Position numbers and translations under genes: made by a program. Under the pieces are notes generated by a model. It did no database searches and was not told the DNA's origin. It worked only from the letters and a program-made list of their open reading frames with translations. DNA of 50,880 nucleotides from Actinomycetales bacterium (lineage in GTDB: Bacteria > Actinomycetota > Actinomycetes > Actinomycetales > Actinomycetaceae), in assembly GCA_015655375.1 (NCBI GenBank), contig JAATFD010000017.1, positions 1 to 50,880 on the forward strand, read 5' to 3'. How positions within the stretch are numbered: position 1 is the first letter of the stretch; every line of letters starts with the position of its first letter. Positions 1-50,880 of this stretch are shown in pieces.

Positions 1-471
1 GATCCGCTCAATCGGCGTGAAATTCTTCCCGGACTCATGACGGGGCACGACGACCACGGGGCACTTCGAATGCGCGGGCAGCGCCGAGGAGACGGTCCCG
101 AGCAAACGATCGGCGAACCCCCCACCACCGCGCGACCCGACCACAAGCAGGTCGACTTCCCGCGACATCTCGACGAGGACTCCCGCGGGATCCCCTGGTT
201 CGACGAACCCCGTGACATTGACGTCACCGCGGGTCTTCGCATGGGCAACGGCCTCGTCGACGACCTGCTGCGCGCCGCGTTTGAGGGCTTCGTCGTCGAG
301 CACTGCATATCCGCCGTCAAGGGCGGCCGCCGAATAGGACGCGAGCGCGTAGGTGCAGATGATGTGGACCCGTGCGTTCGTGCGCAGGGCCCGGTCGGCT
401 GCCCAGGCAACCGCTGCGAGGCTCTCCGTTGAGCCGTCGGCACCGACGAGGATCACTTCGGTGGAACTCAT
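1..471 (-). CDS. Universal stress protein, C-terminal end cut by window edge
   Basis: Reading the minus strand from an ATG at 471 gives 157 residues before the window ends. The start is set by AAGGAGG eight bases upstream. The protein opens with a UspA-type strand (VILVGADGS) and ends its first domain with the nucleotide-binding loop GSRGGGG followed by LLGTVSSAL and CPVVVVP, the usual UspA pattern for ATP-binding members. After CPVVVVPR the chain continues (PIERI) towards what is commonly a second Usp domain, so this is probably a two-domain, roughly 300-residue protein as in mycobacteria. Family members act in the cytosol in stress and dormancy; the exact role here is unknown. A terminator for the upstream gene lies just before its leader, so it is likely transcribed alone. 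Confidence 0.9.
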   Translation of the reverse strand, partial: MSSTEVILVGADGSTESLAAVAWAADRALRTNARVHIICTYALASYSAAALDGGYAVLDDEALKRGAQQVVDEAVAHAKTRGDVNVTGFVEPGDPAGVLVEMSREVDLLVVGSRGGGGFADRLLGTVSSALPAHSKCPVVVVPRHESGKNFTPIERI

Positions 472-538
472 GATGTCCTCCTTGTGTGAGGTGTCATCAC
501 CATTGTGCCTCGTCAGCGCGCAGGACGAGCAACGAAAC

Positions 539-570
539 GGGGGTCAAGTCCCTTTCAGGACTTGACCCCC
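539..570 (-). terminator. Strong hairpin terminator after the NlpC/P60 gene
   Basis: A perfect 13-base inverted repeat (GGGGGTCAAGTCC at 539-551, complement at 558-570) has a 6-base loop. It lies 28 bases past the stop of the minus-strand hydrolase gene. On the minus strand the stem is followed by a T-rich stretch (CCGTTTCGTTG). It separates the hydrolase from the stress-protein gene. Confidence 0.8.
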
Positions 571-598
571 GCGTACTCGCGCGTGACGGGAGACGAAC

Positions 599-1348
599 TC
601 AGTAGCGCACGTACACCGGGCTGCCCCAGATGCTACGGACGGTTGTCGTCGTCCCCGGCTTCGAGGAGTCGATCATCTTGCCATTGCAGAGGTAGATCGC
701 CACGTGGTACCCCCACGAAAGAAGGTCACCGGGCTTCGCCTGCGAGGCCGGAATGATCGTGCCACCAGCCTGCTGGGCCTCGGACGTCCGGGGAATACTG
801 ATCCCGGCCTGGGCGTAGACGTACTGCGTGAAACCGGAGCAGTCCATGCCCGACAGGGATGAACCGCCATAGACATAAGGAATCCCCTGCAGGGACAGAG
901 CGATCGAGACGATCGTCGACCCCGAGGGGTTGAGGGCCGCGCTCGACGTGGAGGAGGACGTCGTACTGCGTGAAGCGGTCCGAGAAGCGGCCTGGGTGGT
1001 CGTTGCGGCGGTGGTGGTCTCCTCCGCCTGGGCCGGAGCAGTGGCCTCCGCAGTGACGGTGACGTCCCCAGAGTCGGACCATGCGATGTCCGGGACTGAC
1101 ACGGTGGTCGGCAGCTGAGAGGAAACCTGGGTCGCCGCCGCCACATCGGGGGCATCAGCAACGACGACTGGAGCGGCGCTCGCCACCGAGGTGACGGCGG
1201 CCGTCAGGGCGAGACCCGTCACCGAAGCGACGGCGGTCCCGCGAATGGGGCTCAGGGTGATAGATGAAATGGCACCGGTGAAATCGGCGATCGGGACGAC
1301 GGGACGGCGGGCCTTGCGATGGCGAGGCGTGGGCTTGACGGTTGTCAC
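599..1348 (-). CDS. Secreted NlpC/P60 peptidoglycan endopeptidase
   Basis: About 249 residues from a GTG at 1348, chosen because AAGGAG sits ten bases upstream; an earlier GTG at 1432 lies inside the riboswitch and is rejected. The N-terminus is basic (KPTPRHRKARRP), followed by a hydrophobic Ala/Val-rich export segment, then a long Ser/Thr/Ala-rich linker. The C-terminal 100 residues are an NlpC/P60 domain: PYVYGG, the catalytic cysteine in DCSGF, the catalytic histidine in YHVAIYL, and the typical PGDLLSWG. Such enzymes cut peptide stems of peptidoglycan outside the membrane during division or wall turnover. The c-di-AMP riboswitch in its leader implies that wall cleavage is tied to c-di-AMP level. 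The family call is firm; the exact bond cut is not known. Confidence 0.93.
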   Translation of the reverse strand: MTTVKPTPRHRKARRPVVPIADFTGAISSITLSPIRGTAVASVTGLALTAAVTSVASAAPVVVADAPDVAAATQVSSQLPTTVSVPDIAWSDSGDVTVTAEATAPAQAEETTTAATTTQAASRTASRSTTSSSTSSAALNPSGSTIVSIALSLQGIPYVYGGSSLSGMDCSGFTQYVYAQAGISIPRTSEAQQAGGTIIPASQAKPGDLLSWGYHVAIYLCNGKMIDSSKPGTTTTVRSIWGSPVYVRY

Positions 1349-1367
1349 GTGCGTTGCGTTCTCCTTG

Positions 1368-1500
1368 GTGAACCTGCGAGGTGAGCTGTCGGATTCGGGC
1401 AGGAGAGCCCGGTCCGGTTTCCCGGACTTCACCCCAAGGCCATGATGGCCACGTATGGTTTCCCCGCGCCGGACTTGACCACCCCGATGTCGTCACAGTC
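1368..1500 (-). promoter_or_regulatory. ydaO/yuaA-type c-di-AMP riboswitch
   Basis: In the minus-strand leader of the NlpC/P60 gene I see the conserved blocks of this class in order: CGCGGGGAAACC, TTGGGGTGAAGTCCGGG, and GCCCGAATCCGACAGC followed by CACCTCGCAGG, ending about ten bases before the Shine-Dalgarno. These match the ydaO consensus (GGGGTGAATCC, CCGACAGCTAACCTCG). In actinobacteria this class commonly controls cell-wall hydrolases and resuscitation factors, and ligand binding lowers expression. The 5' boundary is approximate, because I could not fold the P1 stem with confidence. Confidence 0.85.
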
Positions 1501-1620
1501 CGGCTTCGGTGAATGACGGTCGGGCGGCTGCAATGCAACCGGGAGCCACATTAGCTCGCCGGGAGCCGAAATGTCACATATTCGTAACGGCGATGTGAAT
1601 ATCGGATCTCGACCCTCGGA

Positions 1621-2310
1621 TCAGTGAGCATCCTCGAGGAAGAGGTGAGCCGCCAACGACCCCGGGATCACCACGCGTTCCGCCGATCCGGCCGGTTCTC
1701 CATCCACCTCCAAGGGTGTGACGGAGAACTCATCTCCGATGGTCGACACGCGGACGGGCTCACCCGGGCGCACTCCAGCCTGATCCACAGCGCGGATCAG
1801 ATCGAGATCCGCCTGGATCGGCTCACCGATGCGGACGAGAACGGCATCGACCGAGTCCGTGTCATGGAGTGCGCGCTCTGCAGATAACCCCGACAGCTTC
1901 CCCGACGATCCTGGGATGGCGTTGCCGTAGGGATCCACCGTGGGCCCCTCCAGGAGGTCCACCAAGCGGCCCTCCACCTGGTCGGACATCACATGCTCCC
2001 ACCGACAGGCCTCCTCGTGGACCTCGGCCCACTCCAACCCGACGACATCGAGAAGAAGTCGCTCGGCCAGACGATGCTTGCGCATCACCTCGACGGCGCG
2101 GTCATGCCCCTCAGGGGTCAGCTCCAGGCGCCGGTCCCCCAGCACATGGACCAGGCCGTCACGCTCCATGCGCGCCACCGTCTGGGAGACAGTGGGGCCG
2201 GAATGCCCGAGGCGTTCAACGATGCGCGCCCGCAAGGGGGTGACGCCGTCCTCCTCAAGTTCGTAGACAGTCTTGAGATACATCTCGGTGGTGTCGATGA
2301 GGTCGCCCAC
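1621..2310 (-). CDS. DtxR/MntR-family metal-dependent repressor
   Basis: About 229 residues from a GTG at 2310, preceded by GGGAGGAG nine bases upstream; an in-frame TTG at 2367 has no such site. The winged helix is recognisable (DTTEMYLKTVYELEEDG, then GPTVSQTVARMERDGLV), followed by the metal-binding and dimerisation domain (AERLLLDVVGLEWAEVHEEACRWEHVMSD), with the usual Glu/His/Cys ligands, and a C-terminal SH3-like FeoA domain. Members bind Fe2+ or Mn2+ and repress metal-uptake genes. Which metal applies here cannot be read from sequence. No iron-transport genes lie next to it, so its targets are elsewhere. Confidence 0.92.
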   Translation of the reverse strand: MGDLIDTTEMYLKTVYELEEDGVTPLRARIVERLGHSGPTVSQTVARMERDGLVHVLGDRRLELTPEGHDRAVEVMRKHRLAERLLLDVVGLEWAEVHEEACRWEHVMSDQVEGRLVDLLEGPTVDPYGNAIPGSSGKLSGLSAERALHDTDSVDAVLVRIGEPIQADLDLIRAVDQAGVRPGEPVRVSTIGDEFSVTPLEVDGEPAGSAERVVIPGSLAAHLFLEDAH

Positions 2311-2555
2311 GGTCCCTTGCTCCTCCCGGCGCTCGGCGCCGTTGGTCCCCGCAACTGCTTCACCCAAGGATATGGTCAGACCTGCTCAAGTCGCCCTCGA
2401 GGGGCATCGCCCTGCGCGAACACGAGAGGTCTGCCACGCCCCGGACGGACGCTCTCACGAGGCTCTGGCCTTCTGACGAGGATGGGCATCGAAGTCTCCG
2501 AGCACGGAGACACACCCCGAGATGGACCAATCGTCGCGACGTCCAGCCCCAGCGC

Positions 2556-2561
2556 TACATT
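2556..2561 (+). promoter_or_regulatory. -10 element of a probable leaderless serC transcript
   Basis: TACATT (TANNNT) ends exactly six bases before the serC ATG, and no Shine-Dalgarno sequence is present. This is the spacing expected if transcription starts at the A of the start codon. The same arrangement recurs at three other genes in the window. Confidence 0.55.
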
Positions 2562-2567
2562 TCCCCC

Positions 2568-3704
2568 ATGAGCACCGACGCCTGTGTCATCCCCGCCCAT
2601 CTCCACCCCGCGGATGCGCGGTTCGGAAGTGGTCCCTCACGGATTCGGCCCGACCAGATCACTGCGCTCTCTGCTCCCCTTTTGATGGGCACGTCCCACC
2701 GGCAGGCGCCGGTCCGTACGATCGTCCATCGCATCCGGGAAGGGCTCTCCGAGCTTTTCTCCCTTCCCCCCGAGTGGTCAGTCACCCTGGGCAATGGAGG
2801 GTCCACCACCTTCTGGGCGGTGGCCACGACCTCTTTGGTGCGCCGGCGTGTCGCACATGCCGAATTCGGGGAATTCGGACACAAGTTCGCAGAGGAAACC
2901 CGCCGAGCGCCCTTCTTGGAGCCATCGATCATCGTCAGCGCTCCGCCGGGAGAAACCATCGAACTGACCGGGGACGAGGGTGCCTCCGACGAGGGGTCTG
3001 CGCCCGACGCCTTCGCGTATCCGCACCACGAGACCTCGACGGGCGCACTCTCGCCGGTCCGTCGCATCGGTGGGAGCAGCGCCCTCACTCTGGTGGACGC
3101 GACCTCGGTGGCCGGAGGCGTCCTCGTCGACGTCACCCAGACCGACGCCTATTACTTCTCACCCCAGAAGTGCTTCGGATCGGACGGCGGGATCTGGATC
3201 GCTCTGCTCTCTCCCGCCGCCCAGGAACGCGCACGGAAGCTCCACGGGGCCACCGATCGGTGGATGCCGCAGATACTGGATCTGAGTGTCGCCCTCGACA
3301 ATTCGGAGAAGGACCAGACGCTCAACACCCCCGCGATCGCAACGTTGATCATGTTGGCCGACCAAATCGACTGGATGCTCGCCGAGGGCGGACTGCCCGC
3401 GATGGCCGCACGTTCACGGGCCGCCTCGAACCTCGTCTATGACTGGGCTGAACGGTCCTCCTGCGCGACCCCCTTCATCGCGAGCCCACAGTGGCGCTCG
3501 CCTGTGGTCGTGACCGTCGACTTCGCCCCCGAGGTGGACGCCACGCGCCTCGCTGCGATCCTGCGAGCCAACGGCATCGTCGACGTCGAGCCCTATCGGG
3601 GCCTGAAACGCAATCAGCTGCGGGTCGCCACGTTCCCCTCGACCGACACTTCGGACGTTGAGGCTCTCTTGTCATGCATCGACTGGGTTCTGCCTCGGTT
3701 GTGA
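2568..3704 (+). CDS. serC: Phosphoserine aminotransferase
   Basis: 378 residues, the usual length of the actinobacterial SerC subtype. The start carries the subtype signature IPAHLHPADARFGSGPS, followed by MGTSHRQAPV. The PLP-binding lysine is Lys201 in YYFSPQKCFGSDGG. The enzyme is cytosolic and converts 3-phosphohydroxypyruvate plus glutamate to phosphoserine and 2-oxoglutarate in serine (and pyridoxal phosphate) synthesis. It converges with the MFS gene only 14 bases away. From memory, serC, DUF3027 and cspB also lie close together in mycobacteria, so this stretch looks like conserved core synteny. Confidence 0.95.
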   Translation: MSTDACVIPAHLHPADARFGSGPSRIRPDQITALSAPLLMGTSHRQAPVRTIVHRIREGLSELFSLPPEWSVTLGNGGSTTFWAVATTSLVRRRVAHAEFGEFGHKFAEETRRAPFLEPSIIVSAPPGETIELTGDEGASDEGSAPDAFAYPHHETSTGALSPVRRIGGSSALTLVDATSVAGGVLVDVTQTDAYYFSPQKCFGSDGGIWIALLSPAAQERARKLHGATDRWMPQILDLSVALDNSEKDQTLNTPAIATLIMLADQIDWMLAEGGLPAMAARSRAASNLVYDWAERSSCATPFIASPQWRSPVVVTVDFAPEVDATRLAAILRANGIVDVEPYRGLKRNQLRVATFPSTDTSDVEALLSCIDWVLPRL

Positions 3705-3718
3705 GGACGGAGGCGAGG

Positions 3719-5035
3719 TCAGGAGCTCTCCTGGGCCCGCCGATTCGCTTCCTCCCCTTCCTGCACGATCTGCGCCCGTTCAGTGATGCCCTCCGCCTCC
3801 AACGGGTGGAAGGACCAGTGGAATCGCACCCGGATCTCCCAGTGGGAGATCGCCCACAGGCCCGCCACGACCGCAATGACCAGCGACGCGACACCACCGA
3901 CCGCGATCGACCATGGAGCACCGAAGCGCTCGCCGATCCATCCGATGACGGGCGAGCCGAGCGGAGTGGCTCCCATCGAGATCATCGCATACAGGGCCAT
4001 GACCCGACCACGGATCTCTTCTGCAGTCGTGACCTGGATGGCGGCATTGGCAGCGGTCAGCATCGTCAACATCGTCAGCCCGGTCGGGACCGACAGGATC
4101 GCGAACGACCAATAGGTCGGTGCCAGTGCCAGAAGAATCTCGCAGATGCCGAACAGTGCGGCAGCCGACACGATCAGACGAAGCCGGGGAACACGGCGCC
4201 GGGCCGCCAGCAGCGCACCGGCCAGCGCCCCCACCGCCATGAAGGTGCCAAGGATGCCGTAATCACCGGCGGCGCGGTGAAAGACCTCGGTCGTCATCAG
4301 GGCGGACGTCATCTGGAAATTCATGCCGAGTGCCGACACGACGAAGACAACGATGAGGATGAGGATGATGTCGGGGCGATGGCGAACGTAGGACAGACCT
4401 TCACGGGTCTGGCCCCTGCGTCGGGGCGCGTGATGCTGGGGGACGAACTCCGAGGTCCGCATGAGCGCCATCGCGATGACCGGCGCCAGGAAGAGCACCG
4501 CGTTGACGATGAACACCCAGCCCGTGCCGACCTCATCGATGACAAGGCCGGAGACCGCCGGTCCGATCAGGCGGGCAGAGTTGAACGCGGTCGAGTTCAA
4601 GCCAACCGCATTCGGCAGTGACTCGGCAGGAACCAGCTCGGAGACAAAGGCCTGGCGGGCCGGCGAGTCGAGCGTCGAGACCACACCCCCGGCAAGCGCG
4701 AGGCCATAGATCTGCCACAGCGTCGCGGCGTCCGACAGGACGAGGATACCCATGACCAATCCGAGAAGACCGGTCGCGATCTGGGTCCCCTGGAGGAGCC
4801 GTCGCCGATCGACCCGATCGGCGACGGTCCCTGCCCATGGAGACAGGAGCAACAACGGAAGGAACTGGAGCGCCGTGACGATGCCCAACTGAAAACCGTC
4901 GTTGTCCGTGAGGACGGTGAGCACCAACCACGACTGTGCCACCCGCTGCATCCACGTTCCAGTCGACGCGATCAGGTTGCCGCCGAACCAGAGCTTGAAA
5001 TTGTGATAGCGCAGGGAATAGAAGGTGCGTGACAC
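3719..5035 (-). CDS. MFS transporter (MFS_3/exporter type)
   Basis: 438 residues from a GTG at 5035, with GAGGAGG upstream. About 12 hydrophobic segments are visible. The N-terminus (FYSLRYHNFKLWFGGNLIASTGTWMQ) and the first loop (GTVADRVDRRRLL) match the MFS_3 subfamily that includes the enterobactin exporter EntS and many drug exporters. The C-terminus ends in a charged cytoplasmic tail. The substrate cannot be inferred. It lies 30 bases after the NCS2 permease gene on the same strand and could be cotranscribed with it, though they need not be functionally linked. Confidence 0.88.
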   Translation of the reverse strand: MSRTFYSLRYHNFKLWFGGNLIASTGTWMQRVAQSWLVLTVLTDNDGFQLGIVTALQFLPLLLLSPWAGTVADRVDRRRLLQGTQIATGLLGLVMGILVLSDAATLWQIYGLALAGGVVSTLDSPARQAFVSELVPAESLPNAVGLNSTAFNSARLIGPAVSGLVIDEVGTGWVFIVNAVLFLAPVIAMALMRTSEFVPQHHAPRRRGQTREGLSYVRHRPDIILILIVVFVVSALGMNFQMTSALMTTEVFHRAAGDYGILGTFMAVGALAGALLAARRRVPRLRLIVSAAALFGICEILLALAPTYWSFAILSVPTGLTMLTMLTAANAAIQVTTAEEIRGRVMALYAMISMGATPLGSPVIGWIGERFGAPWSIAVGGVASLVIAVVAGLWAISHWEIRVRFHWSFHPLEAEGITERAQIVQEGEEANRRAQESS

Positions 5036-5065
5036 CGGGGCGTTGGCCTCCTCAGATGGTGATGG

Positions 5066-6523
5066 TCAGCCCACCAGCGCTGTCTGAATGGGGCCGAGGG
5101 CGAAGTACAGGACGAACATGGCAGAGGCGATCCACATCAGCGGATGAACCTTTGCAGCCTTGCCCAACGCGATCTGAATGATCGTGTAAGCGATGAAACC
5201 AACGCCGATTCCTACTGTAATCGAGTAGGTGAAGGGCATGAAAGCGATTGTGAGGAATGCCGGGATCGCGAGTTCCGGGCTCTTCCAATCGATGTCGAGC
5301 ACCTGGGTCATCATCAGGTAGCCGACGATGACCAAGGCCGGGGTCGCAGCCTCGTAGGGAACCATCGAGACGACCGGCGCCAGGAACATGGATGCAAGGA
5401 AGAGCACTCCGGTGACGACGGAAGCAAGACCCGTGCGGGCGCCCTCGCCGACCCCAGAGGCTGATTCAATGTAGGACGTGTTCGAGGAGACACCCCCGAG
5501 GCCACCGGCGATCGCTGCAACGGAGTCGACGACGAGAATCTCGCGCGTGCCCTTCGGGTTGCCGTCCTTGTCCAGGAGGTTCCCCTCGGCGCCGACGGCA
5601 ACCATCGTGCCCATGGTGTCGAAGAAGTCGGCCAGGAGCAGGGAGAACACCAGCAGGACGACAGCGACGATCCCGACCTTGTCGATGCTGCCGAGCAAGG
5701 AGAAGTGCCCGAGCGTTCCCAGGCTCGGCAGAGAGACCGGTGAGCCCGACAACGAGGGCACCGACAGTGACCACCCGGAGGGGTTGTCGTCACTGTAAGC
5801 GCCCACATGCCCGATGGCCTCGACGATGGCCGCCAGGATTGTGGCGACGACGATCCCGATCAGCAGGGCGCCGCGGACCTTGCGGACGTAGAGCACGATG
5901 ATGAGGATCAAGCCGATGACAAAGACGACCGACGGCCATCCCACGATCGAGCCGCCCTGCCCAAGCTGGAGGGGTGTGCCGTCACCGGTGCGCACGATCT
6001 TCGCGTCCGCGAGGCCGATGAGGGCGATGAACAGACCGATACCCACGGAGATCGCGGTCTTCAGCGAGGCCGGGACCGCGTGGAAGACTGCCTCCCGGAA
6101 TCCGGTCAGCACGAGGATCAGGATGATGACGCCTTCGATGACCACCAGGCCCATCGCGTCGGCGTAGGTCATGTCGTGGCTGCCGGCGATGGAGTAGGCG
6201 ACCATCGCATTGACGCCGAGGCCCGCGGCCAGCGCCAACGGGAAGTTCGCCACGACACCCATGAGGATCGTCATGATGCCGGCGATCAGAGCGGTACCGG
6301 CGGCGATCTGGGTCGTCGTGCCCAGCGGCTCGATGCCGTCATGGGGAGTGGAGAGAATCAGGGGGTTGAGAACGAGGATGTAGGCCATCGTGAAGAAGGT
6401 CACAACGCCGCCACGGATTTCCTGTCCGATCGTGGAACCACGCTCGGAGATGTGGAAGTACTTGTCGATCGTATTGACGGGGACTGTGCTGTGAGAGCGC
6501 ATCGGCTCGGTCGTGGTGCTCAC
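5066..6523 (-). CDS. NCS2-family purine/nucleobase permease (AzgA-like)
   Basis: About 485 residues from a GTG at 6523; the frame is open up to 6601, but homologues of this type begin near this point. An AT-rich CAATAT hexamer sits six bases upstream, hinting at a leaderless start. N-terminal features are typical of the AzgA adenine/guanine/hypoxanthine branch: FHISERGSTIGQEIRGGVVTF, the FFTMAYILVLNP segment, GLGVNAMVAYS and TGFREAVFHAVP. The C-terminal half has SSNTSYIESASGVGEGARTGLASV, the conserved NCS2 substrate-site loop. About 13-14 membrane segments are seen. It imports nucleobases by proton symport; specificity for guanine or hypoxanthine is an inference from subfamily. Confidence 0.9.
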   Translation of the reverse strand: MSTTTEPMRSHSTVPVNTIDKYFHISERGSTIGQEIRGGVVTFFTMAYILVLNPLILSTPHDGIEPLGTTTQIAAGTALIAGIMTILMGVVANFPLALAAGLGVNAMVAYSIAGSHDMTYADAMGLVVIEGVIILILVLTGFREAVFHAVPASLKTAISVGIGLFIALIGLADAKIVRTGDGTPLQLGQGGSIVGWPSVVFVIGLILIIVLYVRKVRGALLIGIVVATILAAIVEAIGHVGAYSDDNPSGWSLSVPSLSGSPVSLPSLGTLGHFSLLGSIDKVGIVAVVLLVFSLLLADFFDTMGTMVAVGAEGNLLDKDGNPKGTREILVVDSVAAIAGGLGGVSSNTSYIESASGVGEGARTGLASVVTGVLFLASMFLAPVVSMVPYEAATPALVIVGYLMMTQVLDIDWKSPELAIPAFLTIAFMPFTYSITVGIGVGFIAYTIIQIALGKAAKVHPLMWIASAMFVLYFALGPIQTALVG

Positions 6524-6628
6524 GAACGAATATTGCTCGCCGCCGGGAAGCATTTCAAGTTCGTCCCACAGTGGAGTCAGTGACCGGCAAAACAATTCCA
6601 CACGTTCAGAAACGATGGAGCAGCCGGA

Positions 6629-7438
6629 TCAGTCCTGTGAAGATGACATCGCGGCGCCGGTCGGAACCCGATCGAGATCGGAGGCGAAGTCGTCCAGGTG
6701 CGAGGGCTGGACCGGCCACTGCGGGCCGTCCGCCGGCAGATCGGTCTCCGAATGGGAGCCGCAGGCATGGTCCAGACTGACGACGGATCCGTCGTCGGCC
6801 GACCATTCGTTGGCACACACGCCGAAGACCGTGCGCATCGAACCTGGCATCTTCAGCAGGAATCCACAGGTCGAACAAGTCGAAGCGGAGGTCCGTCCTC
6901 GTCCAGGCCCATGCTCTGAGGTGTACCACCGCTCGACGGCCTCGTCACGACCCTGACGGGACAACACCCGAGGACGACCGAGGCCGAGATCGCGAATGAG
7001 AGGCAGATCCGGGTCGTCGCCCGTGTCCTCAATCCCCTGTTCGAGACGCTCGTCGTCTTGCTGATAGGGCAACGTGTCCTCGCGGGAGACGTCCTCGGGA
7101 CGCAGTCGTTCCTCCCACGGAACCCACGCCGGCGCGAGCAGCGCACCGTCTCCGGGAAGCAGATTGACCTCGCAGACAGTGACGACCTTCGAACGCGGAA
7201 CACGGGCAAGCGTCACCGCCCAGTGCCAGCCTCGATAACCGGGGTCACGCGCGTCAAAGAAGTGAGTGAGGAGGCGATCGTCCTCCATCCGCGTCCCCTG
7301 GTGGGCGCCGACGGAACCAGGCCGTGCCACGTCCTCGGCGGCACGGCGCGCCAGGTCGACGGCCGACTCGAGGACGGCATCCGTCCGGATCTTGCGGCTG
7401 TGGGCGGCTGCGGCCGCCGTCCTTGTGTCCTCAGGCAT
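6629..7438 (-). CDS. DUF3027 protein with a putative zinc site
   Basis: About 269 residues starting at an ATG at 7438 that overlaps the end of the cold-shock gene by 8 bases, with GAGG six bases upstream inside that gene, so translation is probably coupled. The protein matches the actinobacteria-specific DUF3027 family (HFFDARDPGYRGWHWAVTLARV; LLPGDGALLAPAWVPWEERLRPED). Near the C-terminus a CSTC pair, then a lone Cys and a CGSH could form a zinc ribbon. The molecular function of the family is unknown. Its fixed partnership with a CspB-type protein suggests an RNA-related or translational role, which is inference only. Confidence 0.9.
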   Translation of the reverse strand: MPEDTRTAAAAAHSRKIRTDAVLESAVDLARRAAEDVARPGSVGAHQGTRMEDDRLLTHFFDARDPGYRGWHWAVTLARVPRSKVVTVCEVNLLPGDGALLAPAWVPWEERLRPEDVSREDTLPYQQDDERLEQGIEDTGDDPDLPLIRDLGLGRPRVLSRQGRDEAVERWYTSEHGPGRGRTSASTCSTCGFLLKMPGSMRTVFGVCANEWSADDGSVVSLDHACGSHSETDLPADGPQWPVQPSHLDDFASDLDRVPTGAAMSSSQD

Positions 7439-7808
7439 CGAAATCCTCAGCGACGGCCTGGAGGACCTTCGCGATCTGGTGGGCGTTCTCCGGATACTTG
7501 CCACGACGAAGAGAATTCGACGAGGCATCCAGGAGTTTGATGAGGTCCTCGATCACCGGAACCATCGCCTGCGGCTTGCGCCGATGGTTGCGTGAGACAG
7601 AGGGAGTGTCCTGCAGGATCTCCACGGACAGGGCCTGCGGGCCCTTTCGACCATCGGCGACGCCGTATTCGACGCGCGTACCGGGGCGGGGGGCCGTCAC
7701 GCCCTCGGGAAGGGCGGAGGCGTGGAGGAACACCTCGACCCCGTCATCGCCTCCGATGAATCCGAAGCCACGCTCGGTGTCGAAGAACTTCACCTTGCCG
7801 GTGGGCAC
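7431..7808 (-). CDS. Cold-shock-domain protein with C-terminal extension (CspB-like)
   Basis: 125 residues from a GTG at 7808, with AAGGAG nine bases upstream. Residues 1-67 form a cold-shock domain: GKVKFFDTERGFGFI (RNP-1) and VEVFLHASAL (RNP-2), which bind single-stranded RNA/DNA. Unlike the 67-residue CspA class, it carries about 55 extra residues (VIEDLIKLLDASSNSLRRGKY...), a helical tail characteristic of longer actinobacterial CspB proteins. Its stop codon overlaps the DUF3027 start. The likely role is a cytosolic RNA chaperone. Regulation by temperature cannot be read from the short leader. Confidence 0.93.
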   Translation of the reverse strand: MPTGKVKFFDTERGFGFIGGDDGVEVFLHASALPEGVTAPRPGTRVEYGVADGRKGPQALSVEILQDTPSVSRNHRRKPQAMVPVIEDLIKLLDASSNSLRRGKYPENAHQIAKVLQAVAEDFDA

Positions 7809-7968
7809 GATTGCACTCCTTGTAATCCACGGTCCGGTCGGACCTCCCGATCATGATAGTTCGACGAGGGCTCCGCGCCCAAGGAAGTCACTGCCTCCCA
7901 CCCAGGCCATCGGGGCAATAGGCTGGCACCGGGTCGGACGCACGGCTCCATTGATGAAGGGAACACGC

Positions 7969-9921
7969 ATGCGGATTCTCCGACGGGTGCTCGCCGCTGC
8001 GGCGACGACGCTGGCGGCTCTGGTGATGGTGATCGGCCCCGCTTCTGCGGACTCTCCCGTCACGATCACCGACACGGTCACCGATCCGAGTGGATTCCTT
8101 TCCTCCTCTCAGATCGACGCGATCAAGCAATCTGCCAGTACGGCCGCCGAGAAGGGCGTCGATTTCTATTTCGTGGCGGTCCCCGATCTGTCGGGCCAGG
8201 ACGGCACCACATGGTGCCAGGCCGCGGGGCTGGGCTCAGGCCTGTCCAACACCTCCATCGTCTACGTCATCGCCTACGAGGAACGCCAACAGACCTGGTG
8301 CGGCAACCAGGGCGAGAAGGTCGTCTCCGACTCCCAACTGACCAAGGCCAAGACCGCCGCCGGGACGGTCCTCGGGAAGTCGAACCCGCTGGACGGCGCG
8401 ACCACGGCCGACGCCGTCACGACCTTCGTCTCGACAATGACTGGGTCCTCCGGCTCGGGGAAGAGCCTTGGATCGGCCATCGTCCCCCTGGTGCTGGTTA
8501 TCATCGTGGTCCTCATCGCCGGCCAGGTCGTCGTCTCGATGCGGCGCAGGAAGAAGCTCCGGAGTACGGTGTCCGCCTCTTCCACCGGGTTGAGTCCCGC
8601 ACAGCGGATCGATCTGGCCAACCGGCGTCTCCTCGAGGCCGACGAGCGGGTGCGCAGCGCCTCCGACGAACTCGACTACGCGCGCGCTCAGTTCGGCACC
8701 CTACGCACCGACGACTACGCGATGGCGCTGGACGCAGCCCGCTCGGGGGTCGCCCACGCCTTCGAACTCCAGCAGACGATGAACGGAACCGATCCCGAGG
8801 CGGCTCGCACCGTGGCAGCGGACCAGATCCTCTCCACGCTGGACTCGGTGATGAATCCGTTGGCCACCCAGCAAGCGACCTTCCACGATCTGCGCGACTC
8901 GGAGGCCGGGGCCGACGAGCAGCTGGCCGCCCTTCGCGAGCGGATCTCCGAAGTCACGAATTCGATCCCCGCCGCCGAGACCGAGTTGCACACCCTGACG
9001 GTCTCGAACCCCGCTGCAACGATCTCCTCACTCCAGGACAATCCGGATCAGGCACGCGCCCTGCTAGACTCCGCGACGCAGGCGGCCAACCAGGCTGAAC
9101 AGGCGTTGCCGACCGACCGCTCCCGAGCCGTCGAGGCGATCGACACGGGTCAACGGGCCCTGGCCATGGCACGCCTCCAACTCGAGGCAATCATGACTGC
9201 ACAGAAGGATCTGGCCGACGCGTCCTCGAAACTGACCGAGGCGACCGCGTCGATCACCTCCGACCTCAACGACGTCACGCGGCTCGGTGCAGATCCGACC
9301 GCCTTCGCTTCCTTGATCCAGGACGCCCATGCCGCGATCACTGCCGCTCGCACCGCCCGTGACGGACAGGGCGATCCTCTCGAGGCGCTCGAGGCACTGC
9401 ATTCGGCGGAGACTGCCCTCGACCTCGCACTGGCTGGACTCCGATCAGCCGACGAGCAGCGCACCCGGGCGAGCGCTGGCGCTCGCAACAAGTTGTCCGT
9501 CGCCCAGACCTGGGTGCGCGACGCACAGACCTGGGTCCAGTCTCGCCGAGGACTGATTTCATTGGATGCCCGATCCAGGGTTTCCCAGGCCGAGACCGCT
9601 CTCGCCGAGGCGACACGAACCGTCGATTCCGATCCCCAGGCCTCCATGCAGTCGTCCGACACCGCGAGTTCCCTGGCTCGTTCGGTCATGCAGTCCGGCC
9701 AGCAGGACCCCCCGCTCGGTCAGCAGACCCGGATCGGCTCCTCCGTCGGCGACGCCTTGTTGTGGTCGGTTCTTCTGGGCAGCCTCGGCGGACACCACGG
9801 GTCGAGCTGGGGCGACGGCGGACCGAGCCGAGGCGGCTTCGGAGGTGGAGGTTTCGGCGGAGGCGGGGGCGGTGGTTTCGGCGGTGGTGGTTTCGGCGGA
9901 GGCGGCACGTCCTCGTTCTGA
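7969..9921 (+). CDS. TPM-domain membrane protein with coiled coils and Gly-rich tail
   Basis: 650 residues from an ATG at 7969 (AAGGGA six bases upstream); the open frame extends back to 7324 but that part is antisense to the cold-shock and DUF3027 genes. Layout: signal peptide (RILRRVLAAAATTLAALVM, cleavage near ASADS), TPM domain over about residues 30-150 with YFVAVPDLSG, one membrane segment near residues 165-185 (AIVPLVLVIIVVLIAGQVVV), a basic stop-transfer stretch (MRRRKK), about 400 residues of Ala/Glu-rich helical coiled coil in the cytoplasm, and a glycine-rich tail of GGGGFGG repeats ending in TSSF. TPM proteins are linked to membrane-protein quality control and envelope stress. The pspA gene begins 97 bases downstream on the same strand, supporting a shared role at the membrane. 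Confidence 0.88.
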   Translation: MRILRRVLAAAATTLAALVMVIGPASADSPVTITDTVTDPSGFLSSSQIDAIKQSASTAAEKGVDFYFVAVPDLSGQDGTTWCQAAGLGSGLSNTSIVYVIAYEERQQTWCGNQGEKVVSDSQLTKAKTAAGTVLGKSNPLDGATTADAVTTFVSTMTGSSGSGKSLGSAIVPLVLVIIVVLIAGQVVVSMRRRKKLRSTVSASSTGLSPAQRIDLANRRLLEADERVRSASDELDYARAQFGTLRTDDYAMALDAARSGVAHAFELQQTMNGTDPEAARTVAADQILSTLDSVMNPLATQQATFHDLRDSEAGADEQLAALRERISEVTNSIPAAETELHTLTVSNPAATISSLQDNPDQARALLDSATQAANQAEQALPTDRSRAVEAIDTGQRALAMARLQLEAIMTAQKDLADASSKLTEATASITSDLNDVTRLGADPTAFASLIQDAHAAITAARTARDGQGDPLEALEALHSAETALDLALAGLRSADEQRTRASAGARNKLSVAQTWVRDAQTWVQSRRGLISLDARSRVSQAETALAEATRTVDSDPQASMQSSDTASSLARSVMQSGQQDPPLGQQTRIGSSVGDALLWSVLLGSLGGHHGSSWGDGGPSRGGFGGGGFGGGGGGGFGGGGFGGGGTSSF

Positions 9922-10018
9922 GCCCGTCAACCGCTCCACTTCGCGCGTGTCGGCTCCGCGACCGATATCATCCCCACAGGACGTGAAACCGCTCACGCCA
10001 CTGACAGGAGGAGACCCC

Positions 10019-10738
10019 ATGGCAGAGAAGCAGTCGATCCTGGGCCGCGTCACTCAATTGGCAAAGGCCAACATCAACGCCCTCATCGACCGTGCCGAGG
10101 ATCCGCAGAAGATGCTCGACCAGCTGATCCGCGACTACACGACCTCGATCGCGGAGGCCGAGACCGCTGTCGCCCAGACCATCGGCAATCTCCGTCTGGC
10201 CGAGAAGGACCACGACGAGGATGTCGCCACCGCCGCGGACTGGGGTCACAAGGCCCAGGCCGCCTCCGACAAGGCCGATGAGCTGCGCTCGGCGGGTGAC
10301 ACCGCGGGCGCCGACAAATGGGATGGGCTGGCCAAGATCGCCCTGGGCAAGCAGATCCAGTTCGAGCAGGAGGCTTCCCAGGCCGAGCCGCTCATCGCGA
10401 CCCAGACCCAGACCATCGACACCCTCAAGACCGGGCTCACCGGAATGAAGGACAAGCTCTCCCAACTCAAGACCAGCCGGGACCAGCTGGTCGCCCGCCA
10501 GAAGACCGCCGAGGCCCAGACGAAGGTCACCGACGCGATTTCCTCGATCAACGTCCTCGACCCGACGTCGGAGCTGTCCCGCTATGAGGACAAGGTTCGT
10601 CGCACGGAGGCCCTCGCTCAGGGCAAGTCTGAGGTCGCGGCCACCTCCCTGGAGTCGCAGTTCGCCGAACTCGAGACTGATTCCTCACAGGTGGAGGTCG
10701 ACGCCCGACTTGCCGCTCTCAAGCACAAGGACGCCTGA
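10019..10738 (+). CDS. pspA: PspA/IM30 family protein
   Basis: 239 residues from an ATG at 10019 with AGGAGG seven bases upstream. It is almost wholly helical: a short amphipathic N-terminal helix (ILGRVTQLAKANINALIDRAEDPQKMLDQLIRDY, split by Pro) that binds lipid, then a long coiled coil (AEAETAVAQTIGNLRLAEKD...). This is the ESCRT-III-like PspA/Vipp1 fold that polymerises on damaged membranes. It directly follows the TPM membrane protein and ends in a hairpin terminator. There is no PspB/C or ClgR homologue nearby, so regulation is elsewhere. The family call is firm; client proteins are unknown. Confidence 0.93.
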   Translation: MAEKQSILGRVTQLAKANINALIDRAEDPQKMLDQLIRDYTTSIAEAETAVAQTIGNLRLAEKDHDEDVATAADWGHKAQAASDKADELRSAGDTAGADKWDGLAKIALGKQIQFEQEASQAEPLIATQTQTIDTLKTGLTGMKDKLSQLKTSRDQLVARQKTAEAQTKVTDAISSINVLDPTSELSRYEDKVRRTEALAQGKSEVAATSLESQFAELETDSSQVEVDARLAALKHKDA

Positions 10739-10749
10739 CACACCCGACC

Positions 10750-10788
10750 GGCCCGGGTCTGCCCTCGTTTGAGGGGCTGACCTGGGCC
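10750..10788 (+). terminator. Hairpin terminator after pspA
   Basis: An imperfect stem (arms starting GGCCCGGGTC and ending GACCTGGGCC, with an inner CCCTC/GAGGG) closes on a GTTT loop, starting 11 bases after the pspA stop. There is no clear T run, which is common in high-GC genomes. Confidence 0.6.
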
Positions 10789-10866
10789 GTCGTCGTGTCC
10801 GCCGTCGGTGTCGGCGTCCGCCCGAGGGCTGCCTGGCTTGCGATCGTGGAGATGTCCTATCGCAGA

Positions 10867-10872
10867 TACCCT
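10867..10872 (+). promoter_or_regulatory. -10 element of a probable leaderless NYN-gene transcript
   Basis: TACCCT fits TANNNT and ends six bases before the ATG at 10879. No Shine-Dalgarno is present. This spacing decides the start over two upstream in-frame starts (10795, 10852). Confidence 0.5.
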
Positions 10873-10878
10873 GATCAC

Positions 10879-11451
10879 ATGGATGTAGATAACAAAGAAA
10901 TAACATATCTGGTTGTCGATGGTGAGAACATCGATGCCACGCTGGGGATGTCCGTCCTTGACCGCAAACCCAGCCCCGAGGAGCGGCCCCGGTGGGACCG
11001 AGTGCTGGACGCAGCCTCCGAACAGTGGGACCAGTCCGCCAAGGGTCTGTTCTTCCTCAACGGTTCGAACGGGCACCTGCCCATGAGCTTCGTCCAGGCC
11101 CTCACGGCCATGGATTACACGGCGATTCCCCTCTCTGGACCCCAAGACGTCAAGGTCGTTGATGTCGGTGTCCAGCGGACCCTGGAGGCCATCGCCCAGC
11201 TCGACTCCGGATCGGTGATCCTCGCCAGCCACGATGCGGACTTCGTCCCTCAGATCCGCGCCCTGCTCGCCGCCGGACGCAGGGTCGGGGTCATCGGCTT
11301 CCGTGAGTTCCTCTCCTCCCAACTCCACGAGCTCGAGGATGAAGGCCTGGAGATCCTCGACCTCGAATACGACGTCCATGCCTTCCAGGTCATGTTGCCC
11401 CGGATCCGCATCATCAGCCTCGATGAGTTCGATCCGATGGAATTCCTCTGA
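10879..11451 (+). CDS. NYN-domain (PIN-like) putative ribonuclease
   Basis: 190 residues from the ATG at 10879. The NYN/LabA-like PIN fold is shown by the first acidic strand (TYLVVDGENIDATLG, Asp14), a central strand with DVKVVDVGVQ, the acidic motif SHDADFVPQI, and GRRVGVIGF. These Asp residues are the expected metal-binding cluster of NYN nucleases, so catalysis looks intact. NYN proteins of this size are thought to process RNA, but no substrate is known. It stands alone, bounded by the pspA terminator and a strong bidirectional terminator. Codon use is like its neighbours apart from an AT-rich first 15 codons, which may help leaderless initiation. Confidence 0.85.
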   Translation: MDVDNKEITYLVVDGENIDATLGMSVLDRKPSPEERPRWDRVLDAASEQWDQSAKGLFFLNGSNGHLPMSFVQALTAMDYTAIPLSGPQDVKVVDVGVQRTLEAIAQLDSGSVILASHDADFVPQIRALLAAGRRVGVIGFREFLSSQLHELEDEGLEILDLEYDVHAFQVMLPRIRIISLDEFDPMEFL

Positions 11452-11640
11452 CGGTCCTCCACTGAACGGCCGGACGCACGGGCCAGTGGAGTCATTGCAG
11501 GGCGTTTGCTGTTCCACATCTTCAAAGTCAGCCCTGATTCCGGTCGAGATCAAATCCGCCAACCGACCACGAGGTCGCGAGACCTGCACACCACGCACGC
11601 TTCACGGGCACCGAAACCCCCCATCAATCCCCCGCAACGC

Positions 11641-11684
11641 GACAGAGACCCCCACCAGCCGGCTGGATGATGGGGGTCTCTGTC
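11641..11684. terminator. Bidirectional terminator between NYN gene and glpK
   Basis: A perfect 14-base stem (GACAGAGACCCCCA at 11641-11654 with its complement at 11671-11684) has a loop that itself contains the palindrome CCAGCCGGCTGG. It lies between two converging genes and can serve both. Confidence 0.85.
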
Positions 11685-11723
11685 GTCAGACACTTCGAGC
11701 GCCACGGCGACGCTCAACGGGCG

Positions 11724-13253
11724 TCACTTCACGTCGTCGTCCACCCAGTCGAAGGTCCGCGTGACGGCCTTCTTCCACAGGCGATAGGTACGCTCGACCT
11801 CGTCCTTGGGCAACGACGGCGTCCACCGCTTGCCCTCCAGCCAGTTCGCGATGACATCGTCCGTGCCCGACCAGAAGCCCACGGCGATACCGGCCGCGTA
11901 GGCGGCTCCCAGCGCTGTGGTCTCCACGACGACCGGACGCACGACATCGACGCCGAGGATGTCGGACTGGAACTGCATGAGCAGCTCGTCGTTCGTCATA
12001 CCGCCGTCGACCTTGAGCTCTGCCAACGGAATGCCGGAGTCCGCGTTCATGGCCTCGACGACCTCACGGGTCTGGAAGGCCGTGGATTCCTCCACTGCAC
12101 GGGCGATGTGGCCCTTGGTCACATAGCGGGTCATGCCGACGATCGCGCCCCGGGCATCATCACGCCAGTAGGGGGCAAACAGGCCGGAGAACGCCGGAAC
12201 GAAGTAGACCCCGCCGTTGTCTTCGACCGAAGCCGCAAGCGCCCCGATGTCGGAGGACTTCTCGATCAGCCCAACGGAATCGCGCAGCCACTGCACCAGG
12301 GAGCCTGCAACGGCGATCGATCCCTCCAGGGCGTACACCGGCTTGTCGTCGCCCAGCTTGTACAGGACGGTCGTCAACAGGCCGTTTTCGGAGAAGACCG
12401 GCTCCGAGCCGGTGTTCATCAGCGTGAAGCAACCCGTGCCGTAGGTGTTCTTGACCATGCCGGGATCAAAGCATGCCTGACCGAAGGTCGCGGCCTGCTG
12501 GTCGCCGAGAATGCCCGCGATCGGGGTGTCGATAAGCAGACCATTGGGACGGCCATAGCCATAGACCTCCGAGGAGGACTTGATCTCCGGGAGCATCGAG
12601 ACCGGGATGCCGAAATCCGCACAGATGTCCTCACGCCACTGGAGCGTGCGCACGTCCATCAACAGTGTGCGCGAGGCGTTCGTGACGTCGGTGATGTGGA
12701 TCCCTCCGTTGACCCCACCAGTCAGATTCCACAGCACCCAGGTGTCGGGCGTACCGAAGTAGAGGTCTCCGGCTTCGGCGCGCTCACGGGCGCCCTCGAC
12801 GTTGTCCAGGATCCACTTGATCTTCGTGGCCGAGGGGTATGTCGAAATATTCTCACCGGTGATCTGACGGTAGCGTTCTGTCCCCAACGGATCACCGGCC
12901 GCGATCTCACGGACGATGGCTCCCGTGCGAGCGTCCTGCCACACGATTGCGTTATAGACCGGCTCGCCGGTGTTCTTGTCCCACACGATCGTGGTCTCAC
13001 GTTGGTTCGTTATTCCGACGGCTGCGAGCTGGTGGCGGTTGATGTTCGCCTTCTGCAGGGCCTCAGCAACGACGGATCTCACCGAATCCCAGATATCGAT
13101 AGGGTTGTGCTCGACCCAGCTGGGCTTCGGGAAGATCTGAGGGAATTCCTGCTGTCCGACAGAAACGATCTCACCGGAATGGTTGAAGACGATCGCGCGC
13201 GAGGACGTGGTCCCCTGGTCGATCGCCATGACGTACTTTGCTTCATTTGCCAT
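11724..13253 (-). CDS. glpK: Glycerol kinase
   Basis: About 509 residues. I chose the ATG at 13253 because AGAAGGA is 11 bases upstream; another ATG three codons earlier (13262) leaves only two bases. The FGGY family is clear: phosphate-binding [26 protein letters not shown], then [13 protein letters not shown] and the C-terminal [18 protein letters not shown]. The match to canonical glycerol kinases ([20 protein letters not shown]) is close, so this is the ATP:glycerol 3-phosphotransferase of the cytosol. It lies 87 bases after glpF and feeds glpD upstream. A second, more divergent FGGY kinase at 21.4 kb belongs to a different pathway. Confidence 0.96.
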
Positions 13254-13340
13254 GTCAGTCATTGTCCTTCTCGTGGAATGGTGGGCGGATGCCAGATGTC
13301 AGTGCACGGGTGGTGATGGCGTCGCCAAGTGCCTCCGGGC

Positions 13341-14135
13341 TCAGAGCAGCCCGGTCGCGTAGACGAGGACCGTGGCGAGGATCGCCCCGATGATCGGGCC
13401 AACGATCGGAACCCAGGAGTAGGCCCAGTCGGACCCACCCTTGCCCTTGATCGGCAGCACAGCATGCGCAACACGTGGGCCGAGATCACGGGCGGGGTTG
13501 ATGGCGTATCCTGTCGGCCCGCCGAGCGAGGCGCCGATCACGACGATGATGAGGGCGACTCCCAGCGCACCCAGTCCCGAGGTATTCTGCGTGACGCCGG
13601 AGACGAGCACCCAGATGATCAGGACGGCCGTGCCAATGGCCTCGGTGATGACGTTCCATCCGTAGGAGCGTTCCTCAGGGCCCGTCGAGAACACACCGAG
13701 TTTGAGGGCAGGGTCAAGATCCTCATCGAATTGCTTCTTGTACGCCAGCCAGGCGAACACGGCGCCGACGAAGGCACCGAGGAATTGCGCGACGAGATAA
13801 ACCACGACGTTCGTCGCTGTCACGGCCACACCGGTCGCGAGCTCAACGGAGGGGTCGAACGCGTGAGCGACGACCTTTGCAATCGTCACTGCGGGGTTGA
13901 GGTGTCCACCAGTGCGGTAGGCGACGTAGACACCGGCGAAGACCGCCAACCCCCATCCGAAGTTGACCATCAACCATCCGCCTCCGCGCCCCTTGGACTT
14001 GGGCAGGAGGTTCGTGGCGACGACACCGGTACCAAGCAGCAGCAGCATCGCCGTTCCAAGGAACTCCGACAAGAAGATCTGTCCGGTCGTAGGTACCTCA
14101 GCGGCAACCGCCGCTGGAAGAAGTGTTGTGAACAC
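13341..14135 (-). CDS. glpF: Glycerol uptake facilitator (aquaglyceroporin)
   Basis: 264 residues from a GTG at 14135 (AAAGG upstream). MIP-family channel: two half-helix NPA motifs, GGHLNPAVT and YAINPARDLGPR. The Asp after the second NPA is typical of glycerol-conducting members. Six membrane helices plus the two re-entrant loops can be followed, with a Lys/Asp-rich loop of about 20 residues in the middle. It passes glycerol down its gradient, trapped by the adjacent glycerol kinase. The gene order glpD, glpF, glpK all on the minus strand forms a complete glycerol uptake and oxidation set. Confidence 0.95.
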   Translation of the reverse strand: MFTTLLPAAVAAEVPTTGQIFLSEFLGTAMLLLLGTGVVATNLLPKSKGRGGGWLMVNFGWGLAVFAGVYVAYRTGGHLNPAVTIAKVVAHAFDPSVELATGVAVTATNVVVYLVAQFLGAFVGAVFAWLAYKKQFDEDLDPALKLGVFSTGPEERSYGWNVITEAIGTAVLIIWVLVSGVTQNTSGLGALGVALIIVVIGASLGGPTGYAINPARDLGPRVAHAVLPIKGKGGSDWAYSWVPIVGPIIGAILATVLVYATGLL

Positions 14136-14252
14136 TGATCGCTACCTTTCTTCGACGCATCCTCGCGTCGTACGGGACGGCGGCCCATTCCACCGTCGAT
14201 CACCACATTCGGGCCCGAAGGCCCCCGTCTTGGTCACGGTATGTAATCCACA

Positions 14253-14283
14253 CGTGGGGGCATCGTCGAACGATGTCCCCACG
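14253..14283 (-). terminator. Hairpin terminator after glpD
   Basis: CGTGGGG-CATCGT pairs with ACGATG-CCCCACG around a three-base loop (one internal mismatch), starting 20 bases past the glpD stop. It suggests that glpF-glpK has its own promoter in the following 110 bases. Confidence 0.7.
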
Positions 14284-14303
14284 GGTAGACCCGTCGAGTC
14301 CGG

Positions 14304-16061
14304 TCAACCTGCGACCGAAGGTGCCACATCCAGGAAGGGCGTCATCGCTTCTGCCCCGGCGCGGACACGCTGTGCCTCGGCCTCGTCACTGATTCCTTCG
14401 GCCCGCTCCTCCGCCTCACAGCGGGCTCGGTAGGACGCGATCTCCGAGGTGGTGCGCTCGTCGTCCCATCCCAACAGCTCAGCTGCCAAGTGGGCGACTT
14501 CGTCGACAACGGCCAGCCCGCGATCGCGGTGTTCGTAGACGAGCCGCGTGCGCCGGGCCAACAGGTCCTCGACGTGGAGGGCGCCCTCGTGAGTGATCCC
14601 GAAGGCAATCTCCGCGCGCAGATATTCCGGAGCGCCGCCGAGGCCTTCGCCGAGATCGGAACGGTCCTTGATCATGTCGAGCAGAATCTCGATGTCGGAC
14701 CCGTAGCGGTCCAGGAGATCCTCGATGTGATCGACACTCAGCCCGGTCTGAGCGGCGAGTGCCCGGCGACGTCCCCACAGGGCGTGGTAGCCATCGGCGC
14801 CCTCGAGCGGAGTTTTCGCGGTGACCGATGGCGACTGCTCGGCGCGGGCCGATCCTAGGGTGAAGTCGACGGCGTCCTCGGCCATCTGACGGTAGGAAGT
14901 CAGCTTGCCGCCCGCGATGACGGTCAGCCCGGGAGCGGCTTCGGTGACCGTGTGCTCACGAGAGACCTTCGTCGACTTCGACTCATCACCGTCGAGGGTG
15001 CCAGGCTGCAGCAGCGGCCGCAGACCAGCGAACGTCCCGACGATGTCGTCCCGAGTCAAGGGATCTGCGAGGACGGAGTTCGCATGCTCGAGCAGGTAGT
15101 CGATGTCCGCGGCGTCCGCAACGGGATCCCGACGGTCCTCGTGATAGGCGGTGTCTGTCGTCCCGATCACCCAGTAGCGCTTCCACGGAATGATGAAGAG
15201 AACGGACTTCTCGGTGCGCAGGAAGATCCCGACCGAGGACTCGATGCGGTCCTTGGGGATGACGATGTGAATCCCCTTGGAGGCGAGCACCTTCAGACCA
15301 CCGGAGGTTCCGGCCAGGGACTGGGTCTTCTCGGTCCACACGCCCGTAGCATTGATCACCGCCTTCGCCGCGACGTGGACCTGTTCCTCAGACTCGAGGT
15401 CGCGCAGGTCAGCACCGTTGACGCGCCCGGAGGGGTCCTTCGTCAGGGTCACGACCTGTGTGCGCGAGGCCGCAAGTGCCCCGTAGCGCACGGCGCTGCG
15501 AACGAGAGTGACGACCAGCCGGGCGTCGTCGACCCGAGAGTCGTAGTAGACGATCGAGCCGGTCAGCGCGTCCGGACGCAGTGCCGGGGCGAGCTTGAGC
15601 GATCCTTTGCGAGTGTGGTGGCGCTGAATCGGGACCGACCCACGGTGGGCGTACTGGGCGAGGGCGTCGTACATGCCGACACCGACTGCCGAGTAGGCGC
15701 GCTCGATGACCGGAGTCTTGAGCGGCCAGAGGAAGGGCTGGGCCTTGACGAGGTGCGGGGCGGTGGTGGTCAGGAGGAGTCCGCGCTCACGCAGGGACTC
15801 GGCGACCAGTTTGAAGTCGAGCTGGTAGAGGTAGCGCAGACCTCCGTGGACCAGTTTCGAGGAGCGAGACGACGTCCCCGAAGCCCAGTCCTGGGCCTCG
15901 ACGATGCCGACCCTGAGGCCGCGCGTCGCGGCATCCAGGGCGATTCCCGCGCCGGTCACGCCCCCGCCGATGACGAGGACGTCGAGCTCGTCGCCGGAGG
16001 CCATCGTGTGCAGATGGTCACTCCGGGTCGTCGCAGACAGAACAGGAGTTGGCACGATCAA
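14304..16061 (-). CDS. glpD: Glycerol-3-phosphate dehydrogenase (FAD, quinone-linked)
   Basis: 585 residues if started at the TTG at 16061 (GGAG about six bases upstream); a GTG two codons on (16055) is the alternative. The FAD-binding motif VLVIGGGVTGAGIALDAATRGL comes near residue 30, followed by GTSSRSSKLVHGGLRYL, diagnostic of GlpD. The C-terminal domain (LLDRYGSDIEILLDMI; EIAFGITHEGALHVEDLLARRTRL) is the usual helical cap. It oxidises glycerol-3-phosphate to dihydroxyacetone phosphate at the membrane, passing electrons to menaquinone. The divergent SorC-type regulator and the palindrome in their shared 115-base promoter region suggest local control. Confidence 0.95.
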   Translation of the reverse strand: MIVPTPVLSATTRSDHLHTMASGDELDVLVIGGGVTGAGIALDAATRGLRVGIVEAQDWASGTSSRSSKLVHGGLRYLYQLDFKLVAESLRERGLLLTTTAPHLVKAQPFLWPLKTPVIERAYSAVGVGMYDALAQYAHRGSVPIQRHHTRKGSLKLAPALRPDALTGSIVYYDSRVDDARLVVTLVRSAVRYGALAASRTQVVTLTKDPSGRVNGADLRDLESEEQVHVAAKAVINATGVWTEKTQSLAGTSGGLKVLASKGIHIVIPKDRIESSVGIFLRTEKSVLFIIPWKRYWVIGTTDTAYHEDRRDPVADAADIDYLLEHANSVLADPLTRDDIVGTFAGLRPLLQPGTLDGDESKSTKVSREHTVTEAAPGLTVIAGGKLTSYRQMAEDAVDFTLGSARAEQSPSVTAKTPLEGADGYHALWGRRRALAAQTGLSVDHIEDLLDRYGSDIEILLDMIKDRSDLGEGLGGAPEYLRAEIAFGITHEGALHVEDLLARRTRLVYEHRDRGLAVVDEVAHLAAELLGWDDERTTSEIASYRARCEAEERAEGISDEAEAQRVRAGAEAMTPFLDVAPSVAG

Positions 16062-16145
16062 TCAATCTCCATCGATTTCAGTTGGCAGCGCCGGGTGGCG
16101 CGACGTGCCTCAGTATTGCAGCGCCTGCACATTGACTCTCGCCCA

Positions 16146-16161
16146 ATGCACGCCTGTGCAT
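16146..16161. promoter_or_regulatory. Candidate operator between glpD and the SorC-type regulator
   Basis: ATGCAC and GTGCAT form a perfect inverted repeat with a four-base centre. A related TGCA(CA)TTG/CAATGCA pair overlaps it on the left (16126-16150). It sits 16 bases before the regulator's GTG, where a self-binding repressor would act, and within 90 bases of glpD. Confidence 0.45.
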
Positions 16162-16176
16162 GACACACTATGGCCT

Positions 16177-17160
16177 GTGAGCATCCGTGATGAGCAGGCA
16201 CATGAGGCCGCGTCGATGTATTACCTGCAGGGCCAGACGATGGAGAACATCGCACACTATCTTGGCGTGTCCAGATCGTCGGTCTCACGACTTTTGTCCT
16301 ATGCGCGCGAAGCCGGCCTCGTCCGCATCTCCGTGTCGGCGGCCCCCGGGACCCGCGACACACTCGCCGGACAGATCAAGGAGATCTTCGGCGTCCAGAC
16401 GTCTGTCGTCCCCGTGCGAGAGGTCGACACGGAATTGAGCCGCCTCCACAATGTCGCCCTCGTCGCCGCCGAACGACTGATCGAAATGATGGAACCGAAA
16501 GCGGTCCTCGGCATCGCCTGGGGCAACACGACCGCGGAGATCACCCGGAACCTGCCCCACGTCGATTTCCCCGGATCGACGATCGTCCAGCTCAATGGGG
16601 CCTCCAATGCGAGTCAGTCGGGGCTGCCCTACGCCGACGCGATCATCTCCCAGGCCGCCGAGGCGTTCGGGTCTCGGATGGTGGGGTTCCCCGTCCCTGC
16701 CTTCTTCGACTATCCCGAGACGAAGCAGGCCCTGTGGCGAGAGCGCTCGATCCGCAACGTCCTACGCTTCATCGACGCGGCGACGGTCGCCATGTTCGGC
16801 GTCGGGGCACTCGATGCGCACCTGCCGTCCCACGTCTACTCCGGCGGCTTCCTCGAACCGCAGGAGATCCGCGCCGCCAAGGCCGACGGGATCGTCGGCG
16901 ACGTGTGCACGGTCCTCATCCGCGAGGACGGTTCCACGGACATGGACCTCAACCAACGGGCGTCGGGTCCCACCCCCGCGGTCCTTCAGAAGATCCCTCG
17001 CAGGCTCTGCGTCGTGTCGGGCGCTTCGAAGGCGCTTCCCCTGTTCGGAGCCCTGCGCGCTGAAGTCGCCACCGACCTCGTCCTGGACGACGGCGCAGCC
17101 CGCGCGCTGTTGGACCTTGCCCGGACCCGAGCGCTCCGCAAGCGCACAATGGGTCGATGA
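16177..17160 (+). CDS. SorC/DeoR-type sugar-binding transcriptional regulator (glycerol locus)
   Basis: 327 residues from the GTG at 16177; the longer open frame runs antisense into glpD. The N-terminal helix-turn-helix is clear (AASMYYLQGQTMENIAHYLGVSRSSVSRLLSYAREAGLV), and the rest is the PF04198 effector domain: GIAWGNTTAEITRNLP, VQLNGAS, FPVPAF, then FGVGALDAHLPSHVYSGGF. Such domains bind phosphorylated sugars or glycerol-3-phosphate-like ligands in a NagB-like fold. Divergent placement next to glpD makes control of glycerol genes the simplest role, but this is inference. The stop overlaps the start of the acetyltransferase gene (ATGA), so both are made from one transcript. Confidence 0.9.
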   Translation: MSIRDEQAHEAASMYYLQGQTMENIAHYLGVSRSSVSRLLSYAREAGLVRISVSAAPGTRDTLAGQIKEIFGVQTSVVPVREVDTELSRLHNVALVAAERLIEMMEPKAVLGIAWGNTTAEITRNLPHVDFPGSTIVQLNGASNASQSGLPYADAIISQAAEAFGSRMVGFPVPAFFDYPETKQALWRERSIRNVLRFIDAATVAMFGVGALDAHLPSHVYSGGFLEPQEIRAAKADGIVGDVCTVLIREDGSTDMDLNQRASGPTPAVLQKIPRRLCVVSGASKALPLFGALRAEVATDLVLDDGAARALLDLARTRALRKRTMGR

Positions 17161-17771
17161 CCGTCCGCATTCGTGACGCTCGTCCTCGTGATGTGCGCTC
17201 CATCGCCTCCCTCGTTGCCCCCTATGCTCAGCACCGGATCCTCGTGCCGAAGGAGTTGATCCATTACTTCGAGGACGTCCAAGAATTCATCGTCGCAGAG
17301 GACGCTCCCGATGGGCCGGTCAGTGGGCGCCGCAACGGCGGAGATCCGGGCGGAGGCCAGGGAGTGGACGAGGTCGGTGGCTCCAACGGCGAACCGCACA
17401 TTGTCGGATGTGGCGCGCTGCACGTGATGTGGGATGACATCGCCGAGGTCCGCACGCTCGCGGTCGCACCCTCGCGTCTGCATCACGGCATCGGGTCTGC
17501 GCTGTTGGAGGCGCTGCTGGCGCGTGTCCGCGCCCTCGGCCTGCGCCGTGCCTTCTGTCTGACCTTCGAGGTCGATTTCTTCGCTCGCCACGGGTTCCAC
17601 ATCATCGAGGGGACGCCTGTGGGCCAGGACGTCTTCGCCGAGATGCTGCGCAGCCACGACGACGGCATCAAGGAGTTCCTCGACCTCGCCTCCGTCAAGC
17701 CGAACACTCTGGGCAACACGCGCATGCTGCTCGAGCTGTCGTTGGACGAGGACCGGCGACTGGCGCATTGA
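17157..17771 (+). CDS. GNAT amino-acid N-acetyltransferase (ArgA-like)
   Basis: 204 residues beginning on the ATGA overlap with the regulator. GNAT motif A is present as TLAVAPSRLHHGIGSALLEALL, with the acetyl-CoA pyrophosphate loop RLHHGIG; the N-terminal RDARPRDVRSIASLV and C-terminal FFARHGFHII are also typical. It resembles the short, carbamate-kinase-domain-free N-acetylglutamate synthases of mycobacteria and other actinobacteria. The expected reaction is glutamate plus acetyl-CoA to N-acetylglutamate at the start of arginine synthesis. An odd feature is a Gly-rich insert of about 30 residues (near residues 50-80) between early strands, where homologues are usually shorter. Coupling to a sugar regulator is unexplained. 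Confidence 0.82.
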   Translation: MTVRIRDARPRDVRSIASLVAPYAQHRILVPKELIHYFEDVQEFIVAEDAPDGPVSGRRNGGDPGGGQGVDEVGGSNGEPHIVGCGALHVMWDDIAEVRTLAVAPSRLHHGIGSALLEALLARVRALGLRRAFCLTFEVDFFARHGFHIIEGTPVGQDVFAEMLRSHDDGIKEFLDLASVKPNTLGNTRMLLELSLDEDRRLAH

Positions 17772-18106
17772 GCGTTCCCGGTGGCGTTGCCACCGCTTGC
17801 TGGGTGAAGGTGTCGTCACCGTGCGCCACTGCGTTCGCCATTCGGTGACAGGGCCGATTTCCGAAACGGTCATGATTCCGAATACCCATTCGCCCCTCAT
17901 CGGCGTGGGACCCTCGACCCATAACCCCCGCGCGGCGCACGACCTCGGGCGATCCGCACGTTGAAGCGCCTGGTGGGCCGTTTGGCACCCAGCGCGCAGG
18001 CGGATACCTGCCCCAGGTGGGGGACGAACGGCCCACTGGCCCTATCGTGGAAATGCATTTTGCCAAGGCGGCGGAAACTGCACCTCACGTGGAGAAGGAC
18101 CCGTAC
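17772..18106. other. Intergenic region before lutA, no gene seen
   Basis: 335 bases without a credible gene. A short hairpin (CGGTGGC at 17779-17785, complement at 17789-17795) just after the acetyltransferase stop may end that transcript. Further on, near 17850-17885, two similar blocks GATTTCCGAA and GATTCCGAAT lie about 20 bases apart and could be regulator sites for the lactate operon. No convincing -35/-10 pair stands out. Confidence 0.4.
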
Positions 18107-18895
18107 ATGCGCATCGCACTGTTCGCGACCTGTATCGGGGATGTCATGTTCCCCCAAGCACCGCAGGCCACCACTCATCTGCTCGAGAGGCTCGGACACG
18201 AGGTCGTCTTCCCCCAAGGCCAAGCCTGTTGCGCCCAGATGCACGTCAACACCGGGTATTTCCCGGAGGCCATGCCGATCATCCGCAACCACGTGACGAC
18301 CTTCGAACCGGTCCTCGACGGGGAGTGGGACGCGATCGTCGTCCCATCGGGATCCTGCACCGGCTCGATCCGCCACCAGCAGGCGATGGTCGCTGCCTCC
18401 GAGGGCGATGACGCCTTGTCGAGACAGGCTGCCCGGATCGCCGAGCACACCTTCGAGCTGTCGGAGTTGCTGGTCGACGTCCTCGGCGTGACCGATGTCG
18501 GCGCCTACTTCCCGCACCGAGTGACGTATCACCCCACCTGTCACTCGCTGCGGATCGCGAAGGTCGGTGATCGCCCCTACCAGCTCCTGCGGGCCGTCCA
18601 GGGCCTTGATCTCGTGGACCTGCCAGAAGCAACCAGCTGCTGCGGCTTCGGCGGGACCTTCTCAATGAAGAACTCCCAGACCTCAACGGCGATGCTCGCT
18701 GACAAGATGGCGAACGTTCTGTCCACGAAGGCAGAGATCCTCGTGGCCGGCGACTACTCCTGCCTGATGCACATCGCGGGAGGCCTGTCCCGCACGAGGT
18801 CAGGAGTTCGCGCGATGCACCTAGCCGAGATCCTGGCTGGCACGCGCGAAGACCCCTGGCAGGCACCTGCGACGACGACGGCGGTGGGAGCATGA
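18107..18895 (+). CDS. lutA: L-lactate oxidation complex subunit LutA (LldE)
   Basis: 262 residues from the ATG at 18107, with GGAGAAGGA eight bases upstream. Two CCG-type cysteine clusters are present: the first as GQACCAQMHVNTGY and the second as TSCCGFGGTFSMKN, which bind Fe-S or heterodisulfide-type centres. TGSIR and YHPTCHSLR are also family marks. LutA works with LutB and LutC to oxidise L-lactate to pyruvate, passing electrons to the quinone pool. The three genes overlap by four bases each (ATGA), the tightest operon in the window. The long upstream leader may hold the regulatory site. Confidence 0.95.
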   Translation: MRIALFATCIGDVMFPQAPQATTHLLERLGHEVVFPQGQACCAQMHVNTGYFPEAMPIIRNHVTTFEPVLDGEWDAIVVPSGSCTGSIRHQQAMVAASEGDDALSRQAARIAEHTFELSELLVDVLGVTDVGAYFPHRVTYHPTCHSLRIAKVGDRPYQLLRAVQGLDLVDLPEATSCCGFGGTFSMKNSQTSTAMLADKMANVLSTKAEILVAGDYSCLMHIAGGLSRTRSGVRAMHLAEILAGTREDPWQAPATTTAVGA

Positions 18896-20553
18896 CGAGG
18901 ACACGATCCGGACTGGCCGGAGTGATCTCCTCCGGGGTGCACCGACTGACCGAGGCGAGGGAAAAACAGGCAGAGACGCGGCCAGATCAGGCCCAGGACT
19001 CCGACGTGACGTGGACCCCCTCGGCGCCCACCCCCGATGATCCCCTGCGCTGGGGCACAACCTTCCCGAAAGCCGCGGTCGGCACGCTGCGCAACACGCA
19101 GATGCGGCACAACCTGGCCCATGCGACCAGCACGATTCGAGCCAAGCGCGACACCCGCGTTTCCGAGACCCCCGACTGGGAACAGCTGCGGGTGGCGGCC
19201 TCCTCGATCAAGAACCATGCGATGAGCCACCTGCCGGAGCTCCTCGAGGAGCTCGAGGCCACCGTCACCGCGCGCGGTGGAATCGTCCACTGGGCCCGCG
19301 ATGGTGAGGAAGCCAACCGCATCGCCTTCGAGATCGCGGCGTCGAAGGGCGTGTCCGAAGTCGTCAAGGTCAAGTCGATGGTCACCCAGGAGATCGGCCT
19401 CAACGAGTACTTCCACGAGCGCGGCATCGATGCCTGGGAGACCGACCTGGCCGAAATGATCGTCCAGCTCTCCGACGACATGCCCAGCCACATCGTCGTA
19501 CCCGCAATCCACCGCAACCGCTCCGAGGTCCGCGAGATCTTCAGGGCCCGAATGGGCGACGCGCCCGCTGGCCTCGGGGACGACCCGCGCGAGCTAACCG
19601 CCGCCGCGCGCGCCCATTTGCGCCACAAGTTCCTTCAGGCCAAGGTCGCGATTTCCGGATCGAACATGATGGTCGCCGACACCGGGACGCTCAGCGTCTT
19701 CGAGTCCGAGGGCAACGGTCGGATGTGCTTGACCCTGCCCGAGACCCTGATCAGCATCGTTGGCATCGAGAAGATCGTCCCAACCTTCCGCGACGTCGAG
19801 GTCTTCGCACAGCTATTGCCGAGGTCGGCCACCGGCGAGCGGATGAACCCCTACACCTCCATGTGGACCGGAGTCACACCCGGGGACGGACCGCAGGAGT
19901 TCCACCTGATCCTGCTGGACAACGGACGCTCTCGCATCCTCGCCGATCCGGTCGGACGCCAAGCACTGCACTGCATCCGATGTGGGGCGTGCATGAACGT
20001 CTGCCCGGTCTACGAACACGTCGGCGGGCATGCCTATCAGTCGGTCTACCCGGGCCCGATCGGCGCGATCCTCACACCGCAGCTGCGCGGACACTTCGAG
20101 CACGGCGATCCGGCATCAAGCCTCCCGTACGCGTCCTCGTTGTGCGGGGCGTGCTTCGAGGCCTGCCCCGTGCGCATCGACATCCCGCAGGTTTTGGTCG
20201 AGCTGCGTCACCGGGTCGTCGAGACCGGACGTGGCGGGATCCCCGACGGGTGGGACCTCGCGATGAAGGCTGCGGTCGCTCCGATGTCGAGCGGTTCCCT
20301 AATGGGTGCGGCCGGCTCTGTCATGCCGATCGCCCGCGCGGTCGCCGGCCCCGATCGACGCATCGTCCACCTGCCGTGGCCCGCGACCAAGTGGACCGAC
20401 AGCCGCGATGTCCCTGCTCCCCCGGCTCAGACCTTCCGGCAGTGGGAGGCCGAGCACGTGCGCGAGCGAGGCGAGAAGTCCGCCGGATCGGACCGCAAAC
20501 GCGCCGGATCGGACGGCACGTCGGCTGGAGCGAACGAAGGGGGTGCCCGATGA
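18892..20553 (+). CDS. lutB: L-lactate oxidation iron-sulfur protein LutB (LldF)
   Basis: 553 residues from the ATG overlapping the lutA stop. The N-terminal half contains the LUD domain (KNHAMSHLPELLEELE, GGIVHWARDGEEAN, then SGSNMMVADTGTLSVFESEGNGRM). Two ferredoxin-like 4Fe-4S motifs follow: CIRCGACMNVCPVYE and CGACFEACPVRIDIP. This order is exactly that of LutB. It is the electron-transfer subunit of the lactate oxidation complex. The C-terminal 45 residues are a charged, low-complexity tail (RKRAGSDGTSAG) that is not part of the fold. Confidence 0.95.
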   Translation: MTRTRSGLAGVISSGVHRLTEAREKQAETRPDQAQDSDVTWTPSAPTPDDPLRWGTTFPKAAVGTLRNTQMRHNLAHATSTIRAKRDTRVSETPDWEQLRVAASSIKNHAMSHLPELLEELEATVTARGGIVHWARDGEEANRIAFEIAASKGVSEVVKVKSMVTQEIGLNEYFHERGIDAWETDLAEMIVQLSDDMPSHIVVPAIHRNRSEVREIFRARMGDAPAGLGDDPRELTAAARAHLRHKFLQAKVAISGSNMMVADTGTLSVFESEGNGRMCLTLPETLISIVGIEKIVPTFRDVEVFAQLLPRSATGERMNPYTSMWTGVTPGDGPQEFHLILLDNGRSRILADPVGRQALHCIRCGACMNVCPVYEHVGGHAYQSVYPGPIGAILTPQLRGHFEHGDPASSLPYASSLCGACFEACPVRIDIPQVLVELRHRVVETGRGGIPDGWDLAMKAAVAPMSSGSLMGAAGSVMPIARAVAGPDRRIVHLPWPATKWTDSRDVPAPPAQTFRQWEAEHVRERGEKSAGSDRKRAGSDGTSAGANEGGAR

Positions 20554-21263
20554 GCGCCAAGTCAGACATCCTCGCGACCCTGCGGTCCGCGATCGCGCAG
20601 TCTCAGCCGGCCGCAGCCGAAGACCGCGTCATCCGCGAGTATCGCGTCGAGGGCCTAGAGCCCGCTGGTGCGCCCGATGTACTCGACGAGTTTGTCTCCG
20701 CGCTGGAGGACTACCACGCCGAGGTCGCTGTCGTCACCGCGGAGGAGGTTCCCACTGCGATCGAAACGATGCTCGCCAGCGTCGATGCCCACAGCGTCGT
20801 CGTCCCAGCCGGGCTCGAGGCTTCCTGGATCACGGCCGCGCGCGGGGATGGGCTCCCGGTCGAGGGCCGTGAAAAGGCCCACACGAACGGGAGCGTCGGG
20901 CCGCGCGACGTCCTCGTCGATTCACGCGAGGAACCCGTGGACAAGGACGTCCTGGCACAGAGCGATGCAGTCGTCACGGCAGCGCGAGCGGCCGTCTCCG
21001 CCTCGGGCACCATCGTGCTGGACGGAGAGCCCGACCAAGGGCGACGTGTCATCACGTTGTTGCCCGACACCCACGTGTGCGTCGTTGCGGCCTCGCAGGT
21101 ATTCCCGACTGTTCCCGAGGCCGTCGCCGTGATCGGCCAACATCCCCAGCGGCCGTTGACCTGGATTGCGGGGCCGTCCGCGACCTCCGACATCGAGTTG
21201 GTCCGCGTCGACGGCGTGCATGGGCCCCGAAAACTGCGGGTTGTGGTGGTGCGAGGAGTCTGA
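20550..21263 (+). CDS. lutC: Lactate utilization protein LutC (LldG)
   Basis: 237 residues from the ATG overlapping the lutB stop. Single LUD-domain protein: SAKSDILATLRSAI at the start, then ETMLASVDAHSVVVPAGLEASW, the conserved SDAVVTAARAAVSASGTIVLD and TWIAGPSATSDIELVRVDGVHGP at the end, the last being the family signature. It completes the LutABC set. A small hairpin (CACGC/GCGTG) directly at the stop codon and a 97-base gap before the next promoter suggest that the operon ends here. Confidence 0.94.
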   Translation: MSAKSDILATLRSAIAQSQPAAAEDRVIREYRVEGLEPAGAPDVLDEFVSALEDYHAEVAVVTAEEVPTAIETMLASVDAHSVVVPAGLEASWITAARGDGLPVEGREKAHTNGSVGPRDVLVDSREEPVDKDVLAQSDAVVTAARAAVSASGTIVLDGEPDQGRRVITLLPDTHVCVVAASQVFPTVPEAVAVIGQHPQRPLTWIAGPSATSDIELVRVDGVHGPRKLRVVVVRGV

Positions 21264-21359
21264 CACGCGGAGCGTGACATGAACGGATCCGGTTCACGGC
21301 TGCCAATGATGGCCACCTGAAACCGGCGCAGGTCTCCCTGTGCCCCTCGACAGCCATGG

Positions 21360-21427
21360 TTGACAGCTCCTGCCGCCAAAGATAGTTTGAGTCCACCAAT
21401 TCATTCATCTCTGAATAAGAATGCTCA
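21360..21427 (+). promoter_or_regulatory. Promoter and operator of the FGGY kinase gene
   Basis: TTGACA (21360-21365) and TAGTTT (21383-21388) are separated by exactly 17 bases, a near-consensus vegetative promoter. Just past the expected start, ATTCA-TCTC-TGAAT (21403-21416) forms an inverted repeat, and a TGAATAA half-site with a downstream AAT (21412-21424) resembles sites at the two other promoters of this locus. Confidence 0.7.
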
Positions 21428-21440
21428 TCGAGGAGCGTCG

Positions 21441-22892
21441 ATGACGGACCAGTGCTATCTCACGATCGATCAAGGAACGACGAACGGCAAGGTCCTCGTC
21501 GTCAGCACGGACGGAGCGATCCTGTCCAAAGTCTCCTACCCCGTAGGACTCTCGCTCCCGCAACCGGGATGGTATGAACAGGACGGCGAAGAGATGTGGT
21601 CAGCGCTCTGCGACGCCATGGGACAAGCTCTCGCGCAGGCCGGCAACGTCACAGTCCGGGGGCTTGCTCTGTCGGTCCAGCGGGAATCCGTCATTGCCTG
21701 GGATCGGACGACGACTCACGCGCTCGCTCCCCTGATCGGCTGGCAAGATGCCCGGAGCGCGAACATCGTCGAGCGGCTGCTCGACCCGTCGTTGGAGGAG
21801 AGGATCCGTTCGATCACCGGTCTTCGTCCCAATCCGATGTTCTCGGCGCCAAAGATGCGCTGGGTGTTGGACGACCTCCACCGCAGGAAGGAAGACCCGG
21901 ACAACGTCCGACTCGGCACAGTGGATTCGTTCCTCGTCGCGAAGCTGACCGACGGCACACGTTTCATCACCGAGGTCGGGTGCGCGTCACGAACACTCCT
22001 GCTCAACATCAGGACCCGAATGTGGTCGGCTGAGCTACTGGAACTATTCGAAATTCCAGAGACCGTCCTTGCTGAAGTCCACGACTCGACCGAGAATCTC
22101 GGGACCACGCGGTCAGTTCCGGGAATTCCAGACGGGATCCCGATCCGAGCTGTGCTCGGAGACTCCCATGCCGCTTTGTTCGCAGAGTCCTCGGGACGGG
22201 AGGGAATCGCGAAGGCGACGTACGGGACCGGCTCGTCGGTGATGGTGTGCACCGGTTCTCTTCGTGAGATCTCCCGAACGGTCTCCACGACCATCGGCTG
22301 GTCCTTCCACGGACCGTCGTACGCCCGTGAGGGGAATATTCTTGCTGCGGGTGCCGGGATGGACACCCTCGCCAATATCCTCGGCGTCGGCCACGGCCGA
22401 GCATTGGATGAGTTGGCCGGGAACGCCGCCGGTTCTGCCGGAATCTGCGTCGTTCCCGCATTCTCCGGTCTTGGAGCGCCCCACTGGTCATCCTCGGCCG
22501 TCGGGATCATCACCGGGCTGCGACGGGAAAGCACCCGCGCCCAGGTTGCCAGGGCCGCTGTCGAATCCACACCCCACCAGGTCTGCGACGTCCTCGATGC
22601 GTTCGCCAAGTCCGGCTCGCCGATCCATGAGCTTCGCGCGGATGGAGGCCCCTCGAGGTCGAGGCTCCTCATGCAGTCCCAGGCCGACTTTGCGGGGATC
22701 CCGGTGCGCGTCGCGGAAACCGCCGAGTTGTCGGCATTGGGAGTCGCGAGTCTCGCCATGCAGGCCGACGGATTTGGGCCCTTCCCCGTCCCGGCGGAAA
22801 CCCGCGTCTACGAACCGCAGATCTGCGAGGACGAACGGCAAAGCCGCCGCAAGAATTGGAAAGAAGCCCTCTCACGATCGATTGGAGCCTGA
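21441..22892 (+). CDS. FGGY-family carbohydrate kinase of the sugar island
   Basis: 483 residues from the ATG at 21441 (GAGGAG six bases upstream). FGGY kinase fold: DQGTTNGKVLVVS at the N-terminus, QRESVIAWDR, GWQDARSANIVERL, then TYGTGSSVMVCTG and LRADGGPSRSRLLMQSQADFAGIPV, the FGGY signature 2. It is glycerol/xylulose-kinase-like but clearly divergent from the glpK product at 11.7 kb, so it is not a second glycerol kinase in the simple sense. It is transcribed alone from a strong promoter with a TGAATA operator shared with the transporter and isomerase units. The likely substrate is the ketose made by the isomerase at 30.8 kb; D-apulose is one candidate. Confidence 0.88.
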   Translation: MTDQCYLTIDQGTTNGKVLVVSTDGAILSKVSYPVGLSLPQPGWYEQDGEEMWSALCDAMGQALAQAGNVTVRGLALSVQRESVIAWDRTTTHALAPLIGWQDARSANIVERLLDPSLEERIRSITGLRPNPMFSAPKMRWVLDDLHRRKEDPDNVRLGTVDSFLVAKLTDGTRFITEVGCASRTLLLNIRTRMWSAELLELFEIPETVLAEVHDSTENLGTTRSVPGIPDGIPIRAVLGDSHAALFAESSGREGIAKATYGTGSSVMVCTGSLREISRTVSTTIGWSFHGPSYAREGNILAAGAGMDTLANILGVGHGRALDELAGNAAGSAGICVVPAFSGLGAPHWSSSAVGIITGLRRESTRAQVARAAVESTPHQVCDVLDAFAKSGSPIHELRADGGPSRSRLLMQSQADFAGIPVRVAETAELSALGVASLAMQADGFGPFPVPAETRVYEPQICEDERQSRRKNWKEALSRSIGA

Positions 22893-22967
22893 AATCCAAG
22901 TCCCAATAATCGTGAATTCAAATGAGTAGGCCCACAGAATGAGCGTTCCCTCACGTGAAAAATCACC

Positions 22968-23005
22968 GATGAGGTCCACCTGAAAAGAATCCGGCGGACC
23001 TCATC
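22968..23005. terminator. Terminator between the kinase and esterase genes
   Basis: GATGAGGTCC (22968-22977) pairs perfectly with GGACCTCATC (22996-23005), with an 18-base loop that can extend the stem by two pairs. It lies between converging genes and is followed on the plus strand by TTC-rich sequence. Confidence 0.75.
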
Positions 23006-23029
23006 TTCAAACCGTCCCAGAAAAATGAG

Positions 23030-24610
23030 TCACTGAAGCAACGATCCGATCCAGTCCGTTGTTGCGCTCAGGCTCTTACCGGCAATACGCAACTCGGAGC
23101 CATCAACATCAACATCCACACGAGGGAAGGGATCGAAGCACATGACCTTACCGTATTCCGCATCGCGATCCGTTGCCTTCCATTCGGGCCAATAAACGCC
23201 TGTCAATGTACTTGGAATTCCCGAACGTGCAAACTGCACCCACGCATGCTGAACTTGCCGAGAAAACTCTACGGCATCCGAAGTATGACCGTTGAGACCA
23301 GAGGCTTCCTCCAGATTCCCGAAGACCAAAGCGACGTCGAGCTCATGAGTCGACATCAGCACTCCTCCATCGACCGGCGTTCTGAGAAGATGCCGATATC
23401 TCCAAACCTTTCCTTTTGCCCGCGCCCGAGCAACGGCCAGTTCTCTTGTCTGACCACAGAACATCAAGTCCGATACAACGCGAACGGCAGTCTCATAATG
23501 ACTTATACCGGGATGATTCGATCTGACAGCGGACAAGAGATCCTCAGCCGACGACTGGCCCAGCAGACTCGCCAGGCGCTCCGACATCTCACCGTCGTCC
23601 AGCGACGACAGCGCGGCATGCGATCCCGCCAAAAAGAGCGCAGCCTCGGTATCAAGATCGCCGACTATCACCGGAACATCAGAACTCAACTCGCACGCAG
23701 AACTTGATCCAGGCTGTCCGATCACAACTCGCCCGTCCACGCATGCGCCAAAACTGGTCATGGATTCTTGAGCGACATTATGATACGCCCGCATCAAATC
23801 TTTCAGATCCATTTTTGCAACAACATCAGCCGCCTCTGGTGCACTCACTCCGAGTTCCGCACACAAGCGGTCTCGAGCAGCGCACGCATTCGAAAGAGAA
23901 AGCAGCTTCGCGCTTGCACCGGAGGACAGAATTGCCTTATGAAACAGCCCCCTGGCCTTCGGCATCGCCAAGAGTGCCGAAATCTTCATCGCACCTCCAG
24001 ACTGACCAAAGAGTGTGACGTTCTCGGGATCTCCTCCAAATTCTTCGATGTTGTTCCGCACCCACTTCAGAAGACAAACAACATCCAGCATCCCTACGTT
24101 TCCTGAACCTGCAAACTTATCAGATGGATCATCGTTCCAGTATGTATAACCCAGCACACCAAGACGATGATTGAACGAGACAACAACAACGTCTCCCACG
24201 TCGGCCAAAGAAGTCCCGTCAATCGACGGCGACGAGCCGGAATTTGCAGAGAATCCACCGCTGTGAACCCACACCATCACCGGCCGTCGGGAACCATCCT
24301 GAACTCCATGCGTCCACACATTTGCGAACAGGCAGTCCTCACTCTCTGGATAGTTGTCAGTCAGACCAATCTTTCTAAGAAATGGATTCTGAGCTCTATC
24401 AGTTGCAGAGTCAGGAGGATCTTGCGGACATGACGGACCAAACTCGAAAGCATTGGCGACATCAATCCAAGGAGACGGTTCACGAGGCCGCTGAAATCGA
24501 TACTCGGCAGTGTCAGCTCCATATCTAATTCCTTTGAATACGTGAACTCCATGGCGTGTCCACCCACGCACAGGACCATAGGTTGTATGGGCAATTATTT
24601 CGTTATACAT
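23030..24610 (-). CDS. Type-B carboxylesterase
   Basis: 526 residues from an ATG at 24610. Carboxylesterase family marks: EDCLFANVW near residues 91-99 (type-B signature 2), oxyanion-hole HSGGF at 116-120, and the nucleophile elbow FGQSGGA with Ser204. A later STHELDVALVFGN supplies the probable catalytic His and GDLDTEAALF the acid. There is no signal peptide, so it acts in the cytosol after import. The gene follows the nucleoside-hydrolase gene by four bases and shares its AT-rich composition (29 of 60 bases G/C in the line at 24001), unlike the rest of the window. It probably removes an acyl group from the transported compound; the true substrate is unknown. Confidence 0.88.
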   Translation of the reverse strand: MYNEIIAHTTYGPVRGWTRHGVHVFKGIRYGADTAEYRFQRPREPSPWIDVANAFEFGPSCPQDPPDSATDRAQNPFLRKIGLTDNYPESEDCLFANVWTHGVQDGSRRPVMVWVHSGGFSANSGSSPSIDGTSLADVGDVVVVSFNHRLGVLGYTYWNDDPSDKFAGSGNVGMLDVVCLLKWVRNNIEEFGGDPENVTLFGQSGGAMKISALLAMPKARGLFHKAILSSGASAKLLSLSNACAARDRLCAELGVSAPEAADVVAKMDLKDLMRAYHNVAQESMTSFGACVDGRVVIGQPGSSSACELSSDVPVIVGDLDTEAALFLAGSHAALSSLDDGEMSERLASLLGQSSAEDLLSAVRSNHPGISHYETAVRVVSDLMFCGQTRELAVARARAKGKVWRYRHLLRTPVDGGVLMSTHELDVALVFGNLEEASGLNGHTSDAVEFSRQVQHAWVQFARSGIPSTLTGVYWPEWKATDRDAEYGKVMCFDPFPRVDVDVDGSELRIAGKSLSATTDWIGSLLQ

Positions 24611-24613
24611 CCT

Positions 24614-25612
24614 TCACTCCTGCTGCCACTTGTCAAATTCGGAAAACGTGTCGAACATGTCTTCGAAAAGTAGCTGGGTGTCAAGACTTGTGTATATCCG
24701 CATCGGGCGAGCATCTTGCACCTTTCGATAGGTGCCGTCATCTGCGATAAACGGGCGAGGTCTCACAACATAATCACTATTCGCAGTATCCGGTTCAAAA
24801 GTTGTTGTCAAAGACGGAATGAGAACCAACGGTTGATCACCAAGCACATATATCTGGCCGGGATGGATCCCATAATCATTCACCCTTCGGCGTACGGCAG
24901 CAATCTCGTGAAGAAGATAAAGACCCAACGAACCGGCCTCACTCAACCGTCTTCTCAATGTCACCACGGGAAGAGCAGAACGTCGATATGTATCACGCGG
25001 AATTTGATATAACAAGACATTTGTCTCGTTAAATACATATTGTGCAGCCGCGAGATCTTGCGAAAGATTATACTCCATGTCAGGTGCGCCGTCAGGGGCG
25101 TATGCAAGATCCGGGTGCTCCCCTCCACCAATCCACACGACCGTCATACGATTGGCGATCTCAGGGTGCGCCTTGAGGGCCCTCGCCACATCACCCAGTC
25201 CCCCACCAGCAGCAACGAATAGTGGACGCTCGTCTTCGGCACAAGCTGCCTCCACCAAGAGCCGCGACCCCGCCGTTGGACCATCAAATTCGGCGAACCC
25301 CCGGTCGTCACCACTCTCGACACGAACTCCTTTGAGCCCGATCACTTCCAGAAGCTCCGACACCCGCTTTCGGCCACACTCAACAGCCGAGCTGGTCGTG
25401 TTCCAGCTGTCGTCCTCCCGCAACCGGGACACCACCACTCCCGTTACTTCGTTGCTCTCACACAAAAGCTGATGGACAAGCTGGAACATGTCATCAGGGT
25501 CCCCAGCAAAGTCGTTGTCTACCACAACGCGCACCCTTGGAGCCCCCATCTGGTGACCCGTAGGAATCCACGGATGCGTTCCGTAGTTCCATTCTTTGGA
25601 AACCGTTGACAT
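24614..25612 (-). CDS. Nucleoside-hydrolase-fold protein, divergent
   Basis: 332 residues from an ATG at 25612, overlapping the transporter stop by one base (TAATG). The Asp cluster of inosine-uridine nucleoside hydrolases is present near residues 32-41 as VDNDFAGDPDDMFQL, but with extra residues compared with the usual DTDPGxDDA. FVAAGGGLGDVARALKAHPEIANRM matches the family's GPLTNLA/ALxxxPEI region, and WIGGG follows. Near the C-terminus GDQPLVLI stands where HDPLA is expected, so the His is missing. The fold cleaves N-ribosyl bonds with Ca2+, and the changes suggest another furanoside. It sits between transporter and esterase genes in one operon. Confidence 0.82.
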   Translation of the reverse strand: MSTVSKEWNYGTHPWIPTGHQMGAPRVRVVVDNDFAGDPDDMFQLVHQLLCESNEVTGVVVSRLREDDSWNTTSSAVECGRKRVSELLEVIGLKGVRVESGDDRGFAEFDGPTAGSRLLVEAACAEDERPLFVAAGGGLGDVARALKAHPEIANRMTVVWIGGGEHPDLAYAPDGAPDMEYNLSQDLAAAQYVFNETNVLLYQIPRDTYRRSALPVVTLRRRLSEAGSLGLYLLHEIAAVRRRVNDYGIHPGQIYVLGDQPLVLIPSLTTTFEPDTANSDYVVRPRPFIADDGTYRKVQDARPMRIYTSLDTQLLFEDMFDTFSEFDKWQQE

Positions 25613-27057
25613 TACTTCACTCTCCTAATCGGAATGATCGCGAGTGCCGAAAGAACAACCGCCACAATTGACATCGTGAATACGGAGCTATACCCGGATG
25701 TCAACACGACCAATTGTCCCGCAGCAACAGGGGCGATCATTTGCCCGATGTTTGAAGCCACGTTCACCACTCCAAGATCACGTCCAGATGCAGACTTGTC
25801 GGGCAGCACGTCGATCACTAATGCGACGTCGACCGCAATGTATATTCCATACGCTGCAGCAAAGATGACGTAGAACACGAAGAAAGCCGGAAGCGTTCGA
25901 ATCGACAAGGGAATTATGAGAACCGCGGCCATAATGAATGATGAGCCGATAACGAACGGTTTTCTCTTTCCAACTTTGTCCGACAGCTTTCCCGCAAATA
26001 GCAACATAACAAGTTGACCTGGCAGAGACGCTACAGAAAGCACAGATACAGTAGTGTTCGCCGCAGATGCGGACAGCGCTGGTTGCAAATGCGATTGCAA
26101 GATGTAGAGTGTGAACTGTGTCACTCCCGTATATCCAAAATACATCATGAATCGCGCAATCCAGACCCAGCGGAAGTCTCGATCTTTGAGCGCCGTTCCG
26201 AATCCGCGAATGAATTCTTTCCAGCTAAAAGGCTCCAGTCTCAAGTCCTTTGAGGAGCGATCCTTAGCTAGGGTGACAAATAGCAGCGCCCCAACGACAA
26301 CTGCGAACACGAAGATAAAATACGTGTTGAGGCCAAGCTTGTTGAAAACGAGCCCCGAGACTAGCATGCCACTTGCAAACCCTGCGGTCATTCCAATACC
26401 GGAGATCCCGGAAACCATTCCGACACGGTTCTCTGGCACCCGGTCCGCCACCGTGGTGCTCAACGGCGCCTGCATAAAGTTGAGCGAAATCTGGCTTACG
26501 GTCCAGAACAGCGTGAGCATCGCGATGGTATTCGAATACCGTAGAGCGATCATGAACACTCCACCGAGAACACCACCAAGCACGATCCAGAAGGCACGCC
26601 GCCCCGACTTCGAGCGCCAACGGTCAGAGAGGACGCCAACGATTGGCTGAGCGAACAGAGTGAAGAAGGACCCAATTCCCATCATCAAGGAGATGGCGGA
26701 CGCGCGGGACGCTTCATATTTTCCAAGAAGGTCAATCAGCCCTTGCTGTTCCGCTGTCGCAGTTGCTGTCCCCGCCTTGACCTGATTGTTCAGATCGGTC
26801 AATTGGGCGAGATCGTTGACGGTACTGATTGTCGTGTCGCTGAAATAGTGTCTGAACTCAACGGTCTGAACAGAATTCGGAAGCAGAACACCCGACATTG
26901 CCGCATAGCACGCGAACAAGAACACGCTGGCGATCGCCAGCGAAATCAGGTATTGATAATAGGGACGGCCACCGAGGTACTTCATTGACGTACCCGGCTG
27001 CGTCGGTTCGCCGATCTCTGGATTCTTCACTGTCGAAGAAACTTGCTTAGTCAACAA
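25612..27057 (-). CDS. MFS transporter, sugar-type (GPH/SLC45-like)
   Basis: 481 residues, about 12 membrane segments. A motif-A-like loop GVLSDRWRSKSGRR follows the early helices, and a second, GKLSDKVGKRKPFV, appears in the C-terminal half. Both fit MFS transporters of sugars and glycosides. A soluble loop of about 60 residues between the first two helices (VQTVEFRHYFSDTTISTVND...) is unusual and faces outside, where it could bind ligand. It is the first gene of a three-gene operon (transporter, nucleoside-hydrolase-like, esterase) with its own strong promoter. It is AT-rich like its partners, which indicates joint transfer. The substrate is unknown; an acylated sugar conjugate is my inference. 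Confidence 0.88.
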   Translation of the reverse strand: MLTKQVSSTVKNPEIGEPTQPGTSMKYLGGRPYYQYLISLAIASVFLFACYAAMSGVLLPNSVQTVEFRHYFSDTTISTVNDLAQLTDLNNQVKAGTATATAEQQGLIDLLGKYEASRASAISLMMGIGSFFTLFAQPIVGVLSDRWRSKSGRRAFWIVLGGVLGGVFMIALRYSNTIAMLTLFWTVSQISLNFMQAPLSTTVADRVPENRVGMVSGISGIGMTAGFASGMLVSGLVFNKLGLNTYFIFVFAVVVGALLFVTLAKDRSSKDLRLEPFSWKEFIRGFGTALKDRDFRWVWIARFMMYFGYTGVTQFTLYILQSHLQPALSASAANTTVSVLSVASLPGQLVMLLFAGKLSDKVGKRKPFVIGSSFIMAAVLIIPLSIRTLPAFFVFYVIFAAAYGIYIAVDVALVIDVLPDKSASGRDLGVVNVASNIGQMIAPVAAGQLVVLTSGYSSVFTMSIVAVVLSALAIIPIRRVK

Positions 27058-27097
27058 ACTCTCCCTCGTTGGAGACGACGAGCTGCTATGCCCGAGG

Positions 27098-27151
27098 TGC
27101 GATTATTTATTCACCTATGGATAGGTTAGTCCTTCGTGGGCGAATATGCAA
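27098..27151 (-). promoter_or_regulatory. Promoter and operators of the transporter operon
   Basis: On the minus strand TTGCAT (27151-27146) and TAACCT (27128-27123) are 17 bases apart. A perfect repeat ACCTAT-GG-ATAGGT (27113-27126) overlaps the -10 element. Just downstream TGAATAAATAATCGCA (27113-27098) resembles the sites before the kinase and isomerase genes. Confidence 0.65.
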
Positions 27152-27251
27152 CGAGTTTCGGTAGATATGCACCTTCTGGCACACCAGGTCATGCGCTCCT
27201 CGGGCACCTGTCGCTGGAGAGGCGTCTCGGGCACGCGATGACTGGTGCTGC

Positions 27252-27677
27252 TTGCGGTGGCCCAGAAGGGTCATCATGGGTCCACCACTCAACTGTCCCG
27301 AGGCTAGGTACGCAAGATGTCCGTGTCCCGTTCTTCCCCGTCGCGTCCAGCGAAGGATCCGCACGAGTGCGATTCGACCTCGAAGCGGATCGCTCACAGA
27401 TGTCTCGAAGACAGCTCTCCACCATCTCATTGACGCCGAGGCGACCGCCATTGTTCGTGATGAACCGCGTACTAGCGCACCACAACGCGACGGGAAGCGC
27501 CCCCAGACGATCGAGGCTCCCGCTGGACGGCTCGGTCCTGATACTCCATGTCCGCGGAGGAGCTCGTTCTTCTCCGCTGTGTTGGACCCGCGCAGGCCAG
27601 CCGACACGACCTTGTGGTCCATCATCGCGTGCCTGGCAGGGCCCTCGGACGAAGAGCGGACCCGTCGGGTCCCTTGA
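27252..27677 (+). pseudogene. Decayed IS256-family transposase, N-terminal fragment
   Basis: One frame carries an IS256/mutator-type stretch: LTDVSKTALHHLIDAEATA, then QRDGKRPQTIEAPAG and FFSAVLDPRRPADTTLWSII. These align in order with the family's LIEAEAxAxIGA, QRNGxRxKTxSTxAG and FFPxLLEPRRRxDxALxAVI regions. Small gaps are visible: the IGAxRYER step is shortened and the IPKxRxG stretch is degraded. The frame stops at 27677, before the STRKVDDL region and all catalytic DDE residues, so only about residues 30-135 of roughly 400 survive. No terminal inverted repeats were found. It marks an old insertion at the edge of the AT-rich transporter block. I see no other gene between 27060 and 27850. 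Confidence 0.6.
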
Positions 27678-27851
27678 CACCGCCCTCCTCCACATCCACC
27701 AGAGAGGCAGGCCTCCAACGTAATGGTTTGATCCGCAAGAGGCGCCCTTCTCTCGGGCAGAATCGCAGAACGACAGGAGATCGAAGACGGACAATCCCCT
27801 CGCGAGGGCATCGACATCCCGGCGAGCGGATTCGACGTATCTGTCAGTTCC

Positions 27852-28862
27852 TCAGTCCTTCTGGTCGTGCAGCTTCCGAGCAGTGTCCAGATCGGTGACC
27901 AGCACAGTCGCCCACCCACCGCGCACCAGCCCGAGAAGCGCGTTGTACTTCCGTTCCCCACCTGCCACGGCAATCCGACGCGGAACCTCACGCAGCAGCT
28001 GCGCTCCGATGGCAATGACCCGCGAGGAGAGCGGCGCTTCGATCTGACCGCCCATCTCATCGAAGAAGCTCAAGCAGATGTCGCCGACCGCACTGTATTT
28101 GCGCAGCTCAGCACGATCACCATCACTGATGACGTTGCCCGATTCCCTCAGCAAGGGTGAGGGCTCGACAGAGCCGATCCCCGCCAAAAGGACCGTCAGG
28201 TCGGCCCACTGATCGGTGATCGAGGAAACGACGGAGTCTTCCAACAGTGTCTCGCGCGCAGCATTGCCGCCCACGACCGCCGGTGCGGGAAGGAAGACCG
28301 GATCAGCGCCCGTCGAGCTTGCCAGACGCGAAATCAACCGTGTTGCGCTGACTTGTACCTTGGGGTTCCCGAGGCCGCCCACCACCTGAATGATGCGATC
28401 GGCGACCTGTGACTTGAACGGTCGCAGACTGTCCACAGCAGCAAGCAGCGTCTCCGACCAAGAGGAGATCCCGATCGTGTCCCCACCGGTCAACGTCGCT
28501 TCGAGATACGTTGCGGCGGCAGCGCCCAATGAGGGCACAACATCCTGAAGGCCCATCGTGTCAACGACAACGACCTCAGAGAGCCCATAGCGTTTCTGCA
28601 GAGCCTCCTCCAGATCTGTGTAGACACCGGCAGGCAGCGTCACAGTCGTGCGAACGACGCCCAGGTCCGAAGCCCGCTTGAGCAAGCGGGAGACGCGTGG
28701 CTGCGAGATGTGCAGATCGGAGGCAATCTCCGCCTGACGAAGCCCTTGTTCGTGGTAGAGGCGCGCGACCTTCGTCATCAGACGCAGCTGATCGTCACTG
28801 CCCGGCCCGAGACGGGACCACCCCGATCCAGACATGCCCGCCATCGACTTCTCCTCCGTCAT
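27852..28862 (-). CDS. SorC/DeoR-type sugar-binding regulator of the sugar island
   Basis: 336 residues from an ATG at 28862 (AAGGAG nine bases upstream; an ATG six codons later also has a good site). The helix-turn-helix reads VARLYHEQGLRQAEIASDLHISQPRVSRLLKRASDLGVV. The effector domain (PF04198) follows with GISSWSETLLAAVDSL, VVGGLGNPKVQVSATRL, LAGIGSVEPSPLLRESGNV and the closing VAGGERKYNALLGLVRGGWATVLVTD. It lies 83 bases after the transketolase genes on the same strand and has a palindrome upstream. It is the natural candidate to read the TGAATA motifs at the three local promoters, with a phosphorylated pathway intermediate as ligand. That assignment is inference from position. Confidence 0.9.
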   Translation of the reverse strand: MTEEKSMAGMSGSGWSRLGPGSDDQLRLMTKVARLYHEQGLRQAEIASDLHISQPRVSRLLKRASDLGVVRTTVTLPAGVYTDLEEALQKRYGLSEVVVVDTMGLQDVVPSLGAAAATYLEATLTGGDTIGISSWSETLLAAVDSLRPFKSQVADRIIQVVGGLGNPKVQVSATRLISRLASSTGADPVFLPAPAVVGGNAARETLLEDSVVSSITDQWADLTVLLAGIGSVEPSPLLRESGNVISDGDRAELRKYSAVGDICLSFFDEMGGQIEAPLSSRVIAIGAQLLREVPRRIAVAGGERKYNALLGLVRGGWATVLVTDLDTARKLHDQKD

Positions 28863-28915
28863 GCCCTGCGACTCCTTGGGGGCTCAACGAGGTCGAGCGA
28901 ATGGATGGGCACTCC

Positions 28916-28925
28916 ACGATATCGT
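28916..28925. promoter_or_regulatory. Palindrome upstream of the island regulator gene
   Basis: ACGATATCGT is a perfect 10-base palindrome 54 bases upstream of the regulator start. On the minus strand it overlaps a possible -10 element TACGAT (28926-28921). It may be an autoregulatory site or part of an internal promoter. Confidence 0.35.
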
Positions 28926-28945
28926 AACCGCGCCCGCTGCCCGCG

Positions 28946-29884
28946 TCAGTCGGCCAGGGTCCTCGCCCTCGCCGCAATGGCCTCGGGCGTGATCCCGAAA
29001 TGCTCGAAAAGCCAGTCGACCGAGCCCGTCGGAGCAAACTCGTCACCGACCCCGACCATCTCGACGCGCGTCGGATGCTCCCGGACGACAACCTCGGCGA
29101 CGGCGCCTCCCAGCCCGCCGACGACAGCCTCCTCGACGGTCACGATGCCACGCGTCTCTCTCGCCGCCCGCACGACCGCGTCCTCGTCGAGGGGCTTGAT
29201 CGAGGGCATCGAGATCACACGTGCGCCGATCCCCTCTCCCGCCAGGATGTCAGCAGTCCGGAGGGCAAGAATGACCGTCGTCCCCGTGGCGATCACCGTG
29301 ACATCCTCACCCTCACGCAGCTGAGTGGAGACCCCGGGAACGAACGTGTAGTCGCCCTCGTGGATCTCAGGGATCTTCATGCGCGCAATGCGGATGTAGA
29401 CCGGTCCGTCGTATTCGGCGGCCCATCGGATCACCTGCTCGGTTTCCTTAGGGCCGGACGGGCTGAGCACGGTCAGGCCCGCGATCTCGCGCATCCAAGC
29501 CAGGTCCTCCAGCGAGTGGTGCGTTGCCCCGAGCTCTCCGTAAGCCATCCCCGGTGACTGGGCAATGAGCTTGATGTTCGCCTCCGTGTAGCCGGCGTCG
29601 ATCTTCACCTGCTCCATCGCGCGGGCCGACAGAAAGGATCCGGCGCAGGAAACGAAGGGGATGTACCCGCCGTTGGCGAGCCCGGCGCCGACGCCCACCA
29701 TATCCTGCTCAGCAATGCCGACGTTGATCGTCCGGTCGGGGAACCGGGCCTCGAAGTCGTTGAGCTTGGAGGAACCGACCGAATCATTGACCACGGCCAC
29801 GATCCGCGGGTCATTCTCAGCCAGGTCACTCAAGGACTCGGCCCACGTGGTCCGGCAATCGAACAGTTCTGCGGCCTCAGTCAT
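28946..29884 (-). CDS. Transketolase, C-terminal subunit (pyrimidine-binding and C domains)
   Basis: 312 residues starting on an ATGA overlap with the N-terminal subunit gene. It has the pyrimidine-binding domain of transketolases: VVNDSVGSSKLNDFEARFPDRTINVGIAEQDMVGVGAGLA, where the Glu of AEQDM activates the thiamine cofactor, then SPGMAYGELGATHHSLEDLAWMR. The C-terminal domain (VTVIATGTTVILALRTAD; GIVTVEEAVVGGLGGAVAE) follows. Split transketolases of this size are used in dedicated catabolic operons rather than the pentose phosphate core. In the known D-apiose route such a pair cleaves apulose 4-phosphate; here the acceptor and donor are unknown. Confidence 0.9.
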   Translation of the reverse strand: MTEAAELFDCRTTWAESLSDLAENDPRIVAVVNDSVGSSKLNDFEARFPDRTINVGIAEQDMVGVGAGLANGGYIPFVSCAGSFLSARAMEQVKIDAGYTEANIKLIAQSPGMAYGELGATHHSLEDLAWMREIAGLTVLSPSGPKETEQVIRWAAEYDGPVYIRIARMKIPEIHEGDYTFVPGVSTQLREGEDVTVIATGTTVILALRTADILAGEGIGARVISMPSIKPLDEDAVVRAARETRGIVTVEEAVVGGLGGAVAEVVVREHPTRVEMVGVGDEFAPTGSVDWLFEHFGITPEAIAARARTLAD

Positions 29885-30828
29885 CGGCCACTCCCTCCGT
29901 CGAGCTCAGCTAAGGCTTGGGCCACATGAGCCTCGTCCGGGATCTTGTGGTGCCAGGCGACCTGGTCACGCATGTAGGAGACCGGATACCCCTTGTGCGT
30001 GTCCGCGATGATCGCCGTCGGGCGACCAGCGATGGAGGGAACCGAACCGAAGGCGTCGAGCAATTGCCCGTAATCATGCCCGTTGATCGACAGGACCTCC
30101 CACCCGAAGGCGCGAAGCTTGTCTCCCAGAGGTTCGAGTTCATTGGTCTCGGCGACCGAGGCTCCCTGCTGAAGCCGATTGCGATCAATGAATGCACAGA
30201 GGTTCGCCAAGTGCCGATTGCCTGCGGTCATGAAGGCTTCCCAGTTGGATCCTTCTTGCAGTTCCCCGTCGCCCAGGAGGACGAACGTGCGCCGAGGTGA
30301 ATGCGACAGCGTACCCGAGATGGCCACTCCCACGGCGACGGGAAGTCCGTGTCCGAGGGGACCTGTGCTTGCTTCGACAGCTGTCACCTTGCGACGCGAC
30401 GGATGACCGTTGAGCATCGAGCCGCCCCTCGCGAAAGACCGCAGGACAATCGGATCGAGGTAGCCACCGACGGCCAGCGTCGTGTAAAGCGCATTGGCCG
30501 TGTGTCCCTTCGACAGGATCAATCGGTCGCGCTCCGGGTCCTGCGCCTCGACCTGCTCGGGGCTGATGTTCATCACCGCGAGGTAGAGCGTCACGAGCGC
30601 GTCGGTGATCGAGTACTCGCCCCCGACATGACCGAGGTTCGCCTCGTGGATCGTCTGGATTCCGCGACGGCGTACTTCGGTCGCCGCCCGTCTGAGATGA
30701 GCGATCGCCGCGGCTCGGTTCGAACCTGGCGGCACGGGCCCGAGCACCTCGATCTCGCGGTCGGGCGGCGGAAGCAGCTCGAGATCCCCCGGGTCGTGGA
30801 CGAGTCCGAACGGTGGGACATATGTCAT
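29881..30828 (-). CDS. Transketolase, N-terminal subunit (TPP-binding)
   Basis: 315 residues; the start overlaps the isomerase stop by one base (TGATG). The thiamine diphosphate-binding motif runs LLGDGELQEGSNWEAFMTAGNRHLANLCAFIDRNRLQQ with the GDG and N ligands for Mg2+. HVGGEYSITDALVTLYLAVM, LSKGHTANALYTTLA and GPLGHGLPVAVGVAIS are further conserved transketolase blocks. It pairs with the next gene to make one complete active site between subunits. A first 35-residue segment rich in Pro (FGLVHDPGDLELLPPPDRE) precedes the fold and is not typical. It acts in the cytosol on a ketose phosphate produced by the isomerase and kinase. Confidence 0.9.
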   Translation of the reverse strand: MTYVPPFGLVHDPGDLELLPPPDREIEVLGPVPPGSNRAAAIAHLRRAATEVRRRGIQTIHEANLGHVGGEYSITDALVTLYLAVMNISPEQVEAQDPERDRLILSKGHTANALYTTLAVGGYLDPIVLRSFARGGSMLNGHPSRRKVTAVEASTGPLGHGLPVAVGVAISGTLSHSPRRTFVLLGDGELQEGSNWEAFMTAGNRHLANLCAFIDRNRLQQGASVAETNELEPLGDKLRAFGWEVLSINGHDYGQLLDAFGSVPSIAGRPTAIIADTHKGYPVSYMRDQVAWHHKIPDEAHVAQALAELDGGSGR

Positions 30829-31832
30829 CAGTGAGAACCCCCCATGGACGAAAGCAGCGCGTCCTGAACCAATCGTTGGGCGGCCATGGCATCCTGGCGC
30901 TCCTGAGCCTGGCGCAGACCCTCGACGTCGAGGGTGTCAAGCGCACGATGGAGTGCCTTGAGAAAGCGGATGGAGGTGTTCGCCGCATCCACCGGGTCCT
31001 CGCGGAATGGGAACTGGTCGAGCTGCCAGACACCGTGCCATCCGTTGAGCCGCAGCGTGTGGAAGAACTCGAAGATCTCCGTCATATGAACGGTGCCGAC
31101 GACGAGATCATCGTCCCATGCGCGCAGATTGTCGTTGACATCCATGCCGTAGAGCAAACCGTGGTCGATCAGCAGTTGGGCTGCATCAGCGGGAGACTCT
31201 CCTCCGTAGAGGGAATGCCCGAAATCGAGGAGCACACCGATGTTGTCGAGCCCGATCTCCTGGATGCCAAGAATGGAACGCGCTGCCGAGTCCCACGTCA
31301 TCTTCACGCGCGGTTCACGAGGCTTGTATTCGATCGCGAACTTGCGATCGGGATGCGCCGAGGCCAACTCCTTCATGCCCTCTTTGGCCAACTTCCACAG
31401 ATCCCCGTGATTGACCTGGAAGGGGTAGTCCCACCCGTCCTGACCCGGCCAGATCTTCGTGTAATGCGCGCCAAGCTCGGCGGCCGCCTCGGTCGCCGCA
31501 TGCATCCGGTCGAGCGCCGAAATACGCAGCTTCGGATCTGGATTGGTGAAAGCGCCTTTGCGCCACTCCCGCATATAGATGTCGGGCGTCACGCCGATCG
31601 CCTTGAGGCTCGAAGCTTTGAGAGCATCCTTGACCTCCGAAGTCGAGACCCCGTCGGTGAAGGGAAAATTCAGATCAACATAATGAAGGTCGTCGACCTC
31701 GGCTGCTAGCGCGATCTGAGCCAGCGTCCCCTTTTCTGCCCCATAGCCGTCGGTCGCGTAGCGATCGATATAGCTGGCAAAGTGCCACAGCCCGGCCCCG
31801 AACTCGGGCATCGTCGTTGATGTCATCCCCAT
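30828..31832 (-). CDS. Xylose-isomerase-like TIM-barrel sugar isomerase
   Basis: 334 residues from an ATG at 31832 (AAAGGG seven bases upstream). It belongs to the PF01261 TIM-barrel group: metal ligands are visible in [13 protein letters not shown] (Glu), [14 protein letters not shown] (Asp/His) and [22 protein letters not shown] (Asp and His). The [13 protein letters not shown] stretch is more like non-classical xylose, rhamnose or apiose isomerases than XylA proper, which is longer. It would convert an aldose to a ketose in the cytosol. It is the first gene of an operon with both transketolase halves. Apiose, xylose and lyxose are all possible substrates; I cannot choose from sequence alone. 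Confidence 0.85.
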
Positions 31833-31959
31833 GGTGCGCCCTTTCTCCGCGGCCGCCCCGTCCGGACAACGGCAGTGTTGATGACTGGCAGTGCCACGAC
31901 CCGCGAAACCCGAACGATCAGGGTCGCAGCAACCTGATACTCACAGAGACTATCGATCA

Positions 31960-32021
31960 TGAATATCTTCAGTCACTAATGAATATATGTTCAGCCTAGG
32001 GTCTCGTACTTACTCTGTCAA
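31960..32021 (-). promoter_or_regulatory. Promoter and paired operators of the isomerase-transketolase operon
   Basis: On the minus strand TTGACA (32021-32016) and TAGGCT (31998-31993) have a 17-base spacer. Directly downstream are two TGAA/TTCA inverted repeats: TGAATATATGTTCA (31980-31993) and TGAATATCTTCA (31960-31971), read on the plus strand. They lie where a repressor would block transcription. The 160 bases between here and the gene start at 32156 show only the -10 of the next gene. Confidence 0.7.
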
Positions 32022-32143
32022 GCCGCTCCGTCGACCGCTCACCTCCACCGTAACCACTCACCACAACGTCCTCGGTCCCCTTGCTCTTCCGACCCTCGCT
32101 GCGGCCACCACTCCGCCCGGACGGGACTTCCCCGCAGGCCGCC

Positions 32144-32149
32144 TATCCT
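32144..32149 (+). promoter_or_regulatory. -10 element of a probable leaderless transcript
   Basis: TATCCT ends six bases before the ATG at 32156, without a Shine-Dalgarno. The spacing is the same as for serC and the NYN gene. Confidence 0.5.
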
Positions 32150-32155
32150 TGATCC

Positions 32156-32902
32156 ATGCACGGCGACCGCGGACTCTTCGATCCTGACGACGACACGGAC
32201 GAAGAGAACACGATCACCCAACCGCCGCGGACTTCGGCCGACCAGGATGGGCTCTTCGACATCCCCGCCGGCGTGCGTCGCCCTCGTGCGCGGGTCGTCA
32301 TCCTCACCGGGCCGTCAGGATCGGGCAAGACATCGCTCACCACGCGAACCGGAATCACGTCTCTCTCCCTCGACCACTTCTACCGCGATGGTGACGAGAC
32401 CGGAATGCCGATGCTGCGCGAGGGCCTCGTCGATTGGGACGATCCGAGGTCCTGGAACGCCGACGACGCGATGCAGGCACTCCTCGACCTGTGCCGGACC
32501 GGGCAGACCGAGGTCCCCATCTATGACATCCCGACGAACCGGCGTACGGCCACACGTCGAATGGTTCTCGACGAGGACGTTCCTCTGTTCATTGCCGAGG
32601 GGATCTTCGCCGCAGAGCTCGTCCACCGCCTGGAGGACGAGGGCGTCCTCGCCGATGCCCTGTGCATCGCGCGCTCACCGCTGCGCAACATGTGGTTCCG
32701 CCTCCTGCGCGATATGGCCGAAGCTCGCAAGCCAGTGCCGGTGCTGCTCATGCGGGGCACGCGTCTGGCGCGCGAGGAACCAGCGAAGGTCGCCTATTGG
32801 ACCTCACGCGGATGCCGCCCGATCGGCTCGCTGGACGAGGCCGCCGCCGCCCTCGAAGCACTCGCACGGGCCGAACAACGCTCCCACGACTCCGGACTTT
32901 GA
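32156..32902 (+). CDS. Uridine-kinase-like P-loop protein
   Basis: 248 residues. A Walker A loop GPSGSGKTS occurs at residues 52-60 after a 45-residue acidic, disordered leader (DPDDDTDEENT). The rest follows the nucleoside-kinase pattern: SLDHFYRDGDETGMP, DWDDPRSWNADDAMQALLDL, IYDIPTNRRT, FIAEGIFAAELV, then a basic lid (RNMWFRLLRDMAEARKP). These match actinobacterial proteins annotated as uridine kinase or ATP-binding protein. The reaction may be ATP-dependent phosphorylation of uridine or cytidine, but this short branch lacks tested members. It is transcribed away from the sugar island and is probably unrelated to it. Confidence 0.8.
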   Translation: MHGDRGLFDPDDDTDEENTITQPPRTSADQDGLFDIPAGVRRPRARVVILTGPSGSGKTSLTTRTGITSLSLDHFYRDGDETGMPMLREGLVDWDDPRSWNADDAMQALLDLCRTGQTEVPIYDIPTNRRTATRRMVLDEDVPLFIAEGIFAAELVHRLEDEGVLADALCIARSPLRNMWFRLLRDMAEARKPVPVLLMRGTRLAREEPAKVAYWTSRGCRPIGSLDEAAAALEALARAEQRSHDSGL

Positions 32903-33014
32903 CTGCCGTTCTCTGCTCGTGAGGCACATCGAGAGCGGGGTCGGACCGCACATCCGACGGCGCCGGGGACGGGTCGCCCGTTCCCATCAACGATGGACGC
33001 CATCCGTCGGGCGG

Positions 33015-33803
33015 CTACAGAATCGGGGTCGCCCCGCCGTCGATCCGCACAGCTGTCCCCGTGATGTAGGCGGCAGGAAGGGATGCGAGGAACGCGACAA
33101 TCGCCCCGAACTCTGCGGGCGTGCCCAACCGGCTGGCCGGAATCGCCGCAACCGTATCCGCTCGAACCTGCCCGACCGAGATCGCCGCTGCCTGCGCGGT
33201 CGCGGCGTCAAGCTGGGCGATCCGGTCGGTCGCGATGCGGCCCGGCAGCACCAGGTTCACAGTCACCCCATCGGCGGCAACCTGGCAGCTCAGCAGTTTG
33301 AGCCACCCTGCCAATGCCGACCGGCCCATCGTCGACAGCGCCAACGTCGGGATCCCGACATCGACCGAGCTGGATCCCACGGCAACGATCCGGCCCCACT
33401 TCTGCTCGCGCATGTGTGGCAGAAACGCCTCCACAAGGGCGACATGCGGCACGACCAAGGCTCCGAGCGCGACCTCGACCTCGTCCGGTGTCACGTCGAG
33501 CGCGGTGGCGGGACGGGGTCCGGGACCATTGAGAACGAGGATGTCCGGTTCGCCGAGCTCACGGCGAACGTTCCCGACGATCTCCCGACGGCCCTCGGCG
33601 CTGAGCAGGTCCGCCGCGATCCCGATGGCGCGTCCTCCCGAGCCTCGGTTGATGCCATCGACGACCTCGTCAAGCCGTTGCATCCGACGTCCGACGAGGG
33701 CAACATCTGCGCCCTCGGCCGCGAGAGTTTCTGCACTGGCCCGCCCGAGTCCCGACGTCGACGCGCACACGAGAGCGATGCGCCCTCTGATCCCCAACTC
33801 CAT
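33015..33803 (-). CDS. SDR-family oxidoreductase lacking the Tyr-x3-Lys pair
   Basis: 262 residues from an ATG at 33803. The Rossmann fold is clear: ALVCASTSGLGRASAETLAAEGADVALVGRR, then LVLNGPGP for the NNAG-like strand, VAVGSSSVDVG with the catalytic Ser, VTVNLVLPGRIATDRI and the closing YITGTAVRIDGGA. Where classical SDRs have YxxxK this protein reads LALSTMGRSALAGWLK, so Tyr and Lys are replaced (Ser/Arg at the matching spots). A small SDR branch shares this change. It may act as a reductase by a different acid, or be a binding protein. Its substrate is unknown, and neighbours give no help. Confidence 0.87.
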   Translation of the reverse strand: MELGIRGRIALVCASTSGLGRASAETLAAEGADVALVGRRMQRLDEVVDGINRGSGGRAIGIAADLLSAEGRREIVGNVRRELGEPDILVLNGPGPRPATALDVTPDEVEVALGALVVPHVALVEAFLPHMREQKWGRIVAVGSSSVDVGIPTLALSTMGRSALAGWLKLLSCQVAADGVTVNLVLPGRIATDRIAQLDAATAQAAAISVGQVRADTVAAIPASRLGTPAEFGAIVAFLASLPAAYITGTAVRIDGGATPIL

Positions 33804-33968
33804 GAGTGGCCCTCTCCCCGGTGAGACGTGGTGAGGTCACGGTACCCGAGGAGGCGTCGCCGCAACAGGGCTGAACACACGTTGCAGCAATCGGCCGAGG
33901 GCGCGCTTCGCACCCGGAAGAGGGCGTGATCCGACGCGATGAGAAGGCGCGGCTCGGCGGAGGAAGAG

Positions 33969-35540
33969 TCAGCCCTTCTTGACCAGGGGGAAGGTGATCG
34001 TCTCGCGAATGCCCTGGCCCGTCAGCGCCATCAGCAGGCGGTCGAGTCCCATGCCCATGCCGCCTGCCGGCGGCATGCCGTACTCCATCGCCATAAGGAA
34101 GTCCTCGTCCAGGAGCATCGCCTCTGGATCACCCTCGGCCGCCACCAGCGCCTGCGCCTCGAAACGCTGCCGCTGAATGACGGGGTCGACCAACTCGGAA
34201 TAGGCCGTGGCCAGTTCGAACCCGCGGACGTAGAGGTCCCACTTCTCGACGACGCCGGCCTTCGTGCGGTGTCCACGGGTCAGGGGGCTCGAGTCCTCGG
34301 GGAAGTCACGCACGAAGGTCGGCGCCCACAGGTGGTCGCCCACCGTCTTCTCGAAGAGGACCTCGACGATCTTGCCGGGCACGTAGTGGTCCGGGATCTC
34401 CTCGCCCAGTTCCGCAGCGAGGCCGACGAGCTCCTCACGGGGCGTGGCCGGAGTGATCGTGCGCCCCACGGCCTCCGACGTCGAGTCGTAGAGGCTGATC
34501 TCGGCCCAGGACCCGGACAGGTCGTAGGCGGTGCCATCGGGCAGGGTGACGACCTCGGTGCCGAGCGCGTCCCGGGCGGACTTCTGAATGAACTCCCGGG
34601 TCCGCCTGGCCATTGTGTCGTAGGAGCCATAGGCCTCGTAGGCCTCGAGCATCGTGAACTCCGGGGAATGCGAGGAGTCGGCGCCCTCATTGCGGAAGTT
34701 CCGGTTGATCTCGAAGACCTTGTCGACCCCGCCGACGACCGCACGCTTCAAGTACAGCTCCGGGGCGATGCGCAGGTAGAGGTCGGTGTCGTAGGCGTTC
34801 ATGTGGGTCTTGAATGGCCGGGCTGCTGCTCCCCCATGGAGCACCTGGAGCATCGGGGTCTCGATCTCGACGAATCCGGCGTCGTCGAAGTAGTCCCGCA
34901 GAGAACGCACGACTTTCGCGCGAAGACGCACCATGTCGCGCGCGGCGGGGCGCACGATCATGTCGAGGTAGCGCCGACGCACCCGCATGTCCTCCGACAG
35001 CGACATCTCGGTGCCGTCCTCGGCGGTGTAGGTCTTGGGCAGCGGACGGATCGCCTTCGACGCGATTTCCCAGGCAGGAACCCCGTCCTCACCGCGAGTC
35101 GCCATGATCGAAAGCTCACCGCGCCGCGAGGAGATGATCCGCCCGTGGACGAACAAATGATCGCCGAGGTCGACATCCGCCTTATACGCGGCCAATGACT
35201 CCATACCGATCTCCGCCGCGGAGAGCATCACCTGCAGGCGGGTGCCCTCCCCGTCCTGCAATGTTGCGAAGCAGAGTTTGCCTCCATTGCGCATCAGCAT
35301 GACGCGACCGGCGATCCCGACGACGACGTCGGTCTCCTCACCCGTCTCCAGCCCCGCGTATTCGGCACGGACCTGCTTGATCGTCGAGGTGATGGGCAGG
35401 GTCACCGGGTAGGGCGCGATCCCCTCGTCGAGGAGACGCTGACGCTTGTCGCGACGCACCTTGATCTGTTCGGGGATATCGTCGCTGTCGGTGGCGGGGG
35501 CGCTGGTCGGCTCGGTCTTCTGCTCAGTCACGCCCACCAT
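33969..35540 (-). CDS. lysS: Lysine--tRNA ligase (class II)
   Basis: 523 residues from an ATG at 35540; no Shine-Dalgarno is visible and a GTG three codons on is an alternative. The OB-fold anticodon domain covers about residues 60-170 ([23 protein letters not shown]). Class II motifs follow: [29 protein letters not shown] (motif 1), [20 protein letters not shown] (motif 2) and [13 protein letters not shown] (motif 3). It charges tRNA-Lys in the cytosol. It is 33 bases after panD, an arrangement also known, from memory, in mycobacteria, where panC, panD and lysS lie within a few genes. Confidence 0.97.
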
Positions 35541-35573
35541 GGTAACGGCTGGACGCGGGGCACCCTCCCCGGG

Positions 35574-36026
35574 TCAGCGCCGATCCGCGTTCGCCCCGCG
35601 CGACGAGCGCAGTCCCAGCTCGCGAGCTCGCTCGGAGTCCTCGGGCACGATCCCGGCCTGAGTCGATCGATCGACGATGCGGTTGTCACCATCGACGAAG
35701 ACGACGTGGGGACGCCACTCATCCAGCTGGGATTCTGGGACCTGAGCGTAGGCCATGATGATGACGAGGTCGCCCACACTGATCAGGTGGGCCGCGGCCC
35801 CGTTGAGCTGGATGACGCCCGACCCGCGATCGCCGGCGATGGTATAGGTCGTCAGGCGGTTGCCGTTCTCAATGTCGGCGATGTCGACCTGCTGGCCCTC
35901 GCGGATGTCCGCGGCGTCAAGCAGATCCGCATCGACCGTCACGGAGCCGACGTAGTGCAGGTCGGCCGACGTCACCGTCGCCCGGTGGATCTTGCCCTGG
36001 ATCATGGGTCGCAGGACCTCGCTCAT
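35574..36026 (-). CDS. panD: Aspartate 1-decarboxylase proenzyme
   Basis: 150 residues from an ATG at 36026 that overlaps the panC stop (ATGA). The self-cleavage site is Gly27-Ser28 in HYVGSVTVD; Ser28 becomes the pyruvoyl cofactor. Other family blocks: [51 protein letters not shown]. It makes beta-alanine from aspartate, which PanC joins to pantoate. The C-terminal 30 residues after HVVFVDGDN form a tail longer than in E. coli (126 residues), a common feature of actinobacterial PanD. No coaX (type III pantothenate kinase) gene follows, although mycobacteria have one here. Confidence 0.96.
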
Positions 36027-36958
36027 CGCGCGGCCTCCGTCCCGTCCGCCGGACGTCCGTCCGCCTCGTGCACGCACTCGGCCTGCAGACCCGCAGCCAC
36101 ACCGCCGATCGTCAGTGGTTGGTTGTCGATCAGGCGGGTCGATCCGACACGGGCCGCCATCACCAGCACCGCCGGAGTGCCCGGCGCCGTCACATCGTTG
36201 ATCTCATCGAACGTCAGTGGGTCCACCAGCGCCACGTAGTCGACGTCGACACCGTCCTCGACCTCGAGGACTCCTCGTGCCGCGGCAAGGATCTGAGAGG
36301 CTGGCCGGCCTCCCTCGGCGACGGACACACCGGCATTGAGTCCGCGGGACAGCGCACGAGCGTGGACACGCTCGGCCTCGCTGAGGTAGCGATTGCGACT
36401 GGACAGCGCCACGCCGTCGGCGTCGCGCACGATGGGGACGCCCTCGATTCGCACCGGCAGGTCGAGGTCGCGCACGAGTGTGCGCACCATCGCGAGCTGC
36501 TGGGCGTCCTTCTGCCCGAAGAACGCGACATCGGGACGCACGAGGCCGAACACCTTCGTGACGATCAGCGCGACTCCGCCCAAGTGGGTCGGTCGGGTCG
36601 CACCCTCCAGGACGCGGGCGATCGGACCGGGATCGATCGAGATTCGAGGCTCGACCGGATAGACCTCAGAAGGCTCGGGGGCGAAAACGACGTCGGCACC
36701 AACCTCGGACAAGGCCGCGACGTCGGCCTCGAGTGTGCGCGGGTAAGCCTCGAAGTCCTCACCGGGGGCGAACTGGGTCGGGTTGACAAAGATCGAGACG
36801 ACGACGTGGTCGGCGAGGGCGTGGGCCCGTCGGACCAGCTGGAGGTGCCCCGCGTGCAACGCCCCCATGGTCATGACGAGGGCGCGGGAGCCCTCCAGCG
36901 AATCGAGCGCCTGGGCGAGCTCCTCGCGCGTACGAGCAATGACGGGTGTGGCGGTCAC
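36023..36958 (-). CDS. panC: Pantothenate synthetase
   Basis: About 311 residues from a GTG at 36958, where AAGGAGG sits eight bases upstream; an ATG at 36991 would place that site inside the gene. Nucleotidyltransferase motifs are present: [17 protein letters not shown] (HIGH-type HAGH), [32 protein letters not shown] and [10 protein letters not shown] (KMSKS-like). The enzyme uses ATP to join pantoate and beta-alanine in coenzyme A synthesis. It overlaps panD by four bases, and together they cover the last steps to pantothenate. The ketopantoate genes panB and panE are not in the window. Confidence 0.97.
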
Positions 36959-37023
36959 GGATCGTCCCTCCTTGGGGGTCTTGGTCCCCATTGTCGCGCG
37001 CGAGCGAGCGCGACCGCACGTCC

Positions 37024-37055
37024 GAGAATGCGGCGGTTCTCACGCCCGCATTCTC
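37024..37055 (-). terminator. Inverted repeat at the end of the DUF2520 gene
   Basis: GAGAATGCGG (37024-37033) and CCGCATTCTC (37046-37055) form a perfect 10-base stem with a 12-base loop overlapping the stop codon. A second stem GTCGCGC/GCGCGAC (36993-37014) follows. Neither has a T run, so this could be an attenuator rather than a full stop before panC. Confidence 0.5.
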
Positions 37056-37947
37056 ACTCCTCGCCGAGGACGAGGGCGGAAAGGATCTCCAGTGCGACGC
37101 GTTCCGAGACCCGGTGGGAGGCCTCAAGCATGCGAACCGTGGCGCGGGCGAGCTGGGCATATGTGTCAGCCACGTCCTCGAGGTCCTCCTCATCGAGCAG
37201 GGACTGCATGTGGTGGGCGACCGTCCCGGAATCCCCCCGGGCAACCGGACCCGACAGGCCCGCCTCGCCCTCGCGCAGGGCACGATCCAGCGTGGCCTCG
37301 AGAAGGGGACGCAAATAGGAACCCGGGTCGTCGATGCCGGCGTCGCTCAGTACTCGGCTGGCCTGGGAGACGAGGGTGACCAAGTGATTCGACGCGTGGG
37401 CGAGGCCCGCGTGGTAGAGCCCCCGACGGTCCTCGTCGACGACGACGGGCTCGCCACCCATCTCGACGACCAGCGCCTGGGCGATCGGCAGGACCGGCCC
37501 CGGCGCGGTGACGGCGAACGGGGTCCCGACCAGGCGGGCGACGTCGAGGGAGGTCCCGGTGAAGGTCATCGCGGGATGGATCGCCAGGGGAATCACCCCG
37601 GACCTGCGGGCCGGATCCAGTACCGAGACGCCGAACGCCCCCGACGTGTGGACGACGAGTTGGCCCGCCTGCCACGCCCCCAGGTCCGCCAGTCCCGCGA
37701 CCAGTCCAGCCAGTGCGTCGTCTGGCACCGCGATGACGACCAGCTCGCACCGGTCCACGAGGTCGGGGACCTCGAGGACCGGGACCTCCGGCAGCATCGC
37801 GTCGGCGCGCTCGCGGGCCGCATCGGAGGATGCGGAGACGCCGACCAGGGCGTGCCCCGCTGCTCGCAGGGCCGAGCCCAGGACCGGTCCGACATGCCCC
37901 ATTCCGATGACACCCACGCCGAGGCGCCCGGGCCGTTGAGCCGTCAT
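37054..37947 (-). CDS. Rossmann-fold DUF2520 protein (panC-linked)
   Basis: 297 residues from an ATG at 37947, on an ATGA overlap with the PH-domain gene. The N-terminus is an NAD(P)-binding Rossmann unit (GVGVIGMGHVGPVLGSALRAAGHALVGVSASSD), followed by a helical DUF2520 domain (RGLYHAGLAHASNHLVTLVSQA; LLEATLDRALREG). The family resembles ketopantoate and pyrroline reductases. From memory, in mycobacteria the homologue sits directly before panC as here, which hints at a role in pantoate supply. No biochemical function is established to my knowledge. It is the last gene of a coupled three-gene run. Confidence 0.9.
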   Translation of the reverse strand: MTAQRPGRLGVGVIGMGHVGPVLGSALRAAGHALVGVSASSDAARERADAMLPEVPVLEVPDLVDRCELVVIAVPDDALAGLVAGLADLGAWQAGQLVVHTSGAFGVSVLDPARRSGVIPLAIHPAMTFTGTSLDVARLVGTPFAVTAPGPVLPIAQALVVEMGGEPVVVDEDRRGLYHAGLAHASNHLVTLVSQASRVLSDAGIDDPGSYLRPLLEATLDRALREGEAGLSGPVARGDSGTVAHHMQSLLDEEDLEDVADTYAQLARATVRMLEASHRVSERVALEILSALVLGEE

Positions 37948-39584
37948 TGCTCCGTTCCCTCCACGCCGGCCTCCGGTACCCCGACCCGGTCGAGGGCGGA
38001 GGAAACCCGCATCATCCACTTCTCCGGAGGCTCGCTCGCCCGCCTGACGCGGGACAGGGGCAGGAGCCGTTCGAGCAGCGCACTGGCCGCCTCCGCGTCG
38101 ACGTGGACCGCACGCAACCGGACTGGGCCCGGAACGACGTGCATGTGCAGGGTCGCCAAACCTCGTTTGCGTTGCCAGGGGCCTTGCTCCACTGCGACCG
38201 ACTGCAGACGTTCCACCGGCGCGAGTCGGAGTTCCCGGCTCAACCGCCCGTCGCGCACCGCGAGCACCGTCTCTGTCAACGCGACCCCGCGTCGACGCCT
38301 CACCCACGGGTCGAACAGACGTGAGCTCTCGGGGTTCGGAAGGAATCCGTGATCGGCCCCCGTCCCGAACAGACCGGCCTGGATGAAGCCGATGGGATCC
38401 TCGACTCCGAGGTCGCGGATGACCAACCACAGCGCCAGCTCGGCCTCGCGCCGGGTGCCGACCGGAAGGAGGACATCGGTCGAGGACGACGTCGAGGACG
38501 CGTCGGAATGATCTCGGCCATATCCGGCTTGCGCAATCGTCACGCGATACCATCCACGCCTGCGCCACAACAGAGGCTGAACGACACGCACCGCATGGAC
38601 CCGGCGCGGCGGGATCGTCTGCGATCGGGACTCCGTCAGCCCTCGCCGGATGCGGATCCCGTCGGCGGAGACAGCCGCGTGGAAACCGAACTCCCCGGAG
38701 AAACGGCCCCAGACGTAGGACACGAGTCCGACTCCCATCGGTACCCAGGCCCACGCGGCGAGCAGCACCCCCGGGCCGGCGATGACCACGGCGACGATGA
38801 TCCCGACGACCAGCGCGACGGTGGCAATGATCCCGAGCATCACGCCCACCGAGAGGAAGAGGGAACCGAGCAGCATTCCGGTCGACACGTCGTAGACAGG
38901 ACGCTCATCGGCGACCGGAGCGCCCGCACGGGTGTGCGAACCCGTCCGGGAATCGGTGGTGTCCTCACCCGCGATCGCGGCACCGACCCCACCGTCGGCA
39001 TCGGGCTGGTGGGTCCCAGCCGAATCCAGGTACACCCCGGCAGCGCGGGCAAGGATCTCCGCCCGCAGGTCCTCCAGGACCGGGGTCGTCAGGTAACCGA
39101 TCGACAGATTCGACCCAGATCCTCCCGCGACCTCGACATTGAGCCGCCCCAGCCCGAAGACCCGCCCGAGCAGCGGATGGACGAGGTCAACGGCCTGGAC
39201 GCGATCGAGACGGGCGTGACGCTGGGAGCGGAAAAGGATCCCGGACCGGAACCAGACCGCGTCGTCGGTGACCGCGTAGGACGTGGCACGCCAGGCGAGC
39301 CACGAGTAGACGCCCGCGATCAGCAGGAACACGGCAAGGCCGGCGACGATGATCACGACGATGAACGCACGTCCGTGCGAACTCGCCCACGGAGAGGCCA
39401 GGACCTGGGCGACGGTGTCCGCGTTCTGCCAGACGAGAATCGCGAGGACGGCCGCGAGCGCCTTCCACGCGTTGAGCACCGGGGAGACCGGATGGACACG
39501 ACGCCAGCGGTCGTCGGGCACGCCCTCGTCGACAGCGCGGACCCGGCTGGTCCGCTTGCCCCCCGGCTCCCCCGTGACGTTCAC
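37944..39584 (-). CDS. Membrane protein with tandem bacterial PH domains (YdbT-like)
   Basis: 546 residues from a GTG at 39584 overlapping the previous gene's stop (GTGA). Two membrane hairpins flank bPH2 domains: an early pair (VLNAWKALAAVLAILVWQ; AFIVVIIVAGLAVFLLIAGVYSWLAW) then SYAVTDDAVWFRSGILFRSQRHARLDRVQAVDLVHPLLGRVFGLG, a typical bPH2 start. A second copy begins SADGIRIRRGLTESRSQTIPPRRVHAVRVVQPLLWRR, and a third weaker copy near residue 450 (VLAVRDGRLSRELRLAPVERLQS). Such proteins occur in pairs with a short bPH2 partner, as here. Their role is thought to be at the cell envelope; in Bacillus YdbST are implicated in resistance to antimicrobial peptides. Confidence 0.88.
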   Translation of the reverse strand: MNVTGEPGGKRTSRVRAVDEGVPDDRWRRVHPVSPVLNAWKALAAVLAILVWQNADTVAQVLASPWASSHGRAFIVVIIVAGLAVFLLIAGVYSWLAWRATSYAVTDDAVWFRSGILFRSQRHARLDRVQAVDLVHPLLGRVFGLGRLNVEVAGGSGSNLSIGYLTTPVLEDLRAEILARAAGVYLDSAGTHQPDADGGVGAAIAGEDTTDSRTGSHTRAGAPVADERPVYDVSTGMLLGSLFLSVGVMLGIIATVALVVGIIVAVVIAGPGVLLAAWAWVPMGVGLVSYVWGRFSGEFGFHAAVSADGIRIRRGLTESRSQTIPPRRVHAVRVVQPLLWRRRGWYRVTIAQAGYGRDHSDASSTSSSTDVLLPVGTRREAELALWLVIRDLGVEDPIGFIQAGLFGTGADHGFLPNPESSRLFDPWVRRRRGVALTETVLAVRDGRLSRELRLAPVERLQSVAVEQGPWQRKRGLATLHMHVVPGPVRLRAVHVDAEAASALLERLLPLSRVRRASEPPEKWMMRVSSALDRVGVPEAGVEGTEQ

Positions 39585-40063
39585 AATCCCGCCAGTTCGG
39601 CCGACCCGCGCTGGGCGAGCATGTCACGCAGACGGACAGCCTCCTCCGCTGGAAGACCGTCCAGAGCTCCCGAGGTCTCCACCGACGCGGTGTGCAACGT
39701 GATCGAGGCGATGCCGAAGTGTCGGGCGATCGGCCCCTCATTGACGTCCACGTATTGAATGCGCCCATAGGGCACGACGGTCAGACGGCGGAACAGGATC
39801 CCTCGACGCACGAGGAACTCGTCCTCGCCCTCGGCGAACCCGATGGCGCGGACCTGATGAGGAACCAACCACAGGAGCCACACCATGATGGCGAGGAACA
39901 CTCCGGTCCCGATCCACACCCATGGGGTCACCACCACGGCGAGCACGGCGCATGCCAGTGCAGGGACGAGAGTCCAGACCAGCAGGCCCACGACCCGAAC
40001 CGTGACGAGTCGAGCAGAGACGGGACGGAACTCCGCGTCTCCGGGGTTCAAGGGATCGACCAC
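39581..40063 (-). CDS. Small bacterial PH-domain membrane protein (YdbS-like)
   Basis: 160 residues from a GTG at 40063 with GGAAGGA seven bases upstream. Two membrane helices (VGLLVWTLVPALACAVLAVVV; WIGTGVFLAIMVWLLWLVP) are followed by one bPH2 domain: EFLVRRGILFRRLTVVPYGRIQYVDVNEGPIARHFGIASITLHTAS. It is the shorter partner of the large PH-domain protein, and the two genes overlap. The operon (two PH genes, DUF2520, perhaps panC, panD, lysS) is transcribed away from the two-component system, sharing a 185-base promoter region with it. Confidence 0.88.
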   Translation of the reverse strand: MVDPLNPGDAEFRPVSARLVTVRVVGLLVWTLVPALACAVLAVVVTPWVWIGTGVFLAIMVWLLWLVPHQVRAIGFAEGEDEFLVRRGILFRRLTVVPYGRIQYVDVNEGPIARHFGIASITLHTASVETSGALDGLPAEEAVRLRDMLAQRGSAELAGL

Positions 40064-40248
40064 CGGCTGTCCTTCCGCTCGTCATCGGACGGCCTCGCTC
40101 CTCAACGGCGACGCCGTCACCGATTCCATCCTCCCATATTGCCGCTGCGCCGCCTGCCGCTCGCCCCGTTGCATGCCTGCGCCATTCATCCACGCCACGC
40201 TCACCTCACTCACAGCAAACACTCAGATTCACTGGGGACACTAGCCCC

Positions 40249-40968
40249 ATGACGACCCTTGATTCCCGACCCGCCGAGGGCGAGGCCCGGCTCCTCGTCG
40301 TCGACGACGAGCCGAACATCCGAGATCTTCTGGCTTCCTCCCTGCGTTTCGCGGGTTTCGACGTCCTGTCCGCCGAGGACGGTGCTGGCGCCTATCACTT
40401 GGCCGTCGAGGAGCACCCCGATCTGATGGTTCTCGACGTCATGCTGCCCGACATGGACGGTTTCACCGTGACCCGGAGACTGCGCGAAGCCGGAGTCCAG
40501 GTCCCGGTCCTCTTCCTCACGGCACGCGACGACATGCGCGACAAGATCCAAGGACTGACCGTGGGTGGTGACGATTACGTCACCAAGCCGTTCGGCCTCG
40601 AGGAGGTTGTCGCCCGGATCCGCGCGATCCTGCGCCGGACTCGTCAAAACAGCGAGGACGACGGCACGCTGCGCGTCGCCGATCTCGAACTCGAGGAGGA
40701 TGCCCACGAAGTCCGTCGCGCCGGCGTGGACATCGACCTGTCCCCCACCGAGTTCAAGCTCCTGCGTTACCTGATGATCAATGAGGGCCGCGTCGTCTCC
40801 AAGATGCAAATCCTCGACCACGTCTGGGAATACGACTGGGACGGCGAGGCCGCCATCGTCGAGTCCTACATCTCCTATCTGCGGCGCAAGCTCGCCGTCG
40901 AGGGCTCCAGCGGGGAGCTCATCCATACTCGCCGCGGAGTCGGATACATCCTGCGCGAGGAGAACTAG
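40249..40968 (+). CDS. OmpR-family response regulator (TrcR-like)
   Basis: 239 residues. The receiver domain has acidic Asp19/Asp20 in LLVVDDEP, phospho-acceptor Asp63 in LMVLDVMLPDMDGF, Thr91 in FLTARDD and Lys113 in DDYVTKPFGLEE. The winged-helix DNA-binding domain follows (LSPTEFKLLRYLMINEGRVVSKMQILDHVW; ISYLRRKL; HTRRGVGYIL). The sequence, with ARDDMRDKIQGLTVGGDDYV, is close to the actinobacterial TrcR/TcrA group. It is followed after four bases by its histidine kinase gene. It binds DNA as a dimer after phosphorylation. The signal and targets are unknown. Confidence 0.94.
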   Translation: MTTLDSRPAEGEARLLVVDDEPNIRDLLASSLRFAGFDVLSAEDGAGAYHLAVEEHPDLMVLDVMLPDMDGFTVTRRLREAGVQVPVLFLTARDDMRDKIQGLTVGGDDYVTKPFGLEEVVARIRAILRRTRQNSEDDGTLRVADLELEEDAHEVRRAGVDIDLSPTEFKLLRYLMINEGRVVSKMQILDHVWEYDWDGEAAIVESYISYLRRKLAVEGSSGELIHTRRGVGYILREEN

Positions 40969-40972
40969 CCCC

Positions 40973-42535
40973 ATGCGCTGGGTCGACAGCGCCCGCGAGA
41001 GCTGGCGCGCGAAGCCCCTGGTCGTCCGAATGGTGTCGCTGATCATCGTGCTCCTCACCATCGGGCTCGCGATGTCCGGCACCGTGATGATCGGACTGTT
41101 GCAGAGGCATCTCATCCATCAGATCGACGAGCAGCTGACATCCTCCGCCTCAAGCCTCGCCAACCAGACCTCGGACACCGATTCCTCCAGCGCGCAACCG
41201 AATGTCCCGACGCAGTACTACATCCGGCGTCCCGTCCTCTCGCCGCTCTCAGAGGATTCGTGGATCATGACCACCCAGATCTCGGACCAGACCCGCGATC
41301 AGTATGGGGAACCCGAGATCCCCGAACTCCTCACCATCGGAACCACCAGGAACGGCATCCAGGTTCCCCGCACCGATGCCGTCACGGTGCGCTCCTCCAA
41401 GGCCGGATCGACGTGGCGCGCGATCTCGGTGCTGCTGGTGCGCGCGGACACGAACACGCCCGTCGGGGTCATGACGATCGCGCTGCCCCTCGACGACGTC
41501 CAACGCACACTGGTCAACACCGGGACCTACTTCCTCATCGCGGCCGGCGTCATCATCGTCCTGGGCGGCACACTCGCCCACTACCTCGTGCGGCGCTCCC
41601 TGCTGCCCCTGCGCAACATCGAGTCGGTGGCAGGAAAGATCGCTGCGGGAGATCTCACGCAGCGCGTCAACCCGGAGCCGCCATCCACCGAGGTCGGCTC
41701 CCTGGCGTTGTCGCTCAACACGATGCTCACCCAGGTCGAGCAGTCCTTCGAGGCCCGCGAGCGCTCCGAACTCAAGATCCGCCGCTTCGTCTCCGACGCC
41801 TCCCACGAGCTACGTACCCCTCTGGCGGCGATCCGCGGCTATGGCGAGCTCTATCAGATGGGCGGGGTCCCCGACGAGCGCGTTCCCGACGTCATGGGAC
41901 GCATCCAGTCGGAGGCGACCCGCATGGGGTCGTTGGTCGAGGACCTCCTCACCTTGGCCCGCCTCGATGAGGGCCGCGCATTGGTCTTCACCGACGTTGA
42001 CCTCGTCAAGCTGGCGGACAACGCGTCCTTCGACCTGCAGGCGCTCGATCCGACCCGGTCGGTGCGCACCGTGTCCCTGTCCGGACGACATCCCCCGATG
42101 ACGTTGGTCGTGTCCGCCGACCGCGATCGGGTCCAACAGGTCTTCACGAACCTCATCGGCAACATCGACCGGTACACCCCCGCCGGATCGCCGGTCGAGC
42201 TGGCCCTCGGTGAGACCGATGGCAAGGCCATCGTCGAATTCCGCGATCACGGACCCGGGATCTCCGCCCGTGACCAGCAGCGGGTCTTCGAGCGATTCTA
42301 CCGGGCGGAGGACTCGCGGTCCCGCTCGCTGGGGGGATCTGGTCTGGGCCTGGCCATCGTCTCCGGGATTCTCTCGGCCCACCACGGAGGGGCGACACTG
42401 TCGCGCACGCGTGGAGGCGGGCTGACCGTGCGGATCGAGTTGCCTCTCCACCGCGACGATCCTCACGTGGGCCCGATCAGGGAAGACGCTGAGGATACCG
42501 GACCGGGCGTCAGTGAGGCCCACCACGCGTCGTGA
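40973..42535 (+). CDS. Sensor histidine kinase (TrcS-like)
   Basis: 520 residues from an ATG at 40973, four bases past the regulator stop. Membrane segment 1 lies near residues 20-45 (VVRMVSLIIVLLTIGLAMSGTVMIGLL), followed by an outside sensor loop of about 130 residues, and membrane segment 2 near residue 185 (TYFLIAAGVIIVLGGTLAHYL). A HAMP linker comes next, then the H-box FVSDASHELRTPLAAIRGY with His278 as the phosphorylated residue. ATP-binding boxes follow: QQVFTNLIGNIDRYTP (N), FRDHGPGIS (G1), FERFYRAEDSRSR (F) and GGSGLGLAIV (G2). It phosphorylates the neighbouring regulator. The stimulus is not visible. Confidence 0.94.
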   Translation: MRWVDSARESWRAKPLVVRMVSLIIVLLTIGLAMSGTVMIGLLQRHLIHQIDEQLTSSASSLANQTSDTDSSSAQPNVPTQYYIRRPVLSPLSEDSWIMTTQISDQTRDQYGEPEIPELLTIGTTRNGIQVPRTDAVTVRSSKAGSTWRAISVLLVRADTNTPVGVMTIALPLDDVQRTLVNTGTYFLIAAGVIIVLGGTLAHYLVRRSLLPLRNIESVAGKIAAGDLTQRVNPEPPSTEVGSLALSLNTMLTQVEQSFEARERSELKIRRFVSDASHELRTPLAAIRGYGELYQMGGVPDERVPDVMGRIQSEATRMGSLVEDLLTLARLDEGRALVFTDVDLVKLADNASFDLQALDPTRSVRTVSLSGRHPPMTLVVSADRDRVQQVFTNLIGNIDRYTPAGSPVELALGETDGKAIVEFRDHGPGISARDQQRVFERFYRAEDSRSRSLGGSGLGLAIVSGILSAHHGGATLSRTRGGGLTVRIELPLHRDDPHVGPIREDAEDTGPGVSEAHHAS

Positions 42536-42594
42536 CTCGCCACCAGGATGTGACTAGCATGAGGCGGTATTGTTCCCGGACAGGAGTGGATCAC

Positions 42595-43599
42595 ATGGGT
42601 GCAGAAGCACCTCAGTGGCTCTTCGGATCGTTCGTCCAAGCCATGCAGGAGGTCGGTGCAACCGCACCGATGGCCGACCTCGACGGCGAGGCGCGCGACC
42701 TCGTGGACCGCTGGACCGAACCCGGTCGTCGCGTCCACAACCTCCGGCACCTCGTTGATGTCCTCGCCAGAGTCGACGAGCTCGCGCCCACGACCCACGA
42801 CCCGGACGTTCTGCGCGTGGCGACGTGGTATCACGGCGCGGTCCTCAATACGGCTGCTGCCGCCCTGCTGGTCGACACCGACCCGGTCGTACTCGCACGC
42901 TCCTGCGTTTCCCACACCTCCGATCGCCTGACCGCTCTGGGAGTCAGCGAGGACGTCGCTGCCCGCATCGGGGAGCTGATCATCATCCTGGCGACCCACA
43001 CCGCTCCCCGCGACGACCTGGATGCCCAGGTCCTCGTCGATGCGGACCTCGCCGCTTTGGCCGCGACGCCGCAGGAGTACAAGAAGTATCGACAGATGCT
43101 CCGCGAGGAATACAACGTTGACGACCTCACCTATCTGCGTGCCCGGCGTCTGATCGTGCGCCGGCTTCTCTCGCGGCCCTCCGTTTTTCAGTCTCCGCGC
43201 GGTCAAGCATGGGAGGCGCGGGCTCGGGAAAACCTCGAAGCGGAACTGGCCAAGGTCGACGAGGCCATTGCCCGGCTGGATCCCGCGGACCCCGCGGCGC
43301 GGCCCGTCGACGAGGAGGACGACCTCGAGCAGACCACCGAGGCTCCCTTGGCCACCGGACCCGGTGAGGAGGGAGAACCGGTCGGCTCGACCGGGACGAT
43401 CATCATCAAACGCCGCCATCTCAAGAAGAACGTCTGCTCGACCGCTCCCGACGAGCCGAGTACGACGACCGGTCGCCTTCCGACACTGAAGACGACAGAC
43501 GACGACCGATCGGCGGCCACCTCGGACGAGGATGACGCGTCGTCCCTGGAGACTGCCATCGACGCCCTCGATGTGCCCTCCCGCCCCTCGCGAGGCTGA
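42595..43599 (+). CDS. HD-superfamily phosphohydrolase-like protein with altered HD motif
   Basis: 334 residues from an ATG at 42595 with AGGAG eight bases upstream; the frame opens earlier, at 42532, without such a site. It matches the predicted metal-dependent HD group (COG4339): YHN/H block as RRVHNLRHLVDVL, the HD block as VATWYHGAVLN, then LILATHT-like IIILATHTAP and VDADLAALA. The central His-Asp is His-Gly, so one metal ligand is lost. The remaining His and Asp ligands persist. After residue 230 comes a 100-residue acidic, low-complexity tail (DEEDDLEQTTEAP...). The function is unknown. It follows the histidine kinase by 59 bases and may be in the same transcript. Confidence 0.78.
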   Translation: MGAEAPQWLFGSFVQAMQEVGATAPMADLDGEARDLVDRWTEPGRRVHNLRHLVDVLARVDELAPTTHDPDVLRVATWYHGAVLNTAAAALLVDTDPVVLARSCVSHTSDRLTALGVSEDVAARIGELIIILATHTAPRDDLDAQVLVDADLAALAATPQEYKKYRQMLREEYNVDDLTYLRARRLIVRRLLSRPSVFQSPRGQAWEARARENLEAELAKVDEAIARLDPADPAARPVDEEDDLEQTTEAPLATGPGEEGEPVGSTGTIIIKRRHLKKNVCSTAPDEPSTTTGRLPTLKTTDDDRSAATSDEDDASSLETAIDALDVPSRPSRG

Positions 43600-43785
43600 G
43601 CCCAGAACAACCCTCCAAAGGACTTGTTTCCACAGGCTGGGCCCATCCGCCTCCCGTGTGCACCACAGGTCGCACCCGACTGCCACCGTCCACAGATCGG
43701 GGGATCTCCGGCACCGGCTTTTCCTAAGCTCACCTAGCGTCTGCCCCGACGGGCTCCACCGTGGAGACCCGGAAAGGGGTGAACC

Positions 43786-44079
43786 ATGGCAACTTTTGCG
43801 GTGAATTCTGACGAGGTCGCGGCTTCGGCGGCGCGGACGTCGGCAACGGGAGAACGGATCCGGGAAGAAGTGGCGGTCATGATGACCGATCTCGTCTCCC
43901 TTCAAGAGACCTGGGGCGGCCTCGCCTCGGCGAACTTCGCCGAGTGCGCTGCGCAATGGAGGGCCACACAGTCCCAGGTCGAAGCCTCGCTCGACGCAAT
44001 CGCCACCCAGTTGGCGTCGGCCGCCCGCGTCTACTCCGACGCAGAGACGGAATCAGCAGCCTTGTTCATGGGACGCTGA
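43786..44079 (+). CDS. WXG100-family protein (ESAT-6-like)
   Basis: 97 residues from an ATG at 43786 with AAAGGGG upstream. Helical hairpin with the WXG turn at Trp43-Gly44-Gly45 (LQETWGGLASANF) and the usual spacing of hydrophobic residues on both sides. These proteins are substrates of type VII (ESX) secretion. The C-terminal YxxxD/E export motif appears as YSDAE near residue 87. No EccC, EccD or a second WXG100 partner lies nearby, so it may form a homodimer and use an ESX machine encoded elsewhere. Confidence 0.88.
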   Translation: MATFAVNSDEVAASAARTSATGERIREEVAVMMTDLVSLQETWGGLASANFAECAAQWRATQSQVEASLDAIATQLASAARVYSDAETESAALFMGR

Positions 44080-44122
44080 GTGGGAGCCGAACCGGGACCC
44101 GGGAACGACGCCCTGAACGGGC

Positions 44123-44154
44123 GTGTCCTCCCGCCCTTGTGGGCGGGAGGACAC
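44123..44154. terminator. Bidirectional terminator between WXG100 gene and groEL
   Basis: A perfect 14-base stem (GTGTCCTCCCGCCC, complement at 44141-44154) with a TTGT loop lies between converging genes. It is the cleanest hairpin in the window. Confidence 0.85.
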
Positions 44155-44197
44155 ACTCAATCGGCCGGACGACCGCTGGCCCGATGACGGGACCGGA

Positions 44198-45916
<1,719 letters not shown>

Positions 45917-45935
45917 TCACCGGATTCCCAGGTTG

Positions 45936-45962
45936 TTATCACTCTGCCTTGGCGAGTGCTAA
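45936..45962. promoter_or_regulatory. CIRCE element (proximal) of groEL
   Basis: On the minus strand TTAGCACTC and GAGTGATAA flank a 9-base spacer. One base differs from the CIRCE consensus. It lies 113 bases upstream of the groEL start and is a binding site for the HrcA repressor. Confidence 0.9.
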
Positions 45963-45970
45963 TACACAGT

Positions 45971-45997
45971 CTGGCACTCGACCACTACGAGTGCAAG
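45971..45997. promoter_or_regulatory. CIRCE element (distal) of groEL
   Basis: On the minus strand CTTGCACTC and GAGTGCCAG flank a 9-base spacer. It is more degenerate at the outer bases. It begins 8 bases from the proximal copy, so the two are tandem and probably bind HrcA cooperatively. Confidence 0.8.
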
Positions 45998-46198
45998 ACA
46001 AAGGAGCGATGTCACTGGCACTGCAGGGGCACAAGCATGAGCCGACCCGACGCAATCCGAGCAAATCAGCCTCCCTCGTCGAGTTGCCTCCTCAGCGAGG
46101 CACGCCACCTTCTGCCCGCGAGGCACGCCGATCGTGAGGCTCGAAACAGGTCGCAAGTATCCACGAGGCATGTCCGGTCCGGGTGGGGGTGCTCGCGA

Positions 46199-46816
46199 TC
46201 AGCGCAGGAGCACAACGATGTCCGCGCTGCCCAGATCCGAGTCGTCCGCCGTCGCCACCGTGGCGATGTCGAGCACCCGGGCGATCTCTTCCGCCGAGGA
46301 CTTCGTGTCCGGATCGGAATAATAGACGGCCGAGCTCTGCGAGGCCCATCCCGTGGCGTTGGCCGCGCTGGTTCCTGCGAAGCCCGCAGTGTTGAGCTTC
46401 TGGGCCTCGCTGGCCGCGTACCCCGTCGTGCCGGTCCCGTTGAGCACGGAGATCTTGACGTTGTAGTCCACGGCTGACGAGGACACGCTCTCCGACGCTT
46501 CCGGAGTGGAGGACGCACTCTCGCTGGGAGTGGCACTCTCCGAGGCCGCCTCGCTCTGAGGGACCTCCGACGCGGTGCCCTGAGCCTCGCTCGACTGCGA
46601 GCTGATAACAGGAGAGGAGTCAGACTCCGCCGAGGTCGAGTCGTTGCCTCGCGAGGTCAACAGGATGCTCGCACCCCATCCCAACAGGGGAACCACAACG
46701 AGGATGGCGAGGAAGGGAATGACCGACTTCCACTTCGAGGGCTGAGGGCGGTGCATGCCCACGGGCATGTCCTCGCCCGCGCGGTCGAATTCGTCCTTCG
46801 GGTACTGAGAGCTCAC
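46199..46816 (-). CDS. Membrane-anchored LytR_C-domain protein
   Basis: 205 residues from a GTG at 46816; TAGTCT lies six bases upstream, so the transcript may be leaderless. A membrane helix at about residues 30-53 ([23 protein letters not shown]) is followed by a Ser/Glu-rich extracellular linker of about 60 residues and a C-terminal LytR_C domain: [27 protein letters not shown]... and IVVLLR. This domain accompanies LytR-CpsA-Psr enzymes that attach glycopolymers to the wall, but here there is no catalytic LCP domain. It is likely an accessory protein at the cell surface. Confidence 0.88.
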
Positions 46817-46950
46817 GAGGACAGACTAGCGGCACATTGGAGAAACGGGCCTCACGCACGCCGCACGGACCGAACTCTGACCGAGCTCCGGCCAAACACG
46901 ATTCGATCCGACGACCGCTCCGGTGCCGTCCTCGTCTATGGTGGATCGAC

Positions 46951-47634
46951 GTGAGCGCCACCACTGCACATCCATTGTCCGAGATCCTCGACCCGGGCTG
47001 GGCCACGGTCCTGGCCCCCGTCGAGGGCCGCGTCCATGAACTCGGCCAGATGCTGCGTGCAGAGACGGCAGCGGGCAATGGATACCTTCCCGCGGGCACC
47101 GATGTCCTGCGCGCCTTCACCTACCCCTTCGCTGACGTCAAGGTCCTCATCGTCGGTCAGGACCCCTACCCCACTCCGGGTCACGCGATGGGGCTGTCCT
47201 TCTCGGTGGCACCGGGAGTGACTCCCCCACGCTCCCTGCAGAACATCTTCACCGAGCTCGTTGACGACCTCGGCGCTGCGCGGCCGACCTCGGGGGATCT
47301 CACCCCGTGGTCACGCGAAGGCGTGTGCCTGCTCAACCGGGTGCTCACCGTGCGACCCGGCAAGCCCGCCTCTCACCGGGGCCGCGGCTGGGAGGACGTC
47401 ACCGATTGCGCGATCGATGCGCTGGTCGGCCGGGGGACTCCACTGGTCGCCATCCTGTGGGGCCGCGACGCGCAGAGCCTGACTCCCCGGCTCGGATCGA
47501 CGCCGATCGTCAAGTCGCCGCACCCCTCACCCATGTCAGCGCGCTACGGGTTCTTCGGCTCGAAGCCGTTCTCGAGGGCGAACCAGCTGCTCGAGGCCCA
47601 GGGCGCGACCCCCATTGACTGGCGCCTGCCCTGA
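46951..47634 (+). CDS. ung: Uracil-DNA glycosylase
   Basis: 227 residues from the GTG at 46951; the open frame to the left is not coding. Family 1 motifs: [19 protein letters not shown], where Asp activates water and Tyr guards the uracil pocket, and [14 protein letters not shown] with the catalytic His. [27 protein letters not shown] holds the Asn that reads uracil. The PYPTPGHA variant replaces the common PYHGPGQA. It removes uracil from DNA in base-excision repair. TATGGT lies eight bases upstream, suggesting a short or absent leader. Confidence 0.95.
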
Positions 47635-47743
47635 GGAAAGTCGGCCATCGCACGATTCCTGTATCCACAGGTGTCAGTGGGATCCGCCGTTCTGAACCGA
47701 AGGAAACAGTGGGCGCGCCGCCTGCGTGAGCGGCTCGACTCCC

Positions 47744-48453
47744 TCACTCTGCAGGCTTGCGCGCCACGATCGAGTAGCTCAACGGAATGGGTGGGCCGCC
47801 CTCGGGAACGGCCCACCCATCGAGCGTCTCGACGAGGTCGTCCAGGCCCTTCCAGTCCACTGCCGGGTGCTCCCCCAGCGACTCAATTCGCAGACCGGCG
47901 TTGATCAAGGCCATCACGATCTCCAAGAGGTCATGCCGCCATTCGTGGTTCGTCGTATGGACAATGCTGCCCTGCCCTTCCCGCTCGCCGTCCTCGGACA
48001 TCGAGTAGGTCGTGTCGGCCTCGTAGACGTTCTCCCCCGCACTGGACAGGTAGGAGCCCGTGACCGTCCATCCCTGGTAATCGAGAGCCCCGAGGAACGG
48101 ACGGTCGTCGCGGATCGCGAAGACGCCTTCCGGCTCCAGCAGGGTGGCGATCGACCGCGCCCAATTCTCCAGCTCGGGCAGCCAGACGATCGTGCCGATC
48201 GAGGTGACGATGACGGTGAAGTGCCGCTCGATCACCGAGGAGGCGAATCGTGCATCTCCCTCGACGAAGGTGATGTCGGCGCCGGCCCGCGCCGCAATGT
48301 CGCGAGCATGGGCCAGGGAGTTCGGCGAGAAGTCGAGCCCGTGGACGTCACGCGCCCCGAGCCGCGCCCATCCCAGTTCGCGCGGTTGTCATCCAGTGCC
48401 CGGCGAACCGACTCGTCCGTCGTCGCTCCGGACCCCGCGGCCTCGTCGCCCAT
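47744..48453 (-). pseudogene. SAM-dependent methyltransferase, internal deletion and frameshift
   Basis: The gene starts normally at 48453 (ESVRRALDDNRANWD) but near 48375 the frame changes. The minus-strand frame that ends at 47744 carries WARLGARDVHGLDFSPNSLAHARDIAARAGADITFVEGD, then VIVTSIGTIVWLPELENWARSIATLLEPEGVFAIRD and the C-terminal end. Family members have about 50-60 residues between NRANWD and LGAR, including the SAM-binding LHLQCHxGTDTL motif. All of that is missing here, and the junction (near TGGGATGGGCG) is out of frame. The product cannot bind SAM, so the gene is dead or a short remnant. It may predate a deletion at the short TGGG repeat. The neighbouring tRNA gene is intact. 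Confidence 0.75.
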
Positions 48454-48475
48454 GGTCGTCTCCTTGGTGCCGAAG

Positions 48476-48551
48476 TGGAGCCACCTGCGAGACTCGAACT
48501 CGCGACCGTCCGCTTACAAGGCGGGTGCTCTACCAGCTGAGCTAAGGTGGC
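48476..48551 (-). tRNA. tRNA-Thr (anticodon UGU)
   Basis: The minus strand folds as a cloverleaf of 76 bases including an encoded CCA. The acceptor stem GCCACCT/AGGTGGC is perfect. The D arm is GCTC/GAGC, and the anticodon stem holds the loop CTTGTAA with TGT, reading ACA (Thr). The T arm GCGAG-TTCGAGT-CTCGC is perfect. The base pair at positions 27-43 is mismatched (C-A). Confidence 0.93.
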
Positions 48552-48592
48552 GCGGTCCCCCAGTGTGCCATGCGATCCACCGGGAGGCCCAA

Positions 48593-48614
48593 TCCCCGCG
48601 GACGTGCGCGGGGA
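48593..48614 (-). terminator. Hairpin terminator after the DsbA-like gene
   Basis: TCCCCGCG and CGCGGGGA form a perfect 8-base stem with a 6-base loop, starting six bases past the stop codon. No T run is seen. Confidence 0.6.
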
Positions 48615-48619
48615 CCTGC

Positions 48620-49468
48620 TCACTGTGAAACCGACGCCATTCCCGAGGTGATCGTGCTGAGGATCGCCTGTTTGTCGGTCGTCGACGTCAGCGAGATGAC
48701 GGTCTTGCCGTCCTTGACGAACTCGGGAGTCCCGAAGCTGCTCGTGTCGCGTCCCTCGAACGAAGCCGAGGTCCATGCGCTCGTCGTCGTCTTCAGATAG
48801 GACGTGACGATGTCCAGGGGTAATGCGTCAATGACGTCCTGGGAGACTCCTGCCTCCTGCGCAATGGTCTTGACCTGCGCATACGACTTGTCTGAGTCCT
48901 GGATCACCGTACCATTGCCCGACGTGAACTGATCGTTGAAGTAGGACAGCAGCGCATGGTGGAAATCCAACCAGTGGCTGGGATCCTTTTGCGCAACGAT
49001 CAACGAGGCCGAGGTCGCCGGCATCTCGTAGTCCATTCCCACCGTCGTCACCGGCTGATAGGCAATGTTGAACGACCCGCCCACCGCCAACTGGCTGATG
49101 TCCGGTCCCGCCGCCACATCCACCGCGGCACACACGTGGCAGCTGTAGTCGAAGTACTCCGTCAGCGTGGGCAGCGAGTCGTCCTTCTGACCGACGCCCA
49201 CATGCGAGACCAGGACCGGCTGACCGCTCGCGTAGTCGCCGAGCAAGGACACGTCCCCCGATTGCGAGGTTCCCGTCTGTGCCTGAGACTGTGAGTTCTT
49301 CTGCTGCGCGACCACCGCCACGACCGCAACGACGATCGCCACCACCAGGACCGCAACGACCCCGATGATGATCGCACGCATACGGCGATCCTTGCGGACC
49401 TGGGCCTCGCGCATCGCCTGGGCCTTCGCGCGCGTCGAGTCCGCGACAGCCGGGCTCTTCTTTGCCAT
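48620..49468 (-). CDS. Membrane-anchored DsbA-like thioredoxin-fold protein
   Basis: About 282 residues from an ATG at 49468 with GGAAGGA upstream; an ORF start at 49504 lacks such a site. A basic cytoplasmic leader (REAQVRKDRRMR) and one membrane helix (residues 31-54, IIIGVVAVLVVAIVVAVVAVV) anchor it, with a Gln/Ser-rich linker outside. The active site is Cys110-His-Val-Cys113 in YFDYSCHVC, and the cis-proline loop reads FGTPEFVKDGK. This matches the DsbA/thioredoxin_4 group of actinobacteria. It probably oxidises or repairs disulfides in exported proteins. It faces the Ser/Thr kinase gene on the same strand; that link is not informative. Confidence 0.92.
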   Translation of the reverse strand: MAKKSPAVADSTRAKAQAMREAQVRKDRRMRAIIIGVVAVLVVAIVVAVVAVVAQQKNSQSQAQTGTSQSGDVSLLGDYASGQPVLVSHVGVGQKDDSLPTLTEYFDYSCHVCAAVDVAAGPDISQLAVGGSFNIAYQPVTTVGMDYEMPATSASLIVAQKDPSHWLDFHHALLSYFNDQFTSGNGTVIQDSDKSYAQVKTIAQEAGVSQDVIDALPLDIVTSYLKTTTSAWTSASFEGRDTSSFGTPEFVKDGKTVISLTSTTDKQAILSTITSGMASVSQ

Positions 49469-49534
49469 GGATGTTCCTTCCGCCGAATCGGTTGCGGTGA
49501 CCAAGACTACCGAGGGTTCGTCGTCAACGGCGGG

Positions 49535-50880
49535 TCATAATCTCCCGCCGCTGACGACGAACCACGTCAGGACAAGGATCGCGACAACAATCACACAGAA
49601 GACGATCCTCGACCACACAGGAGGGAGCAGGATCCGCACCACCACCGAGGTCCCGTCGCGCAGATTCCGGCCCGTGGGCAGGCACCACATGACGAGCAAG
49701 ACGATTGCACTGAGCCCCCAGATGATCGTCAGCACCCGCAGGGAATTCGTGTAGTCGAAGGCCTCCGACGGCACGACGCCTTCGGTGACGAGGTCGAACG
49801 GCCAGGTCAGCGGCTCCGACGGGGTGCGCAGCGCGAGGACCCACACGGCGCTCGCCACGATCACACCGACGACGAGTCCAACCAGTTCACCGGTGATCGC
49901 CCGCAGGATATGTAGTGGCATCGCGAGCACCGACATCCCAGTGTCCGAGGAGCGGACCGACCCGAATCGCACCCGTCGTCGTTCTCTCCAGGAGACGCCC
50001 GCCCCGAGGACCGACAGCAGAGCGACGACAATCAGGGCGATCACGGTACCGGGCCCCTCGGCCATCGCGGGCAGAGCCGCGAGTGCCGCCAGGAGGACGA
50101 GGCCCGAGCCCAGCGTCGTGCGTGGCCGACGGGCCACGTAGGGCAGGATCGGCATCCAGGACAGCCCGGAGGGCGCGATCCCCGCCTGCCCGGCGACCGG
50201 AGTCGAGGGCGGAGGCCCGGGTGCGACGGGCGTCGGCCAGGCAGTCGCAGGTGACGTGGCCGGCGAACTCGAAGCCGGCGGCAGTGCCGTCCACCCGGGT
50301 GCCGCACCCGTGGGGAGCGTGCGTGTCTCGAGCAGCGGCGGCTCCGTCACCGAGGTGCGGGCCTCGGTCAACGGGCCCGACTCCCCTTGCGCAGGCGGAA
50401 GCAGCTCCGTCGCTTGCCCTGGGGCGTCGATGGTGGCCGTGCCGGTCGTCTGGGAGAGGATCTCGGCGCGGCCCGACGTGGGATCGGGATCGACGCGGTC
50501 CCCGCGCCAGTTCGTTGGATCGGACAGGAGATCGACGACCTCACAGGGATCCGGTCTCGTGGACATATCGACGGCCAACGCACGCGAAAAGGCGTTCGCC
50601 ACGACGACCGGCAGACCGGCCAGATCAGGATCGCCCTCGAGGACGCGCAGCATGACGGCACGGGAGTCTCCCCCGCCGAAGGGAGGACGTCCGTGGGCCG
50701 TTTCCAGCAGCGTCGCGGCCCAGGACCACCAGTCGGTCGCCTGGTTGGCCTCGCCACCGCGCAGGACTTCGGGAGCGGTGTACCCAGCGGTCCCAGAGAC
50801 GAGGCCGGTACTGGTCAGCCGCTCGTCATCCTCGCCCATGGCGATACCGAAGTCGATGAGGACGGGGCCGGTCGGATGAA
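49535..50880 (-). CDS. Serine/threonine protein kinase, N-terminal part beyond window
   Basis: The visible 448 residues begin inside the catalytic domain. The minus strand reads PVLIDFGIAMGEDDERLTSTG, where DFG binds Mg2+, then SGTAGYTAPEVLRG (activation loop end and the APE motif) and DWWSWAATLLETAHGRPPFGG. An Asp/Pro-rich stretch follows, then a Pro-rich linker (PTPVAPGPPPSTPV). Four membrane helices occur at the C-terminus: about TLGSGLVLLAALAALPAM, TVIALIVVALLSVLGAGV, ELVGLVVGVIVASAVWVLAL and VLTIIWGLSAIVLLVMW, with a fifth near the end (IVFCVIVVAILVLTWF). A polytopic C-terminus without PASTA repeats is unlike PknB. The start lies past 50880. Confidence 0.9.
   Translation of the reverse strand, partial: HPTGPVLIDFGIAMGEDDERLTSTGLVSGTAGYTAPEVLRGGEANQATDWWSWAATLLETAHGRPPFGGGDSRAVMLRVLEGDPDLAGLPVVVANAFSRALAVDMSTRPDPCEVVDLLSDPTNWRGDRVDPDPTSGRAEILSQTTGTATIDAPGQATELLPPAQGESGPLTEARTSVTEPPLLETRTLPTGAAPGWTALPPASSSPATSPATAWPTPVAPGPPPSTPVAGQAGIAPSGLSWMPILPYVARRPRTTLGSGLVLLAALAALPAMAEGPGTVIALIVVALLSVLGAGVSWRERRRVRFGSVRSSDTGMSVLAMPLHILRAITGELVGLVVGVIVASAVWVLALRTPSEPLTWPFDLVTEGVVPSEAFDYTNSLRVLTIIWGLSAIVLLVMWCLPTGRNLRDGTSVVVRILLPPVWSRIVFCVIVVAILVLTWFVVSGGRL

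Follow-up and report, generated by a model that had tools for sequence, protein, structure and literature searches.

A probable D-apiose utilisation cluster in an Actinomycetales bacterium and its nucleoside-hydrolase-like protein as a candidate apiose-releasing enzyme

Apiose is a branched plant sugar that is contained in the pectin RG-II, and to our knowledge few enzymes that cut it off are known. It also occurs in more than 1,200 plant metabolites, according to excerpts of a published account (PMC10602602). The stretch of DNA analysed here (50,880 nucleotides, hereafter the window) carries a locus in which genes for an isomerase, a sugar kinase and a split transketolase stand beside those for an esterase, a nucleoside-hydrolase-like protein (NHL) and a transporter. 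Which sugar does such a locus serve, and what might the accompanying genes contribute? Very probably the cluster enables the cell to use apiose as a nutrient, and we consider it, with a probability of about two in three, to be a non-oxidative D-apiose utilisation cluster with its own supply arm. The major facilitator superfamily (MFS) protein would import a plant glycoside that contains apiose, from which the esterase may strip an acyl group, and NHL, as a metal-dependent enzyme, would hydrolyse the apiofuranosyl bond inside the cell to yield D-apiose. The isomerase would turn D-apiose into apulose, the FGGY kinase apulose into apulose 4-phosphate, and the two-subunit transketolase would feed the latter into central metabolism, with SorC-type control over the locus. 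The reading draws on gene content, the likeness of the core to clusters of D-apiose growers, the linkage of NHL, its predicted fold and its conserved active-site residues, all read from sequence; from these we infer the reaction of NHL, the identity of its substrate, the cargo of the transporter and the role of the esterase. The preliminary description had named eight genes, and each is an intact reading frame of the stated family in the ORF list and the domain scan. The features of the locus are as follows:

21360-22892 (from a TTG; a start at the ATG 21441 is more likely), plus strand: FGGY kinase (PF00370/PF02782), putative apulose kinase
23030-24610, minus strand: type-B carboxylesterase (COesterase, EST; PF00135, 297 bits), possible though doubtful substrate deacylase
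24614-25612, minus strand: NHL, nucleoside-hydrolase-fold protein of subfamily B, DPDD type; putative D-apioside hydrolase
25612-27057, minus strand: MFS transporter (PF07690, 133 bits), putative apioside or apiose importer
27058-27851, minus strand: 794-bp stretch without a recognisable gene, between MFS and SorC
27852-28862, minus strand: SorC/DeoR-type sugar-binding regulator (PF04198, 179 bits)
28946-29884, minus strand: transketolase C-terminal half, aptB-like (PF02779/PF02780)
29881-30828, minus strand: transketolase N-terminal half, aptA-like (PF00456), putative apulose-4-phosphate transketolase subunit
30828-31832, minus strand: D-apiose isomerase, apsI-type, xylose-isomerase-like TIM barrel (543 bits to 3KTC), first gene of the core operon
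32156-32902, plus strand: phosphoribulokinase/uridine kinase family gene (PF00485, 31.7 bits, cut-off 22), divergent from and adjoining the isomerase

The stretch between MFS and SorC gave no coding signal in codon scoring, no match to neighbouring proteins and no Rfam RNA, and is probably regulatory or remnant DNA. The G+C content of EST, NHL and MFS is 0.529, 0.538 and 0.521, respectively, and that of the core genes 0.60-0.65; the corresponding GC3 values are 0.50-0.61 and 0.73-0.83. Gene calls at the compared loci were codon-scored, as longest-ORF calling is unfit for loci of high G+C, and since this caller misses the EST and NHL of the window, with their lower G+C, the window genes were taken from the ORF list instead. 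Ribosome-binding-like sequences were seen by eye upstream of NHL, EST and MFS.

The assignment of the core begins with the isomerase, which is 70% identical over 328 amino acids to the isomerase of a Pectobacterium carotovorum locus; from the content of that cluster, the latter protein would be the published apsI. The window enzyme stands apart from D-xylose isomerases, a grouping with which would have spoken against the preliminary description: it scores 543 bits to 3KTC and, for TIGR02631, 74.5 bits where 447 are required, and it lies far under the cut-offs for both xylose and rhamnose isomerases. The other core proteins are more distant, the kinase, transketolase halves and regulator sharing 36-44% identity with their counterparts from E. 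coli SE15 and 38-41% with those from P. carotovorum. The N-terminal half of the transketolase is 38% identical to SE15 aptA and 40% to the P. carotovorum protein, the C-terminal half 44% to SE15 aptB and 41% to that of P. carotovorum, the regulator 39% to the P. carotovorum regulator, and the kinase 38% to the apiose-cluster kinase of SE15. In a tree whose outgroup branches are meaningless, with row L163 translated in a wrong frame and its stops removed, and from which we take no more than where the window kinase falls relative to isomerase-locus kinases and GlpK, this kinase clusters with kinases from other isomerase loci (SH-aLRT 97), apart from the genome's own GlpK. It scores 401.5 bits against the 590.35 required for the GlpK equivalog TIGR01311; the real GlpK of the genome, at 11724-13262, scores 719 bits. 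All five core families are present in 39 of 47 non-enteric isomerase loci, a sample drawn from the best 80 of 332 related stretches, and a Streptomyces plasmid carries the core set amid pectin-degrading genes. Because the same core is found again in dozens of loci, the arrangement of genes goes beyond chance. Excerpts of PMC13001218 state that the cluster of P. carotovorum WPP14 contains apsI, and that this strain and cluster-positive E. coli strains grow on D-apiose, SE15 lying outside the growth test. The earlier proposal of a non-oxidative D-apiose set is thus upheld by the 70% identity of the isomerase and by the core families shared with apiose clusters.

NHL is the accompanying gene with the clearest ties to apiose pathways. 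Relatives of it occur in 11 of the 47 non-enteric loci from the best 80 of 332 stretches, and so they do adjoin the core in other genomes, the absence of which the preliminary description had named as speaking against its reading. In a survey of 396 genomes, made with a profile that was built from members at isomerase loci and favours linked members, NHL and the isomerase co-occur in 20 genomes against 3.3 expected (p = 5e-15), or in 17 against 2.8 (p = 1e-12) once the three genomes of the seed sequences are removed. NHL and ApnL-like genes, whose matches in the order all score under the curated cut-off, co-occur in 18 genomes against 3.9 expected (p = 1e-10). Kinship is accounted for in the genus table only, where 16 of 20 NHL genera hold an isomerase or ApnL-like marker against 3.3 expected (p = 1e-13). 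With the window counted, 16 of the 26 isomerase genomes of the order, from seven genera, have NHL no more than 20 kb from the isomerase, and nine genomes of five other genera have it no farther than that from ApnL-like genes. Neither marker is found in 17 of 51 NHL genomes; likewise, 17 of 52 aligned NHL rows come from loci where no apiose pathway is visible, several of them next to GH2, GH3, GH42, GH43 or GH78 genes. Among plasmids, no apiose pathway was seen next to the NHL-type gene in Croceicoccus, in Spirosoma or in two annotated regions of Novosphingobium.

By structure model comparison, NHL is predicted to adopt the nucleoside-hydrolase fold. It matches PF07632 at 37.0 bits, above the cut-off of 26.8, and PF01156 at 34.2 bits, exactly at the curated limit of 34.2. 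Profile comparison with Sde182/DUF1593 proteins (PF07632) yields an alignment of 290 columns (E 1.4e-7, probability 94), and a Gly-Asp-x-Pro motif is present in both groups; 2YHG (Sde_0182) is weakly found by sequence and is not among the 50 structure matches listed for NHL. The Sde0182_C domain had no match in the window NHL in the domain scan and is present in all three related proteins scanned (L025 from Jiangella, L083 from Pantoea, and L154). Group I nucleoside hydrolases carry a His before the last metal-binding Asp, and nucleosidases without it are also named in the excerpts of PMC8910321. In the window NHL this place is taken by Gly258, preceding Asp259, an assignment made by motif; the profile alignment is shifted by one residue there. 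Gly stands at that place in 52 of 52 members. Both NHL subfamilies, A and B, include isomerase-linked and oxidative-linked members in the tree, where the window protein sits on a long branch. A function as lactonase was dropped because no lactone is expected to arise in isomerase-type clusters, and because an ApnL-like gene of its own is present in most of the oxidative clusters seen. The earlier suggestion that NHL cleaves a furanosyl bond remains well founded as a proposal, through its linkage to several apiose pathways and its retained active-site residues, and on these sequence grounds we regard NHL as a strong candidate for a novel type of enzyme that releases apiose from plant molecules.

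The neighbours of NHL at other loci bear on where such an enzyme might act. Oxidative-type neighbours occur at nine loci (L105, L106, L107, L109, L110, L111, L122, L124 and L149). The cluster of Microvirga ossetica, also found in M. lotononidis, comprises NHL, an ABC importer, a PGDH_C protein, OiaK-like and OiaX-like proteins and ApnL (899 bits, cut-off 750), and the window's genome itself has a separate oxidative-looking cluster on another contig (L150). The labels ApnO, OiaC, LerK, LerI and DerI, which we take to be apt for such neighbours, were assigned from domain families and individual reference proteins of L110. Across the 47 non-enteric isomerase loci, NHL accompanies nine of ten glycoside-type importers and is present at two of the 37 loci that lack one (p = 4e-7), and an Sde182-type gene is found in 17 of 28 loci with a ribose-type importer and in 0 of 19 without (p = 8e-6). 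Families were checked at one locus for each type (SBP_bac_1 and BPD_transp_1 in L024; Peripla_BP_4 and ABC_tran in L033), which presumably import glycosides and free sugar, respectively. A PF13204 apiosidase-like gene lies near NHL in L100 (Kribbella), L136 and L154, so that NHL is not the sole candidate there; L154 unites NHL, importer, PF13204 and Sde182-type genes in one run, and PF13204 had no match among the ten window proteins scanned. The intake arm of the preliminary description is to be corrected in one respect: NHL usually occurs with a three-gene glycoside-type ABC importer, and the trio of esterase, hydrolase and MFS is one local variant of this wider pattern. Relatives of MFS were found in L021, L119 and L142. 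Removal of an acyl group by the esterase, also proposed earlier, is doubtful, as none of the other isomerase loci examined was found to have an EST relative next to its core; EST relatives adjoin NH-like genes in L119 and L171 only, neither with a visible apiose pathway.

Other readings of these data have to be weighed. NHL might be a general furanoside enzyme or binding protein, acting for example on arabinofuranosides or mixed plant glycosides and recruited since apiose substrates travel with them. This is a rather unlikely possibility that draws on members at loci rich in glycosidases where no apiose pathway is visible (L117-L120, L156, L160) and on Sde_0182, according to the excerpts of PMC8910321 a furanose-interacting module that showed no activity on nucleosides. 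However, unlinked members mostly differ: the place of the window's Asp41 is Gly or Cys in 9 of 17 unlinked and 0 of 35 apiose-linked rows, which are not independent, and linked members accompany several apiose routes with, as far as is known, no other sugar in common. That EST, NHL and MFS form an unrelated, recently acquired cassette inside an apiose cluster would account for their lower G+C and GC3, for the lack of EST relatives at other isomerase loci and for the kinase lying beyond them on the other strand, but NHL, taken alone, regularly accompanies the isomerase in the loci and genomes counted above, and we regard such a cassette as improbable.

It is more improbable still that NHL is a nucleosidase supplying ribose or bases, one that came to lie here fortuitously or along with the uridine-kinase-family gene. 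The predicted fold, the PF01156 match exactly at its cut-off and the PF00485 gene adjoining the isomerase are consistent with this, whereas the Gly in place of the group I His in every member, the linkage statistics with apiose markers and a comparison of 158 loci that turned up no relative of the PF00485 gene argue against it; the excerpts of PMC8910321 do include nucleosidases without that His. Finally, the core could act on D-xylose, L-lyxose or ribose and resemble apiose enzymes by family likeness. The kinase and transketolase are just 38-44% identical to the SE15 and Pectobacterium proteins, and the top score of the kinase among named families is to glycerol kinase models. Yet the isomerase is 70% identical to the Pectobacterium protein and well under the xylose and rhamnose isomerase cut-offs, the kinase, at 402 bits, falls short of the 590 required for GlpK and clusters with isomerase-locus kinases, and PF13204 apiosidase-like neighbours occur at some other loci, which leaves this the least probable of the readings.

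Beyond the D-apiose cluster itself, a broader proposition, on which we are evenly divided, is that a clade formed by NHL subfamilies A and B together with the Sde182/DUF1593 proteins, which are probably secreted, constitutes a new glycosidase class splitting O-apiofuranosides. Such enzymes would re-use the metal-held furanose pocket of nucleosidases, with the base-protonating His dropped, inside the cell where whole glycosides are imported and outside it where free apiose is. In the open-licence literature, no link between nucleoside-hydrolase-like or Sde182/DUF1593 proteins and apiose was found, and the structurally studied Sde_0182 is left without an assigned reaction in the excerpts of PMC8910321. 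The linkage offers a concrete candidate reaction for these proteins. If true, it would add a new glycosidase family on a fold known for N-ribosides, join apiose pathways to their plant glycosides, and be of possible use in flavour and flavonoid processing.

Compared with nucleoside hydrolases (PF01156; 1MAS, RihA/RihB), NHL differs in its 16% identity, the Gly assigned by motif in place of the base-protonating His, a two-residue insertion in the DxDxxxDD motif and its genomic context. Sde182/DUF1593 proteins (PF07632, 2YHG) have about 500 amino acids, many with a signal-like start, whereas NHL is single-domain. PF13204 apiosidase-like proteins, which we take to be GH140, are predicted to cut the same kind of bond but belong to a different protein family. 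The oxidative apionate pathways (ApnL, apionate oxidoisomerase, OiaK, OiaX) resemble the window in that NHL is present in those of Microvirga and several actinobacteria, part of which share the same importer type, but they have none of the window's types of isomerase, kinase or transketolase. Lastly, the non-oxidative D-apiose cluster reportedly described by Carter et al. in 2018 (MetaCyc PWY-8089; Pectobacterium carotovorum WPP14, E. coli SE15) differs from the window, which has its kinase on the opposite strand and MFS, NHL and esterase instead of a ribose-type ABC importer with DUF2291 protein, a usual though not universal feature (28 of 47 non-enteric loci). Its isomerase (in Pectobacterium), FGGY kinase, split transketolase and sugar-binding regulator nevertheless belong to the same families as those of the window.

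All eight genes that the preliminary description had placed in 21360-32021 are there, intact and of the families claimed. They are listed here with a gene divergent from the isomerase.

21441-22892, + strand: FGGY kinase, convergent
23030-24610, - strand: type-B carboxylesterase (EST)
24614-25612, - strand: nucleoside-hydrolase-like protein (NHL)
25612-27057, - strand: MFS transporter
27852-28862, - strand: SorC-type regulator
28946-29884, - strand: transketolase C half
29881-30828, - strand: transketolase N half
30828-31832, - strand: isomerase (ISO), a putative D-apiose isomerase
32156-32902, + strand: phosphoribulokinase/uridine kinase family gene (PF00485, 31.7 bits, cut-off 22)

The G+C content of the EST, NHL and MFS genes (0.52-0.54) is below that of the core, namely isomerase, kinase, split transketolase and regulator (0.60-0.65), and this supply arm may therefore have arrived separately. 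The 794 bp between the MFS and SorC-type genes (27058-27851), at the border of the two groups, have a core-like G+C of 0.61, and no gene and no RNA match was found in them.

The best 80 of the 332 ISO loci found were compared, comprising 33 gammaproteobacterial ('enteric', including Gilliamella) loci and 47 others, which are actinobacterial by title except for L061, titled 'uncultured bacterium' only. All five core families lie within the fetched flanks in 39 of these 47, and kinase, both transketolase halves and regulator are near ISO in 9 of the 33 enteric loci. In 22 enteric loci (within L050-L099) the isomerase is alone, without kinase, transketolase or regulator nearby. On the Streptomyces plasmid NZ_CP108139 (98000-121000), ISO and the genes for FGGY kinase, regulator and split transketolase share a region with genes of the GH28, pectinesterase, GH95 and beta-L-arabinofuranosidase types, the apiose route being embedded in a pectin-degrading cluster. 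Elsewhere in the window's genome, a different contig carries a further cluster (G000:C53:48627-55599), with ApnL-like (143 bits, cut-off 750), AP_endonuc_2, PGDH_C, dihydroxyacetone-kinase-type and TIM genes and a GntR regulator nearby, which looks like an oxidative apiose-type route.

The order was surveyed in 396 genomes, of which 51 carry NHL, 26 ISO and 30 ApnL-like genes. NHL was sought at E up to 1e-20 with profile A2, whose six seed members were all taken from ISO loci; the ApnL-like genes match NF049900, the model for D-apionate lactonase, at the same E limit, none above its curated cut-off. NHL and ISO occur together in 20 genomes against 3.3 expected (Fisher p 4.8e-15), a comparison that the seed choice tilts towards ISO-linked members, and in 17 against 2.8 (p 1.0e-12) once the three seed-supplying genomes are removed. 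NHL is found with ApnL in 18 genomes (3.9 expected, p 1.4e-10) and with either gene in 34 (6.7 expected, p 1.6e-23); ISO and ApnL coincide in 4 (2.0 expected, p 0.12). At the genus level (109 genera), 16 of the 20 NHL genera have ISO or ApnL (3.3 expected, p 1.1e-13). NHL relatives do stand beside the apiose core in other genomes, and the refuting result named beforehand therefore did not occur for NHL: counting the window's genome, 16 genomes from 7 genera have NHL within 20 kb of ISO, and 9 genomes from 5 further genera have it that close to ApnL. Seventeen of the 51 NHL genomes have neither ISO nor ApnL, which counts against the linkage.

Twenty NHL loci were taken from genomes in which no ISO match was strong, and eight (L105, L106, L107, L109, L110, L111, L122 and L124) contain oxidative-type genes, those labelled in L111 and L122 being ApnL-like and SDR only; a ninth, L149, was added later. 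L110 carries on one strand, in order, dihydroxyacetone-kinase, RpiB, TIM, AP-endonuclease-2 and PGDH_C types, SDR, ApnL-like and NHL. Importer genes next to NHL in L105, L106, L109 and L111 are 50-79% identical to ISO-locus importer proteins. NHL directly adjoins the transketolase pair in L132, L136, L137 and L144, with ISO and kinase absent from the run in the last two. A collection of 72,556 plasmid records has NHL relatives in 14 and ISO in 19. In Microvirga ossetica (Alphaproteobacteria), NHL shares a strand with a sugar ABC importer of three genes, a PGDH_C protein, an OiaK-like kinase (575 bits, cut-off 700) and an OiaX-like RuBisCO-like protein (453, cut-off 700); past a divergent regulator come ApnL, whose 899 bits exceed the cut-off of 750, and a gene of the Gfo/Idh/MocA type. 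D-apiose supports growth of a Rhodobacteraceae strain that has such an enzyme set, NHL being unmentioned in the excerpted text (PMC11747546). M. lotononidis has the same set as M. ossetica, with 8 of 9 genes 87-98% identical and Gfo 66%. NHL accompanies the transketolase, oxidative and RuBisCO-like routes; to our knowledge, these have only D-apiose itself in common, which points to NHL acting at or upstream of free D-apiose. We regard NHL as a probable apioside hydrolase (probability about 0.65); if this is confirmed, a known fold would gain a new family of glycosidases.

The NHL tree, rooted at its midpoint, has two subfamilies of 18 and 34 rows, both with ISO-linked and oxidative-linked members. 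Four context labels need 15 changes on it, against a minimum of 3 and an average of 24.4 in shuffles; context is thus partly inherited yet repeatedly changed, as is expected if NHL moves between pathways needing the same product. The window NHL falls in subfamily B on a long branch, next to three ISO-linked rows (modest support, 82). L105, L106, L111 and L133 have two NHL genes each, one per subfamily, perhaps for two anomers or two leaving groups.

Sde182-type proteins (PF07632) are related to NHL, and many have a signal-like start. Among the 47 non-enteric loci, which are not independent (five Kribbella, over a dozen Actinoplanes relatives), a glycoside-type (SBP_bac_1) importer goes with NHL in 9 of 10 loci, and NHL is in 2 of the 37 lacking it (p 3.8e-7); a ribose-type (Peripla_BP_4) importer goes with Sde182-type genes in 17 of 28 loci, and these genes are in 0 of the 19 lacking it (p 8.4e-6). 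The Sde182-type family is in this respect the complement of NHL, and NHL may work inside the cell and the Sde182-type proteins outside. Of 188 genomes sampled evenly from the class, 9 have ISO and 3 have PF07632 (E up to 1e-20; 6 genes), less than 11 kb from ISO in two and less than 10 kb from NHL and an ApnL-like gene in the third (G156). PF07632 is present in 2 of 299 genomes of Pectobacterium's phylum, the Pectobacterium genome included. A PF07632 gene lies 32 bp from ISO in Croceibacterium and directly behind it in one Pantoea (L083), and L154 has a single run of NHL, importer, PF13204 apiosidase-like and Sde182-type genes, with a divergent LacI gene alongside. In Pectobacterium, Pantoea coffeiphila and Serinibacter the PF07632 genes do not adjoin ISO, nor does the one copy in each of three further ISO genomes (L151-L153); no apiose genes lie close to those on plasmids of Croceicoccus and Spirosoma.

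A nucleoside reading of the locus would fit the kinase-family gene at 32156-32902, which is taken as a flanking gene because no relative was found among 158 compared loci. Among the plasmid regions judged from their annotation, some with NHL lack a visible apiose pathway, namely those of Novosphingobium resinovorum (NHL next to GH1), strain P6W (next to GH3 and GH43) and Croceibacterium (NZ_CP156083, 27000-50000). In the last, the neighbour of the gene belongs to the quercetin 2,3-dioxygenase family, genes for GH1, fucosidase and aromatic hydroxylase are present too, and the region looks like one for flavonoid glycoside breakdown. An NHL subtype has DPDG or DPDC for the DPDD of the window (L113, L116-L121, L156, L160); GH2, GH3, GH42, GH43 or GH78-type genes accompany it in 8 of 9 loci, and an apiose pathway is visible in 0 of 9. 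Of the intake arm first proposed, the NHL step is probable, NHL occurring beside several apiose routes, and acyl removal by EST is weakly supported. Over the 158 loci, of which two overlap the window, relatives of EST outside the window are confined to L119, where one lies directly before a DPDG-type NHL and with MFS, GH42, GH43 and GH3, and L171 (Spirosoma), where two copies adjoin an Sde182-type gene. These hint at a pairing of esterase and nucleoside-hydrolase-like genes and give no tie to apiose; that EST deacylates the substrate of NHL is a guess, and a somewhat doubtful one.

Compared with PDB sequences, ISO scores 543 bits to 3KTC and at most 74 bits to the next, which are real xylose isomerases. 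The PDB table labels 3KTC only 'xylose isomerase', a deposit name that is probably incorrect, since the sequence falls in the apiose isomerase group. In the kinase tree, the window kinase clusters with those of other ISO loci (SH-aLRT 97), apart from the genome's own GlpK (11724-13262). With the isomerase likeness below, these results bear out the non-oxidative core originally suggested, which is very probably the D-apiose transketolase route. In the excerpted text of PMC13001218, Pectobacterium carotovorum WPP14 has a cluster with the D-apiose isomerase gene apsI, Escherichia clusters are without apsI, aptA and aptB are among the named genes of the E. coli SE15 cluster, and WPP14 and cluster-positive E. 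coli strains, SE15 not included, grow on D-apiose. The P. carotovorum locus L060 comprises isomerase, kinase, split transketolase, regulator and a ribose-type importer; its transketolase halves share 79% and 72% identity with the SE15 proteins, its isomerase gene would, from the cluster content, be the published apsI, and the isomerase is 70% identical to that of the window.
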